DNA from: Hyphomicrobium denitrificans 1NES1
Lineage (GTDB): Bacteria; Pseudomonadota; Alphaproteobacteria; Rhizobiales; Hyphomicrobiaceae
Reading direction: 5' to 3'
NCBI RefSeq assembly: GCF_000230975.2
Contig: NC_021172.1
Span: 310,001 to 374,000, forward strand
DNA: 64,000 bases
The notes under the pieces: model-generated
Databases searched by the model: none
What the model was told of the DNA's origin: nothing
What the model saw: the letters and a program-made list of their open reading frames with translations, nothing else
Translations under genes and position numbers: made by a program
In this document: piece after piece, positions 1-64,000 of the stretch
Layout of the letters: the number at the start of each line of letters is the position of its first letter
Position numbering within the stretch: the stretch's first letter is position 1

Positions 1-469
1 CGGAGAACTTTGTCTTCTGAGAGTTTGCTGCCTGGACGGCGTTGAAGAACTCCTTGTCGTCGCCGATCGTAAGGGTTGGCTCACAATTCGGTGTACATGC
101 GTACGTGAAGCGTGTGCTGCCTTTGTGCAAATTGACGATTTTGCGGTCGTCGCGCTCGACCAATACGCGTTGGTCCTGAATGACGTTGTGAGCAGCGTCG
201 AGGGCAATGACATTCGTAATGCCGAATGTCTTGCCGGTGACGACCAACAGATTGCCGTCTTGCAGAGTCACGTCGGCGATCGATGGGTTGCCGACGATGA
301 TTTCGGTAGCGGGGCGCGGAAGGTGGAGCAGTTGAGACTGGTCGTAACGTACAATCAAGTCAGCGGCCGAGGCGCCAGCCGCTGAAAGAGCCGTCAGCAT
401 AACCGCCAAGCCGGTGCGAACGACCCAAAAGGCGCGCGACGATGCGAGCGTTTCTGTTCCACGGTGCAT
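1..469 (-). CDS. Stand-alone pilus assembly N-terminal domain protein (3' end outside window)
   Basis: Translating the minus strand from the ATG at 469 gives 156 residues with no stop before the window edge, so the gene is partial. It begins with a signal peptide (hydrophobic stretch near residues 18-36, ending ASAAD). The stretch after it (motifs LLHLPRPATEIIVGNPSIAD and VVTGKTFGITNVIALD) resembles the pilus assembly/secretin N-terminal domain also present in CpaC here (ASNPAVVDAV, LLGKAPGQSNAFFF). A pair of cysteines (ACTPNC) follows. The gene is divergent from the flp pilins, a known arrangement for such short secretin-N proteins in Rhizobiales. A role as a periplasmic partner of the Tad secretin is inference. 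Its C-terminus cannot be seen. Confidence 0.85.
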   Translation of the reverse strand, partial: MHRGTETLASSRAFWVVRTGLAVMLTALSAAGASAADLIVRYDQSQLLHLPRPATEIIVGNPSIADVTLQDGNLLVVTGKTFGITNVIALDAAHNVIQDQRVLVERDDRKIVNLHKGSTRFTYACTPNCEPTLTIGDDKEFFNAVQAANSQKTKFS

Positions 470-1017
470 TGGCGCGATCCTTCCGAAGCTAACGCGCAAA
501 TAAGCTCATCAAATGGTGAAGGAACTGCAAATGCTTGTTCCGAACCGCAGCAGTATGGGGCGGCCGCGGCAGACTGGGCGGCCGCCAGATGCGCTTGCTG
601 GTTAATCCGGTGACTGATGAAGTCTCGCGCCGAAAGTCCGACTCGCCAGAGGAGTGCAGACAACCAAAGTTATTTCATCTTTGAGTCAAAGCGACAGCGG
701 TCTCATTCCTGCCCCTTACTGAGGCCAACAGTTCTATAAATACTTCAATAAACCTAGTATTAACTCGTATTCCTCTATCTTATTTTCAAATTTTGCGCGA
801 TTGTGATGTATATATATGCCGTTCTCTGCTATTTATTCTACTTAATACATAAGAAGGCATTGGATAATATTTGTTAGTCAGTAGCCGGTACCGGGCGGCT
901 GCGTTTTACCTGCCTTTAAGTTTTGCGATCTACAGTCCGCATCAGTTCAGCGGTGAGGACATCCTCTTCCCGAGGAACGGGATCGATAAAAGTATTAGCG
1001 TAGATCGGAACAAACCA
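470..1017. promoter_or_regulatory. AT-rich divergent intergenic region upstream of flp
   Basis: This stretch of about 550 bases separates the secretin-N gene from the first pilin. Positions about 715-885 are strikingly AT-rich against the GC-rich surroundings, with runs such as TGTATATATATGC near 805. No convincing gene lies here; the short frames on both strands have no recognisable protein features. I take it as the promoter region of the pilus operon. AT-rich leaders of this kind are typical targets of xenogeneic silencers or MucR/Ros-type regulators in alphaproteobacteria, but no specific binding site could be fixed by eye. Confidence 0.5.
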
Positions 1018-1200
1018 ATGAACATGATTTCGCGTTTCATGAGCGATGAGTCGGGTGCAACGGCCATCGAATATGGCTTGATCGCTGCCCTTATCGGCGT
1101 TGCTCTCATCACCGTGCTGGGTCAGGTTGGTTCCAGCCTCAGCACCACCTTTGGGAAGGTGAAGAGCTCGCTGGATACGGCAAACGGTGGTGGCACCTGA
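1018..1200 (+). CDS. flp: Flp-type type IVc pilin, first copy
   Basis: A 60-residue prepilin (MNMISRFMSDESGATAIEYG...). The Flp signature is clear: a short basic leader, then GATAIEYGLIAALI with the conserved Glu and Tyr after the processing site, then a single hydrophobic helix and a Gly/Ser-rich tail. I chose the ATG at 1018 because the longer frame starting near 871 adds sequence unlike any pilin leader. The product is cleaved by CpaA (1555-2064) and assembled by CpaF/TadB/TadC into the Tad pilus. A hairpin follows 43 bases after the stop, which could make this pilin more abundant than the downstream products. Confidence 0.95.
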   Translation: MNMISRFMSDESGATAIEYGLIAALIGVALITVLGQVGSSLSTTFGKVKSSLDTANGGGT

Positions 1201-1242
1201 TAAGCGCTTTTTAGCGCTGGGCTTATTGTAAGAGTGCATTTG

Positions 1243-1278
1243 AGCGCGCTCGGAGAAGGTTCTTCGAGCGCGCTTTTC
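1243..1278 (+). terminator. Hairpin with short T run between the two pilin genes
   Basis: AGCGCGCTCG (1243-1252) and CGAGCGCGCT (1265-1274) form a perfect 10-bp stem followed by TTTTC. It lies between flp copy 1 and the start of copy 2, so it may act as a partial terminator or an mRNA-stabilising stem that sets pilin excess over the rest of the operon. Confidence 0.6.
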
Positions 1279-1293
1279 ATAAAGGTCTTTGCA

Positions 1294-1470
1294 ATGCTGC
1301 CTTCCAGCCTACGCGGTTTTGCGCGCGACGAGAGCGGTGCGACCTCGATCGAATATGCACTTATCGCGAGTATTGTCAGTCTGGCGATCATTGGCGGGCT
1401 AACGGGGGTCAGGGCTTCACTCATCGGCATTTTCGACTCTGTGGTTGCAGGATTCGGCCAAACTAATTGA
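1294..1470 (+). CDS. Flp-type pilin, second copy
   Basis: A 58-residue Flp-family prepilin starting at the ATG at 1294, preceded by AAAGG at about 1281. It shares ARDESGATSIEYALIASIV with the Flp motif (Gly before the cleavage site, conserved Glu/Tyr). Its tail differs from copy 1, ending in VVAGFGQTN. Upstream in-frame sequence back to 1234 overlaps the hairpin and does not look coding. It may be a minor pilin or a second major pilin; sequence alone does not decide. Confidence 0.9.
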   Translation: MLPSSLRGFARDESGATSIEYALIASIVSLAIIGGLTGVRASLIGIFDSVVAGFGQTN

Positions 1471-1554
1471 TTGCCGACGCCCCTGCCGTTAGGCCGACCT
1501 TTACCGTGTTGCGCCATACTCTGTCCGCGGTCGCGTTTCTCGTACAGGTGAATA

Positions 1555-2064
1555 ATGTCGGTGCTGATTTTTCTTCTCGTCGCGATCTTTCCGATTGCGA
1601 TGGCATTTGCCGCAGCAAATGACCTTTTCACGATGAAGATCCCGAACGTTATCTCCCTCGCGCTGGCCGGAGGTTTCGTTGCGCTGGCATTTGTAACGCG
1701 GATGCCGCTTGAGACATTCGGCCTGCATCTTGCGTATGCCTTCGGGGTGCTGGCCCTGACGTTTACGCTTTTTGCTTTCAAGTTGGTTGGGGGCGGCGAC
1801 GCCAAGCTGATGGCAGCAGGGGCCCTTTGGATGGGTCCGGAGTTCATCCTCCCCTTTATCGCCTTCGTCACGATCTGGGGCGGCGCTTTGTGCCTCCTGA
1901 TCCTGAGCTATCGGAGAGCGGTTCCAGCCGAACTTTGGCCGCTGCCGGGTTGGGCGCAGCGTCTGCATACGGCAGGCGGTCCGATTCCCTATGGCATCGC
2001 AATTGCGGGTGCCGGCCTCATGATCTTTCCATCGACCGATTTGTTCCGGATGCTGGTGGCCTGA
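1555..2064 (+). CDS. cpaA: Prepilin peptidase CpaA/TadV (A24 family)
   Basis: A 169-residue polytopic membrane protease that cleaves the Flp leaders at the cytoplasmic face. The two catalytic aspartates expected of the A24 family are visible: Asp23 in AANDLFTMKIPN and Asp82 in VGGGDAKLM (the GxGD motif). The length suits the short TadV/CpaA type, which lacks the N-methylation domain. It lies 84 bases after the second pilin and starts the assembly genes. Confidence 0.95.
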   Translation: MSVLIFLLVAIFPIAMAFAAANDLFTMKIPNVISLALAGGFVALAFVTRMPLETFGLHLAYAFGVLALTFTLFAFKLVGGGDAKLMAAGALWMGPEFILPFIAFVTIWGGALCLLILSYRRAVPAELWPLPGWAQRLHTAGGPIPYGIAIAGAGLMIFPSTDLFRMLVA

Positions 2065-2217
2065 TCGGGTCTGAAGACCTCGCCGGGCATCGCCCAATTG
2101 GTGCTGCAACCGTTGCCGGCGTACACCTTTCTGAAACGGAAGTTAACCTCACATTGACGTTTGTCCGACAGTATCGGCGCAGGATTGCGAACCCCGAGCT
2201 GAAGGATTTTCGCCGCG

Positions 2218-3021
2218 ATGAAGCGGGCACAACTTGTCGGTTTTTCCGTCGCGTTCACTGCGGCAGGGCTCGCTTATTATATCGCAAGCGCATTCATGAC
2301 GCCGCCTGCGCCGATAATGGTCGAAAAGCAGGTCGATAGCACTGATGTTTTGGTTGCGGGCTCCGATATTTCCGTCGGCCAGATCGTCAGCGAGGGCAAT
2401 TTTCGCTGGGTTTCCTGGCCGAAGAAAGCGATTACGCCCGACTATATAACGAAGGGCAGCGGCGGTCCTGCGCGGATGCATGAGTTTGCGGGATCGGTTG
2501 CGCGCTCGGCACTTCTCGCGGGCGAGCCCATCACCACGCAGAAGCTGATCAAACCGGGTCAGGGCGGCGTCTTAGCCGCGATCCTGCCGCAAGGCATGCG
2601 CGCCATTTCGACCAAGATCAAGGCCGAAACCGCGGCGGGTAGCCTCATTCTTCCGAACGACCATGTCGACGTGATCCTAATTCGTCACCTCCGGGGTCGC
2701 AGCGGCCAGGACGAGAATGTTGCGGATACGCTGTTCCGGAACGTGCGGGTCATGGCGATAGGCCAGCAGATCGAAACCAAGGGGGGAAAGAAATCGGCAG
2801 ACGTCTCTGCTTCTACCGCGACGCTGGAATTGACGCCGAAGCAGGCGGAGATGATGGCGCTCGCGAATTCGATGGGAGAGATCACCCTCTCCTTGCGCAG
2901 CGTTGCAGATTTGAGTTCCGACCCTGAGCGGGCCGGAGGGCTGGATTTGAACAAGCCGCAAAACAATTCGGTACGGGTTGTTCGTTACGGTGCGAAGTCG
3001 CGTGTGTATGGCGTGAACTGA
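2218..3021 (+). CDS. cpaB: Flp pilus assembly protein CpaB/RcpC
   Basis: A 267-residue protein with one N-terminal membrane segment (residues about 5-25), a SAF-type domain (VLVAGSDISVGQIVSEGNFRW...) around residues 44-105, and a downstream region with LILPNDHVDVILIRH typical of RcpC/CpaB. It acts in the periplasm with the secretin. The start at 2218 follows a 150-base spacer after cpaA that holds no other gene. The order cpaA-cpaB-cpaC is the standard one. Confidence 0.95.
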   Translation: MKRAQLVGFSVAFTAAGLAYYIASAFMTPPAPIMVEKQVDSTDVLVAGSDISVGQIVSEGNFRWVSWPKKAITPDYITKGSGGPARMHEFAGSVARSALLAGEPITTQKLIKPGQGGVLAAILPQGMRAISTKIKAETAAGSLILPNDHVDVILIRHLRGRSGQDENVADTLFRNVRVMAIGQQIETKGGKKSADVSASTATLELTPKQAEMMALANSMGEITLSLRSVADLSSDPERAGGLDLNKPQNNSVRVVRYGAKSRVYGVN

Positions 3022-3059
3022 GTTGGTCGGTCAGTGGTCGTCATAAAGGCGGGAACCTC

Positions 3060-4718
3060 ATGCGATTTGAAATTGGATTCCCATGGCGCGCGGCCGCACG
3101 CGTGCTCGTGGTGTTTGCTCCCGTTATGCTGGCAGTAATTGCGCCGGCGTCGGCGCAGCAGCGCGCGTCTGACCGGCAACTGGAGCGGACCGACGGATTT
3201 GATCCGGAATACAGCAAGAACACGCAGTCTATTGTCCGGATTCCGGAATCCAAGGGAGGCCCGATCCACAAGAGCATCAAGATTGGGCTTGGAAAATCCG
3301 TCCTCGTCGAATTCCCCAGTGGCGTACGCGACGTCATGGCATCGAATCCAGCCGTCGTCGACGCTGTTGTGCTTAGCTCGAACCGCGTGTTTTTGCTCGG
3401 CAAAGCGCCAGGCCAATCGAACGCATTTTTCTTTTCGAACACAGGACAGCAGCTCGCACTCATCGAACTCAATGTCGATCAGGAAGGCGATGGCCTGGAA
3501 ACGCTTTTGCGAAGGGTCATTCCCGGTTCAGACATCAAGGTTGAGACGCTCAACCAAACAGTGATCTTGACCGGGCATGTGAAGAGCCCATCAGATTCGG
3601 CGCGCGCAACAAGGATATCGGCTCAATTTATGAGCCAGATGATTGCAAGCTGGTCGTCCAATGTAAGCCTCTCGGCTAGCGGAGGTAGCTCGCAAGGGCA
3701 GCCGCGTACCGACGTCAAAGATTCCGACGACGTTAAATCAGTCATCAATCTGCTGACCGTCGAAGCGGAAGAGCAGGTGATGCTCAAGGTCACAGTTGCC
3801 GAGGTCAAGCGCACGCTCCTGAAGCAAATGGGCGTCAACCTCGGCGGCATGCTGCAGTCGGGCAGTTTTTCGACGACGCTTCTCACCGAAAATTCGTTTC
3901 CGATTTCTGCCGCGCAGGGACTTGGAACCCTGCCGACATTCGGCGTCGGCACGGCCGCAAGCGCGGGGTGCGCGGCGATGCACGTCTGCGCCTTCAATTC
4001 CGGACCGGCGCCCGGCACATTCGGCAATAGCGGCATCGTGTCGGGGTGGGGGAACAGTCGTAACAATATCCAGTCAGCGGTTCGGGCGCTCGAGCGCGAC
4101 GGGTTGATCAGAACACTGGCGGAGCCCAACCTCACGGCGATCTCGGGTGAGGCAGCTGAATTTCTGGCTGGCGGCGAAGTTCCCTATGTCACCGGCGTCG
4201 ATACGCAAACAGGCGTCAGTGCCGTCGCCTTCAAGAAGTTTGGCGTGCAGCTCAGCTTTACTCCGGTCGTTCTGACCGAAGGCCGGATCAGCCTCAAGAT
4301 CGATACGAGCGTCAGCGATATCGCACAGTTCATCTCGGGCAATCCTGTCTTCGACACACGGCAAGCGAAGACCGTTGTCGAGCTTCCTTCGGGTGGTTCG
4401 CTGGCGCTTGCAGGTTTGATCTCGACGAAGACGCAGCAAAACATCGACGGGCTTCCCGGAGCCAAGGACATTCCAATTCTCGGAACGCTTTTCCGCAGCC
4501 GCGACTTTCAAAACGATGAGTCGGAGCTGGTGGTTATCGTTACGCCGTATCTCGTGCAGCCCGTTGCGCGCCAACAGCTCTCGACGCCCGCAGACGGATT
4601 GTATCCTGCGACAGATCTCAAAGCGGATTTTCTCGGTCACCTCAATCGGATCTACGGAAGAAGCGAAGTTCAGCCCTCCGGCGGTTTGAAGGGCGACTAT
4701 GGATTCATCGTCGAATAA
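3060..4718 (+). CDS. cpaC: Outer-membrane secretin CpaC/RcpA
   Basis: A 552-residue secretin forming the pilus exit channel. It has a signal peptide ending ASAQQ (residues about 1-34), a pilus assembly N-domain at about 70-140, a BON-like segment at about 150-195 and the secretin domain at about 240-500. The C-terminal secretin signature is visible in PGAKDIPILGTLFRS followed by ESELVVIVTPYLV. The length is usual for Tad secretins. It starts 38 bases after cpaB. Confidence 0.96.
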   Translation: MRFEIGFPWRAAARVLVVFAPVMLAVIAPASAQQRASDRQLERTDGFDPEYSKNTQSIVRIPESKGGPIHKSIKIGLGKSVLVEFPSGVRDVMASNPAVVDAVVLSSNRVFLLGKAPGQSNAFFFSNTGQQLALIELNVDQEGDGLETLLRRVIPGSDIKVETLNQTVILTGHVKSPSDSARATRISAQFMSQMIASWSSNVSLSASGGSSQGQPRTDVKDSDDVKSVINLLTVEAEEQVMLKVTVAEVKRTLLKQMGVNLGGMLQSGSFSTTLLTENSFPISAAQGLGTLPTFGVGTAASAGCAAMHVCAFNSGPAPGTFGNSGIVSGWGNSRNNIQSAVRALERDGLIRTLAEPNLTAISGEAAEFLAGGEVPYVTGVDTQTGVSAVAFKKFGVQLSFTPVVLTEGRISLKIDTSVSDIAQFISGNPVFDTRQAKTVVELPSGGSLALAGLISTKTQQNIDGLPGAKDIPILGTLFRSRDFQNDESELVVIVTPYLVQPVARQQLSTPADGLYPATDLKADFLGHLNRIYGRSEVQPSGGLKGDYGFIVE

Positions 4719-4738
4719 TCGGGCTCCGGAGACACATC

Positions 4739-5476
4739 ATGCAGATGCAAAAGACGATACTCCGCGGACCCGCAAAGAGGTGGTCCGGTCTCGCCAAAAT
4801 TCTGATCGTGGCCTGCCTGCCGATTGCGATGGCCGGCTGCGAGCACGATCGAGCGGGTCCGCAGGTTGCGGGCTGGCAATTGATCGATCCCGAGCAGCGC
4901 CATCCCATCCTCGTGTCGCAGCAGCCTGCCGTTCTCAATCTGCGTGTTGCGTCGGGTTCTGAAGGGCTGACGCCATCACAGCGCGGCCGCGTGATGGATT
5001 TTATCAACCATCACAGAGCCAGCGATGCCGGCAATAGCCGGTTTGTCATCTCGGCGCCTGCAGGTTCGGCAAACGAGGGCGCAGCAATGGATGCAGCCAG
5101 CGATGTGCGGCGGCTGGTGCTTGCCGGTGGGTATTCGGAGTCTTCGATTTCTGCCGAAGCCTATCACGCGACCGGCGGCGAGGCGCCTTTGCGTATCTCG
5201 TATATGCGCTATGTCGCCGATGCGCCCGACTGCGGTCAGGATTGGTCGGAGAATCTGGCGCGCACCTATCAGAACACGCCATATCCAGATTTCGGCTGCT
5301 CCTCGCAGCGCAATCTGGCAGTCATGGTCGCAAATCCTGCTGACTTGCTTGGGCCTCGCACGATGACGCCGAGCGATGCCAATCGTCGTTTCAAAATGTA
5401 CGATAAGTACGTGAAAGGCGATCAGCTTGGTGCGGCGGCCGAAGCAGTAACGATTGCCAAATCCAACAGTAATTGA
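4739..5476 (+). CDS. cpaD: Pilus assembly lipoprotein CpaD
   Basis: A 245-residue lipoprotein. The lipobox PIAMAGC places the lipidated cysteine at residue 34 of this start. The CpaD family features seen are the RYVADAPDCGQDW segment and the C-terminal GCSSQRNLAVMVANPADLL. It probably assists secretin assembly or localisation, a role known for the family. It lies 20 bases after cpaC and 14 bases before cpaE. Confidence 0.93.
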   Translation: MQMQKTILRGPAKRWSGLAKILIVACLPIAMAGCEHDRAGPQVAGWQLIDPEQRHPILVSQQPAVLNLRVASGSEGLTPSQRGRVMDFINHHRASDAGNSRFVISAPAGSANEGAAMDAASDVRRLVLAGGYSESSISAEAYHATGGEAPLRISYMRYVADAPDCGQDWSENLARTYQNTPYPDFGCSSQRNLAVMVANPADLLGPRTMTPSDANRRFKMYDKYVKGDQLGAAAEAVTIAKSNSN

Positions 5477-5490
5477 TCTTTGGAGGCGAC

Positions 5491-6789
5491 ATGTCCCAGC
5501 ATATTCAAGCTGCGCCTGAATTTGATCCAGAGTTTTCCAGAGAACAGCAAGAGTTTTATTCGAGTGATCGCGCGCGCCCTGTGCCGCGGATCTCGATCCA
5601 GGCATTTTGCGACGATGTGGGCGTTGCGAATGCCATTCAATATGCCGCCGAAGACCGGCGTCTGTCCAAGGCGCATGCCAGCGTGCATATGGGCGGTATC
5701 GCGGCCGCCATATCGCATTACGTGGACAGCCCGACACCGAACCTCATTATTCTCGATTGTGCCCTTGACGGCAGCACGCTCCTGGCAGAGCTCGACCGGC
5801 TTGCGGAGAGCTGCGATCCCGGCACGAAGGTCGTCGTCATAGGACGTCAAAACGATGTGGTGCTTTATCGCGAGCTATTGAAGCGGGGCGTCGGCGAATA
5901 CCTTGTTGCGCCGATTGATCCGCTCGCCGTGATGGAGTGTATCTCGAACCTTTACAACAATCCGGATACCGATCCGGTCGGTCATGTGTTTGCCTTTGTC
6001 GGCGCCAAGGGCGGTGTCGGCTCTTCGACGATCTGCCACAACGTCGGCTGGACGATGTCGGAGATTCTGAAAACCGACGTCGCGATCGCCGATCTCGATC
6101 TTGCATTCGGCACGACGGGCCTCGACTTCAATCAGGACCCGGTGCAAGGCATTGCGGAAGCACTTACGGCGCCGGAACGTCTCGACGATCAACTCCTCGA
6201 TCGGCTGATGACCAAATGCTCGGAGCATTTGTCCATCTTTGCAGCCCCCGTCGTAATCGACCGCGATTATGACATTTCGCCAGAAGCCTGCGATACCGTT
6301 CTCGACGTTGTGCGGCAGAACGTGCCCTTCGTGGCCGTCGACCTGCCGCACGGCTGGTCACCGTGGTCGAAGCGGGTGCTTCTGCAAGCCGATCAAGTCG
6401 TGATTACGGTCGTGCCGGACCTCGCGAATCTCAGGAATGCAAAGAACATCGTCGATCTGCTGCGAACTTCGCGGAAGAACGACATCAAGCCGCATCTGAT
6501 CCTGAACATGGCCAATATGCCGAAGCGTCAGGAAATCACGCTCAAAGAATTCGAGCAGGCGCTCGACGTCAAGGTGATGGCGGTCGTTGACTACGATCCC
6601 GAAACGTTCAGTCAGGCATCGAACAACGGTCAGATGCTCGAAGAACTCAATCCCAAGGCGAAGGCGGTGGAAAGGTTTCATGATATCGCGATGAGAATCA
6701 CGGGCCGCAGGGAAGCCAAGGCGGAGAAGCGGAATTCGCCTTTGGCAGCGATCAGGCCGCTTTTCGAGAAGCTGAAACTAAAGCGCTGA
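5491..6789 (+). CDS. cpaE: Pilus assembly ATPase CpaE (MinD/ParA-like with receiver-like domain)
   Basis: I chose the ATG at 5491, which has GGAGG eight bases upstream, over a TTG at 5473; this gives 432 residues. The N-terminal 150 residues form a degenerate receiver-like domain (LIILDCALDGSTLL). A MinD/ParA-type ATPase follows, with deviant Walker A AKGGVGSSTICHN near residue 172. CpaE localises the pilus machinery at the pole in Caulobacter. The ATPase domain keeps the signature lysine. Confidence 0.95.
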   Translation: MSQHIQAAPEFDPEFSREQQEFYSSDRARPVPRISIQAFCDDVGVANAIQYAAEDRRLSKAHASVHMGGIAAAISHYVDSPTPNLIILDCALDGSTLLAELDRLAESCDPGTKVVVIGRQNDVVLYRELLKRGVGEYLVAPIDPLAVMECISNLYNNPDTDPVGHVFAFVGAKGGVGSSTICHNVGWTMSEILKTDVAIADLDLAFGTTGLDFNQDPVQGIAEALTAPERLDDQLLDRLMTKCSEHLSIFAAPVVIDRDYDISPEACDTVLDVVRQNVPFVAVDLPHGWSPWSKRVLLQADQVVITVVPDLANLRNAKNIVDLLRTSRKNDIKPHLILNMANMPKRQEITLKEFEQALDVKVMAVVDYDPETFSQASNNGQMLEELNPKAKAVERFHDIAMRITGRREAKAEKRNSPLAAIRPLFEKLKLKR

Positions 6790-6799
6790 GGACTTCGCC

Positions 6800-8278
6800 A
6801 TGTTCGGTAGGCGTTCAAACGATCCTGTCTCCGCAAAACGGAGTGAACCGCAGGTCGTACCGGTGGTCCAGCCCGTCGCCGCCCCGGAGACGAAGGCGCC
6901 ACAATCGCGCCAGTCGACGCCGGCAGCGCCGCGTCCGGAGCCGGCCGTCGAAATGCAGCGCAGGCATTCGGAAGAATATTACGACGTCAAAACGACCGTA
7001 TTCAACGCGCTGATCGATACGATCGATCTGACACAGCTCGCCAAGCTCGACGCTGTCGCGGCGCGCGAAGAAATCCGCGATATCGTCAGCGAGATCATCC
7101 AGGCCAAGAATGTCGTGATGTCGATCGCGGAGCAGGAGGAGCTCCTCGAAGACATTTGCAACGACGTTTTGGGCTACGGACCGCTCGAACCGCTGTTGGC
7201 GCGAGACGACATTGCGGACATCATGGTCAATGGCGCTTCGACGACCTTCATCGAAGTCGGCGGCAAAGTGCAGAAAACAAGTGTGCGCTTTGCCGACAAT
7301 CAGCAGTTGATGAACATCTGCCAGCGCATCGTCAGCCAGGTCGGCCGCCGGGTCGATGAATCGAGTCCGATCTGCGATGCGCGTCTTCCCGACGGCTCGC
7401 GCGTCAACGTCATTGTGCCGCCACTGGCAATCGACGGACCGGCGCTCACCATCCGCAAATTCAAAAAAGACCGCCTGAAGCTCGATCAACTCGTCAAATT
7501 CGGCTCCATAACGCCGGAAGCCAAAACCATCCTTGAGATCATCGGCCGGGTCCGGTGCAACGTGGTCATTTCAGGAGGCACCGGCTCGGGAAAAACGACG
7601 CTGCTCAATTGTCTGACCGGCTCGATCGATAACGATGAGCGCATCATTACTTGCGAAGACTCGGCCGAACTTCAGCTGCAGCAGCCGCATGTCGTGCGTC
7701 TCGAGACGCGCCCTCCGAACCTCGAAGGCGAGGGCGAGATCCGAATGCGCGATCTAATCAAGAACTGCCTTCGTATGCGTCCCGAGCGGATCATCGTCGG
7801 CGAAGTCCGCGGACCTGAAGCCTTCGATCTTCTGCAAGCCATGAATACGGGGCACGACGGGTCGATGGGGACGCTGCATGCCAACAGCCCCCGGGAGGCA
7901 CTAAGCCGCCTTGAATCTATGATCATGCAGGGTGGCTATGCGCTACCGGTCAAAGCCATTCGAGAGATGATCTGTGGATCCATCGACGTCATCGTGCAGG
8001 CGTCGCGTTTGCGCGACGGTTCGCGCAAGATCACGCACATCACCGAGGTTCTCGGGATGGAAGAGGAAACGATTACGCTACAAAACCTGCTCATCTACGA
8101 GATTACCGGCGAAGACGCACACGGAAAGATCGCGGGGCGTCATCGCTCGACGGGCATAGCGCGTCCGCATTTCTGGGAACGCGCGGAATACTACGGAGAG
8201 ACGGAGCGGCTTGCGCTCGCCCTCGCGGCTGCGGAGGTCGACGACGACGGAAATTCGCTGGGTGATCGTCATGGCTGA
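6800..8278 (+). CDS. cpaF: Pilus assembly/retraction ATPase CpaF/TadA
   Basis: A 492-residue hexameric secretion ATPase of the GspE/VirB11 superfamily that powers Flp pilus extension. Walker A ([13 protein letters not shown]) sits near residues 256-268 and Walker B/His box ([17 protein letters not shown]) near 326. The N-terminal 50 residues are Pro/Ala-rich linker. The stop overlaps the start of tadB by 8 bases, so translation is probably coupled. Confidence 0.97.
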
Positions 8279-9260
8279 TCACGCGCTGTTGAGTTTTCTC
8301 ATCCCGTTACTGGCGGCCATGGCGTTCGCGGGCGGCGTCTACGCGCTTGCCTATCCCTATTTTTCGGCAGACCGTCAGAAGGATCGGCGCCTAGAAAGCG
8401 TTTCGGGACGCAACCGGAAGCTTGGCGGGGCCTTGGCAGAGGTTCAAAGCAGCCGCAAGAAGTCGGTCGCAGATACTTTGAAGGAGATGGACGACAGACA
8501 GAAGGCCAAGAAAAAAATAACGATGGGTCTGCGGCTCGAGCGGGCCGGATTAAAGCAGACGCCGCGCGACTTTTACATCATCAGCGCGACACTCGGCATC
8601 GTGCTCGGCGGGCTTTCATTCAACTTTCTTACCTTGCCCATTGCTGCAACCGTCGTTGCGGTATTTCTCGGCGCATTCGGAATTCCAAGGTGGGTGCTCG
8701 CCAAGATGACGAAGCGCCGCCAAGCCAAATTTTCTTCCCACCTCGCCAATGCGATCGACGTCGTCGTGCGGGGCGTCAAATCCGGCCTCCCGCTCAATGA
8801 ATGCCTGCAGGTGATCGCGCGTGAAAGTCCCGAGCCGCTTGCGGGCGAATTCCGCAATGTCGTGGAGCAGCAGCGGCTGGGCGTTCCGCTCGCCGATGCG
8901 CTGGAACGCATGTACGACCGAATCCCGCTGGCGGAGGTACGATTCTTGACGATCGTCATCGCTATCCAGCAGCAAGCGGGCGGCAACCTGTCGGAGGCGC
9001 TTGGCAACCTTTCAGGCGTTTTACGCGATCGCCATATGCTGGCGCTGAAAGTGAAGGCCTTATCGGCGGAAGCCAAGGCTTCGGCGATGGTGCTCGCATC
9101 GTTGCCGCCGGGGGTGATGCTCATGGTCTACATGTCATCGCCGAGCTACATGACGCCCTTGTTCACGACGACTCCGGGTCGGTTCATGGTCGCGCTCGGC
9201 GCGGTATGGATGACGATCGGCATCCTGGTGATGAAGAAGATGATCAACTTTAAGTTCTAG
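8271..9260 (+). CDS. tadB: Pilus inner-membrane platform protein TadB (CpaG)
   Basis: The ATG at 8271 overlaps the end of cpaF, giving 329 residues; the longer frame from 8211 would run inside cpaF. It is a GspF-domain membrane protein: N-terminal helix, soluble region, paired helices, then the cytoplasmic GspF core (LANAIDVVVRGVKSGLPLNE, IAIQQQAGGNLSEALGNLSG) and C-terminal helices. It pairs with TadC to form the platform on which CpaF acts. Confidence 0.95.
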   Translation: MADHALLSFLIPLLAAMAFAGGVYALAYPYFSADRQKDRRLESVSGRNRKLGGALAEVQSSRKKSVADTLKEMDDRQKAKKKITMGLRLERAGLKQTPRDFYIISATLGIVLGGLSFNFLTLPIAATVVAVFLGAFGIPRWVLAKMTKRRQAKFSSHLANAIDVVVRGVKSGLPLNECLQVIARESPEPLAGEFRNVVEQQRLGVPLADALERMYDRIPLAEVRFLTIVIAIQQQAGGNLSEALGNLSGVLRDRHMLALKVKALSAEAKASAMVLASLPPGVMLMVYMSSPSYMTPLFTTTPGRFMVALGAVWMTIGILVMKKMINFKF

Positions 9261-9299
9261 GTTGAACATTCATTTGGCTAAGGCGCCGACGGTGATCCA

Positions 9300-10280
9300 A
9301 TGACAGCTTTCATTGAAACGGTGATGAATCCGCAGTTCGTGGCAACGATGCTTGCCGCGGTTTGCGTCTTCGCGACCGTGTTGTCGATCGCGCTGCCCAT
9401 GCTGCAGCGGGATCAGATGAATCGCCGGATGAAGGAGATGGCCGTCGAGCGTAGTAAAATGCGCTCCGCTCGTCTTGCGGAAATGGCCGCCAAAGATCGT
9501 CCCTCGACCAAGCTGCGCCCGACGGCCAAAGGGTTCATGCAGCGCATCGTCGACGAGTTGAAACTGCGCGAAAGGTTCGACAACGAAGAGATACGCGAGA
9601 ATTTGAAGCGCGCCGGCCTTCGCGGGCAAGCCAACATCGTCACGTTCCTGTTTTTCCGGGTGACGGCCCCGATCGTTATTTTCTTTCTGGCGCTTTTCTA
9701 CGTTTTCTTCATCTACAACACCGGGCATCCGCCGCTTGTGAATGTCGGCATCGCACTTGGCGCCGGGTTTCTCGGTTTCTACCTGCCCAACGTGTTCATT
9801 TCCAATCGCGTGCAAAAGCGGCAGACATCGATCAAGCAAGCGTTTCCGGACGCGCTCGATATGCTTTTGATCTGCGTGCAATCGGGCATGTCGGTGGAAG
9901 CCGCGTTCGGCAAGGTCAGCAAAGAGGTCGCCAGCCAGTCAATCGAGCTCGCCGAAGAAATGGCGTTGACAACCGCGGAGCTCTCCTACTTGCAAGACCG
10001 CCGGCAGGCTTATGAGAACCTTGCAAAGCGCACCGGACTTCCAGGCGTCAAAGGCGTGACGACAGCTCTCATCCAGGCCGAGCGCTACGGCACGCCCGTG
10101 GGCCAGGCTCTCAGAACCATGGCCAAGGAAAATCGCGAGATTCGTCAGTCGGAAGCAGAACGCAAAGCCGCAGCGCTGCCGCCGAAACTGACTGTGCCGA
10201 TGATCGTTTTCTTCCTGCCCGTGCTTTTCATCGTCATTCTTGGGCCGGCCGGTATCAGCTACATGCAGATGCCGAAATAG
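9300..10280 (+). CDS. tadC: Pilus inner-membrane platform protein TadC (CpaH)
   Basis: A 326-residue GspF-domain protein, the usual partner of TadB. The core is visible in FPDALDMLLICVQSGMSVEA and ALIQAERYGTPVGQALRTMA, with two helices at about 120-165 and a C-terminal helix ending in ILGPAGISYMQMPK. It ends the plus-strand pilus operon. The next gene, tadD, converges on it. Confidence 0.95.
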   Translation: MTAFIETVMNPQFVATMLAAVCVFATVLSIALPMLQRDQMNRRMKEMAVERSKMRSARLAEMAAKDRPSTKLRPTAKGFMQRIVDELKLRERFDNEEIRENLKRAGLRGQANIVTFLFFRVTAPIVIFFLALFYVFFIYNTGHPPLVNVGIALGAGFLGFYLPNVFISNRVQKRQTSIKQAFPDALDMLLICVQSGMSVEAAFGKVSKEVASQSIELAEEMALTTAELSYLQDRRQAYENLAKRTGLPGVKGVTTALIQAERYGTPVGQALRTMAKENREIRQSEAERKAAALPPKLTVPMIVFFLPVLFIVILGPAGISYMQMPK

Positions 10281-10428
10281 ACGCCGCGGCGAGCGGGTGG
10301 TTACGGCGTGAGCGCTGGCGAACGACGTTGCGCCCCGGTCTGAAAGACAAGGGCGGTAGCTTTTCGAGACGAATTCAATCCAAGATTGACCAGGTCTCGC
10401 GGGCAGCGGTCGAGCCGTAGCCGCAACG

Positions 10429-11418
10429 CTAGTGAGTCATGCCCTTGAGCGATAATGGCAACGACGTATCCGTTGCGCTGACCGTTTGCCAGTTGCTCTG
10501 GGCTTCCGATATCGGCGCCGCATTGGCGGCTGTGCTGATCTGCCGGTCCGCCTGAGGCGACGCTGCCGGCTCGACGGACGTTTGCGCCATGAAGCTGCTT
10601 GCGTCGGGCATTTCGCTCTTGGGTTCGAGCTTGACCAACTGCTTCAGATAGCGGGCGTTGGATGCCGCCGCATCGGAATCGAGCACACTCGAAGCGACTG
10701 ATTTCGACTCATCGTAGCGTCCCTGCAGCCCGAGGACGAGAGCAAGATTTTCTCGGACCTTGCGCGTCGCTCCGGGTGTGGCAGCGGCTTGCCGCAGGAT
10801 CTCCTCGGCTTTCTTCGGATCGCCCATCATCGCGTGAGCCATCGCCAGGTTATTCATGACGCCGGGATTGCCGGGAGCGAGCGCCAGGGCGCGCTCGTAA
10901 AATGGAATCGCGTCGGCGTATTTGCCCTGTTTGGCGAGAACGGTTCCGCGCGCAGAAATGACGCGCCAATCGGGTCTGGTCGGGTCGTCTGCGGCTGCAA
11001 GAAGCTGGCCGGCCATGTTGACCTGATTGAGTTCGAGCGCGAGGCGGCCGTACTCGCTGGTCAACTGCGGGTCGTTGCCGTGGAACATGCTTGCCTGCTG
11101 CAGGATGGCGAATGCCTTCTGCTTCTCGCCGAGTGCCTTCAGGTTCTTTGCGTAATTGAGCGCCGGTTGCAGCTCCGTCGGTTTCTTGGAGTACTCCTGC
11201 CCCCAATAAGTGGTCGCTTTCTGAAGCTCGGTCTGGGGCGCCGGCGACGTCTCGGTGCTGTCGGTTTTATCCGATTTCAAGGCCATTTCCTGCAGCAGAT
11301 TAGGCGACGCCGAGCAGGCGCCGAGCAGCAGCGACGCTGAAAGTGCGGCGATCACCCCCATGCGTTTGCAGACGGATGGTTCGACAAGGGTGTGGCGGGG
11401 GCGCTCGATGCGCTTCAT
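10429..11418 (-). CDS. tadD: Tad lipoprotein TadD (TPR pilotin-like)
   Basis: A 329-residue lipoprotein starting at the ATG at 11418 with GGAG upstream; the longer frame (to 11565) adds an unlikely leader. The lipobox SLLLGACSAS places the lipidated Cys at residue 35. Tetratricopeptide repeats cover the middle (AIPFYERALALAPGNPGVMNNLAMAHA). Family members help the secretin reach the outer membrane. It converges on tadC from the opposite strand, so it must have its own promoter between 11419 and 11617. Confidence 0.92.
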   Translation of the reverse strand: MKRIERPRHTLVEPSVCKRMGVIAALSASLLLGACSASPNLLQEMALKSDKTDSTETSPAPQTELQKATTYWGQEYSKKPTELQPALNYAKNLKALGEKQKAFAILQQASMFHGNDPQLTSEYGRLALELNQVNMAGQLLAAADDPTRPDWRVISARGTVLAKQGKYADAIPFYERALALAPGNPGVMNNLAMAHAMMGDPKKAEEILRQAAATPGATRKVRENLALVLGLQGRYDESKSVASSVLDSDAAASNARYLKQLVKLEPKSEMPDASSFMAQTSVEPAASPQADRQISTAANAAPISEAQSNWQTVSATDTSLPLSLKGMTH

Positions 11419-11617
11419 TGCGGTCTCCGTCTGCCAAGATTCGCAGCCCAACTCCGGCGAATCTGCGTGACGGTCAGTTTCTGGGGCAGGCGTCAATAAA
11501 CGCTTAAGTTTCACACTCCGTAAGTTATAGCTGATGCAACCCGGGGTCGCGGTTACTTGCGGCAAGCGGCGGACTCTGGTGGATGCTTATGAACTTGGCG
11601 TGCTTGCGAGAGGAATG

Positions 11618-13039
11618 ATGGTCGAGACAACAGCTTGGTCGGCAAAAGACGTTTTCGTAATGGGTTCGGCGGAGGCAAGCGACATACCTATCTACTTGGC
11701 TTCGTCGGCCGATCCCGGGCCGGTAGGCGGATTGAGCGACCAGCAGAAAGCTTGGCTTGCCGCGCAGAAATTCTCGGGCGCCGCGAAACGGCATCTCCTG
11801 ATCCCGGGCCCCGATGGCGGCATCGGCTCCGTTGTCTTGGGCGTGGGAGACGGCCAGCAGGGGGAGCCGAGCGGGCCCTCCGAGATGCTCACAGGGTTGC
11901 TGTCGGCCAGCTTGCCCGCCGGGACTTACCGTTTGGCCGCTGACGCCGGGACGATGGATCTTGCCGAACTCGCGTGGGCGCTCGGAGGCTATTCCTTTTT
12001 CCGGTATCGGCGGAAGGAGAACTGTGCAGAGCGTGCCAGACTTCGCATTGCGGAAGCCGGCGCGGCGCGCGTGATCAATACCGCCGAAGCTGTCTGGTTG
12101 GGCCGCGACCTCATCAACACGCCGGCATCCGACATGGGCCCCGGCGATATCGAAGCGGCCGTGCGCGAACTCGCTGCCCGGCACGGTGCGGCTGTTTCCG
12201 TCGTGGCCGGAGACGATCTGCTGGCGCAGAACTTTCCCATGATCCACGCCGTCGGCCGGGCGAGTCCGCGTCCGCCGCGGCTGATCGACCTGACGTGGGG
12301 ACCAGCAGGGGCTCCGAAGATCACGCTCGTCGGCAAGGGCATTACGTTCGATACCGGCGGTCTCGACATCAAGCCTGCAAGCGCGATGCTGCTGATGAAG
12401 AAGGACATGGGCGGTGCGGCGACGGCGCTCGCTCTGGCGCACATGATCATGGGGCAGCGGCTGAAGTGCAGGCTTCGCGTCATTATTCCGACGGCCGAGA
12501 ATTCCGTCGGCGGAGATGCGTTCCGCCCGGGCGACGTGCTGACGAGCCGTGCGGGTATGAGCGTCGAGATCGGCAATACGGATGCGGAAGGCCGCCTCGT
12601 GCTTGCCGATGCGCTAGCGCTTGCCGATAGCGATGAGCCTGACAGTATTTTTGTTTTTGCGACGCTTACCGGCGCGGCACGCAGTGCGCTCGGTCCGGAT
12701 TTGCCCGCTTTCTTTACGGATGACGAGGACCTGGGACACAAGCTTCCTCCGCTTGCGGCATCGATCGGTGACCCATTATGGCGGATGCCGCTCTGGAGCG
12801 GGTATCGCCGGCATCTCGACAGCGATATTGCCGACATGAACAATGTCTGGGAATCGCCTTTCGCCGGCGCTATTACCGCGGCGCTCTTTCTCAAGCGCTT
12901 CGTCAGCAAAGCCCGCCGTTTCGCCCATTTCGATCTCTATGGATGGCGACCGGCAGCGCGGCCGCTCGGACCGAAGGGTGGAGAACCGCAGACCGCGCGT
13001 GCTGTGATGGAGCATCTGAAACGGGAGTTGGCGTCGTGA
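11618..13039 (+). CDS. Leucyl aminopeptidase family protein (M17)
   Basis: A 473-residue M17 metallo-aminopeptidase. The signature NTDAEGRLVLADAL, the lysine/aspartate metal site in GKGITFDTGGLDIKP and KKDMGG are intact, so two metals should bind. It probably trims N-terminal residues from cytosolic peptides. GAGAGG lies just before the ATGATG pair at 11615/11618. A start at 11534 would add 28 residues lacking any family match. Its stop overlaps the GTG start of the NlpC/P60 gene, a pair often conserved in alphaproteobacteria. Confidence 0.9.
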   Translation: MVETTAWSAKDVFVMGSAEASDIPIYLASSADPGPVGGLSDQQKAWLAAQKFSGAAKRHLLIPGPDGGIGSVVLGVGDGQQGEPSGPSEMLTGLLSASLPAGTYRLAADAGTMDLAELAWALGGYSFFRYRRKENCAERARLRIAEAGAARVINTAEAVWLGRDLINTPASDMGPGDIEAAVRELAARHGAAVSVVAGDDLLAQNFPMIHAVGRASPRPPRLIDLTWGPAGAPKITLVGKGITFDTGGLDIKPASAMLLMKKDMGGAATALALAHMIMGQRLKCRLRVIIPTAENSVGGDAFRPGDVLTSRAGMSVEIGNTDAEGRLVLADALALADSDEPDSIFVFATLTGAARSALGPDLPAFFTDDEDLGHKLPPLAASIGDPLWRMPLWSGYRRHLDSDIADMNNVWESPFAGAITAALFLKRFVSKARRFAHFDLYGWRPAARPLGPKGGEPQTARAVMEHLKRELAS

Positions 13040-13929
13040 CGGCCAAGATCTCGAATCGCGCGTCCGGCGCTCTCGATCCACGTCGGAACGCATTTCGCAG
13101 CGATCTCGCGGCGAAGGTCTTAGAAGGCGTCGTCAAAGCCGAGCGCTATGTTGCGGGAAATCCGGCGGTTGTCGTGCGCAGTTCCGTGCCTTTGCGGAAG
13201 TTGCCGGACCCTTCTTACGGATTCGAGACGGAGGCGCTGTTCGGCGAACAGGTGACGATTTTCGACGATGCGGGCGGATGGGCGTGGATTCAGCTCGCGC
13301 GCGACGGATACGTCGGATACGTGCCATCCGACGCGTTGCGACGGGGTATCACGCAGGCGACGCACAAAATTCACACCCTGGGTACATTCGTTTATAGCGC
13401 TCCCGACATCAAATCTCCGCCGCTGCTGCATCTAGCGATGAATGCGTTGTTGACTGCCAGCGCCGCGGACGAGCGATTTCTGGAACTGGAGGGCAGAGCT
13501 TACGTTTATGCGCGACACGCGACGTTCGTCGATCGTCACGCACGGGATTTTGTCGAGATCGCGGAGCGCTTCATCGGAACGCCTTATCTTTGGGGAGGGC
13601 GAACGCACATTGGTCTCGATTGTTCGGGCCTCGTGCAAACATCGCTCATCGCTGCGGGCTTCGTCGCGCCTCGCGATACCGACATGCAGCAAGCGGAACT
13701 CGGCCAAAACGTTCGGATAGAGGGCGATCTCGAAGGGCTTGCGCGTGGCGATCTCGTGTTCTGGAAGGGGCACGTCGGGATCATGATCGATAGCGTGCTG
13801 ATGGTCCACGCCAATGCCCATCACATGCAGGTCGCCATCGAGCCGCTTTTGGAAGCAGCGCAGCGCATCAGGAAAGCGTCCGGAGACATCGTTGCGGTGA
13901 AACGGTTGGGTCGGCTTACGGCCGTCTAG
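13036..13929 (+). CDS. NlpC/P60 family cell-wall peptidase with SH3 domains
   Basis: A GTG start at 13036 overlaps the stop of the aminopeptidase by 4 bases (GTGA), giving 297 residues. SH3-like domains occupy about residues 40-170 (RSSVPLRKLPD, GGWAWIQLARDGYVGYVPSD). The C-terminal papain-like NlpC/P60 domain carries Cys196 in GLDCSGLVQ and His246 in WKGHVGIMID. Such enzymes cleave gamma-D-Glu-diamino-acid bonds of peptidoglycan stem peptides. No signal peptide is seen, so with the aminopeptidase it may act on recycled muropeptides in the cytoplasm; that is inference. Confidence 0.9.
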   Translation: MTAKISNRASGALDPRRNAFRSDLAAKVLEGVVKAERYVAGNPAVVVRSSVPLRKLPDPSYGFETEALFGEQVTIFDDAGGWAWIQLARDGYVGYVPSDALRRGITQATHKIHTLGTFVYSAPDIKSPPLLHLAMNALLTASAADERFLELEGRAYVYARHATFVDRHARDFVEIAERFIGTPYLWGGRTHIGLDCSGLVQTSLIAAGFVAPRDTDMQQAELGQNVRIEGDLEGLARGDLVFWKGHVGIMIDSVLMVHANAHHMQVAIEPLLEAAQRIRKASGDIVAVKRLGRLTAV

Positions 13930-14390
13930 CGATCGTACGACAGGAACCGGTGTGTCTGCTGTTCTTCATCTGCTTCGAGCGGGCGAACGAAACGTTTCAG
14001 AACCCTGTGGCTTCCGATCCAATCCCAGCCGGGCGCGAGTTCAACGCGCGTCGCGACGTCTATCAGAATTCCGGTCAGTGCGTTTCGAGTCTCAATTCTT
14101 TCGACACGACCCCGGGCAATTGCCTTTGCGAGATTTAAGAACAGGTCGAAGCGTTCGACTGGCTTATCTTCATAAACTTCGCGGTTGAGTGCGAGATCGA
14201 AAGTCTGACTGGCTTTGATCAAAAGCTCGAATGGACAGGCAGTTGGCAAGAAGGGCGCGACGGCCATTCGCCAATAACGGTCCGAGGCGGTGATCGCGAT
14301 ATCGGCGCGGGCGCGCGTTTCGTTCGCCCAGGCTTCAAGGTCGACAAGCGTCTTTTCCAGGCGGTCGCGGTAGACATCGTCGGGGAGCAT
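13926..14390 (-). CDS. Conserved-looking hypothetical protein
   Basis: A 154-residue cytosolic protein from the ATG at 14390 (MLPDDVYRDRLEK...), preceded by a GAGAATGAG stretch. The longer frame to 14486 adds a leader that overlaps the terminator of the upstream gene. The protein is mostly helical, with a conserved-looking core (RYWRMAVAPFLPTACPFELL, WDWIGSHRVLKRF). I do not recognise its family. It overlaps the end of the NlpC/P60 gene by 4 bases in a convergent arrangement. Confidence 0.65.
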   Translation of the reverse strand: MLPDDVYRDRLEKTLVDLEAWANETRARADIAITASDRYWRMAVAPFLPTACPFELLIKASQTFDLALNREVYEDKPVERFDLFLNLAKAIARGRVERIETRNALTGILIDVATRVELAPGWDWIGSHRVLKRFVRPLEADEEQQTHRFLSYDR

Positions 14391-14464
14391 CGACTCATTC
14401 TCATGCGGACTCGGATACGCGAAGATAGCCGATCCACGGCCGCAGGAAAGTTGTCGGACATCAA

Positions 14465-14500
14465 ACAAAAAAGAAGACCGCAACATCTGATGTCGCGGTC
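14465..14500 (-). terminator. Rho-independent terminator of the His-rich gene
   Basis: Read on the minus strand, GACCGC and GCGGTC close a stem with inner ACATC/GATGT pairing, followed by TTCTTTTTT. It lies just downstream of the gene at 14531-14860. Confidence 0.8.
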
Positions 14501-14530
14501 CTTATTGGCTTTCGATCGGATTTACCAGTT

Positions 14531-14860
14531 TCAGTAGCAAACCCAAACGAACTCATCGTAATAGTTCGACCAGCGCCAGCACGGGCCGATACCATAGGCG
14601 TACCATCGGCCGTGCCAGAAACGCCGATGGTGGGAATGGTGATGGCCATATCCGCGGTGATGGCGATATGCGTGTCCGCGATAATGACGCGTCGTTGCGT
14701 GGTGGCGGCCTCCGCCGTGATGGCCACCGAAGTGACCCATGCTGTGATGATGACCGCCGTGGTGTCCACCATGATGGCCGCCGTGGGGTCGGGCGTCTGC
14801 CGATAACGGCATCAGCAATGCGGCCATGGTTGCCGCTACGAATGTAAGACTCCGCAACAA
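14531..14860 (-). CDS. Exported His/Gly-rich small protein, possible metal binder
   Basis: A 109-residue protein starting at a TTG (14860 or 14857), supported by AAGGAG seven bases upstream; without that start the signal peptide (MLRSLTFVAATMAALLMPLSADA) would be lost. The mature part contains GGHH repeats, about 28 histidines, and a Tyr/Trp-rich end closing in two cysteines (GPCWRWS...WVCY). Histidine density suggests binding of nickel, zinc or copper in the periplasm, but no family function is known to me. It stands alone, with its own terminator. Confidence 0.8.
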   Translation of the reverse strand: MLRSLTFVAATMAALLMPLSADARPHGGHHGGHHGGHHHSMGHFGGHHGGGRHHATTRHYRGHAYRHHRGYGHHHSHHRRFWHGRWYAYGIGPCWRWSNYYDEFVWVCY

Positions 14861-15196
14861 GATTTCTCTCCTTTCGCGTCTTCCGCTTTCTGGGACGAGG
14901 GCGTTTCGCGTCTACCAACACGTCTAGCAGACGCGTCGGTCGTTGGGCATTTGAAAGATGCGGTCTGCCTAACGTCGCTTTAAAACGCGTCTCCGATTTC
15001 AGACTAATCGCGCTTTTACGTTCTTCGGTAATGTCGGCGATGAATGAGTTCGAGTTGAACGTTCATTCATGATTGTCGTTTTGGTGGTCATATGCGCGAC
15101 TAACCGCAATTGCGACTTTAAGTTCCATTTTGGGAGGCGCGGGGCGAATGTCGCGTTCGAAACGCGATACGCTTTGTCTCTACGACTAGCGTAGGC
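14861..15196. other. Intergenic region with palindromic operator-like site
   Basis: About 335 bases between the His-rich gene and the decayed hydrolase. No gene is supported. The only structure noticed is the palindrome at 15041-15070, listed separately. Confidence 0.5.
15041..15070. promoter_or_regulatory. Palindromic site, possible TetR-family operator
   Basis: TGAACGTTCA (15056-15065) is a perfect 10-bp palindrome lying within a wider imperfect repeat: TGAATGA at 15041 faces TCATTCA at 15063-15069. The TGAAYG-type spacing resembles TetR-family operators. It sits about 130 bases before the remains of an alpha/beta hydrolase gene, whose intact version it may have controlled. No TetR gene lies nearby. 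Confidence 0.35.
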
Positions 15197-15660
15197 ATGG
15201 GCGGTTGGATGCGCCGGCTGGGCCCTACGATTTCAAAATGCTTGTCAGCGACCTGGTGCACATGCTTGATAACCTTCATATCGAGCGGGCCAATCTCCCG
15301 GGTTGGTCCATGGGTGGAAACGAGGTCACGGAATTTGCAGGCCTTTTACCCGGAGCGGGTTGGGAAAATCGTCTACCTCGAAGGCGGCTACGATTGGTCT
15401 GATCCGACATTCTTCAAAGCCTTCACCGATATGTTGGTGGCGAACAATCCGAATCCGGCCGAATCCGGAAACGCTTCGCTCGCTCGATGCTCTGAGAGAC
15501 TGGTATCACGCTGCCTGGATCGGCCGTGATGTGCAATAGACCCCGGCGCTCGAAGCTTTTCTTTGCGATGCCGTGCATATTGAATCGGACGGAACGGTGG
15601 ACCCTATCCCGTCGGTTAAGGTTTTCGGTGCGCTCATCCACACGCTTGGGACTTTCTGCT
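15197..15660 (+). pseudogene. Decayed alpha/beta hydrolase
   Basis: The three frames together spell one hydrolase. Frame one has DAPAGPYDFKMLVSDLVHML and the nucleophile elbow GWSMGGNEVTEFAGL (15205-15345). An extra T near 15345 moves the reading to YPERVGKIVYLEGGYDW. A second shift near 15475 leads to LDALRDWYHAAWIGRDVQ, then a TAG at 15537, after which the same frame continues with TPALEAFLCDAVHIESDGTV. The N-terminal part before the oxyanion strand is missing. Two frameshifts, a nonsense codon and a missing start mark it as non-functional. Confidence 0.8.
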
Positions 15661-15808
15661 ATCGCGATCGATGGCACATTAGCTCGCGGCCGCTGCGTCG
15701 ACCCGTCTCGCCCGGCAAGCATTGTCGCGCGATCCTCGAATGTGAATGATGATTTCCGCGCGTTTGGGTTCGACGCAGCGCGGACGAGCAGTGGAACAAG
15801 GCATCGAA

Positions 15809-16678
15809 ATGAGCGATACAGCGAACTATACGCCGCCCAAGGTCTGGCAATGGGATCGGCCGAGCGGGGGTGCGTTTGCAAGCATCAATCGGCCGGTTGC
15901 CGGACCGACGCACGAGAAGGAGCTTCCAGTCGGCAAGCATCCGCTGCAACTTTACTCGCTCGCGACCCCGAACGGTATCAAGGTCACGGTGATGCTCGAG
16001 GAGCTGCTTGCGCAAGGGCATAGCGGCGCGGAGTACGACGCTTGGTTGATCCGAATTACCGAGGGCGATCAATTCGGCAGCGGTTTTGTCGAAATAAATC
16101 CCAATTCGAAGATCCCGGCGCTTGTCGATCGCAGCGGCAGCGCGCCAAGACGTATTTTCGAGTCGGGTTCCATTCTGCTCTATCTGGCGGAGAAATTCGG
16201 CGCATTCCTGCCGAGCGATCCGGATAAACGCACGGAAGCGCTGAATTGGCTGTTTTGGCAGGCGGGGAGTGCGCCTTATCTCGGTGGCGGGTTTGGCCAC
16301 TTCTACACCTATGCTCCGGTCAAGATCGAATATGCGATCAACCGTTTTGCCATGGAGGTAAAGCGGCAACTGGATGTGCTCGATCGCCATCTCGCGGCCC
16401 ATAAGTTTATGGCGGGCGAGGATTATTCAATCGCCGATATTGCGATTTGGCCTTGGTATGGCGGCCTTGTACGGGGCGAGGTGTATGGCGCCGCCGAGTT
16501 TCTCGACGCGCCCGCGTATGTTCATGTCAATCGCTGGGCGAACGCGATTGCGGAGCGTCCAGCGGTCAAGCGCGGGCGCATGGTCAACCGCACATCCGGC
16601 GATCCTTCTGGTCAGCTTCGTGAGCGTCATGACGCCGGCGATTTCGAAACCCGGACGGAAGACAAGCTCAAGACCTGA
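15809..16678 (+). CDS. yghU: YghU-type glutathione transferase / disulfide-bond oxidoreductase
   Basis: A 289-residue Nu-class GST, matching the roughly 288 residues of the E. coli YghU family. The extended N-terminal region (YTPPKVWQWDRPSGGAFASINRP) before the thioredoxin fold is family-specific. The GSH-binding stretch INPNSKIPALVDRS and ESGSILLYLAEKFGAFLP is present, followed by the all-helical domain. Members reduce disulfides and organic peroxides using two glutathiones. I chose the ATG at 15809 because it matches the family start; the longer frame from 15746 lies in the decayed hydrolase. Confidence 0.92.
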   Translation: MSDTANYTPPKVWQWDRPSGGAFASINRPVAGPTHEKELPVGKHPLQLYSLATPNGIKVTVMLEELLAQGHSGAEYDAWLIRITEGDQFGSGFVEINPNSKIPALVDRSGSAPRRIFESGSILLYLAEKFGAFLPSDPDKRTEALNWLFWQAGSAPYLGGGFGHFYTYAPVKIEYAINRFAMEVKRQLDVLDRHLAAHKFMAGEDYSIADIAIWPWYGGLVRGEVYGAAEFLDAPAYVHVNRWANAIAERPAVKRGRMVNRTSGDPSGQLRERHDAGDFETRTEDKLKT

Positions 16679-16729
16679 GCGTGCGGGCGTCGCCCTGACG
16701 CATCGAAACGACGGCCGCGCGCAATGCGG

Positions 16730-17800
16730 CTATGACTTTGCTTCGCGTTCGAGAAGCGCTCGTTTGCGCTCCACGCCCCAACGGTAGCCTGAAAGCGAAC
16801 CGTCGTTGCGTACCACACGGTGGCAGGGGATTGCCACGGCAAGCTTGTTTGCGGCGCAGGCAGCCGCCACGGCCCGCACGGCTTTAGGCATGCCGATGTG
16901 CTCGGCGATCTCGCTGTAGGTGGCTGTCGTTCCGGCGGGAATCTCGCGGAGCGCCTGCCAGACGCGATGCTGGAACGCTGTCCCGCGAATATCGAGCGGC
17001 AGGTCGAGACCTGTTTCCGGAGCTTCGACCAAGCCTACGACCGTGGCCATGACATTCTCAAACGCGCGGTCGCCGCCGATCAAATTCGCTTTTGGAAAAC
17101 GATCTTGGAGATTGCGGACGAGAACCTCGGGATCGTCGCCCAGGAAGATTGCCGCGATGCCCTTGTCGCTGGCGGCGACGAGGATCGATCCCAAAGAGCA
17201 TTGGCCGACCGCAAACCGCATATCGGCACTGTTTCCGCCGGAGCGAAAGTCTGTCGGCGTCATGCCGAGAAAACCAGTGGAATCGGCGTAAAAGCGGCTG
17301 CTCGAATTGAAGCCCGCTGCGTGGATGGCGCGGGTCACGGATGCGTTCCCCATAAGGTTCTCTCTCGCGCGTCGCTGCCGGTGCGCAACTGCGTAGGCCT
17401 TCGGCGTGACGCCGGCAACGGCTTTGAAGATGCGGTGAAAGTGATACGGGCTGAGACCGGTTGCCCGTGCCAGGTCGGCAAGCTTCGGCGGTTCTTCCAC
17501 CTGTTCGATCAGGCGGCAGGCTTCCGCTATTTTGGTTGCGTAGCGGTCGTGGAGGGATGGCTCATTCGGCTTGCAACGTTTGCAGGGGCGGAATCCGGCG
17601 CGTTCGGCGTCTGCACACGATGCGTGGAATGCCACGTTTTCGCGCCTTGCCAAGCGTGCGGAGCACGATGGCCGGCAATAAACGCCTGTGGTGACAACGG
17701 AATAGTAGAATTTTCCATCGAAGGATGGATCGCGCGCTTTGACGGCCGCCCAATAGGCCGCCTCCACATCCATTGCGGACGGTTGCGGCGCGGACCTCAT
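16730..17800 (-). CDS. ada: Bifunctional DNA repair protein/regulator Ada
   Basis: A 356-residue Ada from the ATG at 17800, which has GAGGA six bases upstream (upstream ATGs at 17833 and 17851 lack a good site). Three domains are intact: the N-terminal Zn-Cys4 domain with Cys42, Cys46, Cys73 and Cys76 (YCRPSCSAR, PCKRCK), an AraC-type HTH (ATGLSPYHFHRIFK), and the C-terminal methyltransferase with Cys326 in IPCHRVVRN. It removes methyl groups from phosphotriesters and O6-methylguanine and activates the adaptive response. No alkA or alkB lies beside it. Confidence 0.95.
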   Translation of the reverse strand: MRSAPQPSAMDVEAAYWAAVKARDPSFDGKFYYSVVTTGVYCRPSCSARLARRENVAFHASCADAERAGFRPCKRCKPNEPSLHDRYATKIAEACRLIEQVEEPPKLADLARATGLSPYHFHRIFKAVAGVTPKAYAVAHRQRRARENLMGNASVTRAIHAAGFNSSSRFYADSTGFLGMTPTDFRSGGNSADMRFAVGQCSLGSILVAASDKGIAAIFLGDDPEVLVRNLQDRFPKANLIGGDRAFENVMATVVGLVEAPETGLDLPLDIRGTAFQHRVWQALREIPAGTTATYSEIAEHIGMPKAVRAVAAACAANKLAVAIPCHRVVRNDGSLSGYRWGVERKRALLEREAKS

Positions 17801-17952
17801 TTTGGTCCTCGGCGTTTGCAGGACAGGGATCATTTTGCCAGCTTTCTTCATCGTTCGTGTCGCACAAGATAAGCGGCGATGCCGGTCCACGCACTCCGGT
17901 CCTTGCTCTCGAATTCAGATTGTTCGAGTTTAGTGCCAAAATCCAGCCGCCG

Positions 17953-18987
17953 TCAGGTCATGATAGGGGCTGGCGCCGGTCGGTCCTGAGTGGAGTTTCG
18001 GATTTCGACTCCCAGGTATTCTTTAATGCGGTCACACGCGCGCGCGCGATCGAAGCTGCCGTCGCTTTGCCGGACAATCCACGTTGAAAGCGGCGGGTTG
18101 AATGTGGGTTCATAAATCTTGACGCCTCGGTTGATCAGCGCGGCGACATAACTGAACGAGCTCTTCGACATAATCAGAATGTCCGACGCGACAAGCTTCT
18201 CCATTGTCCATATCGCATCGGAATCAAGATATAATTCACAGCCGATTTTGGAAAACTCGGCGAAGTCACTCGCGCAGCCTTGCGAGTGCACCTGAAAAAT
18301 TGCGTTCACGCCTATTTCTTCAAGGACGCCATGCAGGTACTCTATCGTGCGCGCGATCGTATTGTTTGGTGTGAAGCGGAACGCGTTCTTCGAGACACCG
18401 ACGTCGCCTCGCCGCACATGAACCGCGACCACGATATGATCGCGCTCGGGAGGACTGGGAGGCAAACTGAATTTTGTCCTCAGTGATTCAGAGATGGCTT
18501 CAAGTGAATCAGGATAATGCCTGTGCAGCCAATAACACTGCTGAAATCGCAATATGCTTTTCTCGTTTATCGCGCGTCTCTTCAGAAGATAGTCTCGATA
18601 ATCGACGACAACGTAGTCGCCGTCGCCTAGGTGCTCTTCACCTTTGCCGAGATTGAGGCGGTTTTCCCAGGCATCGCGCCATTCATGCTGTTCGGTCGGC
18701 GCATGATCGAGGCGCGTGAAGGGGCTATCGACGTAGGTCGCACCGAACGCGTTGGCGAAATTGATGCCGGAAATACGGGCCATTGCCTGCATTCCCAAAC
18801 CATCACTCCTTCCCGAGCATGTGATGCGCACACCCTGAGGAAGGAGTCCCTTGGATAAGCGTACGGCCGCGTCTCCCGTAAGGAAATTCTTATCGACGTC
18901 GATATTTTGACGAAGCAGAAGCTTGAATTTGAACCATAGGTACCGGGCTGCCACCTCCAACCGGTGGCGAAGGAGTATTTTTTGCAT
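17953..18987 (-). CDS. Fucosyltransferase-like glycosyltransferase
   Basis: A 344-residue protein. The motif VAVHVRRGDVG (residues about 188-198) matches the HxRRxD motif of GT11/GT23/GT65 fucosyltransferases, and GRSDGLGMQAMARI resembles their N-terminal GDP-sugar strand-turn. A downstream SDILIMSKSSFSYVAALIN matches the acceptor-proximal S-x-S-S-F-S/W block of the family. The expected role is transfer of fucose or a related GDP-sugar to a surface glycan. There are no other glycan genes around it. Substrate is unknown. Confidence 0.65.
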   Translation of the reverse strand: MQKILLRHRLEVAARYLWFKFKLLLRQNIDVDKNFLTGDAAVRLSKGLLPQGVRITCSGRSDGLGMQAMARISGINFANAFGATYVDSPFTRLDHAPTEQHEWRDAWENRLNLGKGEEHLGDGDYVVVDYRDYLLKRRAINEKSILRFQQCYWLHRHYPDSLEAISESLRTKFSLPPSPPERDHIVVAVHVRRGDVGVSKNAFRFTPNNTIARTIEYLHGVLEEIGVNAIFQVHSQGCASDFAEFSKIGCELYLDSDAIWTMEKLVASDILIMSKSSFSYVAALINRGVKIYEPTFNPPLSTWIVRQSDGSFDRARACDRIKEYLGVEIRNSTQDRPAPAPIMT

Positions 18988-19709
18988 TGTGTGTACTGGG
19001 TATGAGGATTTCAGACGCCGCGCAGCACTCTCATATCGAAGTCATCGTTGCCGGCAATCCCCATATCAGTATGTTATGCTAATCGCGTCGGCTTGTCACC
19101 GCCCGCCCGCATCAACTTGCTCACAAGTCCATGTTCTGGCTGACAATCCGTCGGTCGCCAGCCAACTGGAATTCGTTTCCAACCTTTTAGCGCTTTGTTT
19201 CGGCCGTGGAACTGTACGACTGACAGATTGTAAGATTGAGAGATCGTGAAATTGTTCAGGAATGGCGTGCCGGAGACGATGAAGATGAGAACTTTGTCGT
19301 CGTTGTTAAGATTAATTGAAGTCCATGTCTGAGTTTGGTCGTCCCTACAGACGGTCAGTTTATCCCAGCAGCGGAAGTGAGCAATCAAATGTCACCGATA
19401 GGGATTAGGTCGCCTTCGACGTCTGCTTGTCGCTGGAAAGCAGCCCAAGTCGCCGCGCGGTTTTTGTGCTCATGAACCCTAGCCGACCTCATTGCGATCA
19501 GGCGAGGTCGGTATCGCTTGGCAAGCTCATGCCGAAACCAATGCTCTTTATGGATATTCACTACTGAGAGCACTTAGCGCAGCAGCAGCGTTCTGCCAGA
19601 TGCATCTCGAAATATTCTTCGTCGTAATCGTAGGAAGTTCTTCGCCAGGCTCGATGTCGCGGAGAGCGAAAATATACACGTGACGCTTGCGGAGCATTGG
19701 CAGAGCGAT
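18988..19709. other. 720-base region without a supported gene
   Basis: It lies between the glycosyltransferase start and the end of the hyf-like operon. Short open frames on both strands (for example 19074-19388 and 19385-19573, minus) show no recognisable domain, signal peptide or good ribosome site. Base composition is lower in GC than the flanks, consistent with decayed or foreign DNA. I see no repeat, tRNA or terminator that I would defend. Confidence 0.4.
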
Positions 19710-20246
19710 TCAGACGTTTTGGGGAGTGTCGTTCTCCATTCCAACGAGAAGCGCAAGTAAAGCTCTCAGGATCTCGATGGGCGGTGGCGGGCAACCAGGG
19801 ACCGTAACGTCTACGGGTAATACGGCCGACACGGGTCCCACACACGCATAGCTACTGGTGAAAAGGCCGCCGGTGCATGCGCAATTGCCGACTGCGACGA
19901 CCCACTTGGGCTCGGGAGTTGCCCGGTAGGTCCGTTCCAGAGCTTCGCGCATATTAGAGGTGACAGGGCCTGTGACGAGCAGAACGTCGGCGTGGCGCGG
20001 AGACGCCACGAACCGTAGACCGAAGCGCTCGATGTCGTAGAATGGATTGCTGAGCGCATGGATCTCGAGCTCGCAGGCGTTGCACGATCCGGTGTCAACT
20101 TCGCGGATGGCAAGGCTGCGACCCAGACTGCGCCGGGCCGCACGTCTCAGGCCCTCGCTGACTTCCTCGAGCGCCTTCTCATCCGGACGCGGGGCTGCTT
20201 CCGTCAGTGGTCCTTGGATCAGGCTCGCGAGCAGGGTTTTGCGCAT
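19710..20246 (-). CDS. hyfI: Complex I/hydrogenase-4-like small subunit (NuoB/HyfI family)
   Basis: A 178-residue Fe-S protein from the ATG at 20246; a longer frame (to 20453) overlaps hyfG. The cluster ligands of the NuoB/HycG family are present: TGSCNACELEIHAL, VGNCACTGG and VPGCPPPPIEIL. It should carry the proximal 4Fe-4S cluster next to the large subunit. It ends the operon, 10 bases after hyfG. The retained cluster shows that electron transfer through this subunit is likely still used even though the nickel site of the partner is gone. Confidence 0.9.
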   Translation of the reverse strand: MRKTLLASLIQGPLTEAAPRPDEKALEEVSEGLRRAARRSLGRSLAIREVDTGSCNACELEIHALSNPFYDIERFGLRFVASPRHADVLLVTGPVTSNMREALERTYRATPEPKWVVAVGNCACTGGLFTSSYACVGPVSAVLPVDVTVPGCPPPPIEILRALLALLVGMENDTPQNV

Positions 20247-20256
20247 GAGCAACCGC

Positions 20257-21771
20257 CTACAGATCTTGCCCCGCGTAGGAGCAGTTGAACGACTTGTTGC
20301 ACAAGGGGAAGTCCGCGACAATGTTGCCCTCGATCGCGGCCTCGAGTAGCGGCCACTGGAACCAGGAGGGATCGCGAAGGTGGCATCTGTCGATGTTGCC
20401 TTTGGCGTCGATGCGCAGCCAAATGAATATGTCGCCGCGGAATCCCTCGACAATGGAAATGCCTTCGCAGGGAGCTTCGACTCTGTGTGGTACTGTTTCG
20501 ACCGGTCCCTCCGGCAATGTGTCGAGTAGCAGTTTGATCAGAAGGATTGATTGTTCGACTTCGCGGATTCGGATCCAGACGCGCGCGTTGACATCGCCTT
20601 CCTTTCGAATGGGGACATCAAACGTGAGCATGTCGTAGGGCGAATAGCCCAGAGATTTCCGCGCGTCGAAATTGCGCTCTGAAGCGCGGCCGACGAACCC
20701 GCCGGCGCCGAACAAGCGCGCAAGCTCGGGAGACACGATTCCTGCCGTCGCGGTTCGGTCCTGAAGCGACGTGGTGTTGTCGTAGAGCTCGACGAGCTTC
20801 GGGAAAGAGGCCTCGATCAGATTGAGCATGTTTAGCAGCTCGTGGATGCCGTCGCTGGTGATATCGCGTACGAGGCCGCCGGGAACGATGACGTCCATCA
20901 TCAGGCGGTGGCCGAAAACGTTCATAGACGCCCGCAGCACGCGTTCGCGCAAGGCGCCGAGGTGAGCAAGCATCAGTGCAAAGGCAGCGTCGTTGCAGAT
21001 CGCGCCGATATCGCCCACGTGGTTAGCGATGCGTTCGATCTCGGCCATTATGGCCCGCACATAGTGCACCCGAGATGGGACTTCGATTTCCGTCGCCGCC
21101 TCGACTGCGCGAGCAAAAGCTAGCGCGTATGCAACAGTGCTGTCTCCCGATGCGCGACCGGCAAGGCGGGCGGCATGTTCGATCGTGCTGCCGATCATCA
21201 GGCTCTCCACGCCTCGGTGCACGTATCCAAGACGCTCCTCCAAGCGGACGACCGTCTCGCCGCTAGCCGTGAAGCGGAAATGTCCCGGCTCGATGATGCC
21301 GGCGTGCACGGGCCCGACGGGGATCTGGTGGAGGTCGGGGCCTTCGACAGGTAGGAAATGATAGGGTCGCGCGCCATGCGTTTGGGACGGCTTGGTCGCC
21401 AGAGGATGATGCAATTTCCAACGCCCGTGATCGAGCCAAGGCCGGGTATCCGGCAAATCCTGCGCGGCAAGCCCGACGAGATCCTGGATCGTGCGCTCGA
21501 GCCGGAGTGCAGGAGTATGTGAGCGGCCGATCGATGGGAAGTCCTTATGCGAGGACTGCAGGCTGAGAATGGCAATCCGGTTTGAGCTGTCCTCAAGAAT
21601 GGACATGTGCACGATTTGAGGCTCAGCCCAAAGGGAGACGAGCGTCCATCGGCCGGCGGCAAGTTCATTCGCAGCCGTGCGCCACTGCTCGGCAGTCACA
21701 GACAGACGAGGCCAGGGTCGACATGGCGCCGCGGCCCAGCAGCTTTCGAGAAGATCATCAAGCGCAGTCAT
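20257..21771 (-). CDS. hyfG: NuoC/NuoD-fused large subunit, HyfG-like without Ni ligands
   Basis: The ATG at 21771 (MTALDDLLESCWAAAP) gives 504 residues; the longer open frame to 22545 is an artefact through hyfF. Residues about 1-160 match a NuoC-like domain and the rest a NuoD/[NiFe]-hydrogenase large subunit (GYVHRGVESLMIG, RIANHVGDIGAICNDAAF). Where hydrogenases have RICGIC, this protein has RLAGRASGDSTVAYAL; at the C-terminus DPCxxC is replaced by FPLCNKSFNCSYAG. The nickel-iron site is therefore absent. This is the hallmark of energy-converting-hydrogenase-related (Ehr) complexes. Confidence 0.9.
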   Translation of the reverse strand: MTALDDLLESCWAAAPCRPWPRLSVTAEQWRTAANELAAGRWTLVSLWAEPQIVHMSILEDSSNRIAILSLQSSHKDFPSIGRSHTPALRLERTIQDLVGLAAQDLPDTRPWLDHGRWKLHHPLATKPSQTHGARPYHFLPVEGPDLHQIPVGPVHAGIIEPGHFRFTASGETVVRLEERLGYVHRGVESLMIGSTIEHAARLAGRASGDSTVAYALAFARAVEAATEIEVPSRVHYVRAIMAEIERIANHVGDIGAICNDAAFALMLAHLGALRERVLRASMNVFGHRLMMDVIVPGGLVRDITSDGIHELLNMLNLIEASFPKLVELYDNTTSLQDRTATAGIVSPELARLFGAGGFVGRASERNFDARKSLGYSPYDMLTFDVPIRKEGDVNARVWIRIREVEQSILLIKLLLDTLPEGPVETVPHRVEAPCEGISIVEGFRGDIFIWLRIDAKGNIDRCHLRDPSWFQWPLLEAAIEGNIVADFPLCNKSFNCSYAGQDL

Positions 21772-21788
21772 TCTTCGATCTCCCCGCC

Positions 21789-23237
21789 TTACCTCAGCAA
21801 CTGCGCGACGTTCTGGAACCAGGATACGAGTTCGGCCGGCAGAAAGATGCCCGCGATCAGGATCAGTGCAAAATGTGAAAACATAGGCACGTAGGACGCT
21901 TCGACAGGCGTCAAGCTGCCCTTCGGTGTACCGAACGCCAGAGTGTTGAGCTTCTGCAGAAGTGCTCCAAGCGCGAGGATGATGCCGATCACGAGCAGGA
22001 CCGCGAGGATCGGCTCGCGAGCGAACGTTGACGTCACCAGAAGAAACTCGCTCATGAAGATGCCGAAGGGTGGCAGGCCGGCGATTGCCATGACGCCGAT
22101 GACGAGCCCCCAGCCGAGGACGGGATGGGTCTCCGTCAGTCCGCCGATTTCGGTCATCTTCTGCGTGCCCTTCACCTGAGCGATGTGGCCGACGGAAAAG
22201 AAGATCGCCGATTTTGTCAGGCTGTGCATCGTCATGTGTAGTAGGCCCGCGAAGTTTGCCAGCGGTCCACCCATGCCGAAGGCAAAGGCGATGATTCCCA
22301 TGTGCTCGATCGAGGAATAGGCAAACATACGTTTGATGTCGCGGCGGCGGTATAACATGAGCGCGGCGAACAGCAACGAGATCAGGCCCATTGTTACCAT
22401 CAGCGGTCCCGGCGCGATCGCTTGGCCGTTTGTCGCCAGCAGCATCTTGAATCTGAGAAGTGCGTGCAGGGCGACGTTGAGGAGCAGTCCCGACAAGACT
22501 GCGGAGATCGGAGTCGGACCTTCGGCGTGTGCGTCCGGCAGCCAACCGTGCATCGGCGCGAGCCCCACTTTCGTGCCGTAGCCCAGGAGAAGGAAGACGA
22601 ATGCCAGATTGAGCAGAGCCGGATCGAAGGTGGCGGCACGCGTCATCAGCTTTGTCCAGGCCATGGCTTCGATTTCCATGCCCGCGACGGGCTTGGCCGC
22701 GAGATAGAGCAGAATGGTTCCGAACAATGCGAGCGCGATGCCGACGCTGCCGAGAATGAAATACTTCCAGGCCGCTTCGAGCGCCTCATGCGTACGGTAG
22801 ATTCCGACCATCAGAACGGTCGTCAGTGTCGCGAACTCGACGCCGACCCACATGAGCCCGAGATTGTTGGCGACCAGCGCCAGATTCATTTCGAACATCA
22901 GCGCCTGATACATGGCGTGGTAGAAGCGCAGATAAGCCGGCGTCAGGCGGCCGATCTCGATCTCGTGGGCGATGTAGCTTGCGCTGAATGCGCTCGTGGT
23001 GAACCCGACGAAAGTGTTGAGCACGATGAAAACGATGTTGAGGTCATCGACGTGCAAGAGCAGCCCTGCCTCCGGCCTTCGCCAGAGCAGCGATAGCGCG
23101 GCAACGAGCGTCAGAAAGCTCGCCAGGACATTGAGCTTCGAAGTCACGGCATAGCCCGGCAGCGCGACGAGCAACGCCGCAGAGACCGCGGGGATCAACA
23201 AGATGAGCGTCAGTCCGTCGAGCGGGAACGCGGTCAT
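21789..23237 (-). CDS. hyfF: Proton-pump-like membrane subunit (HyfF/NuoN/M family)
   Basis: A 482-residue antiporter-like subunit with about 14 membrane segments. Key charged segments of ion-pumping subunits are present: WVGVEFATL (glutamate in TM5), YGTKVGLAPMHGWLPDAHAE (lysine and histidine in TM7/8) and the SSIEHMGII helix. It overlaps hyfE by 4 bases (ATGA) and precedes hyfG by 17. It should translocate protons or sodium in the membrane arm. Confidence 0.93.
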   Translation of the reverse strand: MTAFPLDGLTLILLIPAVSAALLVALPGYAVTSKLNVLASFLTLVAALSLLWRRPEAGLLLHVDDLNIVFIVLNTFVGFTTSAFSASYIAHEIEIGRLTPAYLRFYHAMYQALMFEMNLALVANNLGLMWVGVEFATLTTVLMVGIYRTHEALEAAWKYFILGSVGIALALFGTILLYLAAKPVAGMEIEAMAWTKLMTRAATFDPALLNLAFVFLLLGYGTKVGLAPMHGWLPDAHAEGPTPISAVLSGLLLNVALHALLRFKMLLATNGQAIAPGPLMVTMGLISLLFAALMLYRRRDIKRMFAYSSIEHMGIIAFAFGMGGPLANFAGLLHMTMHSLTKSAIFFSVGHIAQVKGTQKMTEIGGLTETHPVLGWGLVIGVMAIAGLPPFGIFMSEFLLVTSTFAREPILAVLLVIGIILALGALLQKLNTLAFGTPKGSLTPVEASYVPMFSHFALILIAGIFLPAELVSWFQNVAQLLR

Positions 23238-23899
23238 AGGTGTTCACCTCTAAATCGATCGAGCGCGTGCATGTCGACCGTGTCGAAGCGTTCGCGGATG
23301 CGGAACAGGAAGATGCCGATGACGAGAAATGCCACGAGGACTGAAAATGCGACACTCATTTCGACGACCAGCGGCATGCCCTTGGCGCCGGCTGCCGCGA
23401 GGATCAGTCCGTTCTCGAGCGACATGAACCCGATGACTTGACTGACCGCATTGCGGCGCGTCACCATCATCAGGAACCCGAGCAGGACGACCGAAAGCGC
23501 GAGCGCCAAGTCCTCACGCGCGAGGCGGTCGGCGCCAACGGTCACATGCAGCATTACGACCATCGAGAGCGCGACGAGGCCGATGCCAAACAGCATCGTG
23601 AGGCCGATACCGCCGACGGCCTCAATTTCGCGGTGGATATCAAGGCGGATGACAACACGGCGGAGAAGTATTGGGATGATGATCGCCTTGAGCACCAGAG
23701 CGATGGCGGCCGTGATGTAAAGATGCGGGGCATTCTGCACGAACGCCTGCCACGACACTGACAGTGACAGCACGAAGGCATGCAATGCGAACATGTTCAG
23801 AAGGCCGAACATGCGATCCTGATAGAGAAGCAGGAAGCTGATCAGCACGAGTCCGCCGGCCAGAAAATGTGCAACGTCGAAGATCAGACGTTGATCCAT
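23234..23899 (-). CDS. hyfE: Hydrogenase-4-like subunit HyfE (NuoK-like)
   Basis: A 221-residue membrane protein with six or more helices; the C-terminal part (VIGFMSLENGLILAAA) is the NuoK-like region with the conserved glutamate. HyfE is characteristic of group 4 hydrogenase/Ehr modules and separates them from complex I. It lies 2 bases after hyfC on the same strand. Confidence 0.92.
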   Translation of the reverse strand: MDQRLIFDVAHFLAGGLVLISFLLLYQDRMFGLLNMFALHAFVLSLSVSWQAFVQNAPHLYITAAIALVLKAIIIPILLRRVVIRLDIHREIEAVGGIGLTMLFGIGLVALSMVVMLHVTVGADRLAREDLALALSVVLLGFLMMVTRRNAVSQVIGFMSLENGLILAAAGAKGMPLVVEMSVAFSVLVAFLVIGIFLFRIRERFDTVDMHALDRFRGEHL

Positions 23900-23901
23900 C
23901 G

Positions 23902-24858
23902 CTAGAGGCTCCTCGATACGAACAGAAGCAAGGTGGCGAGCAGTCCGAGCATCAGAGCGATCCCTAAGAACTCCGCGACGCGGAAGACGCGCATCTTGGC
24001 AATGGCGGTCTCGAAGATGCCGAGTAGAAGACCGAGGGCGGCGAGTTTCGAAAAGTATGTCGCGCCGCCGATCGCTAGGTCACCTGCTGTCGCTCCGGGT
24101 TTCGCTAGGCCCCACGGTATGAACAGGCACGCGATGAGTGATGCATAGAGCAGAAGCTTCAGATGTGCGGCGAGTTCAATGACGGCGAGGTGCCGTCCGG
24201 AATATTCGAGCACCATAGCCTCATGCACCATCGTCAACTCCAGGTGCGTCGCGGGGTTGTCGACCGGAATACGGGCATTCTCTGCAATCGCGACAATGAT
24301 TAGAGCAACAAGGGCGAGCGCCAAGGAGACGCGCAGACCGACGTCGGGAGACACCATGAAGCTGGAGAAGGTCGAAAGCTGCGTAGAGCCTGCGATCAAA
24401 GCAACAGAGAACACCATCATCATCATAGCCGGCTCGGCGAGCGTCGCGAACGTTGCTTCACGGCTCGAGCCGATGCCACCGAAGCTCGTGCCGATGTCCA
24501 TGCCAGCGAGCGCAAGGAAGAATCTGGCGCTGCCGAGAAGGGCCGTGATTGCAATGAGATCAGCCGACCAACTGAACATGAGTCCGGTCGCGAATGTGGG
24601 CACGAGGCTTGCGGCGACCCATGTGGCTGCGAAAATGAGATAGGGCGCCGTCCGAAACAGCCAGGAGGAATTGTCGGCCAGCACGACCTCTTTGCGCACG
24701 AGACGCAACAAGTCGCGATAGGGCTGCAGTAGAGGCGGTCCCTGACGCATCAGTAGCCGCGCTTTAACCTTGCGCACGAAACCGGTAAGCAGCGGTGCCA
24801 GGGCGAGAACGAGCATCATCTGGATGCCCTGCGTGGCAATGGCGACGATCAGGGCCAT
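23902..24858 (-). CDS. hyfC: Membrane subunit HyfC (NuoH-like)
   Basis: A 318-residue protein from the ATG at 24858, overlapping the end of hyfB by 10 bases; the long frame to 25176 reads antisense-like sequence inside hyfB. NuoH-family features: RQGPPLLQPYRDLLRLVRKE near the N-terminus and the acidic loop ENARIPVDNPATHLELTMVHEAMVLEYSG. In complex I this subunit forms the quinone-entry region; in group 4 complexes it links the Fe-S arm to the pump. Confidence 0.94.
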   Translation of the reverse strand: MALIVAIATQGIQMMLVLALAPLLTGFVRKVKARLLMRQGPPLLQPYRDLLRLVRKEVVLADNSSWLFRTAPYLIFAATWVAASLVPTFATGLMFSWSADLIAITALLGSARFFLALAGMDIGTSFGGIGSSREATFATLAEPAMMMMVFSVALIAGSTQLSTFSSFMVSPDVGLRVSLALALVALIIVAIAENARIPVDNPATHLELTMVHEAMVLEYSGRHLAVIELAAHLKLLLYASLIACLFIPWGLAKPGATAGDLAIGGATYFSKLAALGLLLGIFETAIAKMRVFRVAEFLGIALMLGLLATLLLFVSRSL

Positions 24859-26858
24859 ATGGCAAGCCCCAGGAGAAGCACGACTAGTGCGACAAACACG
24901 AGGCTTAAGAAGCGCCGGATCGTTAGAAACTGCATCTTGTTGAGAAAGCCGCTGGCGATCGCAACGGCGGAAGCAATTGGGGCGTAGAGCATCTCCCAGA
25001 TGACGTCGTGCACGCGGGCCTCGTACACGGCCGGTCGAGTCAGGCCGGGTGCCGGCATGTCGACGTGCTCGGTCGCACGAAACACCGTCGTTCCGAAGAC
25101 GCGGCGGATCGGCTGTCCGAAGCTTGCTGCAGTATATTGCGTGATCGGACTGGGATCTGGGTAACCGCAGTCCCATGCTGCGCTGCGTCTGAGCGATTTG
25201 CTTGCGAGCCGATGGATGGCAAATGCGGCGGTCATCGCGGAGAAGCTGATGAAGATGAAGACGAGCAGTCCATTATACGAGCTGCGGCTTTCGCTGATCG
25301 GCACGATCGACAGCCATGGATCAGACGTTTGAACAGGCATGTGCGCCGACGTCAGCGTCGTTGTTACCGGCGCTAACGCATCGATCAGCACTCCCGGGAG
25401 GATACCGGCGAGTAGGCAAATGATAGCAAGAAGCCCCATCGCGGTAACAGACCACTGATCCGTCTCGTTTGCCTCACGCGCTTCTTGCGATCGCGGGCGG
25501 CCGAGAAACGCCACGCCATACATTCTGACGAAGCATGCAGCCGCGAGCGCCGCGGCCAGTGCCATCATAGCTCCGACGGCTGGCACGAAGAACTTGAGGC
25601 CCCACTGCGGCAACTGTGGGCTCACCAGAACTGCTTGGAACATCAGCCATTCAGATACGAATCCGTTGAACGGCGGCAACGCGGATATTGCGGCCGACCC
25701 GGCCAGCATGAACACAGCGGTCTGTGGCATCCGATGGATAAGGCCGCCCATGCGCTCAATATTGCGGTCGTGTGTTGCACCGAGCACCGCGCCGGCCCCG
25801 AAGAACAGCAGGCTCTTGAAGAATGAGTGATTGAGGGCGTGCAGCAGCGCGGCCGTGAGGGCGAGGGCTGCTGCAGCATTGAAGCCGTTGGATGCGAAAG
25901 CCAAGGCAAGCCCCAAGCCGATGAAGATGATGCCGATGTTTTCAATAGTGCTGCAGGCAAGAATCCGCTTGATGTCCTTTTCCATCAGAGCCTGAAGAAC
26001 GCCGAGCACGGCGGTGACTGCTCCGACCACCAGAACGACGATCGCCCACCACCACTGCGGAGCCCCGAGCAAATCCATGGCGATCCGGATGAAGCCATAG
26101 ACTGCAACCTTGGTCATGACGCCGCTCATCAGTGCCGAGACATGACTAGGTGCAGCGGGATGGGCAAGAGGAAGCCACACATGGAGCGGCACCAAGCCGG
26201 CCTTGGAGCCGGCGCCGATCAGCACGAGGACGAGCACGAGGCCTGAGGTAAGATCGGCGTGATGCAGCTCCCGGATGGACGCGAACAAATAGTCGCCCCC
26301 GGCTCCGGCCAGAAGGCCGAAGGCGAGAAGGAGCGAAGCCGCGCCGAAGCTCGCCATGATGAGATAGATGAAGCCGGCGCGCGCGTTGTCGCCTTCCTTG
26401 TGATGCGCCATCACGAGCGCCCAGGAGGTGAGCGACATCAGCTCCCAGCTCAGGAGGAAGGTGAAGGCATCGTCGGCAAGCAGCACGAGGTTCATCCCGG
26501 CGAGAAATGCCGGATAGAACGGCAGCACACGACCGGGGCTCTCCTCATGCTGACCGTAGCCCACTGCATAAAAGCTTGCGGCGGCGGCGCCGAAATTGAC
26601 GAGGGCGAGGAAGAACGCCGATAGCGTATCGATGCGAAAGTGCGAGCCGACCCAGGGTAATCCTAATGGCAGTCCGGCAATGGCCGGCGAAGGTGCGGTA
26701 AGGAGAAAATCGACAGCGTTGGCACAAGCAGCAACGCTGATAATCAAAGTTGAGACATACACGAGCGTAATCGCATGGCGCGCACGCGACATGAGTATAC
26801 CAAGGATAGCAGTTCCCAAAAGGAAGCCGCAGCATACCAGTGCGAACATCGCAGCCAT
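24849..26858 (-). CDS. hyfB: Proton-pump-like membrane subunit HyfB (NuoL family)
   Basis: A 669-residue subunit heading the operon. Charged helices typical of pumping subunits are kept: SWELMSLTSWALV, GSKAGLVPLHVWLPLAHPAAPSHVSA and CSTIENIGII. A C-terminal extension of about 150 residues (AWDCGYPDPSPITQYTAASF) is the usual HyfB tail. The six genes hyfB-C-E-F-G-I lack hyfA, hyfD and the ferredoxin-like hyfH, and no formate dehydrogenase, maturation (hyp) or nickel uptake genes lie nearby. Confidence 0.94.
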   Translation of the reverse strand: MAAMFALVCCGFLLGTAILGILMSRARHAITLVYVSTLIISVAACANAVDFLLTAPSPAIAGLPLGLPWVGSHFRIDTLSAFFLALVNFGAAAASFYAVGYGQHEESPGRVLPFYPAFLAGMNLVLLADDAFTFLLSWELMSLTSWALVMAHHKEGDNARAGFIYLIMASFGAASLLLAFGLLAGAGGDYLFASIRELHHADLTSGLVLVLVLIGAGSKAGLVPLHVWLPLAHPAAPSHVSALMSGVMTKVAVYGFIRIAMDLLGAPQWWWAIVVLVVGAVTAVLGVLQALMEKDIKRILACSTIENIGIIFIGLGLALAFASNGFNAAAALALTAALLHALNHSFFKSLLFFGAGAVLGATHDRNIERMGGLIHRMPQTAVFMLAGSAAISALPPFNGFVSEWLMFQAVLVSPQLPQWGLKFFVPAVGAMMALAAALAAACFVRMYGVAFLGRPRSQEAREANETDQWSVTAMGLLAIICLLAGILPGVLIDALAPVTTTLTSAHMPVQTSDPWLSIVPISESRSSYNGLLVFIFISFSAMTAAFAIHRLASKSLRRSAAWDCGYPDPSPITQYTAASFGQPIRRVFGTTVFRATEHVDMPAPGLTRPAVYEARVHDVIWEMLYAPIASAVAIASGFLNKMQFLTIRRFLSLVFVALVVLLLGLAIWP

Positions 26859-26902
26859 CAGATGACCCCGCGCTTTCCTAGAATCTCCCTAACACCACCG
26901 GC

Positions 26903-27226
26903 TCATGATCGTCTGCGTTCCTGCAGCCAGTCCTTTTTGTGTTTGGCCGATGCAGTCCGCTCGGCCAGAAACACCTGCTCAGGTTCCCGCAGACGCACGC
27001 CGCGCCCTCCGCCGTCACTGCGCGCATTGTCGGCGATGAGTTCGATACCGGCCCGGTTTAGCGCCTCGACGACCTTGGTCAGCGTATCGATGACGCCGCG
27101 GACGTTGCCCTGGCTCGCCTCCATACGCTGAATGGTCGGCAGTGATACGCCGGCGAGACCGGCCAACGTCTGCTGATCGATACCGAGCAACGCCCGAGCG
27201 GCCCGCAACTGCGTTGCAGTGATCAT
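26903..27226 (-). CDS. XRE-family HTH transcriptional regulator
   Basis: A 107-residue protein from the ATG at 27226, with GAGGG eight bases upstream (MITATQLRAARALLGID...). The helix-turn-helix reads QQTLAGLAGVSLPTIQRME, and the C-terminal tail is basic (KHKKDWLQERRRS). It precedes the hyf-like operon by 44 bases on the same strand and could be its first gene or regulator. A 7-3-7 palindrome lies 50 bases upstream of its start. It could also be an orphan antitoxin-type regulator; no toxin is seen. Confidence 0.85.
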   Translation of the reverse strand: MITATQLRAARALLGIDQQTLAGLAGVSLPTIQRMEASQGNVRGVIDTLTKVVEALNRAGIELIADNARSDGGGRGVRLREPEQVFLAERTASAKHKKDWLQERRRS

Positions 27227-27276
27227 TCCAGAGGCCCTCGCGACAGCGCTATTATCGATACACAAGCACCTAGTTC

Positions 27277-27293
27277 TGATGTTTGCAACATCA
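27277..27293. promoter_or_regulatory. Palindromic operator candidate upstream of the HTH gene
   Basis: TGATGTT-TGC-AACATCA is a perfect 7-3-7 palindrome. It ends about 50 bases from the HTH start, the expected place for autoregulation and for control of the hyf-like operon that follows. The factor that binds it is inferred, not shown. Confidence 0.5.
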
Positions 27294-27440
27294 ATTAAGA
27301 CGCGTGAGGAATGATCCGGTGTGGTTTTGTTCGCGCAACGAGAGACAGTTATCGTTTATCCAAGCGACAGCATTCGCCCCGGCGTGAGAGTAGAGCAGGT
27401 TCAGCGATGTGGCGGCAGATAACATGCTCGCCGCCTTCCA

Positions 27441-28184
27441 TTAAGGCGTCTGTTGCTTCTCCAGATAGGAGACAAGATCCTCGACGATCTGATCGGCGCG
27501 TTCAGGAGGCGCGTCCTGGAGGAAATAGTGCTCCCACGCGAGTAAGCGCATGGTTCCGTGACCAGTTATACCGCCATCACGAATGATGTCTTCAACGCGT
27601 GCTCGTGGGAACATCCCGCCGTTGCGTTTTGCAATTTCGGTGAGGTCGGGAGCAGCCTTCTTTAATGCATCTGCAAACATGCCGGGGCCAGTACCCACTC
27701 CATGGCACAAAGCGCAGTAGGTCATGTAGGTTGCTTCACCCGCGCTTGCAGGCTTTGCGGAACTATCGGCACCTTGTGGTGAATCGGCCGCTTGCTTTGC
27801 ACTCTCTAATGCATCGTTGGTCGCATCTCTCGCCTTGTCCAACACCTCTTCCGTAGCCCGTTTGGCATGCTCCAGAGCTTTACTAGATGCCTGCTTTGCT
27901 TTTTCGATCGATGAACCGATGTGAGGCTTGGCTTTTTCTAATGCTTCTTTCACGGCCCGGCGCGCCTTCTCGATCGCATCGATCGCAGCGTCCTTTGCTG
28001 AATCGATAGCCGACTTCGTCGACTGCGCGGCATCTTCGATTGTCCGATCGACTTTATCGCCAGATTCCTTTAGCGCGGCGTGGTCATCGGAAGTTGCACC
28101 GTACGTCGGCGCAGCCTGATCGGTGCTTGCCGCCCCCGCAAAAATAATGACGAGCACTATTCCCAAAAACAATTGGCGTTTCAT
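27441..28184 (-). CDS. Exported cytochrome c with 11-residue LEA-like repeats
   Basis: A 247-residue protein from the ATG at 28184 with GAGG upstream. It has a signal peptide (residues 1-20), then eight consecutive 11-residue repeats from residue 48 to 135 of the form (A/V/S/T)(I/L)(D/E)xA(K/R)xAxxx, for example AIEKARRAVKE, ALEHAKRATEE and VLDKARDATND. A class I cytochrome c domain follows, with haem motif CALCH at 157-161 and a likely axial Met at 212 (HGTMRLLAW). The repeats form an amphipathic helix as in group 3 LEA proteins or phasin-like coiled coils. It is divergent from the b561 gene across an FNR/FixK-type box. Confidence 0.88.
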   Translation of the reverse strand: MKRQLFLGIVLVIIFAGAASTDQAAPTYGATSDDHAALKESGDKVDRTIEDAAQSTKSAIDSAKDAAIDAIEKARRAVKEALEKAKPHIGSSIEKAKQASSKALEHAKRATEEVLDKARDATNDALESAKQAADSPQGADSSAKPASAGEATYMTYCALCHGVGTGPGMFADALKKAAPDLTEIAKRNGGMFPRARVEDIIRDGGITGHGTMRLLAWEHYFLQDAPPERADQIVEDLVSYLEKQQTP

Positions 28185-28243
28185 GGAACAAGCCTCTTGA
28201 TATCGCCAACCAATTTTATGGCGGACCAATGGCCAACCTTTCG

Positions 28244-28257
28244 TTGACGCACATCAA
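28244..28257. promoter_or_regulatory. FNR/FixK-type box in a divergent promoter
   Basis: TTGACGCACATCAA fits the TTGA-N6-TCAA consensus of FNR/FixK regulators, with the right half perfect. Its centre lies about 66 bases from the cytochrome c start and 74 from the b561 start, so it can serve both. It suggests control by low oxygen. Confidence 0.6.
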
Positions 28258-28324
28258 TGTCTTCAAAGCCGAGGCTGCCGAACCTAAGGGCCATTTTAAT
28301 TTTCATTCCGGTTAAGGCAGCGGT

Positions 28325-29053
28325 ATGGTCGAATACAAAGAATATGTCGCCTGGGATGCTACGACGCGCTGGTTTCATTGGATTAATGCGATCGCGGTCA
28401 TCGGTCTCATAGTTACTGGGCTTGTCATCTTATTCGACAATGATCTGGGCCTTTCGGCTGCAGGCAAGATAACGCTCAAGAGCGTCCACGTTTCGTTCGG
28501 CTATCTCATGGCGCTAAATTTGCTGTGGCGTTTTGTTTGGGCATTTGTCGGCGGACACTACTCACGCTGGCGTAGCTTTCTTCCTGGTGGACGCGGTTAC
28601 GTTGCTTCACTGCGGGCCTACATGGCTTCACTTTTATCCGGTGAGCCGCAGCAATATGTTGGCCACAATCCGCTCGCGCGCGTAGGAGTCACGATACTCT
28701 TTCTGCTGTTGCTGCTTCAGTTGGTGACGGGATTAGTTATAGCGGGAACAGATCTCTTCTGGCCGCCCTTCGGACATTGGTTTGCAGCTTGGGTCGCGGC
28801 TCCAGGCGTCGATCCGACGGCGGTTGTTCCAGGCGTGCCCGACCTCGTCGAAAAGACGGCCTATGATAGCATGCGCGCTTTTCGCAAGCCGTTCGTGGAA
28901 GTGCACGAAATAGGGTTCTATGTGCTGGTCGTCACTATTGTTCTTCATCTCGCTGCGGTCGTGATGACCGAGATCCACGAAGGCGGCAGTATTACATCGG
29001 CGATGTTTACCGGCCGAAAGCTGCTTTCGCGTCGGCCTCCCGATGCTTCTTAA
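28325..29053 (+). CDS. Cytochrome b561-family membrane protein
   Basis: A 242-residue diheme-type b561/hydrogenase cytochrome b family protein. Haem-ligand histidines are visible in TTRWFHWINAIAV, LKSVHVSFGYLMAL and the C-terminal VEVHEIGFYVLV and VLHLAAVV. The four-helix layout is normal. It probably moves electrons between the quinone pool and a periplasmic carrier, and the divergent cytochrome c is the natural partner (inference). A periplasmic loop between helices 3 and 4 is longer than in the second b561 gene (32582-33157). Confidence 0.88.
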   Translation: MVEYKEYVAWDATTRWFHWINAIAVIGLIVTGLVILFDNDLGLSAAGKITLKSVHVSFGYLMALNLLWRFVWAFVGGHYSRWRSFLPGGRGYVASLRAYMASLLSGEPQQYVGHNPLARVGVTILFLLLLLQLVTGLVIAGTDLFWPPFGHWFAAWVAAPGVDPTAVVPGVPDLVEKTAYDSMRAFRKPFVEVHEIGFYVLVVTIVLHLAAVVMTEIHEGGSITSAMFTGRKLLSRRPPDAS

Positions 29054-29165
29054 TCACCGTGAGAAGCGCGCGAGATAAAGCCTCTGCGAAAACTATGTGA
29101 ATGTTTGTTGAATCGTCATGTTTAAGCTTCCTATCTGCTTGAGCTGCTAAGGTCGGAAATGGCGA

Positions 29166-30959
29166 GTGCAATTGAGCGCGGCTGCTAGCGAGGCAAAGGT
29201 GGAGGCGGTAGTGGATCGTGAATCGCCGAATCGGGAAGATGGTGTGCAACTGTCGCTCGATCGTCCACTCCACGCTGCGATTGCGCGCTTCACTGCGGGC
29301 GTATCGCCTTCCGCGCTCTTTCAGGCATATATCGACTGGGCGCATCATCTGGCCTTTTCGCCGGATAAGCAGGTCGAGCTGACGCTCTTCGCTCTGCACA
29401 GCTGGATCCGCTTTCTGGAATATTGTCCTAAGGCTCTGCTTAATCCCGACTGCAGCGCATGCGTCGAACTAGCGCCAAATGACAAGCGTTTTGCGAGCAG
29501 CGATTGGCACCGCTGGCCTTTCAATGTCATATCCCAGGGATTTCTCTTCACGCAGCAGTGGTGGCATCAGGCGACGACAGGGATAAGGGGCGTATCACAC
29601 CACCACGAAGACATTGTTTCTTTCGTTGCCAGACAGCTGCTCGATATTTCGTCGCCGGCGAATTTTCTACTCACAAATCCCGATGTGCTTGAGACCACGA
29701 TACAACAGGGTGGAATGAACCTCGTGCGCGGCACTATGAACTTTTTAGAAGATCAATTGCGTATGCTCGAAGGCATGAAGCCGGTTGGAGCTGACGCGTA
29801 TCAGGTTGGCCGGGATGTCGGCGTCACGCCTGGAAGGGTTGTGGCGCGAAATCAGATTATGGAGTTGATCCAGTATGCTCCGTCAACGGATGAGGTCTAT
29901 TGTCAGCCTATCCTGATCGTGCCCGCATGGATCATGAGATATTATATTCTTGATCTTTCCCCGTCGAACTCGCTGGTCAAATATCTCGTCGACAAGGGTT
30001 ATACCGTCTTCATTATCTCTTGGAAGAATCCGACCGGGAGCGATCGAAACCTAAGCATGGACGACTATCGCAGCCTTGGTGTGATGGCGGCTCTCGATGC
30101 CGTGACGGCGATCGTTCCTAGTCAATCGGTCCATAGCGTCGGGTATTGTCTCGGTGGAACTTTGCTCACGATCGCGGCCGCCGCCATGGCGCGGGACGGA
30201 GACAAGCGTCTCGCATCTCTTACGTTGCTCGCAGCACAGACGGATTTCTCGGAGGCTGGCGAACTTTCATTGTTCATCGATGATGCGCAGGTGAGCTTTC
30301 TTGAAGATCTGATGGCCGAGAAGGGTACCCTCGGCGCCCATCAAATGGCTGGTGCTTTCCAGATACTCAGATCCAATGATCTTATATGGTCGACGATGGT
30401 GCAGAGCTACTTGAAGGGTGAGCGCCCTCCAATGTTCGACCTCATGGCGTGGAATGCCGATGCGACGCGCATGCCCTGCCGCATGCATACGGAATATCTT
30501 CATCGGCTCTTTCTTCACAATGATTTGGCGGCAGGACGCACGGAGGTAGAGGGTCGTCCGATCTCGCTCAGCGATATACAGATTCCGATTTTTGCGGTGA
30601 GCACAATCTCCGATCACGTTGCGCCGTGGCGATCGGTTTATAAGGTGCAAGCACTGACTAACGCTGATGTGACCTTCGTCCTGTCGAATGGAGGCCACAA
30701 CGCCGGAATCGTCAATCCTCCAGGAAACGGCAATCGAAAGTATCAAATCGCCACGCATGCCGGACATGAAAAGTACATCGATCCCAACTCTTGGCAACAA
30801 CGTGCTGCACATGAAGACGGGTCATGGTGGCCATGCTGGGTGAGCTGGCTTTCCAAACATTCGACGGCTGGCAAGGTTCCACCTCCTACAATGGGATCAT
30901 CACAGCGAGGATACGGAATCTTATGTGATGCACCGGGCACATATGTCTTTTCGACTTAA
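29166..30959 (+). CDS. phaC: Class I poly(3-hydroxyalkanoate) synthase
   Basis: A 597-residue synthase from a GTG at 29166; other starts a few codons downstream are possible. It has the N-terminal PhaC domain and the alpha/beta hydrolase core with catalytic Cys328 (GYCLGG), Asp483 (SDHVAPW) and His511 (GGHNAG). It polymerises (R)-3-hydroxyacyl-CoA on PHB granules. phaA/phaB are not adjacent; the gene lies inside the stress region, so it may be an additional, stress-linked PhaC. The depolymerase and a phasin-like gene are also in this window. Confidence 0.95.
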   Translation: MQLSAAASEAKVEAVVDRESPNREDGVQLSLDRPLHAAIARFTAGVSPSALFQAYIDWAHHLAFSPDKQVELTLFALHSWIRFLEYCPKALLNPDCSACVELAPNDKRFASSDWHRWPFNVISQGFLFTQQWWHQATTGIRGVSHHHEDIVSFVARQLLDISSPANFLLTNPDVLETTIQQGGMNLVRGTMNFLEDQLRMLEGMKPVGADAYQVGRDVGVTPGRVVARNQIMELIQYAPSTDEVYCQPILIVPAWIMRYYILDLSPSNSLVKYLVDKGYTVFIISWKNPTGSDRNLSMDDYRSLGVMAALDAVTAIVPSQSVHSVGYCLGGTLLTIAAAAMARDGDKRLASLTLLAAQTDFSEAGELSLFIDDAQVSFLEDLMAEKGTLGAHQMAGAFQILRSNDLIWSTMVQSYLKGERPPMFDLMAWNADATRMPCRMHTEYLHRLFLHNDLAAGRTEVEGRPISLSDIQIPIFAVSTISDHVAPWRSVYKVQALTNADVTFVLSNGGHNAGIVNPPGNGNRKYQIATHAGHEKYIDPNSWQQRAAHEDGSWWPCWVSWLSKHSTAGKVPPPTMGSSQRGYGILCDAPGTYVFST

Positions 30960-31021
30960 ACGATGCCTTCACGCCTCGCGACGATCAGCTGAAGTAAATT
31001 CGAGGCTATTGGGATTTGCGC

Positions 31022-31459
31022 ATGTTCAAACATTTGCTCATTGCGACCGATGGTTCTGAGCTGTCCAAGAAGGCCGTCGAACAAGGCTTGAGCCTGGCAA
31101 AAAGTCTTGGCGCCAAAGTGACAGCGGTCACCGTCACGGAACCTTTTGCTGCATCGGTTCCCATAGAAGTGGCACTAGTGTTTTCGGCGGAAGAATACGA
31201 GAAGGCCGTTAGGTCGAGTGCCGAGAACATTTTGCAGAGTGTCTCGGCGGTGATGGCAGCCAGCGGTATTCCTTGCGAGACCGTGCACGTCAAGAATCAA
31301 TACCCAGCAGACGGAATACTCGATACTGCCCAAGCTAGAGGGTGTGACTTAATTGTGATGGGTTCACATGGCCGACGGGGCTTGTCGCGGCTAGTGCTCG
31401 GCAGTCAAGCCAACCGTGTCGTCACACAAAGCGCAGTACCCGTCCTGATTTGCCGGTAA
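31022..31459 (+). CDS. Universal stress protein (UspA family, ATP-binding type)
   Basis: A 145-residue single-domain Usp from the ATG at 31022. ATDGSELSKKA at the N-terminus and GSHGRRGLSRLVLGSQANR near the C-terminus match the ATP-binding G-2x-G-9x-G-S/T motif. It lies 60 bases after phaC on the same strand, so it may be cotranscribed. Such proteins are induced under oxygen limitation and starvation in related bacteria. Confidence 0.93.
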   Translation: MFKHLLIATDGSELSKKAVEQGLSLAKSLGAKVTAVTVTEPFAASVPIEVALVFSAEEYEKAVRSSAENILQSVSAVMAASGIPCETVHVKNQYPADGILDTAQARGCDLIVMGSHGRRGLSRLVLGSQANRVVTQSAVPVLICR

Positions 31460-31512
31460 GCGTTGCAACGTGCTCACAAGTGACTTAAATGCGCGACTAT
31501 CATTTTCCACTG

Positions 31513-32440
31513 TCAGGCCGCCGCGTGCTCGTAGATATCTTCCTCCTGCGCGTTATGCATTCGGACAAGAGCTTCGATCGATTCAATAATTCGCTGCGCA
31601 TCGCGAATGAAATACCGATCGACACTTTCAGCGATCATGTCATCGGTCAGCCGGGACAGAAGTCGCGGCCAGATGCAAAATTTTCCGATGCGCCCGGCTC
31701 ATGGCTGCAAGAGCAGGATTGCTACCGAGCGAGCGATTGAGGCGAGGATAGACGACCATCTCATCTTCACGTTCATGCTCCACGATCCGCTTCGAGACAA
31801 TTTGGTACGCCTCGAGGCTTGCTGCAATGTCCTTTGGTGCATCGTCGAGTTTGTCGGCAATTTTTCGGAGCCTGTTCAGAGCTTCGTTGAGGGCTCGTGG
31901 TCTTGTTCCAGCGCACGTATTGACGACGGCGCGAGACCACCTTGGCCTACAGAGCGGCCCGGGGAAAGTGCCGCAGCGCATTCAGAATCACTGCCACATC
32001 GATCAATTCCTGCGAAACCGCGCCGGCGACCGGCGATAGCATGCCGAAGGCGGCGGCAATCATTGCGCTGCCAGACAGCGCCAGTCCTATGACGATACTC
32101 TGCAACGCTATGCGATATGCTCTTCGGGCAATGCTTACCGCACCCGCAACTCTATCGAAACGGTCAACCAAGATGACGACGTCGGCCGCTTCTGATGAGG
32201 CACTGGCGCCTCTTGCGCCCATCGCCACGCCGACGTCGGTGGCCGCAAGGGCGGGGGCATCATTTATGCCGTCGCTGACCATGATGGTGGGATGCAAGCG
32301 GCGCTCCACCGCCACGGCTCGACCTTATCGGAAGGCAACCCGGTCGGCGAGCACGGCGTCAATATCCAATGCCGCTCCGCAGCAGCCGCGACTGCCGTCA
32401 GAAGTGCGAAAGCACGCATTGGCTTCTCCTTCTTGCCAAA
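31513..32440 (-). pseudogene. Decayed P-type metal ATPase fused to a hemerythrin domain
   Basis: Reading the minus strand across frames, the C-terminal half of a P1B-type ATPase is clear: DKVE, ERRLHPTIMVSDGINDAPAL (hinge motif, Gly changed to Ser), GASASSEAADVVIL and AVSQELIDVAVILNALR. It runs into a hemerythrin-like domain (LRKIADKLDDAPKDI, VEHEREDEMVVYPRLNRSLG, then after a frame shift HNAQEEDIYEH) ending at 31513. Shifts near 31650, 31960 and 32340 and loss of all N-terminal domains make it a relic. Hemerythrin-tailed ATPases are known in P1B-5-like exporters. Confidence 0.8.
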
Positions 32441-32581
32441 AGCCGCAAAGCCTAGCGTACCTGCCGTCGACAAGCTTGATTTCGCTCAATGCCGATTATC
32501 GCCAGGATGACTGAGAGTTCAGAAATCGCCTTCGCAGCAGCTGCTCCCCTAGGGCAGCTGCTGCACATGAAGTATTGACGA

Positions 32582-33157
32582 TCACACTCGTTTCCTTCCT
32601 GTGATCATGGCTTTGACCAGATTTTCGCCGTGCTCAATGCTGGTGAAGATAACGCCGAGTACGTGCAAAAGGACAAGGCCGAGCGCAAAGTATGCGAGCC
32701 CCTCATGCACCTCCTCCATCGCCTTTGAGCCCCAATAGGCATTGGTGGTCATGAGGTGACCAGTGATCGCCAATCCGAGAAGTGTGGCCAGCAACGCGAT
32801 GATCATCACCGCGCCGGCCGGATTGTGGCCGATATGGCGTGGCGCTTTGAGGCGCATGCTCTGCATGGCGAACGCACTGACTTTGCGCGGTCCGACCACA
32901 AAGTTGGAGAATCGCGCATACTTCGAGCCGATGAGTCCCCAGACGATCCGCGTCATGACCAGTCCGGCGATGACGTAGCCAGAGGTCTGATGAACCGTAT
33001 CGTTGCCTTCGCCCGATAGAAACGCCACGACAAAGGCGGCAACGAGACTCCAGTGGAAGACGCGCACGAACAGGTCCCAGACCTTGATCGTCGCATGAGC
33101 CGAAGCCGACGGCATCACGCCGCCGGCTTTAAGCTCTATTATCTTGTCGCTAGACAT
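32582..33157 (-). CDS. Cytochrome b561-family membrane protein, second copy
   Basis: A 191-residue four-helix b561. Histidines expected to bind two haems appear in LFVRVFHWSLV, NDTVHQTSGYV, MEEVHEGLAYF and LVLLHVLGVI. Its start shares one base with the stop of the PepSY gene upstream, so the two are translated as a pair. b561/PepSY pairs are common in alphaproteobacteria and are thought to act in periplasmic redox reactions; substrate is not known. Confidence 0.9.
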   Translation of the reverse strand: MSSDKIIELKAGGVMPSASAHATIKVWDLFVRVFHWSLVAAFVVAFLSGEGNDTVHQTSGYVIAGLVMTRIVWGLIGSKYARFSNFVVGPRKVSAFAMQSMRLKAPRHIGHNPAGAVMIIALLATLLGLAITGHLMTTNAYWGSKAMEEVHEGLAYFALGLVLLHVLGVIFTSIEHGENLVKAMITGRKRV

Positions 33158-33456
33158 CAGGCGCCGCTCTTAGTCTCCGGCGCCTTCCAGTTCGCTCCAA
33201 CCGGATTACCCGTAGCCGGATCGAGGAAAAACTCGATGCGCTTACCATCGGTGTCCAAGGCGTAGACCTCGGCGCACGTGCCTTTCATCTTGGCCTTGGC
33301 GACTTTGTAACCATGGTCCTTGACGATCTTTTGGATGGCCTCGAGCGACATCCACTTCTCGTTCGGCTCTGTGGTGCAGGGCTTGCCGTAGCTACCGGCC
33401 GAGGCCGTCGTCGCGAGGCCCAGGACCGCTGTGGTTGCTATAAGAAATCGTTTCAT
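33157..33456 (-). CDS. Exported PepSY-domain protein
   Basis: A 99-residue protein from the ATG at 33456, with AAGGATC upstream. Signal peptide ends at TASAG; the mature part is one PepSY domain (SLEAIQKIVKDHGYKVAKAKMKGTCAEVYALDTDGKRIEF, seen in parts) with two cysteines (PCTTEP, KGTCAE) likely bridged. It is translationally coupled to the b561 gene and has a paralogue 47 bases upstream. Confidence 0.88.
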   Translation of the reverse strand: MKRFLIATTAVLGLATTASAGSYGKPCTTEPNEKWMSLEAIQKIVKDHGYKVAKAKMKGTCAEVYALDTDGKRIEFFLDPATGNPVGANWKAPETKSGA

Positions 33457-33503
33457 TTGATGATCCTTTTTCATGTGTGTTGGATTCAGGGGGAGCTGAC
33501 AGG

Positions 33504-33776
33504 TCAGCCGTCGCGCTTGACCTCGTTGGTAGTCGTCGGATCAAGGCGAACTTCACGGGCTTTGCCGTCCTTGTCGGTCACCTTGGCCTCGGCGCACGCG
33601 TCGTCGAACTCGACTTCTTTGACCGCGAAGCCCCTTTCCTTAAGCTTACTTTCGATCTGGCCGATCGTTAGCCACTGCTCTTTGGGGGCTTTGGTGCAGA
33701 CCTCGTCTTCTTCGGCGTAGGCTGCGCTGCTTGCCGCGACAGCGGCAAAGGCTGCTATGATGGCATATCGGATCAT
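33504..33776 (-). CDS. Exported PepSY-domain protein, paralogue
   Basis: A 90-residue protein with signal peptide ending AAYAEE and one PepSY domain (LTIGQIESKLKERGFAVKEV, VTDKDGKAREVRLDP). It keeps the same cysteine pair as its neighbour (VCTKAPKEQW, DDACAEAK). It is probably the first gene of a three-gene operon with the next PepSY gene and the b561. It diverges from the two-component operon on the plus strand, with about 160 bases between starts. Confidence 0.88.
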   Translation of the reverse strand: MIRYAIIAAFAAVAASSAAYAEEDEVCTKAPKEQWLTIGQIESKLKERGFAVKEVEFDDACAEAKVTDKDGKAREVRLDPTTTNEVKRDG

Positions 33777-33936
33777 AGGTTCTCCTCTTTGGTTGCCGCC
33801 CAGTCTTCTTTTCGGGCGGATGAGGAGATCTTTGCCAATGATGCGTGACCGGTGCCTGATACCTGATGTCAGCGTTTCGTCAGCTTCGATTCTTCAGGGT
33901 TTGTGCTTGCGACTTTGCGCGAGATCAAGTTTGGCC

Positions 33937-34272
33937 ATGACACAAGCCGTCAAGAAAATAGGTACGCTGTTGCTCGTTGCGGCGGTGGCTTTCCCCATCA
34001 CCGCCACCGCCGGCGAAGACGAGGAGCAGGAGATCGAATCTGAGCGTCGCGAAGCTGTCCGTTCTGCCGTCGAGCAGGGCCATATCAAGCCGTTATCCGA
34101 GCTTCTGAAAGAGATCCAGAAGCACCTGCCCGGCAAGGTCCTTGGTGTCGAGGCGGAGAAAAAGGAAAAACGGTGGATCTATGAATTTCGCGTCATCGAT
34201 GCGTCCGGACGGCTTTACGAAGTCTCAGTCGACGCGGCGACGGCCGAGATTCTGAAAATCGAGCAGGAATGA
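33937..34272 (+). CDS. Exported PepSY-domain protein at head of a two-component operon
   Basis: A 111-residue protein from the ATG at 33937 (MTQAVKKIGTLLLVAAVAF...); earlier in-frame ATGs lead into non-coding-looking sequence. Signal peptide ends ATAGED, then an acidic stretch and a PepSY domain (SELLKEIQKHLPGKVLGVEAE, VSVDAATAEILKIEQE). Its stop overlaps the response-regulator start (ATGA). PepSY proteins ahead of PhoP/PhoQ-like systems may modulate the sensor; that is inference. Confidence 0.9.
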   Translation: MTQAVKKIGTLLLVAAVAFPITATAGEDEEQEIESERREAVRSAVEQGHIKPLSELLKEIQKHLPGKVLGVEAEKKEKRWIYEFRVIDASGRLYEVSVDAATAEILKIEQE

Positions 34273-34937
34273 TGCGCGTTCTTGTTGTGGAAGATGACGC
34301 GAGAATTTCTGGTGACGTCGCCAAAGCGCTGACCGCCGCCGGATATCTCGTCGAAACTTCGTCCGATGGCGAAGATGCCTGGTTTCGCGGCGATACTGAA
34401 GACTATGACGCGGTTGTGCTTGACCTCGGACTGCCACATATGGATGGCTTGGCGGTTCTCAAGAAATGGAGAGAGGCCAAGCGCGCGATGCCGGTCATCG
34501 CGTTGACAGCGCGAGGCAGCTGGATGGAGCGGGTCGAAGGCATCGATGCTGGCGCAGACGACTACCTACCCAAGCCGTTTCGTATGGAGGAACTTATCTC
34601 CCGCGTGCGCGCGCTTGTCCGCCGTTCCGGCGGCCATTCTTCGGCTTTGCTTGAGGCCGGCGATCTGATGCTTGATGAGAGGCAGATGCGTGTCAGCGTC
34701 TCAGGCGTGCCCGTTGATCTTGCGCCCCTCGAGTACCGCGCCGTCGCGTACCTGATGCATAATCAAGGTCGCATCGTTTCCCAGGGCGAATTGAGCGAGC
34801 ACATACACGGTACCGCAGATGCCTATGATTCGAACGTCGTTGAAGCACTGATTGCGCGGGTACGCCGGAAGATTGGTGGCGATCGCATCAAAACGCGCCG
34901 CGGCTTCGGTTACATTGTGGATGCGGGCCCGACATGA
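34269..34937 (+). CDS. OmpR/PhoP-family response regulator
   Basis: A 222-residue regulator with a receiver domain (phospho-acceptor Asp52 in VVLDLGLPHMDG; conserved Thr/Lys in ALTARGS and YLPKPF) and a winged-helix DNA-binding domain (EYRAVAYLMHNQGRIVSQGELSEH). It overlaps both neighbours by 4 bases, so the PepSY-regulator-kinase set is translationally coupled. Targets may be the divergent PepSY-b561 operon. Confidence 0.94.
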   Translation: MMRVLVVEDDARISGDVAKALTAAGYLVETSSDGEDAWFRGDTEDYDAVVLDLGLPHMDGLAVLKKWREAKRAMPVIALTARGSWMERVEGIDAGADDYLPKPFRMEELISRVRALVRRSGGHSSALLEAGDLMLDERQMRVSVSGVPVDLAPLEYRAVAYLMHNQGRIVSQGELSEHIHGTADAYDSNVVEALIARVRRKIGGDRIKTRRGFGYIVDAGPT

Positions 34938-36268
34938 CGCGACATTCTCTGCGCTTGCGTCTACTTATCGGGGGGGCTGCCGTAATCGGGCTTACACTGA
35001 TCATTGCTGGATTCGCTCTAACATATCTCTTTGAGCGCCATGTAGAGCGCTCGCTTGCCAATCAGCTCAATGCCGACTTGAAGCAAGTGCTTTCTGTCGT
35101 TGAACTCGATCCGGCAGGCCGGCCGCGTCTACGCAGGGAACCGTCCGATCCCCGCTTCGCCGATCCGCTGTCGGGTCTTTACTGGCAACTTTCAACTGAT
35201 GCCGGTGCGCTGACCCGATCCCGCTCGCTATGGGATGCTACGCTGCCGCTGCCACGCGACGCGCTTTCTCAAGGGGACGTGCATGAGCATCGCATAGCCG
35301 GCCCGGCGGGTCAGGAGCTGCTCGCGGTCGAGCGCACCGTCCGATTCAATCGGGCGAATGAGGTGATCCCTGTTCGCGTCGTGATCGCAGCTAACGTCTC
35401 CAACATCATCGCATCCCGGCAAGCATTTTCCCGAGACTTGGTACCGGCATTGATCCTCCTGGGGCTAACCCTTGCGACGGCGACCTGGGTGCAAATCAAT
35501 CTTGGCTTGCGTCCGCTGGTGCGTGTTCGATCGGGCATTTCCGACGTGCGGAGTGGGCAAGCAAGCGCCCTTGATCGCGATGCGCCGAGTGAAGTGCAGC
35601 CGCTTGTTGACGAGATTAATGAGCTGCTGGCCGCACAAGAGCGTGATCTTGCACGGGCGCGCGGGCGGGCGGCGGATCTCGCGCATGGCCTCAAAACGCC
35701 GCTCTCCGCTCTGGCGGCAGACATCCGCACTTTGAAGGAACGCGGCGAGGAGACGATTGCGGGCCAGATCGAGGAAGTCGCCGAAACCATCCGACGGCAT
35801 GTTGAGCGGGAACTTGCACGGACACGCATCCGCGGCGCGCGTTTGGGTGGTCTAGTAACGCAGACGGAATTGCTGCCGCTGGTCGAAAAGCTGACAGGAA
35901 TTCTAAAGCGGACGGAGTCAGGCAAGCGACTTTGTTTCAAGGCAACCGTGGCACCCGGCACAACTATGCCGATGGAAAAGACCGACCTAGCGGAAGTGCT
36001 CGGCAATCTTCTCGAAAACGCGGCGAGGTACGCCCGGACGCAAATCCGCATCGAGATGGTGGGTGACGGTCGCGTGGCCATCGACGACGACGGCCCGGGC
36101 ATTCCCGAGGCGATGAAGGCGGCAGTTCTCGTTCGAGGACAACGGCTCGATCAAAGCTCCGGCGGCACGGGATTGGGCCTCGCCATCGTGCAGGAAGTCC
36201 TCGAAGCTTACGGCCGCCAACTAAAGCTGGAGAGTTCATCACTAGGCGGATTGCGTGTTGTGTTTTGA
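34934..36268 (+). CDS. PhoQ-like sensor histidine kinase
   Basis: A 444-residue membrane kinase. Two membrane segments (about 9-30 and 165-187) flank a periplasmic sensor domain of about 135 residues. The phospho-acceptor is His251 in DLAHGLKTPLSAL, and the ATPase part has NLLENAARYA, DDDGPGIP and GGTGLGLAIVQEV. Its stop lies in front of the VIT-family gene. The signal may be a cation or envelope redox state, suggested only by the PepSY neighbour. Confidence 0.94.
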   Translation: MTRHSLRLRLLIGGAAVIGLTLIIAGFALTYLFERHVERSLANQLNADLKQVLSVVELDPAGRPRLRREPSDPRFADPLSGLYWQLSTDAGALTRSRSLWDATLPLPRDALSQGDVHEHRIAGPAGQELLAVERTVRFNRANEVIPVRVVIAANVSNIIASRQAFSRDLVPALILLGLTLATATWVQINLGLRPLVRVRSGISDVRSGQASALDRDAPSEVQPLVDEINELLAAQERDLARARGRAADLAHGLKTPLSALAADIRTLKERGEETIAGQIEEVAETIRRHVERELARTRIRGARLGGLVTQTELLPLVEKLTGILKRTESGKRLCFKATVAPGTTMPMEKTDLAEVLGNLLENAARYARTQIRIEMVGDGRVAIDDDGPGIPEAMKAAVLVRGQRLDQSSGGTGLGLAIVQEVLEAYGRQLKLESSSLGGLRVVF

Positions 36269-36375
36269 TACCCGTCGCCATCGTCATTTGCTTGGCGTTG
36301 ATCCACTGGCCTCTAAAGTCAGCATTAGAAAGCCACCTCGTCTTTGAGCTTAACGAAATAAGGATCAGATCAGTC

Positions 36376-37080
36376 ATGACCATACCCTCAGCCCATGAAA
36401 ACGAACCCCATTTCATAACGCGCAGCGGGTGGCTTCGCGCGGCTGTGCTTGGGGCGAACGATGGCATCGTTTCGATTTCGTCGCTGTTGGTCGGCGTCGC
36501 GGCGGCAAATCCATCGGCTCAGACTGTTGCAATTGCGGGAGTGGCTGGTGTTACCGCAGGCGCAATGTCAATGGCAGCCGGCGAGTATGTTTCTGTTTCC
36601 TCGCAGTCCGACATTGAGCGCGCAGATATCGCGCGAGAAAAGCAGGTGATTGAAAGCGATCCTGATGTCGAACACGCGGAACTGGTCGCAATCTATCAGC
36701 ATCGAGGCCTATCTTACGACACGGCGAAACTGGTTGCCAAGGAGCTAACTCAGCATGACGCATTGGCTGCCCACGTGCGCGATGAGCTTGGCCTCTCTGA
36801 GATCCATGCTGCCAATCCGCTTCAGGCGGCTGTAGCTTCTGGCGCCACTTTCACGGTAGCGGGCGGCATACCGTTACTCGCCGCATTGCTCGCGCCAGAG
36901 ATCTATATCATCCCGGTCGTTCTTTCAGTGACGGTTTTCGCGCTGGCTCTTCTGGGCTATCTCGGAGCAAGGATCGGCGGCGCAACAATTGGTCCCTCGC
37001 TTATTCGCATCGTTGGATGGGGCATCTTTGCTATGGCCGTTACGGCGGGAATTGGGAAGCTCTTCGGCGTAAGCGTCTAA
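36376..37080 (+). CDS. VIT1/CCC1-family iron/manganese transporter
   Basis: A 234-residue membrane protein from the ATG at 36376 (MTIPSAHENEPHF...), with AAGGA upstream. Family features: GWLRAAVLGANDGIVSISSL in the first helix, GAMSMAAGEYVSVSSQSD and the acidic metal-binding loop (IERADIAREKQ to DELGLSEI). It probably moves Fe(II) or Mn(II) out of the cytoplasm. A longer start at 36265 would overlap the kinase by 4 bases but lacks family similarity. MbfA (55701-56657) carries the same fold. Confidence 0.92.
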   Translation: MTIPSAHENEPHFITRSGWLRAAVLGANDGIVSISSLLVGVAAANPSAQTVAIAGVAGVTAGAMSMAAGEYVSVSSQSDIERADIAREKQVIESDPDVEHAELVAIYQHRGLSYDTAKLVAKELTQHDALAAHVRDELGLSEIHAANPLQAAVASGATFTVAGGIPLLAALLAPEIYIIPVVLSVTVFALALLGYLGARIGGATIGPSLIRIVGWGIFAMAVTAGIGKLFGVSV

Positions 37081-37084
37081 ATGG

Positions 37085-37425
37085 CAGTCGTTCGAATTTT
37101 ACGATGTTTGCCATCTCGACCATATCGATCTTGACGAAAACGCCGATCCTTTTCTCGCGACGGTCCGAGCATATCAATGTACGCGTGCGCCACGCGCAAC
37201 GGCCCTTCGCGTCAGGTGAAGCTTGGCGCCCGATTTCGCCCCATGGACTATCACACCGCGTACCGGCCGATGACCAATTCAGACTCGTGATCACCAAGTC
37301 GTCGTCGTCCCAGATGTGATACTTGCCGTGCAGAACGCCCTCATCGACTTCCGTCAGCGCTACACCGCTTTTCTGTGCGAGGAACGCGAGGTCGCTGGAG
37401 TCTTCGTCCGAGACTGGCTCCCTTC
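37085..37425 (-). pseudogene. Fragment of a phospholipase D-like protein
   Basis: On the minus strand, in frame with the end at 37040, the HKD motif VLHGKYHIWDDDDLVITSLN is complete (HxKx4Dx6-T-S-x-N), followed by WSSA...SPWGEIG, the usual continuation in PLD-family proteins. Upstream the frame closes with a TGA near 37428, and downstream the reading shifts away from the family (SPDAKGRC). No start codon or N-terminal HKD copy is present. It is a remnant wedged between the VIT gene and the groEL terminator. Confidence 0.65.
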
Positions 37426-37460
37426 ACCCAGAGTTGACTTGTGAAGGCGGCATGGGATGA

Positions 37461-37491
37461 GAGAACGAGACCCGCACGATGGCGGGTCTCG
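37461..37491 (-). terminator. Terminator of groEL
   Basis: CGAGACCCGC (37466-37475) and GCGGGTCTCG (37482-37491) form a perfect 10-bp stem with a 6-base loop, seven bases beyond the groEL stop. On the minus strand it is followed by TTCTCTC, a weak T-rich tract. Confidence 0.75.
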
Positions 37492-37497
37492 GGAACA

Positions 37498-39141
<1,644 letters not shown>

Positions 39142-39172
39142 TTAGCGGCGCAGGTGCCAGCGAATGAACTTA

Positions 39173-39487
39173 TCATGCCGCCCTCTGGAGCGAGCCTGAA
39201 ATCTCAACGATGCCGAGGATGTCGCTCTCCTTCATGATGAGCAGTTCCTCGCCATCGATCTTAACTTCGGTGCCCGACCATTTTCCGAACAGGACGCGAT
39301 CTCCTGCTTTCACATCGAGTGGCAGAAGCTCGCCCTTTTCATCGCGGGCGCCCGGACCTGCGGCGACGATCTCACCTTCCTGCGGTTTCTCCTTGGCCGT
39401 GTCCGGAATGATGATGCCACCGGCAGTTTTTTCCTCGGCATCTATTCGGCGCACGACGACACGATCATGTAGCGGACGGAAATGCAT
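39173..39487 (-). CDS. groES: Co-chaperonin GroES
   Basis: A 104-residue co-chaperonin from the ATG at 39487, preceded by AAGGAGG; a longer frame to 39529 lacks a good site. Family features are the [27 protein letters not shown] start (in two parts), the mobile loop region and [21 protein letters not shown]. It caps GroEL. Promoter evidence is given separately; no CIRCE inverted repeat is seen upstream. Confidence 0.97.
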
Positions 39488-39560
39488 GCGATTCCTCCTT
39501 GCTCTTGCCAGCAATGTCGTAAGGATCAAGCCGGCGGCGCCGGCTGCGCGAAAGTCGAGC

Positions 39561-39586
39561 TAGGAGCAAGAAAAATCGAGTTCAAG
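39561..39586 (-). promoter_or_regulatory. Possible heat-shock (sigma-32) promoter of groES-groEL
   Basis: On the minus strand CTTGAA (39586-39581) and CTCCTA (39566-39561) are separated by 14 bases, which fits an RpoH -35/-10 pair, about 75 bases upstream of groES. The -10 part is only a partial match. Confidence 0.45.
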
Positions 39587-39778
39587 AGGTCGACACAAAA
39601 AAATTAGATCGCCAGACGAGCAGGAAAATATCGCGTCAGGTTTTCGCCGAATACGAACGCGCAATGATACGGCAAATCAATAGCCAATACCGTCCCGTTG
39701 CCGCGCGGGTAGCGCGGGATCATCATTTCGAAAATGCCGAGCGGGTCCAAATTTTTCCAGACCCGCCCCGAAGTTTAT

Positions 39779-40141
39779 TCACGCGGCGGATAGCGGACGA
39801 TTATGGTTGAACCAGACGTTGCTGGCGGCGAGGACAGCAATTACGACGCCGCCGGTCACGTGCGCCCACATCGCACCCGTTACGGTCGAGAAGCCCAACG
39901 CCCACGGAGCCACGATCGACCAAAGGCCAAGGATAAGATTCACCCATTCCTCGTATTCACTGAAGGCCACCAAAGCACCGAGGGCAATCAGGGCAACCAC
40001 CGCACCAACGACCCAAGCGTTCCATGTGGCATAGCTCTCACCTGTATAGCCGAGATACCAAGGTGACAGCAGAAGACCGAGACCCGCAATGACGTTAATA
40101 ATGTCCAATGCTGGTCCATTGTAAGATTGCGATTTGGCCAT
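39779..40141 (-). CDS. SPW-repeat membrane protein
   Basis: A 120-residue protein with four membrane helices and two SPW-type motifs: GLLLSPWYLGYTG (residues about 22-34) and WSIVAPWALGFS (about 74-85). Family members occur next to stress and PHB-related genes in alphaproteobacteria; function is unknown. It follows the NDUFS4-like gene by 15 bases and may be cotranscribed. Confidence 0.88.
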   Translation of the reverse strand: MAKSQSYNGPALDIINVIAGLGLLLSPWYLGYTGESYATWNAWVVGAVVALIALGALVAFSEYEEWVNLILGLWSIVAPWALGFSTVTGAMWAHVTGGVVIAVLAASNVWFNHNRPLSAA

Positions 40142-40156
40142 CGTCCATTCTCCTTC

Positions 40157-40795
40157 TCATGGTTGGTTTGCCGTCACATCTTCGCGCGGGGAGGCCGGAC
40201 CGCACTGGCGCTCCGAAGTGCCGTTGCGGAATTCCTCGCCCGACACGGAATGCGTGAAAGTTAAAGAGTTGATGCGTTTCAGAGCTACTCGCCGCCGTCC
40301 GTTGCTTGCTCGCTTGAGACGGCGTGGACGGGGATTGAAAGCTTGGGAACGAGAAGCTGCATTTTCGATTTGCGGCAGCGCCGGCAGAACTGGTGTCGCT
40401 CCGCCGAGAGCACCCTGCCCGAACCTTCGCCGCTGGGAAGCCCGCGCCACGTGCGCTCCGCTGCTTAGTGCAAAAATCGCGTAAGGAAGTCCCTGTCGCT
40501 CGGCGGAGCGAACGGCGGATTCCATAGTCGGAAAGTCCAGTTCAACTTGAGTTAATGTATCGTCGCCGCCTATCCAGCCCATTAAAGGCTCAACGAAGGG
40601 CGGCATACGACGCTCAAACCTCAAACGCCACTTCTCAGCGCGCGGCTTACCGCAGGTCAGAACCGATTTTGATACCTTGTTGATCCGGGCGAGTGCGCCT
40701 CCCGGAAACAGGGAACTCCCCATCTCAACCGGTACAGACGAATTGGGGGACCATGCTCCGGACCTTTGGTGGGCTGCGTTTTTCCTTTCCAGCAT
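40157..40795 (-). CDS. NDUFS4-like (ETC complex I subunit) protein with odd tail
   Basis: From the ATG at 40795 the product has 212 residues. Residues about 35-110 match the NDUFS4/NDUFA4-type complex I accessory domain (ARINKVSKSVLTCGKPRAEKW, VEPLMGWIGGDDTLTQVELDFP, AERQGLPYAIF). The last 100 residues are Arg/Ser-rich and unlike the family, so a frameshift or run-on past the original end is possible. It is not with nuo genes and may be a stress paralogue. Its start is less sure than the domain. Confidence 0.65.
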   Translation of the reverse strand: MLERKNAAHQRSGAWSPNSSVPVEMGSSLFPGGALARINKVSKSVLTCGKPRAEKWRLRFERRMPPFVEPLMGWIGGDDTLTQVELDFPTMESAVRSAERQGLPYAIFALSSGAHVARASQRRRFGQGALGGATPVLPALPQIENAASRSQAFNPRPRRLKRASNGRRRVALKRINSLTFTHSVSGEEFRNGTSERQCGPASPREDVTANQP

Positions 40796-41187
40796 CGTTC
40801 TTCCTCCCCGAGAGGCGAGGATGCGATCGACAGACAAGCACGACGTCTTGTCAGTCCGCGTTGTCAGTCCGCGCCATGGGCCTATCTTGCCGGCCGCTGA
40901 CGACTGCTTTTCGATTTAGTTCGGCAGGAAAACGGTTCAAGGGCGCCGCGTTCCCCGCCAAACAACGTGTTCGGGCTGCGACAATGCATGGAGTTTACCG
41001 CATTCCGGAGACCATCGTGCCTGCGCCGGTTTGAACGCCTTGGACACATCTCTGGCGCCCGGGTCCACGCTTGGAACCCCAGTCCTCTGAGTCCGGTTTT
41101 CTGAACAACCAGCGGATCTATGTTGGATTCCATGAGTAGCGTCACGTCTAGCAGACCCCTTCGGCAAAGCGAGGCTCCATCGAAGAG
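40796..41187. other. Intergenic region with a 13-base tandem repeat
   Basis: About 390 bases without a supported gene. TTGTCAGTCCGCG occurs twice in tandem at 40848-40860 and 40861-40873, upstream of the NDUFS4-like gene, and could be a regulatory iteron or chance duplication. Other short frames have no recognisable features. Confidence 0.4.
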
Positions 41188-41355
41188 ATGCAAGCGCGGA
41201 TCGCCGATCTCGAAGAAAAACTTGCCCAGGCCGACCGCATCATCGTCAGCGCCCTCGCCACGTCCGTCAGCCTTGGCGACATGAGCAAGAAATTACAGTC
41301 CGCACATGCTGCCTTGAAGGACGCACTAACCAGCCGCGGCAAGCGCGTCGCTTAG
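41188..41355 (+). CDS. Small coiled-coil protein (55 aa)
   Basis: A short gene starting ATG at 41188 and ending TAG at 41355. The product (MQARIADLEEKLAQADRIIV..., ...SKKLQSAHAALKDALTSRGKRVA) is charged, helical and heptad-patterned at its start, as expected of a short coiled coil. GAAGAG just before the ATG can serve as a ribosome site. I do not recognise its family. Its amino-acid pattern is too regular for chance, but the length leaves some doubt. Confidence 0.5.
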   Translation: MQARIADLEEKLAQADRIIVSALATSVSLGDMSKKLQSAHAALKDALTSRGKRVA

Positions 41356-41500
41356 GTTCATAGCCAGCGCGACACGCCCGCTTGCATTTTTGCGGGGGGC
41401 CAACCTGGAACCTCCCGATCCTACCCGGTTGCCCCTGACGGTGAGAAACCAGATCGAAGCGGGAACGTTCATTTGTCAGTTCTCCAACCGACGATGAAAA

Positions 41501-42472
41501 ATGCAAAAGCAGACCATGCGCGTTCTCGTTGCCGGCGCTACAGGCGCGGTAGGCAGGCCGCTGGTGTCGGCGCTTGTCGCAGCAGGCTACACCGTGGCGG
41601 GAGTTACGCATACCGCCGCCAAGAAGGATATCATTCGGCGCCTTGGCGCAGAGCCGGTTTTGGCCAACGGCCTAGAGGCGGCGCAGGTCCAAGCCGCGGT
41701 GGACGCCATCAGGCCGGACGTCATCGTGCACGAGATGACCGATCTCAGCGGCGTCACCGATCTCCGGCACTTCGACCGCAGTTTCGCGAAAAGCAACCTG
41801 TTGCGGACGCATGGAACCGATGTCCTGCTCGCTGCGGCGCGCAGGGCTGGCGTCAAGCGTCTCGTCGCCCAGAGCTTCTGCGGATGGCCTTATGCGCGCA
41901 CTGGCGCCCCCATCAAAACCGAAAAGGACAAATTGGATATCGATCCGCCGGCGGAACTGCGTCCGTCGTTCGACGCCATCTATCATTTGGAGCAGAGCAC
42001 GATCACGTCTTCGTCGCCTGAGGGGATTGTTCTGCGCTACGGCACGTTCTACGGACCGGCCACCGGCGTGTTCGAACCCGCCATGGTGGAGCAAATTCGT
42101 CGGCGCCGCGTGCCGCTGATCGGCGATGGAGCCGGGTGGTGGTCGTTTGTGCATGTGGATGATGCGGCCGCCGCCACGGTTCGGGCGATCGAGCGCGGCG
42201 AGGCAGGAAATATCTACAACATCGTGGACGACGAGCCCGCTCAGGTTAGAGAGTGGCTTCCCGAACTCGCGCGCCTGCTCGGCGCCAAGCGGCCGCTGCG
42301 CCTTCCGGCCTGGATCGCACGCTTCCTCGCCGGAGATCATGTGGTGGCAATGATGACCGAGGTTCGGGCGGGCTCGAATGCCAAAGCGAGAACAGAACTC
42401 CTTTGGGAGCCCGCCCACCCATCTTGGCGCAAAGGATTCGCCGATATCGCCGCACGTCTGCCCACACAATGA
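41501..42472 (+). CDS. NAD(P)-dependent epimerase/dehydratase (extended SDR)
   Basis: A 323-residue Rossmann protein. The nucleotide motif VLVAGATGAVGRPL (TGxxGxxG) is intact. The catalytic Tyr/Lys pattern is not obvious: SFDAIYHLEQSTI replaces YxxxK, so it may be an atypical reductase rather than a sugar epimerase. FVHVDDAAAATVRAIERG is a typical family segment. The start could be 41501 or the internal ATG at 41516. Substrate is unknown; it stands alone. Confidence 0.85.
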   Translation: MQKQTMRVLVAGATGAVGRPLVSALVAAGYTVAGVTHTAAKKDIIRRLGAEPVLANGLEAAQVQAAVDAIRPDVIVHEMTDLSGVTDLRHFDRSFAKSNLLRTHGTDVLLAAARRAGVKRLVAQSFCGWPYARTGAPIKTEKDKLDIDPPAELRPSFDAIYHLEQSTITSSSPEGIVLRYGTFYGPATGVFEPAMVEQIRRRRVPLIGDGAGWWSFVHVDDAAAATVRAIERGEAGNIYNIVDDEPAQVREWLPELARLLGAKRPLRLPAWIARFLAGDHVVAMMTEVRAGSNAKARTELLWEPAHPSWRKGFADIAARLPTQ

Positions 42473-42529
42473 TCAGATCGCTCCGCGTCTCTCGGCTAAC
42501 GTTGCTGCGATTGCCAGAGCGCGACGATC

Positions 42530-42616
42530 TCAAACCAGAGTGAACGCGGTGACAAACATCAGCATCGCGATCATTGCGCTTAACGCGGCCGCTTTTTCCA
42601 TGACGTTAAGGTTCAT
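42530..42616 (-). CDS. 28-residue membrane peptide
   Basis: A tiny open frame beginning ATG at 42616 with an excellent AAAGGAGG ribosome site; its start overlaps the stop of the Hsp20 remnant (ATGA). The peptide MNLNVMEKAAALSAMIAMLM... is one hydrophobic helix of about 18 residues. The strong translation signal is the main evidence. It may be a real small membrane protein formerly coupled to the Hsp20 gene. Confidence 0.5.
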   Translation of the reverse strand: MNLNVMEKAAALSAMIAMLMFVTAFTLV

Positions 42617-42900
42617 GACTGGCCTCCTTTTTTGCTCTCGATGGCCTTGACGTCGACTTTTCGGACTTTTCTGCTTAGCCCTTCGAGCTTCGGAATGCGG
42701 ATAGTGAGAACTCCTTTTCAAAGCGGCGCCATCCTCCTTCGGGAAGTCGGTGATCGCTTACAGTGGGGCGACAGCGCGCTTGGCTGATCTGGAAGCTCGG
42801 ACGACGATCGATGCCGCCGCACAGTTGGAAGGGAAGGCTTTGTTTCCGGAAATCGACGAACTTCATGATCCGCTCGGCTACTATTGGTGAGACAGTAATT
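42614..42900 (-). pseudogene. Remnant of an Hsp20 small heat-shock protein
   Basis: The minus strand ends at 42614 with GVLTIRIPKLEGLSRKVRKV then DVKAIESKKGGQS, the classical C-terminal beta-strand (GVLTI) and I-x-I/V tail of Hsp20. Just upstream the frame shifts near 42715 (DGAALK before the GVLTI), and farther fragments (KFVDFRKQSLPFQ) read only in another frame. The alpha-crystallin core cannot be read continuously. The left limit of the relic is uncertain. Confidence 0.6.
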
Positions 42901-43035
42901 CCTTGCGTGGGGGTCCTCTGGCTCCAAGCGGGCGGGAAGCTCATCGATTTCGTCAGAGTCGTCGCAGGGATTGCGCGACGCGATCTCCAAATTCTGCCGT
43001 GGTTATGGGTGGAGGCACGCGGCCAATTCCGGTAG

Positions 43036-43245
<210 letters not shown>

Positions 43246-43276
43246 TAAATAAAAAGGTGAGGCTCGTCGCCTCACC
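43246..43276 (-). terminator. Terminator of the small secreted-protein gene
   Basis: On the minus strand GGTGAGGC-GACGA-GCCTCACC forms an 8-bp stem followed by TTTTTATTTATTG. It lies 33 bases after the stop of the gene at 43309-43614. Confidence 0.88.
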
Positions 43277-43308
43277 CGGGAAGCGCGATGGCCTTTCGGG
43301 CCAATCGC

Positions 43309-43614
43309 CTAGTAGCGGCACGGCCTTGCAACGATGACGCATTTCGCAAGCAGGATCGCCCCTTTCTTGCAGTCCCACTGCGTATCCTGAGCGTTCGAGA
43401 AGCTTGCGTACCGGGGCCCATAGAGGCGGGCGACCGTCGCTTTCCAATTCTGGCGGGCTTCGACGCGCGCCTTTGCCGAGCCGGCGCCCAAAATACCGGT
43501 GGCCGTCGCGTAGCCTTCCACTGGCGCCCGGCAGCGCGGCAATGCACTGGCTTCGACAGAGCCCAGTCCGGCTGCAGCCGTGGCCAGAAATACAACCGCA
43601 AGTTTCCTGGTCAT
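43309..43614 (-). CDS. Small exported protein of unknown function
   Basis: A 101-residue protein from the ATG at 43614 (MTRKLAVVFLATAAAGLGSV...), with a signal peptide ending near ASALP. The mature part has four cysteines (PRCRAP, QWDCKK, LAKCVIVA, RPCRY), probably two disulfides, and GSAKARVEARQNWKATVARLYG, a segment recurrent in small alphaproteobacterial exported proteins. No function is known to me. Its own terminator shows a monocistronic unit. Confidence 0.8.
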   Translation of the reverse strand: MTRKLAVVFLATAAAGLGSVEASALPRCRAPVEGYATATGILGAGSAKARVEARQNWKATVARLYGPRYASFSNAQDTQWDCKKGAILLAKCVIVARPCRY

Positions 43615-43869
43615 GTGCATTATGATCCACTCCCCTGTGGCAGGATTGAAATGTCAACCCATCCAGCCGACAGCACATATGCTGCAAAGCTCGGCGTAAG
43701 ATCAGCCATGGGGTCCTTTGGCTGTCAACGGACGGCGCAGGTATGGCGCGGAATGATCCGGCACTGTGCGATTTCGGTCCGTATTTTTCGATACCTCCGA
43801 TTGCGGAACTGTCCGACCGCCCCGCGAGAGCGTTGGTCACAGCGCGCGATGTCCCTATAGTGTCACCCC

Positions 43870-46866
43870 ATGACGACAAAATCGAAAAAAGACCAGGTAC
43901 CTGAACAGACTTCCGCGGACTTTTCGGGACTTGTTCCGGTGAGCAAGGGGAGCCGCGTCTACCTGATCGACGGCTCGGGCTACATCTTCCGCGCGTTTCA
44001 TGCGCTGCCGCCGTTGACGAGGCCCTCCGATGGGCTGCCGGTCGGCGCTGTGCATGGCTTCTGCCAGATGCTGTGGAAGTTTCTGCGCGAAACGAAAGCG
44101 TCGGAAGCACCGACACATATGGGCGTGATTTTCGATGCGGGGCGGGAAACTTTCCGCAACGAGATCTATCCGAAATACAAGGCACAGCGTCCGCCGCCGC
44201 CGGAAGAGCTTATTCCGCAGTTTCCGCTTATTCGCGATGCTGTCAGGGCGTTCAACGTCGCGTGCATTGAGCTCGACGGCTACGAAGCGGACGACCTCAT
44301 CGCGACCTATGCCAGGATGGCGGTGGACGTCGGCGGCGATGTGACGATCGTCTCGTCCGATAAGGACTTGATGCAACTCGTGCGCCCCGGCGTCACGATG
44401 TTCGACGGCATGAAGTCGAAGCGCATCGGCCGCGACGAGGTAATCGAGAAATTCGGCGTGCCGCCGGAGAAGGTCGTCGACGTTCAGTCTCTTGCGGGCG
44501 ATTCGATAGACAACGTGCCGGGCGTGCCGGGCATCGGCATCAAGACTGCGGCGGAGCTGATCGCCGCCTATGGCGATCTCGATTCGCTGCTTGCTCATGC
44601 GGGCGAGATCAAGCAGCCGAAGCGGCGCGAAAAGCTCATCGAATTTGCGGAGCAGGCGCGCATTTCGCGCAGCCTTGTGCTGCTCAAAGACGATGTCGTG
44701 CTGGCGACGGCGATCGAAGCGTTGGGGGTTCGCGACCCGCACGTCGATGCGCTGCTGGCGTTTTTACGTGCCATGGAATTCAATACGCTGACGAAGCGCA
44801 TTGCGGTGGGATTGGGCGCAGAAGTGCCGCCGCCTCTCGCGGTTTCCGTGGGGGCGAGCGTGAAGGCGCCGCCGCAGCAGGCGAAGACAAGAGATCTTGA
44901 GACGATCGAGGAGGCTGCTCCGGTAGAGGCTTCCCCTGCCGCCGCCGTTGCCGCCGGCGCCGCGATCGCTCGGGCCGAGGGGGTCGACAGGAGCAAATAT
45001 GAAGCGGTCACGACGCGGGCGCGCCTCGAAGACTGGATTTGCCGGGCGAGGGAGGCGGGACGTGTCGCATTCGACACCGAGACGACCGACCTTAACGCTG
45101 TCGATGCCGAGCTTGTGGGGCTTTCACTTGCAATTGCGTCGGGGGAAGCCTGCTATGTGCCTCTTGGTCATACCGGACCGAGCGGCGATCTGTTCGGTGG
45201 TGAAGATAATCGTCCGCAACAGCTCGACGCCGAGGAGGCGTTGGCTCTGTTGCGTCCACTTCTTGAAGACCCGAGCGTTCTGAAGATCGGGCAGAACATC
45301 AAGTACGATATGCTCGTGATGAAGCGGCGCGGCATCGAGATTGCGCCGTTCGACGATACGATGCTGCTCTCCTATGCGCTCGACGGTGGGCGCGGCCAGC
45401 ATGGCATGGACGCTCTGGCCGAGCGTCATCTCGGTCATATGTGCATGACGTTTGCGCAGGCAATGGGGCATGCGCCCGGCGCCAAGAAGTCGGACAAGAC
45501 GTTCGCGGCGATGCCACTCGACAAAGCCACCGAATATGCGGCTGAAGATGCCGACGTGACGATGCGGCTCTGGATGACGTTGAAGCCGCGTCTTGCCGCC
45601 GAACACATGACGACCGTCTACGAAACGCTCGAGCGGCCGCTTGTGCCGGTGATCGTCGGGATGGAGCATGCTGGCATCAAGGTCGATCGGGATATTCTTT
45701 CCCGCCTCTCGAATACCTTCGCGCAGCGCACGGTGCGGCTCGAAGAAGAGATCAACGGGCTGGTTGGGCACAAGTTCAATCTCGGCTCGCCGAAGCAGCT
45801 TGGCGAATTGCTGTTCGACCGGTTGAAGCTGCCCGGAGGCAAAAAGACCAAGAGCGGGCAGTGGGAGACGCGCGCCAATCTTCTCGACGATCTTGCCGCC
45901 AACGAGGAGCTTGATGGAGACGCTCGCCGTCTGATCAACACGATGCTCGAATGGCGGCAGATGACGAAGCTCAAGTCGACCTATACGGATGCGCTACCGG
46001 CGTACATCAACGCCGAGACGGGCCGTATTCACACAAGCTATGCGCTGGGTGCGACGACGACAGGCCGTCTCGCTTCGTCCGATCCCAATCTGCAGAACAT
46101 TCCGATTCGCACGAAGGAGGGCCGCGAAATCCGTACGGCCTTTATTGCAGACAAGGGGATGAAGCTTGTCTCGGCAGATTATTCGCAGATCGAGCTACGC
46201 GTGCTCGCCCACGTCGCGGACATTCCGCAACTGAAAAAGGCTTTTGCGGAAGGCCTAGATATTCATGCGATGACGGCGTCGGAAATGTTCGGTGTGCCCA
46301 TAAAAGACATGCCGGCAGAGGTTCGCCGTCGCGCCAAGGCAATCAATTTCGGCATCATCTACGGCATTTCGGCATTCGGGCTTGCCAATCAGCTCGGCAT
46401 CAGCCGCGAAGAGGCCGGCGACTATATCAAGACATACTTTCAACGGTTTCCTGGCATCCGCGATTACATGGACGCGACGAAGAAGCAGGTCCACGCGCAT
46501 GGGCATGTCGAGACGATCTTCGGGCGACGCATCCATTATCCCGAGATCAATACGAAGAATCCTTCGATGCGCGGATTCCTGGAGCGCGCCGCGATCAATG
46601 CGCCGATCCAAGGCTCGGCCGCCGATATCATTCGCCGGGCGATGATCCGGATGCCGGCGGCGCTCAAAATAGCGAAGCTCCCATCGGCCAAAATGCTGCT
46701 TCAGGTTCACGACGAACTCGTTTTCGAAGTTGCCGACAGCGATGCTTCGGCTCTCATCAAAACGGCTTGTCGCGTGATGGAAACGGCGGCTGAACCAGCC
46801 GTAAAGCTTTCGGTTCCCATCCATGTCGATGCAAAGGCTGCGGACAACTGGGACGAGGCACACTGA
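43870..46866 (+). CDS. polA: DNA polymerase I
   Basis: A 998-residue family A polymerase with three domains: 5'-3' exonuclease (residues about 25-290; SSDKDLMQLV, GDSIDNVPGVPGIGIKTA), 3'-5' exonuclease (about 390-570; FDTETTDLNA near 399, so the proofreading site looks intact) and polymerase (about 590-998). Motif A is DYSQIELRVLAH near 769, motif B RRRAKAINFGIIYG near 820 and motif C QVHDELVFE near 944. It fills gaps and removes primers. A spacer of about 250 bases without features precedes it. Confidence 0.98.
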   Translation: MTTKSKKDQVPEQTSADFSGLVPVSKGSRVYLIDGSGYIFRAFHALPPLTRPSDGLPVGAVHGFCQMLWKFLRETKASEAPTHMGVIFDAGRETFRNEIYPKYKAQRPPPPEELIPQFPLIRDAVRAFNVACIELDGYEADDLIATYARMAVDVGGDVTIVSSDKDLMQLVRPGVTMFDGMKSKRIGRDEVIEKFGVPPEKVVDVQSLAGDSIDNVPGVPGIGIKTAAELIAAYGDLDSLLAHAGEIKQPKRREKLIEFAEQARISRSLVLLKDDVVLATAIEALGVRDPHVDALLAFLRAMEFNTLTKRIAVGLGAEVPPPLAVSVGASVKAPPQQAKTRDLETIEEAAPVEASPAAAVAAGAAIARAEGVDRSKYEAVTTRARLEDWICRAREAGRVAFDTETTDLNAVDAELVGLSLAIASGEACYVPLGHTGPSGDLFGGEDNRPQQLDAEEALALLRPLLEDPSVLKIGQNIKYDMLVMKRRGIEIAPFDDTMLLSYALDGGRGQHGMDALAERHLGHMCMTFAQAMGHAPGAKKSDKTFAAMPLDKATEYAAEDADVTMRLWMTLKPRLAAEHMTTVYETLERPLVPVIVGMEHAGIKVDRDILSRLSNTFAQRTVRLEEEINGLVGHKFNLGSPKQLGELLFDRLKLPGGKKTKSGQWETRANLLDDLAANEELDGDARRLINTMLEWRQMTKLKSTYTDALPAYINAETGRIHTSYALGATTTGRLASSDPNLQNIPIRTKEGREIRTAFIADKGMKLVSADYSQIELRVLAHVADIPQLKKAFAEGLDIHAMTASEMFGVPIKDMPAEVRRRAKAINFGIIYGISAFGLANQLGISREEAGDYIKTYFQRFPGIRDYMDATKKQVHAHGHVETIFGRRIHYPEINTKNPSMRGFLERAAINAPIQGSAADIIRRAMIRMPAALKIAKLPSAKMLLQVHDELVFEVADSDASALIKTACRVMETAAEPAVKLSVPIHVDAKAADNWDEAH

Positions 46867-46893
46867 CCGCCGAGGCATCGATGTCGGCGGTTG

Positions 46894-48276
46894 CTACTTT
46901 CCGACGATGGTTTCGGGTGGGCGGCTGCCGTTGACCCCGTTCAGCACAGTTCCTTTTTTGCGTCGGTCGGGAGCTACGTCGGGCGTATCTCTGAGAGGGC
47001 GATGGGGGCGCGGAATACGGGTTGTTCCGTTTTCCGCCAGGCGCTTGTAATTGACGTCCCGGATGAACTCGCGGATGCGCGGCTGAATTTCGGTGCGCCA
47101 GCGTGTTCCATTGAAGACGCCGTAGTGGCCGACGCCGCTCTGCACGTAATGCACCTTTTCGTCGCTTGGTATTGATGTGCAGAGATCGTGTGCGGCTTCC
47201 GTCTGGCCCAAGCCGCAGATGTCATCCCGCTCGCCTTCGACCGTCATGAGGGCCGTCCTCGTGATGGCCGAACAGTCGACGAACTCGCCGCGGTGCATCA
47301 GTTTTCTGTCGGGCAGAAGATGTTCTTGAAAGACGGTCTGGACCGTCTGCAGATAGAACTCGGCAGTCAAATCCATGACCGAGAGATATTCTTCGTAAAA
47401 GGTCTGATGCTGCCGGACGCTGTCGCAGTCGCCTTTGACGAGATTGTTGAAGAGTTCGACGTGCGCGTTCATGTGGCGCTCGAGATTCATCGTCATGAAG
47501 CCGGTCAACTGCATGAAGCCGGGATAAACGGGGCGCATGAAGCCGGCATGCGGAAACGGCACGGTCAAGATTACGTTGCGCTCGAACCAGGCGATCGACT
47601 TTTGAGCGGCGAGATCGTTGACCTTCGTGGGATTGCGCCGAGTGTCGATCGGTCCGCCCATCAAGACAAGAGAAGTGGGCTGCATTTCTTCATTCCGTGC
47701 AGCCATGAGCGCCGTCGCAACAAGCGCTGGGACAGCGGGTTGGCAAACGGCAATGATGTGCGTGCCGGCTCCGATAAAGCGGACGAAGTCGATGATGTAC
47801 TCTACGAAGTCATCGAAATCGAAGCGCCCGGCTGCGATTGGAACGTTGCGCGCGTCGGCCCAGTCGGTGATGTAGACGTCGTGCTCGGGAAGCATGGCTT
47901 CGACCGTGCCGCGCAGCAAGGTTGCGTAGTGGCCCGACATCGGCGCGATGATGAGCACTTTCGGATCGTGGTGCTTGCCAGTTTGCAATTCATCGCGCGC
48001 GAAGTGGATGAGATTGCAGAACGGGCGCGACATCGCGATCTCTTCGCGAACGCCGACGTTGAGGCCCGAGAGCGAAACGCTGCCGATGCCGAACTCGGGT
48101 TTGCCGTATCTACGCGTGATGTTTTCGAATACATCGCAGGCGGCCATCATGTTCTTGCCGGCTGTCGTGTAGGCCATCGGGTTCAAAGGCCAGTCGAGCG
48201 TATGCCGGAGGGCTTGGACACCGAATCGGACAGGGGACATGAACGCGTGGGCCATTTCATAGGCGTAGTAGTTCAT
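46894..48276 (-). CDS. phaZ: Intracellular PHB depolymerase
   Basis: A 460-residue PhaZ of the intracellular type. The nucleophile Cys178 lies in IIAVCQPAVPAL; this enzyme class uses Cys rather than Ser. The C-terminal half has VEGERDDICGLGQTEAAH (aspartate) and SGVGHYGVFNGTRW (histidine). It degrades native PHB granules. It converges on polA with 27 bases between stops. An inverted repeat upstream is a candidate PhaR site. Confidence 0.95.
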   Translation of the reverse strand: MNYYAYEMAHAFMSPVRFGVQALRHTLDWPLNPMAYTTAGKNMMAACDVFENITRRYGKPEFGIGSVSLSGLNVGVREEIAMSRPFCNLIHFARDELQTGKHHDPKVLIIAPMSGHYATLLRGTVEAMLPEHDVYITDWADARNVPIAAGRFDFDDFVEYIIDFVRFIGAGTHIIAVCQPAVPALVATALMAARNEEMQPTSLVLMGGPIDTRRNPTKVNDLAAQKSIAWFERNVILTVPFPHAGFMRPVYPGFMQLTGFMTMNLERHMNAHVELFNNLVKGDCDSVRQHQTFYEEYLSVMDLTAEFYLQTVQTVFQEHLLPDRKLMHRGEFVDCSAITRTALMTVEGERDDICGLGQTEAAHDLCTSIPSDEKVHYVQSGVGHYGVFNGTRWRTEIQPRIREFIRDVNYKRLAENGTTRIPRPHRPLRDTPDVAPDRRKKGTVLNGVNGSRPPETIVGK

Positions 48277-48334
48277 ATCGCTCCGAATCCTTTGATTTTA
48301 CGCCGTTTTCCGGCTCGTATCTCCAAACCGCAGA

Positions 48335-48352
48335 GCAGCATGTTGTTGCTGC
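48335..48352. promoter_or_regulatory. Inverted repeat upstream of phaZ, possible PhaR operator
   Basis: GCAGCA-TGTTGT-TGCTGC is a perfect 6-6-6 inverted repeat, about 60 bases before the phaZ start and followed by TGCA-type repeats (GCATTGCAT). PhaR regulators in alphaproteobacteria bind TGC/GCA-rich palindromes, so PHB control is plausible. No phaR gene is in this window. Confidence 0.4.
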
Positions 48353-48587
48353 ATTGCATTAGTATAGAACGATTAAATCTTGCCACAATCCAGAAAACGC
48401 TTGCGTCCCTAATGCTAAAGAGCACGCGTGCAGGAAAGGTACAGTGCCGTGAGGAACACATATGGCGCGATTCCCCGCTGCAGTGCATCAAGGCTCGATC
48501 GCGTTTTAAACGGTTGAGCGCGCGTTTCAGTTCGCGGTAAACAGATTTCTGAACGATCTTCCCCAATTTCCAGCACCTTGGAGCCTT

Positions 48588-49877
48588 ATGACGAACGAGA
48601 CGCCCGCGCTGCCGGCGCAGCCGGTTTCGCGGCTCAGGCGCTTTGTCAATGTCGAGCCCGGTGAGGTCGCAGCGCTTCTCGCTTCGTTTGCGATGTTTTT
48701 CGCGCTTCTTTCTGCCTATTACATCGTCCGGCCGGTTCGGGACGAGATCGGCGTCAGTCTCGGCAAGGACGCGCTGCACCGGCTCTTCACTGTCGTTTTT
48801 TTCGTCATGATCGCGCTCGTGCCAATGTTCGGCTTCGTCGCGGCTCGCTTTCCACGGCGACTCGTGCTGCCGTCGATCTACGTCTTCTTCGCGCTCAATC
48901 TCGTGGGCTTCTGGCTGGCGATGAAATCGGGCGACAAAAGCGTGTGGGTTGCGGGAACGTTTTTCGTCTGGGGCAGCGTCTTCAATCTCTTCGTCGTTTC
49001 CCTGTTCTGGAGCCTGATGGCGGAGCTCTGGACGCATGCTGAAGCGAAGCGGCTTTACGGGTTCATCTCGGCGGGCGGCACGGCCGGCGCTCTCGCCGGG
49101 CCTTTGCTGACGCAAGGACTCGTGAGGCTGGTTGCTCCGGTCGATCTGCTGCTGTTGTCGGCGGCGCTGCTCGTTGCGGCCATGATTGCCGGGCTTGCCG
49201 TTCGACGGCTGAGGACAGGCGGCGCCGGGCCGGAAATGGACGCTGCCGGAGGCGGCATTCTCGACGGTGCGATCAAGGTTTTCACGACGCCCTTGTTCGC
49301 GCGCATTGCTCTTTTCGTCTTTCTTGCGAACATCGTCGGAACTTTTTTTTACTTGGAGCAGGCGCGCCTCGTCGCCTCGACCATTCCGGACAGTGCGCAG
49401 CGTGTCGAGTTTTTCTCAGGTCGCGATCTCGCGGTGAGCATCGCGACCTTTCTCGTCGAGGTTTTCGGTACCGCGCGCGTACTGCAGCGTTTTGGGGTGA
49501 CGGTTGCGCTGCTGGCACTGCCGGTCACTGCCGCCGTCGGCGCGTTGCTATTAAGTTTCGACGCGGCGCTGTGGGTTGTTGCCGCCGTCATGGTGGCGGA
49601 ACGGATCGTGGCGTTCTCGCTCGCAAATCCTGCGGTCAAGGTCATCTATACGCTGGCGTCGCCCGACGAAAAATACAAGGTGCAGAACTTCATCGATACG
49701 GTCGTGTTCCGGGGTGGCGATGCGACGTCCGGTTGGCTCTATGCGGACCTTGGGGGCGGGCTCGGATTCGCCGCCGGCGCGATGGGCGCCGTCGCCATGC
49801 CACTGGTCCTCGTCTGGATCTGGATTGCGCGACGCCTCGGCGCCGAACATCATCAGCGCGCGGCAGCGACAGCTTAG
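48588..49877 (+). CDS. NTP/NDP exchange transporter-like membrane protein
   Basis: A 429-residue protein with about 12 membrane segments. AYYIVRPVRDEIGVSLG near the N-terminus and NPAVKVIYTLASPDEKYKVQNFIDT match the ATP/ADP-translocase-like (TlcA/NTT) family that bacteria also carry outside obligate parasites; some annotations call these MFS. Free-living members are not known to exchange ATP. About 310 bases separate it from phaZ, divergently. Confidence 0.75.
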   Translation: MTNETPALPAQPVSRLRRFVNVEPGEVAALLASFAMFFALLSAYYIVRPVRDEIGVSLGKDALHRLFTVVFFVMIALVPMFGFVAARFPRRLVLPSIYVFFALNLVGFWLAMKSGDKSVWVAGTFFVWGSVFNLFVVSLFWSLMAELWTHAEAKRLYGFISAGGTAGALAGPLLTQGLVRLVAPVDLLLLSAALLVAAMIAGLAVRRLRTGGAGPEMDAAGGGILDGAIKVFTTPLFARIALFVFLANIVGTFFYLEQARLVASTIPDSAQRVEFFSGRDLAVSIATFLVEVFGTARVLQRFGVTVALLALPVTAAVGALLLSFDAALWVVAAVMVAERIVAFSLANPAVKVIYTLASPDEKYKVQNFIDTVVFRGGDATSGWLYADLGGGLGFAAGAMGAVAMPLVLVWIWIARRLGAEHHQRAAATA

Positions 49878-49898
49878 CTACGTTCTTCTTGCTGACGT

Positions 49899-50195
49899 TT
49901 AGCGCCCGCCGCGACGAGGCGGACCACCGGGGCGTGCGCCGCCCGAGAATTCGCCAGCGCCCTGTCCGGGACGGCTGTCTTTGTGGCGGAAGTTGATGCG
50001 TCCCTTGGTGAGATCGTAGGGCGTCATTTCGACTGTCACGCGGTCACCCGCAAGAATGCGGATGCGGTTCTTCTTCATGCGTCCTGAGGTGTACGCGATC
50101 ACTTCATGCCCGTTATCGAGTTTTACGCGGCACCGCGCATCGGGTAGCACCTCGTCTACTACCCCCTCGAACTCGAGCATCTCTTCTTTCGCCAT
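49899..50195 (-). CDS. infA: Translation initiation factor IF-1
   Basis: A 98-residue IF-1. The S1-like OB fold covers residues 1-75 ([51 protein letters not shown]). A Gly/Arg-rich tail ([14 protein letters not shown]) extends it by about 22 residues beyond the usual 72. It binds the ribosomal A site with IF-3 and IF-2 during initiation. It converges on the transporter gene and precedes the cspA terminator. Confidence 0.97.
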
Positions 50196-50250
50196 TCGGT
50201 TTTCGAACGTCCTGTTTTACGGTCTGATTGTGCGACTGTAGTCTGATATG

Positions 50251-50281
50251 AAAAGCGGGGAGCAGACGAGCTGCTCCCCGC
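50251..50281 (-). terminator. Terminator of the cold-shock gene
   Basis: GCGGGGAGCAG (50255-50265) pairs with CTGCTCCCCGC (50271-50281), an 11-bp perfect stem with a 5-base loop, followed on the minus strand by TTTT. It lies 28 bases after the cspA stop. Confidence 0.9.
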
Positions 50282-50308
50282 GCGAGTGGAGTGGTCTTCT
50301 CGAAATCG

Positions 50309-50515
50309 TTAGAGCGGACGAAGGTTCACGGCAGCGATCTTGCCGTTACGTCCACGTTCCGTTTCGAAGTAGATCTTCTGGCCTTCGCGGAGCGACTGAA
50401 GGCCGGCGCGTTCAACCGCAGAGATGTGCACGAAAACGTCGTTGCCACCTTCTTCTGGCTGAATAAACCCGTAGCCCTTCTGACCATTAAACCACTTCAC
50501 AGTCCCATTCGACAT
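50309..50515 (-). CDS. cspA: Cold-shock protein CspA family
   Basis: A 68-residue single-domain CSD protein. RNP1 KGYGFIQPE and RNP2 DVFVHIS are intact. It acts as an RNA chaperone. The start at 50515 is the only plausible one. The 298 bases upstream without a gene may hold a long cold-shock 5' leader. Confidence 0.96.
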   Translation of the reverse strand: MSNGTVKWFNGQKGYGFIQPEEGGNDVFVHISAVERAGLQSLREGQKIYFETERGRNGKIAAVNLRPL

Positions 50516-50813
50516 TAAATTGCCTCCAAAGCAAACGTGCGTCCTCCGGCGGAATGACGGAGGCCATCAAATCGCGCGATGGAGACGTCTTAAAGCAGGC
50601 GGTAGCGCTGTCGAAGAGTAAGCCAAGGCGTGTTCGATGGCGACTATATGCCTTGCTCGGGCGAGAAACGCAAGATCGCCGCAGGCTTTCCAATGCCCTG
50701 CCAGATAGGCCAAAGGGGCTTGAAATCCGGGCAGTTTCGAGATTTTGGACGGGTCGTTTACGATGGCCCGGCAGGGAGAGGGCGGGCTCTTTCTAGCCCA
50801 CCCTCCATTATTA
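50516..50813. other. Gene-free stretch, possible cspA leader
   Basis: About 300 bases between the cspA start and the end of the M15-like gene. No coding frame with support was seen. A region upstream of a csp gene often contains its long structured 5' UTR, which is the likely content here. Confidence 0.4.
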
Positions 50814-51257
50814 TCAGGTCCGGCCGCTCGGACGGTTGAGGGCGACGAAGTGCGGGCCAATGTCGACGTGGATATGATCCATATCACTATAGGTCATCAC
50901 CCCGCCGTTGTGGTGGTTGGCGATGAGCCAGCGGACGACCTGCCCTTTTTTCCCCGGAACGCGGAAATCGATGGCTTGCCCCGAGGCGTGCCGCGAAAGA
51001 TGATTTGTTCCGGCGATGCGGGCGCCGGGCCGGCACGTCGAGACGATTTCAACGTTGCCGAATTGGGCGCGGATGCGGTTGAGGAGGGCTCGCGCCTCCC
51101 ACGTCAGGCAGGTCACCGACGTGCCGGACGCGGCTGCGAGGTGGCGACTTGCCATCGCGCGGTTTTTCAGCACGGGATGGAAATTCCCGGCATTGACCGT
51201 GCACGGCACGGCAGCCGCAAGCACAACAGAAAGTAGAGCAATAGATCCCTTACTCAT
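50814..51257 (-). CDS. Exported M15-like peptidase (YcbK family)
   Basis: A 147-residue protein from the ATG at 51257 (MSKGSIALLSVVLAAAVPC...), with a signal peptide. Zinc-site motifs of the M15/YcbK group are visible: NHLSRHASGQAIDFRVPGK (His and Asp ligands) and DMDHIHVDIGPHF. These enzymes hydrolyse peptidoglycan peptide cross-links or are D,D-carboxypeptidase-like. It is shorter than E. coli YcbK (182 aa). A longer frame to 51341 has no convincing leader. Confidence 0.82.
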   Translation of the reverse strand: MSKGSIALLSVVLAAAVPCTVNAGNFHPVLKNRAMASRHLAAASGTSVTCLTWEARALLNRIRAQFGNVEIVSTCRPGARIAGTNHLSRHASGQAIDFRVPGKKGQVVRWLIANHHNGGVMTYSDMDHIHVDIGPHFVALNRPSGRT

Positions 51258-51663
51258 GGGAAGTCCTCGTGTTTGGTCTGATGTTTGAAGGCCAAGCGAC
51301 GCCAGACCACTCCCTGAGGGAGTGGGGAAGCGCGACCGCATCTCGCGCGCGTCATTTGGATGATTGACAGGAAGCCGCGAGCGCCAGCTCCCCCCGTATG
51401 CCGCTTCCGGATCTCAGCGAGTCAGGCTGGCCCCGTCGCCTCGTGATGCCAATGGATCGTGGTGCGGCGCACGCTGAAAACGCGAGACAATAGGCGAGAA
51501 TAAGGCAGGACGTATCCCGTCAAGCATAAGCGTTGCCCGACGCAGACAGCCAATCGCCTGAAATCTACAAATCGAGCACCCGGACATGGAATAATTGGCC
51601 GCAGCGCGGTAGCAAGATTTCCTGTAAGTGACGATCGGGGACAGTCGAAGAAGGGGAACGAAC
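51258..51663. other. Gene-free stretch with a small hairpin
   Basis: About 400 bases between two divergent genes. CCACTCCC-TGA-GGGAGTGG (51307-51325) is a perfect 8-bp hairpin about 55 bases upstream of the M15-like gene on its leader side, which might act in that leader. No gene is supported. Confidence 0.4.
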
Positions 51664-52119
51664 ATGAATGCCTTGAAGAGCATTATCATTGGCTTCATCG
51701 CGGGGGTGATTGCAGCCGTAACGGTACAAGAGTTCATAAGCTGGCTGTTTGTGCATTACTGGACGGGGTGGGATGCGGAGCCCTGGAGCATGGCTCCGAC
51801 GCGCAGCCTGATCGTTCCGGATGTGGAACTGCCGTGGCTCGCGGGGAACGCGATTACGGGAGGCCTCTGGGGGGCTCTGTTCGGACTGATCCTCGGATGG
51901 CTGCCGCAGGGCATGATGACGATCCGCGGTGCGATCCTGGGCCTATTCGGCCCTGGGTTGATCAGCGCTTTTACGGTGATGCCTTACCTTGCCCATCAGC
52001 CGTCGCCGTTGCTCGAAGGAAACGTCAGCCTCATCGTGCCGATCCTTTGTATTTCGGCCGGCTTCGGCGCCGTCGCGGCATGGCTTTATGGTCTGTTCAG
52101 CTTCGGCCGCCTACCTTGA
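51664..52119 (+). CDS. Hypothetical four-helix membrane protein
   Basis: A 151-residue integral membrane protein from the ATG at 51664 (MNALKSIIIGFIAGVIAAVT...), with AAGGGGAACG upstream. Four helices are visible; the motif GNAITGGLWGALFGLILGWLP resembles small alphaproteobacterial membrane proteins of unknown role. I do not recognise a function. A GC-rich hairpin follows it. Confidence 0.8.
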   Translation: MNALKSIIIGFIAGVIAAVTVQEFISWLFVHYWTGWDAEPWSMAPTRSLIVPDVELPWLAGNAITGGLWGALFGLILGWLPQGMMTIRGAILGLFGPGLISAFTVMPYLAHQPSPLLEGNVSLIVPILCISAGFGAVAAWLYGLFSFGRLP

Positions 52120-52151
52120 ACTGAGCTGCGGTTTGCGTCGCAATCGCGCAC

Positions 52152-52175
52152 GGTCCTGGCGCTGGCGCCAGGACC
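52152..52175 (+). terminator. Hairpin after the membrane-protein gene
   Basis: GGTCCTGGCG and CGCCAGGACC form a perfect 10-bp stem around CTGG, 32 bases after the stop. There is no T run, so it may be a Rho-assisted or stabilising structure. Confidence 0.55.
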
Positions 52176-52258
52176 TACATATCTGCGTCGTTAGATCCAG
52201 CCTGATCTTCTGAGTTCGAAGATCGGGCTCAGCAGCTAGAAGGAAGGATGGATGACAG

Positions 52259-52516
52259 ATGCGTATGGTAGCGCTCGTGATTGCTCTCGTTCTGGCGTCG
52301 GCAGTCAGCGCTTCGGCGGCGCCTCAAGGCAGGTACAAGCATAAGACGAAGCATTGGCAGGCGCCGCGTGCCGATCGTGACTGTACGCCGATCAACGGCT
52401 TTTACGGATACTACGGCAATCCCTGGTGCGACACGGGCTCCTATCGTCCGCCCGATATCGAATTTCGCGAGCGCCAGAAGTTTTTGCGCCGTCAGGGTTG
52501 GAACGCAAATCATTAA
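52259..52516 (+). CDS. Small exported protein of unknown function
   Basis: An 85-residue protein with AAGGAAGG upstream of the ATG at 52259. Signal peptide ends ASAAPQ. The rest is basic and aromatic (DCTPINGFYGYYGNPWCDTGSY) with two cysteines, possibly disulfide-bonded. No family recognised. Confidence 0.75.
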   Translation: MRMVALVIALVLASAVSASAAPQGRYKHKTKHWQAPRADRDCTPINGFYGYYGNPWCDTGSYRPPDIEFRERQKFLRRQGWNANH

Positions 52517-52622
52517 AAAATCGGAGCTTCACCCCAGGTCATAGTATGTTCGTCCGTGTGATTGAACAGAATTGGGCCATTCGGCGTTACTGGGGCGCAC
52601 AACAGCAAGGAGAGCTCCGATC

Positions 52623-52895
52623 ATGACGCGCATCAAAATCGCCGCTGGCATTCTTGCTTCGTCGGCTTTTATTGTCGGCGTCGCCTTTGCCGATGGCCGT
52701 CCTCCGACTGCCGAAGAAACTTCCGCAATCAGCGCGGCTTTGACCAAAGCCGGTTTCTCCGAATGGGGCAAAATCGAATTTGATGACGGAAAGTGGGAGG
52801 TGGATGACGCAATCGGCGCTGACGGCAAGCAGTACGATGTCGATCTGAGCGCCAGCGATTTTTCCGTTATCAAGAAAGAGATCGACAACGACTGA
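52623..52895 (+). CDS. Exported PepSY-like protein
   Basis: A 90-residue protein from the ATG at 52623, with AAGGAGAGC upstream. Signal peptide ends near VAFADG; the remainder (ISAALTKAGFSEWGKIEFDDG, DGKQYDVDLSASDFSVIKKE) is a single PepSY-type alpha/beta fold. Its layout matches the PepSY proteins at 33-34 kb, but it stands alone with its own terminator. Confidence 0.8.
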   Translation: MTRIKIAAGILASSAFIVGVAFADGRPPTAEETSAISAALTKAGFSEWGKIEFDDGKWEVDDAIGADGKQYDVDLSASDFSVIKKEIDND

Positions 52896-52915
52896 TCGCA
52901 AACGAATTTTCTTAT

Positions 52916-52946
52916 AAAAGCGGCGATCCCTGGGATCGCCGCTTTT
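52916..52946. terminator. Bidirectional terminator between the PepSY-like gene and lepA
   Basis: AAAAGCGGCGATCCC-T-GGGATCGCCGCTTTT is a perfect 15-bp inverted repeat with A/T runs on both sides, so it can stop transcription from both directions. Confidence 0.93.
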
Positions 52947-52967
52947 GTTTCTGCAGCAGCGCGTCGT

Positions 52968-54770
52968 TCAATTGTCGTCCATCTTCAATGCATTGATGAA
53001 CGCTTCCTGCGGGATTTCGACCTTTCCGAACTCGCGCATCTTCTTTTTGCCAGCCTTCTGCTTGTCGAGCAGCTTGCGCTTTCGCGTGATGTCGCCGCCG
53101 TAACATTTCGCGAGGACGTCCTTGCGAAGCGCCCGGATCGTCTCGCGCGCGATGACCTTGGCGCCGATCGCTGCCTGGATCGGTATCTGAAACAGGTGCG
53201 GCGGGATCAATTCCTTCAGCTTCTCGCACATCGAGCGGCCGCGGCTTTCGGCGCGCGAGCGGTGGACGACGATCGAGAGCGCATCGACGGGTTCGCCATT
53301 GACGAGAATCGACAATTTGACGAGGTCGCCTTCCTCGTAATCCTTGATGTGGTAGTCGAACGAGGCGTAGCCGCGCGACACACTTTTCAGCCGGTCGTAG
53401 AAGTCGAACACGACCTCGTTGAGCGGCAACTCGTAGATCACCATGGCGCGCGAGCCCGCATAGGTGAGCTGTTTCTGCCGTCCGCGGCGGTCCTGGCAGA
53501 GTTTCAAAACGGCGCCGAGGTAGTCGTCAGGCACGAGGATCGTCGCTTCGATCCACGGTTCCTCGATGTGATCGATCTTGACCACGTCCGGCATGTCGGC
53601 CGGGTTGTGCATCTCGATCATCGAGCCATCCGTCATATGCAGATGATAGATGACGCTCGGTGCGGTCGTGATGAGATCGAGATCGAACTCGCGTTCGAGC
53701 CGCTCCGTGATGATCTCTAGGTGCAGGAGCCCAAGGAAGCCGCAGCGGAAGCCGAAGCCGAGCGCGGCTGAGCTTTCCGTCTCGAATGAAAAGCTTGCGT
53801 CGTTGAGACGGAGCTTGCCCATCGCTTCTCGCAGGTCTTCGAAGTCGGCGGCATCGACGGGAAAGAGGCCACAGAACACGACCGGTTGCGCCGGCTTGAA
53901 TCCGGGTAATGGCTCGGCAGTCGGGTTTTTTTCGTCCGTCACCGTGTCGCCGACACGCGTATCGGCAACTTCCTTGATCGCAGCGGTGAAGAAACCGACC
54001 TCGCCCGGCCCGAGCTGATCGAGCATTTCCTGCTTCGGCCGGAAGATGCCGACGCGCTCGATCTGGTAGCTGGCGCCGGTCGACATCAACTTGACGCGCT
54101 GGCCTTTCTTGAGCGTGCCGTCGATGATGCGCACAAGAACGATGACGCCGAGGTAGGCGTCATACCAGCTGTCGATCAGCATTGCTTTCAGCGGCTTTGC
54201 GCCGTCGCCCTTCGGCGGCAGCAGACGCTCGACGATGGCTTCGAGAACGGCTTCGACGTTCAGGCCCGTCTTTGCGGACACGCCGATGGCGTTCGAGGCA
54301 TCGATGCCGATCACGTCCTCGATCTGTTGTTTGACGCGGTCGGCATCCGCGGCCGGCAAATCGATTTTGTTGAGAACGGGAAGGATTTCGAGATCGTTGT
54401 CGAGCGCCTGGTAGACGTTCGCGAGCGTTTGGGCTTCGACGCCTTGGCTCGCATCGACGACAAGGATCGCGCCCTCGCAGGCAGCCAGAGAGCGTGACAC
54501 CTCGTAGGCGAAGTCGACGTGGCCGGGCGTGTCCATCAGATTGAGCTGATAGACGTTGCCATCCTTGGCACGGTAGTCGAGACGGACGGTCTGGGCTTTG
54601 ATCGTAATGCCGCGCTCGCGCTCGATATCCATCGAGTCGAGGATCTGGGCTTTCATTTCCCTGTTCGATACATTGCCGCAGAGTTGAATCAGGCGGTCCG
54701 ACAAGGTCGACTTACCGTGGTCGATGTGGGCAATGATAGAGAAATTTCGTATACGTGCGATATCAGTCAT
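52968..54770 (-). CDS. lepA: Elongation factor 4 (LepA)
   Basis: A 600-residue GTPase. G1 [14 protein letters not shown] (about 14-27), G3 DTPGHVDF and G4 NKIDLP are intact. EF-G-like domains II, III and V follow, and the C-terminal LepA-specific domain ([37 protein letters not shown]) shows it is not EF-G. It remobilises stalled ribosomes. Confidence 0.98.
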
Positions 54771-54945
54771 GGGCGGGGCTCATAGCACCCGGAACCTGTA
54801 GGCAAAAGGGCCGTTAAGCTCTTGAGGCTATTTGGCTGGCGGCTGCTTCGCCGCATGGGCACATAAGACGACTGGCGACTTACTTGCCGGTGTGCGACAA
54901 AGCCTGGGAAGCCCCCAAGAGACGTTCGAGACCCGGAGAGACGAT

Positions 54946-55503
54946 ATGGCGAACTCACCCTTCGAGGCCAATCCCGCTTTCGCGAAGCTCGGCGAGGAGA
55001 CACGCAAGGCCGTCATTCAAGCGTTCGACGCAATGTCGAATTGGCGCTCCGAGCTAGCGGAAATCGGCGAGAAGAACAGCAATGCCGTTTTTGACAAGAT
55101 GGCGGAGGCGGCCAAGTCTTTGGGCTGGCCGACGGATTTCGTCGAGCTCAGTCGCAAACAAATGCAAAATGCTTCGAAACTGCAGCTTCAGGCTGTCGAC
55201 CAAGTCATGGATGTCTGGGAAAAGCAGGTGAAATCGCTCGGCTCATCCAGCCAGTTTCCGAACTTCCCCAACTTCCCTGCCTTTGGAAATGCATCCGGGC
55301 AGCCGGGTCTCACCGGGACCGGGATGTTTCCGGGTATGCCGGACTTCGGATCAGGCGCCAATCCGATCCAGTTCTGGATGCAAGCCGCCGAGATGTGGCA
55401 AAAGGGCTGGCAACAGGCAATGTCGACCTGGATGGATGCCCAGCAGAACGCCATGGGCAAATCCGGATCGTCCGGCAGCAGCGGCAGGTCCAATTCGCGC
55501 TAG
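54946..55503 (+). CDS. Phasin-like PHB-granule protein
   Basis: A 185-residue protein from the ATG at 54946 (MANSPFEANPAFAKLG...). Helical core (RKAVIQAFDAMSNWRSELAEI, KQMQNASKLQLQAVDQVMDVW) followed by a Phe/Pro/Gly-rich middle (SQFPNFPNFPAFG) and a Ser/Gly-rich tail. Phasin family members coat PHB granules, and phaC and phaZ are in this window. The Phasin_2 match is by eye only. The upstream frame to 54832 is not coding-like. Confidence 0.75.
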   Translation: MANSPFEANPAFAKLGEETRKAVIQAFDAMSNWRSELAEIGEKNSNAVFDKMAEAAKSLGWPTDFVELSRKQMQNASKLQLQAVDQVMDVWEKQVKSLGSSSQFPNFPNFPAFGNASGQPGLTGTGMFPGMPDFGSGANPIQFWMQAAEMWQKGWQQAMSTWMDAQQNAMGKSGSSGSSGRSNSR

Positions 55504-55645
55504 TTGACCGCTTCGGTTTCGTATTGCTGCGCCGGCCTTCGGAAGAAGGGCGGCGCTTTCGCATTCTCTCGCCCATATCTCCGAGCTGAGCCGCGCCCTG
55601 CGGTCGCGGACGTCGCTGCTTGCCTGTATGCCTCTCTCACAATAT

Positions 55646-55662
55646 ATTAGAATAATTCTAAT
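55646..55662. promoter_or_regulatory. Iron control element (Irr-type ICE) upstream of mbfA
   Basis: ATTAGAAT-A-ATTCTAAT is a perfect 8-1-8 palindrome matching the TTAGAA-N3-TTCTAA core of Irr-bound iron control elements. It ends 38 bases before the mbfA start, where bound Irr would block transcription when iron is low. Confidence 0.85.
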
Positions 55663-55700
55663 TTATGGCTGAGAGCGGCTGCGCCTGGAATTGGGGTCCG

Positions 55701-56657
55701 ATGCGAAAATTCACCGATCTCGACGAGCGTGAAATTCTTGCCCTCGCCATCTCGCTGGAAGAGGAGCACAGCCGCATTTATGCCGATTATGCGGCGGGTC
55801 TCGGTGCTGATTATCCTGCAACGGCGAAGATCTTCACTGAGATGGGAGAGGAAGAGAACGAGCACCGGCGCTGGCTGATCGATCTTTTCCGGCAGAAGTT
55901 CGGCGAGCACATTCCTCTTATTCGCCGCCAGGATGTTTCGGGGTTTGTGCGTCACGATCCGATCTGGTTCGTGCGACCGCTCGGACTTGGGAGAGTACGC
56001 CGTCAAGCCGAGGCCATCGAAATCGAAACGCGCAATTTCTATCGTGCGGCCATCGAGAGAGTCTCGGACGCCGAGGTTCGCAAACTGCTTGGGGACCTCA
56101 TTGCAGCGGAAGACCAGCACATCGGCATCGCCCAGCACATCTCTGAGGCCGAACTAACGCCAGAGGCTAAATCGGTCGAAGAGCAGGCGGAGCGCCGCGC
56201 CTTCGTGCTCCAGTATGTGCAACCTGGTTTGACCGGACTGATTGACGGTTCCGTCTCGACGCTGGCGCCAATTTTTGCCGCGGCATTTGCTACGCATAAC
56301 ACGTGGCAGACGTTTCTCGTCGGCATTGCGGCATCGGTCGGAGCCGGTATTTCGATGGCGTTCGCCGAAGCACTAGCAGACGACGGCAATATTTCCGGCC
56401 GTGGAAATCCGTGGATTCGCGGCGGCGTGACCGGACTGATGACGGCGCTCGGCGGCCTTGGCCACACGCTTCCTTATCTGATCCCGAACTTCTGGACGGC
56501 AACGTCCATCGCCATCGTCGTCGTTTTCATCGAACTGTGGATCATCGCGGGCGTTCGCGCGCGGTTCATGGACACGAAGTTCTTCAGGGCGGCGCTGGAA
56601 GTCGTGGTCGGCGGCCTGCTTGTGTTCGCGGTTGGCATTCTGATCGGCAGCGCATAG
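55701..56657 (+). CDS. mbfA: Membrane-bound ferritin-like iron exporter MbfA
   Basis: A 318-residue erythrin-VIT1 fusion from the ATG at 55701 (MRKFTDLDEREILALAISLEEEHSRIYADY, start only); the 12-residue longer start at 55665 would begin 2 bases after the ICE palindrome and is unlikely. The N-terminal ferritin-like domain has EE...EH and EENEHRR, AAEDQH iron ligands; the C-terminal half (LTGLIDGSVSTLAPIFAAAF, GISMAFAEAL) is a VIT1/CCC1 membrane domain. In Bradyrhizobium and Agrobacterium it exports iron and is repressed by Irr. Confidence 0.95.
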   Translation: MRKFTDLDEREILALAISLEEEHSRIYADYAAGLGADYPATAKIFTEMGEEENEHRRWLIDLFRQKFGEHIPLIRRQDVSGFVRHDPIWFVRPLGLGRVRRQAEAIEIETRNFYRAAIERVSDAEVRKLLGDLIAAEDQHIGIAQHISEAELTPEAKSVEEQAERRAFVLQYVQPGLTGLIDGSVSTLAPIFAAAFATHNTWQTFLVGIAASVGAGISMAFAEALADDGNISGRGNPWIRGGVTGLMTALGGLGHTLPYLIPNFWTATSIAIVVVFIELWIIAGVRARFMDTKFFRAALEVVVGGLLVFAVGILIGSA

Positions 56658-56788
56658 AGCTAATTAGAGGTAATTCGGCCGAACCAGGGCGCTTGGGTTC
56701 ATGGTTAGCCTCACTGAGGCCATAGTGTCTTGACTCATTCCGGGTTGCCGGCGGGGTGCCGGCGTTCCTCAACCGCCGAAGGCTTCCG

Positions 56789-58027
56789 ATGCGCGCAGGT
56801 TTTTTCGTTTTCTCGATCGCAACACTTGCGTTTGTGGCGACGTCCGGCGCAGCCTTGGCCGAAAATACGCCGCCGCCTCCGGCCAACAAGCGCAATTGCC
56901 AGAACACCGTGCCGTTCAGCCGCTGGGTCGCCGACTTCAAACGCGAAGCCATCGCTGAGGGCATTCACGCACAAACCATCGATGAGGCCATTGGCGGCAT
57001 GTCGCCCGATATGAGTGTCATCGCGCGCGATCGCCGGCAAAGCTTCTTCTCGCAGACGTTCATAGACTTCTATTTCAAGCTCGCGACGAACAGCCGCGAG
57101 AAGATGGGCAAGAGCTACCTGCAACGCTATCGTCCGATCTTCGAGCGTGCGGAAAAACAGTATGGCGTGCCGGGCCCTGTCATTACCGGCTTCTGGGCGC
57201 TCGAAAGCGACTTCGGCGGCGGTATGGGCAAGCTGCCCGTCATGCGCTCGCTGCTGACCCTCGCATGGGATTGCCGGCGCGGCGACTTCTTCCGCAATGA
57301 GCTCAAAGCGGCGATGAAGATCATCGAGCGCGGAGATCTCACACCCGACCAGATGATCGGATCGTGGGCAGGCGAACTCGGCCAGACCCAGTTCTTGCCG
57401 CAGCACTATTACAACTATGGCGTCGATTACGATGGCGACGGGCGCGTCGACCTGATCCGCGATATCCCGGACATCATCGGCTCGTCGGCGAATTTCATCG
57501 CTTCGATGGGCTGGAAGCGCGGCGAGCCGTGGCTCGATCAGGTCCGCATCACGAAAGAATTGCCGTGGGACAAGGCCGATCTCAATGTTCTGCTGCCGCG
57601 ATCGCAGTGGGTCCGATGGGGTATCGAAGGTGTCGGCCAGAAGCTGCCGCCAGACGACCTCCCGGCCTCGCTTTTGCTGCCCATGGGTCGCAACGGTCCG
57701 GCATTTCTCGCTTATTCCAACTTCCGCGTTTACACGCAGTGGAATCAGTCTTTGACCTATGCGACGACGGCCGCGCATCTGGCAGCGCGGATGGCAGGGG
57801 CGCCGAACCTCAGCCGTTCCAGCGGGGACGTTCCGTCGCTCGGCTATGAGCAGACGAAAGAGCTGCAGGCGCTTTTGAAGAGGCGCGGCTTCGATGTCGG
57901 CGAGGTCGACGGCAAGCTCGGCGCCGGGACGCGCAAGGCCGTTAAGGAAATGCAGATGAAGCTCGGCCTACCGGCGGATAGCTATCCGACGTCAGAGCTA
58001 CTCACGGCGCTTCGCGAGCGCAGCTAG
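56789..58027 (+). CDS. Lytic murein transglycosylase (MltB family) with PG-binding domain
   Basis: A 412-residue protein from the ATG at 56789 with signal peptide ending AALAEN. The SLT_2 catalytic domain has ITGFWALESDFGGGMGK with the catalytic glutamate, and WAGELGQTQFLPQHYYNYGVD. A C-terminal peptidoglycan-binding domain (KELQALLKRRGFDVGEVDGKLGAGTRKAV, in parts) follows. It cleaves the MurNAc-GlcNAc bond with anhydro ring formation. Confidence 0.94.
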   Translation: MRAGFFVFSIATLAFVATSGAALAENTPPPPANKRNCQNTVPFSRWVADFKREAIAEGIHAQTIDEAIGGMSPDMSVIARDRRQSFFSQTFIDFYFKLATNSREKMGKSYLQRYRPIFERAEKQYGVPGPVITGFWALESDFGGGMGKLPVMRSLLTLAWDCRRGDFFRNELKAAMKIIERGDLTPDQMIGSWAGELGQTQFLPQHYYNYGVDYDGDGRVDLIRDIPDIIGSSANFIASMGWKRGEPWLDQVRITKELPWDKADLNVLLPRSQWVRWGIEGVGQKLPPDDLPASLLLPMGRNGPAFLAYSNFRVYTQWNQSLTYATTAAHLAARMAGAPNLSRSSGDVPSLGYEQTKELQALLKRRGFDVGEVDGKLGAGTRKAVKEMQMKLGLPADSYPTSELLTALRERS

Positions 58028-58053
58028 AAAAATATCGAGATATTCCCCTTACT

Positions 58054-58132
58054 CCATGGCCGGGCTTGATCCGGCCATCCAGAGCTATTCGTCGCGTGAT
58101 TCTGGATGGCCGCCTCGGAGGGCGGCCATGAC
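58054..58132. repeat. Palindromic intergenic repeat element
   Basis: ATGGCCGG/CCGGCCAT (58056-58078) is followed by TCCAGA...TCTGGA and ATGGCCGCC/GGCGGCCAT (58105-58128), two nested hairpins in one symmetrical unit. This resembles the dispersed palindromes found between genes in many Hyphomicrobiales. It may also act as a terminator for the convergent genes. Confidence 0.6.
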
Positions 58133-58155
58133 GTGGTGTCGAGGCGCAAGGCCTA

Positions 58156-59502
58156 TCAATGCAGCTTGACTTGCGGCTCGGTGCGTCGGGTCAGGAGGCG
58201 TGACAGAGTATCGAGCGCCACCTTGATCGGGCCGTGTAGCGCGACTTCGTGCATCTTGTAGAGCGAGCGATACATGATCTTCGCGAACCAACCCTCAATG
58301 CGCAGCGACTTACCCGAGACGAAGCCCATCAGGTTTCCGACGGTGGAATATTTGCCGAGCGAGACGAGGGATCCGAAATCGCGATACTTGAACGGCGCGA
58401 GCTTCGTCTCGCCGTGCATGCGGCGCTGGATTTGCCGGACGAGATGACTCGATTGCTGATGCGCCGCTTGGGCACGCGGCGGAATAGGCGCGGTTTCGCC
58501 CTCCGGCACGAGGTAAGCCGCGTCGCCGATGACAAAGATATTGTCGTCTTTGGTCGTTTGCAGCGAGGGTTTCACGAGCAGCGTGTTGGCGCGGCTAACT
58601 TCCAGTCCATCGAGTTTCGACAGGACGTCCGGTCCCTTGACGCCGGCCGCCCAGACGACAAGCTCGGAGGGAATAAAGTCCCCGTTGGCAAGGGTGACGC
58701 CCTTGTCCGAGACGCCCGTCACAGGGCTTCCGACGCGAATGTCGACGCCGATATCCTTTAAAATGTTGGCAGTTGCCACAGAAAGCCTCTCGGGCAGCGC
58801 CGGCAGAATGCGGGGCGCGGCCTCGATCAGCGTGATCTTGAAGTCTTTTTCAGGATCGATCTTGTCGAGGCCGAACTCGACGAGGCCGCGCGCCGCATGA
58901 TGCAACTCGGCGGAAAGCTCGGTGCCCGTCGCGCCGGCACCGATGATCGCGACGTGAAGCTGGCCGGGCCTCACAGGTCCTGGCTGCGCGTAAGCGCGCA
59001 CACATGCGTTGAGCAGACGGCGGTTGAAGCGCTCGGCCTGCTCGGGCGTGTCGAGCATGATCGCGTGCCCTTTCACTCCGGGCGTGCCGAAATCGTTCGA
59101 GATGCTGCCGACCGCGATGACGAGCGTATCGTAAGGGAACCAGCGATCGGGTGTAATTTCGCGCCCGTCTTCATCGTAGGTTGCCGCGAGATGTACGCGC
59201 TTGTTGGCGCGATCGAGGCCGATCATCTCGCCGTAGCGGTAGCGAAAACCGTGCCAGTGTCCCTGTGCCTGATAGGGCAATTCGTGGCGACCGGTATCCA
59301 TGCTTCCGGCGGCGATTTCGTGTAGCAGCGGTTTCCAGATGTGGGTGCGCGATCGGTCGACCAGCGTGACCTCGGCTTTTCCTTTTTTTCCGAGCTTGTT
59401 GCCGAGTTGGGTCGCCAGCTCGAGCCCGCCGGCGCCACCGCCGATGATGACGATCTTGTGCAGTCCTATCGTCGCGTCGGAAGCGGGTGCAGCGGTCGTC
59501 AT
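58156..59502 (-). CDS. ndh: Type II NADH dehydrogenase (NDH-2)
   Basis: A 448-residue flavoprotein from the ATG at 59502, with GAGGTGACC upstream; the longer frame to 59580 lacks such a site. FAD-binding IVIIGGGAGGLELATQL and NADH-binding VAIIGAGATGTELSAELHH are intact, and FVIGDAAYLVPEG with QAAHQQSSHL matches the FAD/quinone region. It oxidises NADH at the membrane without pumping protons, giving this organism an alternative to complex I. Confidence 0.95.
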   Translation of the reverse strand: MTTAAPASDATIGLHKIVIIGGGAGGLELATQLGNKLGKKGKAEVTLVDRSRTHIWKPLLHEIAAGSMDTGRHELPYQAQGHWHGFRYRYGEMIGLDRANKRVHLAATYDEDGREITPDRWFPYDTLVIAVGSISNDFGTPGVKGHAIMLDTPEQAERFNRRLLNACVRAYAQPGPVRPGQLHVAIIGAGATGTELSAELHHAARGLVEFGLDKIDPEKDFKITLIEAAPRILPALPERLSVATANILKDIGVDIRVGSPVTGVSDKGVTLANGDFIPSELVVWAAGVKGPDVLSKLDGLEVSRANTLLVKPSLQTTKDDNIFVIGDAAYLVPEGETAPIPPRAQAAHQQSSHLVRQIQRRMHGETKLAPFKYRDFGSLVSLGKYSTVGNLMGFVSGKSLRIEGWFAKIMYRSLYKMHEVALHGPIKVALDTLSRLLTRRTEPQVKLH

Positions 59503-59536
59503 GGTCACCTCATGCGTACATTGTGGCGGCGGCCGT

Positions 59537-61969
59537 TCAAGATCGAAGCTCGGCGCCGGTCGCCTTCTTAACATCGGCAACTATTTTTTTGATAATCGTA
59601 TCGATAGCCTGGTCCGTGAGTGTTTCAGCGACCGGTTGAATGGTCACCTCGACCGCGATCGACTTTTTGCCCTCGGCCGCGAGGTTGCCGCCCTCGAACA
59701 CGTCAAAGACGTTGACGGCACGGATGAGGGTCTTGTCGGCATTGCTTGCGGCTTTGATCACATCGCCTGCCGCGACGTCCTTCGCCACGACGAACGCGAG
59801 GTCGCGCTTGACGGGTAATAGATCAGATGCGGCAAGCTGAGGCTTTGCCCGCGATTTCTTCTTTTCGGGCGGCAGGGCATCGATGAAGATTTCGAACGCG
59901 GCGACGGGCGCTTCGACGTCGAGCGCTTTGAGCGTCACCGGGTGGATCTCGCCGAAATAGGCGAGCACCGTTTTCGGACCGAGCCGAAGAGTGCCGGAGC
60001 GGCCCGGATGATACCAGGGCGGGCAATCCCTCGTGATCTGGGCTTTGTTCGCGTCGAGGTCGAGCGCGGCAAGAGCGGCGAACACATCGGCTTTGACATC
60101 GAAGACGTCGACGGCCGCTGCCGCTCCGTGCCAGTGGCGGCCAGAGCCGTTGAAACGTGACGTTCCGGCGCGCACGGCCGCGGCGCTCAGATACTGGTCT
60201 TCGGGCCGTTCGCCGCGATAGGCTTGGCCAAGCTCGAACAGCGCGACGTCGGCGGCGCCGCGGTTGCGATTGCGGGTAACCGCCGTCAGCAATCCCGGCA
60301 GAAGGCCGGGCCGCATCGACGACATTTCCGTCGAGATCGGGTTGGCTAGGTCGAGGGCCTCGGCGCCACCACCAAAATGCGTTGCCTGATCCTTCGGGAT
60401 GAAGCTCCAGGTCACCGCTTCGACGAAGCCGCGCGATGCGAGCAAGCGCCGGGCGCGGCGTGCGCGTTTCTGCTTTTCGGTCAGCACGGGGCGTGCGACG
60501 CCATCGAGGCGCGGCAGAGGCGTCGCCGGAATGAGGTCGAGACCGGCGATACGCACGACTTCTTCGACGAGGTCGGCGGCGCCATGCACGTCCGGCCGCC
60601 ACGTCGGCACGGTGATCTTTGCGGCGTTCGGCTTGCTTTCGATCTTGAAGCCGAACGCCGTCAGAATCTTCGAGATCTCAGCGTCCGGGAGCGTAACGCC
60701 CGTCAGCTTTTCGACGTGCGCGAAATCGAACGGAATGACGCGGTTCTCGATCGGCTCCTTGCCGGCGATTTTTGCTTTTGAAACCTCGCCGCCGCAGAAT
60801 TTCAGGATCATGTCGGTCGCGAGGTCGAGGCCCGGGCGAACGGAGGCCGGATCGACGCCGCGTTCGAAACGGTAGCGTGCGTCGGTGACGAGACCGGTCT
60901 TGCGGCCGGTCGCTGCAGTGCGCACCGGATCGAACCAAGCGCTCTCGATCAGGACGGCTGTCGTCTCCGGCGTGCAGCCGGTCGACTCTCCGCCCATGAC
61001 GCCGCCGAGCCCCAGTGGCCCCGTGTCATCGGCGATGACGCACATCGTATTGTCGACGGTGTATTCTTTGCCGTCGAGCGCGAGGAATTTCTCGCCAGTT
61101 TTTCCGAGGCGCGCGTGGATCGCGCCCTTTAGCTTATGTGCGTCGTAGACATGAAGTGGTCGTCCGCGATCGAGCGAGATGTAGTTCGTGACGTCGACGA
61201 GCGCATTGATGGGGCGCAGGCCGACGGCCTTCAGGCGACGCTGCAGCCAGTCCGGCGACGGCCCGTTCGAGACATTGCGGATCGTGCGCGCCGCGAAGAC
61301 GGGGCAAGCGTTCGCTGTCTCGGCCGTGAATTCGAGCTTCACCGGAATGCTGCACTCGAACGCTTCCTTGATCGGTTCGAGCTTCGGTTCCGGCTTCAAT
61401 GTACCGAGCCCTGCCGCTGCGAGGTCGCGCGCAATGCCGCGAACGCCGGTGCAATCGGGGCGGTTCGGCGTCAGCTTCACTTCGATGACGGGATCGTTGA
61501 GGTCGGCGACATCGATGTAGCGCTCGCCAACCTTGCTTGCCCATTCGGCGGGCAAATCAAGAATGCCGTCGCTTTCGTCGGAGAGCTCGAGCTCGGCGGC
61601 CGAGCACATCATGCCGTTCGAGACGACGCCGCGGACAGGCTTCTTCTCAAGCGTGATTTTCGAACCTGGGATGTAGGTTCCGAGCGGAGCGAACACGGCG
61701 ACCATTCCAGCGCGGGCGTTCGGTGCGCCGCAGACGACCTCCATTAGAGGCGCGCCTTTTGCAATCTCGACTTGGACAACCTGCAGCTTGTCGGCGTTCG
61801 GATGCTTCTTGGCTTCGACGATACGCGCGATGCGGAAGGCGCCGAGCAATTTCGCGGGGTCTTCGACGCTTTCGACCTCAAGACCGATGGCGGACAGCGT
61901 CGTCTCGATCTCATCGAGCGATGCGGTCGTGTCGAGATGGTCTTTAAGCCAGGAGAACGTGAATTTCAT
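59537..61969 (-). CDS. pheT: Phenylalanyl-tRNA synthetase beta subunit
   Basis: An 810-residue subunit. Domains in order: N-terminal B1 with EMAP-like tRNA-binding domain (residues about 40-150), B3/B4 editing (about 200-390; NALVDVTNYISLDRGRPLH), B5, the catalytic-like core and the C-terminal FDX-ACB anticodon domain (about 715-805; PVKRDLAFVVAKDVAAGDVI). It pairs with PheS to charge tRNA-Phe. Confidence 0.98.
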   Translation of the reverse strand: MKFTFSWLKDHLDTTASLDEIETTLSAIGLEVESVEDPAKLLGAFRIARIVEAKKHPNADKLQVVQVEIAKGAPLMEVVCGAPNARAGMVAVFAPLGTYIPGSKITLEKKPVRGVVSNGMMCSAAELELSDESDGILDLPAEWASKVGERYIDVADLNDPVIEVKLTPNRPDCTGVRGIARDLAAAGLGTLKPEPKLEPIKEAFECSIPVKLEFTAETANACPVFAARTIRNVSNGPSPDWLQRRLKAVGLRPINALVDVTNYISLDRGRPLHVYDAHKLKGAIHARLGKTGEKFLALDGKEYTVDNTMCVIADDTGPLGLGGVMGGESTGCTPETTAVLIESAWFDPVRTAATGRKTGLVTDARYRFERGVDPASVRPGLDLATDMILKFCGGEVSKAKIAGKEPIENRVIPFDFAHVEKLTGVTLPDAEISKILTAFGFKIESKPNAAKITVPTWRPDVHGAADLVEEVVRIAGLDLIPATPLPRLDGVARPVLTEKQKRARRARRLLASRGFVEAVTWSFIPKDQATHFGGGAEALDLANPISTEMSSMRPGLLPGLLTAVTRNRNRGAADVALFELGQAYRGERPEDQYLSAAAVRAGTSRFNGSGRHWHGAAAAVDVFDVKADVFAALAALDLDANKAQITRDCPPWYHPGRSGTLRLGPKTVLAYFGEIHPVTLKALDVEAPVAAFEIFIDALPPEKKKSRAKPQLAASDLLPVKRDLAFVVAKDVAAGDVIKAASNADKTLIRAVNVFDVFEGGNLAAEGKKSIAVEVTIQPVAETLTDQAIDTIIKKIVADVKKATGAELRS

Positions 61970-61973
61970 ATTT

Positions 61974-62132
61974 CGTCATCCTCGAACGTGTGAGCCCCGG
62001 CGAGCGCGTTCGGGGATCCAGCGTGAGACTTGTCGCAGACGCTATATTGTGCCGTCGGCACATTTTGCGCTGGATTCCCGGCCTTCGACGCGCATTCCAT
62101 GCGCACTCGGCCGAGAATGACGAGGAGATTTG
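61974..62132. repeat. Palindromic repeat element inside pheST
   Basis: CGTCATCCTCG near 61975 faces CGAGAATGACG near 62119, and GGATCCAGC near 62012 faces GCTGGATTC near 62070, making a long interrupted inverted repeat in the pheS-pheT spacer. It looks like the same kind of element as at 58054 but a different sequence. Confidence 0.6.
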
Positions 62133-62141
62133 GTGCACACG

Positions 62142-63215
62142 TCACGACGATAATCCGCCGGCGAGGGTGGGGACGTCGAGCGTCGAGAAGCCGTAGTGGC
62201 TGAGCCAAGTCAGGTCGCCCGAGAAGAAGGCGCGCAAGTCCGGGATACCGTATTTCAGCATCGTCAGGCGATCGAGGCCAACGCCGAAGGCGAAGCCCTG
62301 ATATTTCTCAGGGTCGAGGCCGCAGTTCTTCAGCACGTTCGGATGTACCATGCCGCAACCGAGAATTTCCAACCACTGGCCCGGCTTGCCGATCGCTTCG
62401 GCGCCGATGTCGACTTCCATCGACGGCTCGGTGAAGGGGAAGTGCGAAGCGCGGAAGCGCATCTTCACTTCGTCGACCTCGAAGAAGGCTTTGCAAAATT
62501 CCTGGAGAACCCATTTCAGGTGTCCCATATGGGTCGACTCGTCGATGACGAGGCCTTCGACCTGATGGAACATCGGCGTGTGCGTCTGGTCGCTGTCGCA
62601 GCGGTAGACGCGACCTGGCGCGATGATGCGGATCGGCGGTTTCTGCGAAACCATCGTGCGGATCTGCACGGGGCTCGTGTGCGTGCGCAGAAGCAAGCGT
62701 GAGCCATCGGCCTTCGGGGCAAAATAGAACGTGTCATGGTCCTGGCGTGCAGGATGCTCGGCCGGGATGTTGAGCTTGTCGAAGTTCATCTCGTCCGTTT
62801 CGATATCCGGACCTTCGGCCACCGAGAAGCCCATGTCGGCGAAGATCTCGACGACTTCGTCGAGGACCTGGCTGACGGGATGAATGCGGCCTTCTGCAAT
62901 GGGTCCGGGACGCACCGGCAGTGTTACGTCGGTGCGTTCGGTTTTCAGCCGTTCGTCGAGGGCGGCCGTTTCGAGTTCGGTCTTGCGCGCGTCGAGCGCC
63001 GCGGAAATCTGGCCCTTTAGCGTATTGACCGTTTGACCGAAAGTCTTGCGTTCTTCCGGTGGCAGCGATCCGAGCTTGCTCATCAGCTCCGAAATGCGGC
63101 CCTTCTTTCCGAGGGCCGAAACGCGGACGGCGTCGAGCGCGGTGAGGTCTTTCGCGCCACCGATTTCAGCGATGAGGTTCTTTTCCAGAACCTTGAGATC
63201 GTCAGCACCGCTCAT
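62142..63215 (-). CDS. pheS: Phenylalanyl-tRNA synthetase alpha subunit
   Basis: A 357-residue subunit from the ATG at 63215, with AAGGAGA upstream; an extension to 63299 would run into the repeat element. An N-terminal coiled coil (residues about 1-90) precedes the class II core, with [19 protein letters not shown], the motif 2 segment [10 protein letters not shown] and the motif 3 [20 protein letters not shown]. It forms the active site of the heterotetramer with PheT. Confidence 0.98.
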
Positions 63216-63252
63216 CGAAATCTCCTTCAGCCATATGCCGAAGCTTGTGATG

Positions 63253-63414
63253 CTTTCCCCCCCCAGCGGGGAGGGGCAAGGGGTGGGCAGAGAATACAAA
63301 ACCTGTTGTTCGTAAAGCGCGCCTCGCGCGCTTGTGAGTCCGGTCTGTCGCGCGATCGGTCCGCCTTGCCATTCACCCCATCCCTAACCCCTCCCCTGAT
63401 GGGAGGGGGAAGTG
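63253..63414. repeat. Two inverted copies of a C/G-run repeat between pheS and rplT
   Basis: The copies at about 63253-63291 (CCCCAGCGGGGAGGGGCAAG...) and about 63372-63414 (...CTAACCCCTCCCCTGATGGG) are near-identical in opposite orientation, sharing GGGGAGGGG-x-x-AGGG. This is a known style of dispersed intergenic repeat in alphaproteobacteria. Combined, they could form a long hairpin in the operon mRNA. Confidence 0.6.
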
Positions 63415-63479
63415 GAGGCCCCGATCGCGTAACCGCGATACGAGTAGCGTCTTACTGAGGACAGATGCGCAGTCGCGGA

Positions 63480-63881
63480 TCAGGCGGCTTTCTTGGCCTT
63501 GTCCTGGTCGGCCTTGGCGACGGGCGAACTCGCTGCTTTCGCGGCCTTGTCGACGAGCGCCTTGAAGCCTGCCGGATCGTTGATCGCGATGTCGGAGAGA
63601 ACCTTGCGATCGACCTCGATGCCGAGGTTCGTCAGGCCGTTGATAAAGCGGCCGTAGGTCAGCCCGTGCTCGCGGACAGCGGCGTTGATGCGCTGGATCC
63701 AAAGAGCGCGGAAGTTGCGCTTGCGGCGCTTGCGATCACGATAGGCGTACTGCTGCGCCTTCTCGACCGCCTGCTTGGCGACGCGGATCGTATTCTTGCG
63801 GCGGCCGTAATAGCCTTTCGCGGCCTTGATGACTTTCTTGTGCTTGGCGTGGGCGGTTACGCCACGTTTAACGCGGGCCAT
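63480..63881 (-). CDS. rplT: 50S ribosomal protein L20
   Basis: A 133-residue L20. [20 protein letters not shown] and [20 protein letters not shown] match the family. The usual length is about 117-120; the last 15 residues ([14 protein letters not shown]) form an Ala/Lys tail. It binds 23S rRNA early in assembly. The order rplT-pheS-pheT is the standard one, and rpmI should lie just upstream, beyond the window edge. Confidence 0.97.
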
Positions 63882-63939
63882 GGAGGATGCTCCTCAGAGT
63901 AAATGCTTCAAGAGTTCGTCGTGTGATGAGTCTTTGTTA

Positions 63940-63980
63940 GCCGCGTGCGACTCGCGTTCCGCGAGCCGGCCGCACGCGGC
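63940..63980 (-). promoter_or_regulatory. Nested hairpin upstream of rplT
   Basis: GCCGCGTGCG (63940-63949) pairs with CGCACGCGGC (63971-63980), with an inner CTCGCG/CGCGAG stem. It lies about 60 bases before rplT on its leader side and could be an L20-binding or intercistronic structure after rpmI. The minus-strand end TAC-AAT-CGA-TGA (64000-63989) may be the last codons of rpmI; that is a guess. Confidence 0.4.
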
Positions 63981-64000
63981 GGGCAAACTCATCGATTGTA

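Follow-up and report, generated by a model that had tools for sequence, protein, structure and literature searches.

Why should a class I cytochrome c domain be joined to a long run of 11-residue repeats, and what could such a repeat block do for an electron carrier? The question is raised by a gene of Hyphomicrobium denitrificans 1NES1 that lies within the stretch of 64,000 nucleotides analysed here (the window). An earlier sequence-only reading had described its product as eight unbroken 11-residue repeats followed by a cytochrome c domain with a CALCH motif.

The complete gene (27441..28184, minus strand) runs from an ATG at 28184 to a stop at 27441 and encodes 247 amino acids, with a signal peptide, an eight-hendecad domain and a class I cytochrome c domain. 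The putative signal peptide (residues ~1-22; 28119..28184, minus strand) was recognised by eye; in the alignment, several relatives have ANA/EQ at the likely cleavage point, which by eye resembles a signal peptidase I site. The eight repeats, delineated from sequence periodicity and predicted helices, occupy residues 49-136 (27777..28040, minus strand) when units are numbered with I/L first, equivalent to 48-135 if the unit begins one residue earlier. They are followed by a monohaem cytochrome c domain (residues 148-247; 27444..27743, minus strand), which scores above both relevant family cut-offs (PF13442, 27.7 bits, cut-off 27; PF00034, 24.2 bits, cut-off 21.3). Its CXXCH motif, CALCH, is at residues 157-161, and Met212, invariant across 24 aligned rows, is presumed from the sequence to be the sixth haem ligand. 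Both the periplasmic location of the 247-aa protein and the attachment of haem are predicted.

The repeat units read IEDAAQSTKSA, IDSAKDAAIDA, IEKARRAVKEA and LEKAKPHIGSS (units 1-4), then IEKAKQASSKA, LEHAKRATEEV, LDKARDATNDA and LESAKQAADSP (units 5-8). Column 1 is I or L and column 4 is A in 8/8 units. The BLOSUM self-similarity of the block gives z=8.2 at lag 11 and z=8.0 at lag 22, with 0/2000 shuffles as high for either, and the hydrophobic moment, taken at an angle of 11 residues in 3 turns, is 0.359 versus a shuffle mean of 0.080 (sd 0.042; reached in 0/20000). A chance 11-residue periodicity is ruled out by these shuffles, and the periodicity tests and Pfam scores together bear out the architecture first read from the letters.

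A protein search returned 40 rows including the query. P0002-P0021 are 240-253 aa long and share 72-87% identity over 99-100% of the query; P0024-P0026 also carry the fusion but are more distant. The alignment comprises 24 of the 40 rows, query included, leaving out the truncated P0022 and P0023 as well as P0027-P0040, 14 rows that lack a complete repeat block; residues 49-135 are aligned without a gap in every row. Since repeats and haem domain are read in a single frame both here and in the 23 aligned relatives, the fusion is not the product of a frameshift; a two-gene artefact is likewise ruled out by the same single frame in relatives from four genomes and from metagenome contigs. The truncation of P0022 lies in its annotation: this public entry of Hyphomicrobium sp. 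99 begins within the repeats (170 aa), the genome frame (L037:8830-9573 in G045:C3) encodes 247 aa with a signal peptide, and the mis-set start conceals the fusion.

Among 103 family genomes searched, the fusion occurs at five loci in four genomes (G000, G045, G053 and, twice, G044), all of them from the window's own genus, for which the search covered 22 genomes. No fusion match was found outside the genus at E<=1e-20 in a sample of 297 genomes of the order, or outside the window's own genome at E<=1e-15 in a sample of 385 genomes of the class, and a search for related loci among genome contigs confirmed no relative. The absence of fusions and of free copies is defined by thresholds of 1e-5 (family genomes) and 1 (own genome), with weak stop-containing matches left out of the counts. 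In the titles and abstract starts of the openly licensed papers listed, no description was found of a fusion between a cytochrome c and repeats of 11-mer, hendecad or LEA-like type. Two other unusual architectures came to light. In P0040 (299 aa), a related cytochrome c domain stands behind a universal stress protein domain (PF00582). A Hyphomicrobium PRC-barrel protein (P0053, P0054) also has 11-residue-type helical repeats towards its C-terminus; repeats of this type are therefore joined to other domains too.

The first pointer to the circumstances in which the protein works comes from its promoter region. The divergent intergenic region harbours a FixK/FNR-type box, TTGACGCACATCAA (28244..28257; minus-strand reading TTGATGTGCGTCAA), which begins 73 nt upstream of the start codon. 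All five fusion loci have the pattern TTGATGTG[CG/AA]TCAA, 73 or 81 nt before the start codon, as TTGATGTGCGTCAA at the window, L036 and L037 and as TTGATGTGAATCAA at L035 and L038. The pattern agrees with the FixK consensus as given in the available portion of PMC5582078. This conserved position is the chief evidence for the box, in genes that are mutually related and hence not independent. Among five cytochrome-only genes examined, a box is present upstream of L048, L040 (in G050) and the own-genome paralog L003, and absent at L049 and L002. The window alone has no excess of TTGA-N6-TCAA (2 found versus 0.86 expected); genome-wide there are 80 sites versus 21 of the reversed control pattern. 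One site lies 299 nt before a ccoN-matching stretch at 1089360, the true ccoN start being uncertain; the second of the two ccoN loci over the cut-off has no site upstream. The genome has eight HTH_Crp_2 matches over the cut-off. On these sequence grounds the fusion gene is a putative member of a FixK/FNR regulon, from which we infer regulation by low oxygen. Elsewhere in the same genome, seven TTGA-N6-TCAA sites fall within ~15 kb (L067; G000:C1:139330-154194); frames there resemble BON, CBS, Hsp20 and phasin proteins by eye, and the region looks like a low-oxygen island.

The neighbouring genes supply possible partners. The divergent gene (28325..29053, plus strand) encodes a cytochrome b561 family protein (PF01292, 101.6 bits) and shares the intergenic box with the fusion gene. 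It recurs at the G044 locus L036 (89% identity), and thus at 2/5 fusion loci overall, being absent from the other three; b561 is a possible redox partner. Next come a PHA synthase (29166..30959, plus strand; Pfam match to PhaC_N) and a universal stress protein, USP (31016..31459, plus strand), with a related USP gene within 17-18 kb around three of the other four fusion loci (the exception is L037). USP, BON, CBS and DUF3775 genes are found around relatives. This recalls the lxa locus of Burkholderia cenocepacia, where, in the text available, USPs, a BON protein and a putative cytochrome c are clustered (PMC6127331); the window itself differs in having b561, PHA synthase and USP, and the likeness is one of gene content. 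Possible electron acceptors are represented in the genome by two CcoN proteins, a NirK and a CCP/MauG protein, all scoring above their cut-offs. Two further features of the surroundings may be recorded. Two short frames at 31640-32315 correspond to portions of a P-type ATPase of 777 aa that includes a hemerythrin domain (L037 9908-12241); here they are apparently a remnant. Beside the fusion gene, positions 19710-26858 resemble a hydrogenase-4/complex I-like membrane complex, with a Proton_antipo_M match in 24849-26858 and the rest assigned by eye.

How the repeat block folds was approached with AlphaFold2. A first model had a poor haem domain; a second, built with 39 sequences, was better and predicts, at moderate confidence, helices at residues 37-89 and 92-134 with a break at HIGSS. 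The two predicted helices apparently form a hairpin, and VIA matches to helical hairpins are in line with this. Foldseek searches against the PDB gave nothing under E 0.5 for the first model; for the second the best E was 1.7, with cytochromes c552 in the top rows.

We put at about an even chance the reading that the protein is a low-oxygen periplasmic monohaem carrier, whose amphipathic hairpin docks the haem domain near a partner or the membrane surface. A Crp/FNR-family regulator would turn the gene on at low oxygen via the FixK/FNR-type box, and the protein would be exported to the periplasm, there to take up haem. The eight-hendecad domain would fold as an amphipathic two-helix hairpin of ~4 + 4 repeats; docking of this hairpin on the membrane surface or a partner would keep the haem near its donors and acceptors. 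Electrons would then pass from the quinol side, with the divergent cytochrome b561 or bc1 as candidates, to a low-oxygen acceptor such as a cbb3 oxidase; docking, partners and the direction of electron flow are what we infer from the present data. An amphipathic docking module, one of the roles first suggested for the repeats, is compatible with these observations. The nearest working precedent, by analogy, is the tethering of cytochrome cy (Rhodobacter capsulatus CycY), which carries electrons to a cbb3-type oxidase and likewise has a ~100-residue monohaem c domain behind a long N-terminal stretch; as described in the available part of the source, however, cytochrome cy combines a transmembrane helix with a linker of 69 residues (PMC7876108), whereas the fusion starts with what looks like a cleavable signal peptide and then has the conserved eight-hendecad domain.

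The same predicted helices could serve a different end. In a somewhat unlikely alternative, the hendecad domain is an oligomerisation module: hairpins would pair as a coiled-coil dimer or bundle and yield a multi-haem assembly, with no lipid binding. The spacing of the hydrophobic positions is what such a module would have. Columns 8, 11, 1 and 4 are the four most conserved columns of the repeat (0.927, 0.896, 0.958 and 0.958) and take a-d-e-h spacing in the hendecad frame, which is canonical for hendecad helices; the two-helix arrangement from AlphaFold2 is also in line with it. The core so formed would be weak, however, being mostly Ala/Thr with one Ile/Leu per repeat, and a hairpin would already bury the same face.

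A second alternative follows the LEA comparison more literally. The repeats would form a protective or surfactant helix of LEA or perilipin type that has no fold in solution and either covers membranes or polymer surfaces or shields the cytochrome under drying or stress; we consider this quite unlikely. There is a resemblance in pattern: compared with the group 3 LEA 11-mer consensus set out in the accessible text of PMC10295645, the 247-aa protein matches in its hydrophobic columns, its acidic column (8/8) and one basic column (7/8), and thus fits most of the motif. The second basic column (column 7), however, reads S A A H A A A A, with Ala in 6/8 and Lys/Arg in 0/8 units. LEA_4 is absent among the 19 Pfam families that match at E<=1, under HMMER filters that drop most weak matches. 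Weak matches do occur to Senescence, Apolipoprotein, Perilipin and Phasin, each under its own cut-off: 21.9 bits versus 90 for apolipoprotein A1/A4/E (PF01442), 17.2 versus 24.9 for Phasin (PF09361) and 13.8 versus 33 for Perilipin. Exchangeable apolipoproteins, perilipins and alpha-synuclein share 11-mer amphipathic helices with the fusion, and its moment of 0.359 is near the values of 0.35 for Plin3 and 0.30 for alpha-synuclein in Table 1, as available, of PMC5889406, a rough comparison given that the averaging differs; the sub-cut-off PF01442 and Perilipin scores set the fusion apart from the first two groups. The closest LEA counterpart is DosH of Deinococcus radiodurans, a group 3 LEA protein also with eight 11-mers of similar hydrophobic and charge pattern; its motifs are split by linkers, and no haem domain is named in the part of the source at hand (PMC10295645). 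In the fusion, by contrast, the units are contiguous, stand behind a signal peptide and run on into a cytochrome. That putative signal peptide would also direct the protein away from cytoplasmic granules, and the upstream box and the neighbours suggest low oxygen rather than drying. The sequence-only reading therefore stands as to the LEA-like repeat pattern and is unsupported as to family membership, and its suggestion of desiccation protection is not upheld; the evidence fits the label 'LEA' as apt for the pattern, and neither for the family nor for a desiccation function.

Whether the block has a function of its own can be judged from its constraint. Over 24 rows, mean column identity is 0.867 for the repeat block versus 0.884 for the haem domain; the values ahead of the repeats are 0.617 and 0.593, and the linker has 0.523. 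In four close pairs (window-L037, window-L036, L037-L036 and L038-L035; dS near saturation in some), dN is 0.065-0.092 for the repeats, 0.043-0.085 for the haem domain and 0.306-0.529 for the N-terminus, with 0.18-0.42 for the short linker in three of the four. The flanks thus change 2.5-7 times faster than the repeat block or the haem domain in close orthologs. The distant pair window-L038 does not show this equality (dN 0.442 for the repeats versus 0.210 for the haem domain). In close orthologs, then, the repeats are about as constrained as the haem domain, which marks them as a functional domain and not a free spacer.

The repeat module also occurs apart from the cytochrome. As a stand-alone protein it is encoded in eight other family genomes (G050 and G079-G085; loci L034/L039 and L041-L047), none of which has the fusion at the threshold of 1e-5, and P0041, P0043 and P0044 are further stand-alone eight-hendecad proteins. 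These have a signal-like N-terminus by eye, the same domain and repeat order as the fusion, and a low-complexity, mostly Pro-rich tail in place of the haem domain; some start codons are uncertain. CXXCH occurs in 0/8 of the proteins and TTGA-N6-TCAA upstream in 0/8 of the genes. In the window's genome no free copy was found at E<=1, except one weak stretch with a stop (E 4.6e-4). In ungapped comparison with the block of the window's gene, L034 has 59% identity and the other stand-alone loci have 44-52%. When repeat order is shuffled, L034 gives a mean of 36.0 identities versus 52 observed. Shuffles reaching the observed identity, out of 5000, number 0 for L039/L034, 7 for L041, 3 for L042, 0 for L043, 5 for L044, 23 for L045, 16 for L046 and 28 for L047; the figures are 0 for P0041, 2 for P0044, 1 for the fusion P0026 and 41 for P0043. 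A period shared by convergence is ruled out, and since repeat order is shared beyond shuffles, the homology of fused and free blocks extends over their whole length. P0045, P0047 and P0048 (30-35% identity, poor register) were not counted as the same domain; G014 and G037, with matches that were looser or not read through, were likewise left out. Within 300 nt upstream of 8359 at L039, a short frame, MKTWMKPEVREQEVGLEVTSYLPAEIDVI, precedes the stand-alone repeat gene and resembles PqqA.

It is very improbable, then, that the repeats are a mere rigid spacer that sets reach as in the cytochrome cy linker, without a binding face of its own: they do lie between signal peptide and haem domain, and the 69-residue linker matters in cytochrome cy according to the text available (PMC7876108), but in close orthologs, though not in the distant pair, they are constrained about as strongly as the haem domain, the block is also found by itself, where it has nothing to space, and no transmembrane anchor is visible by eye.

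A repeat domain that also occurs free raises the matter of how the fusion arose. A tree of the cytochrome domain (45 rows, 28 fused and 17 unfused) needs three fused/unfused label changes; the fused rows form a main clade (23 rows) and a smaller one (4 rows), and P0026 is placed, with weak support (90/47), among unfused rows. A topology that puts all fused rows together is rejected (p-AU 0.008; long branches are involved), and partly gapped rows give the same result as ungapped rows. A single origin is thus unsupported; the rejection means that there were either several gains of the fusion or one gain with repeated losses. In G050, a free block coexists with a separate c-type cytochrome, L040. 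By extension, the eight-hendecad domain might be an undescribed family of secreted helical-hairpin envelope proteins that hold periplasmic electron carriers at low oxygen, with stand-alone forms (e.g. that of G050, with L040) acting as cytochrome scaffolds and the fusion revealing the pair. We regard this as unlikely. L040 has its own FixK/FNR-type box; the scaffold reading is weakened because L040 falls outside the clade of fused cytochromes and because the stand-alone genes are without a box.

To our knowledge, electron carriers usually either move freely in the periplasm or are anchored by a membrane helix or a lipid. Anchoring through a soluble amphipathic hairpin would, if true, be another way. 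Since the hairpin exists alone in related bacteria, the fusion offers a testable function for an unnamed protein family, and the box gives a concrete prediction: the protein should appear at low oxygen.
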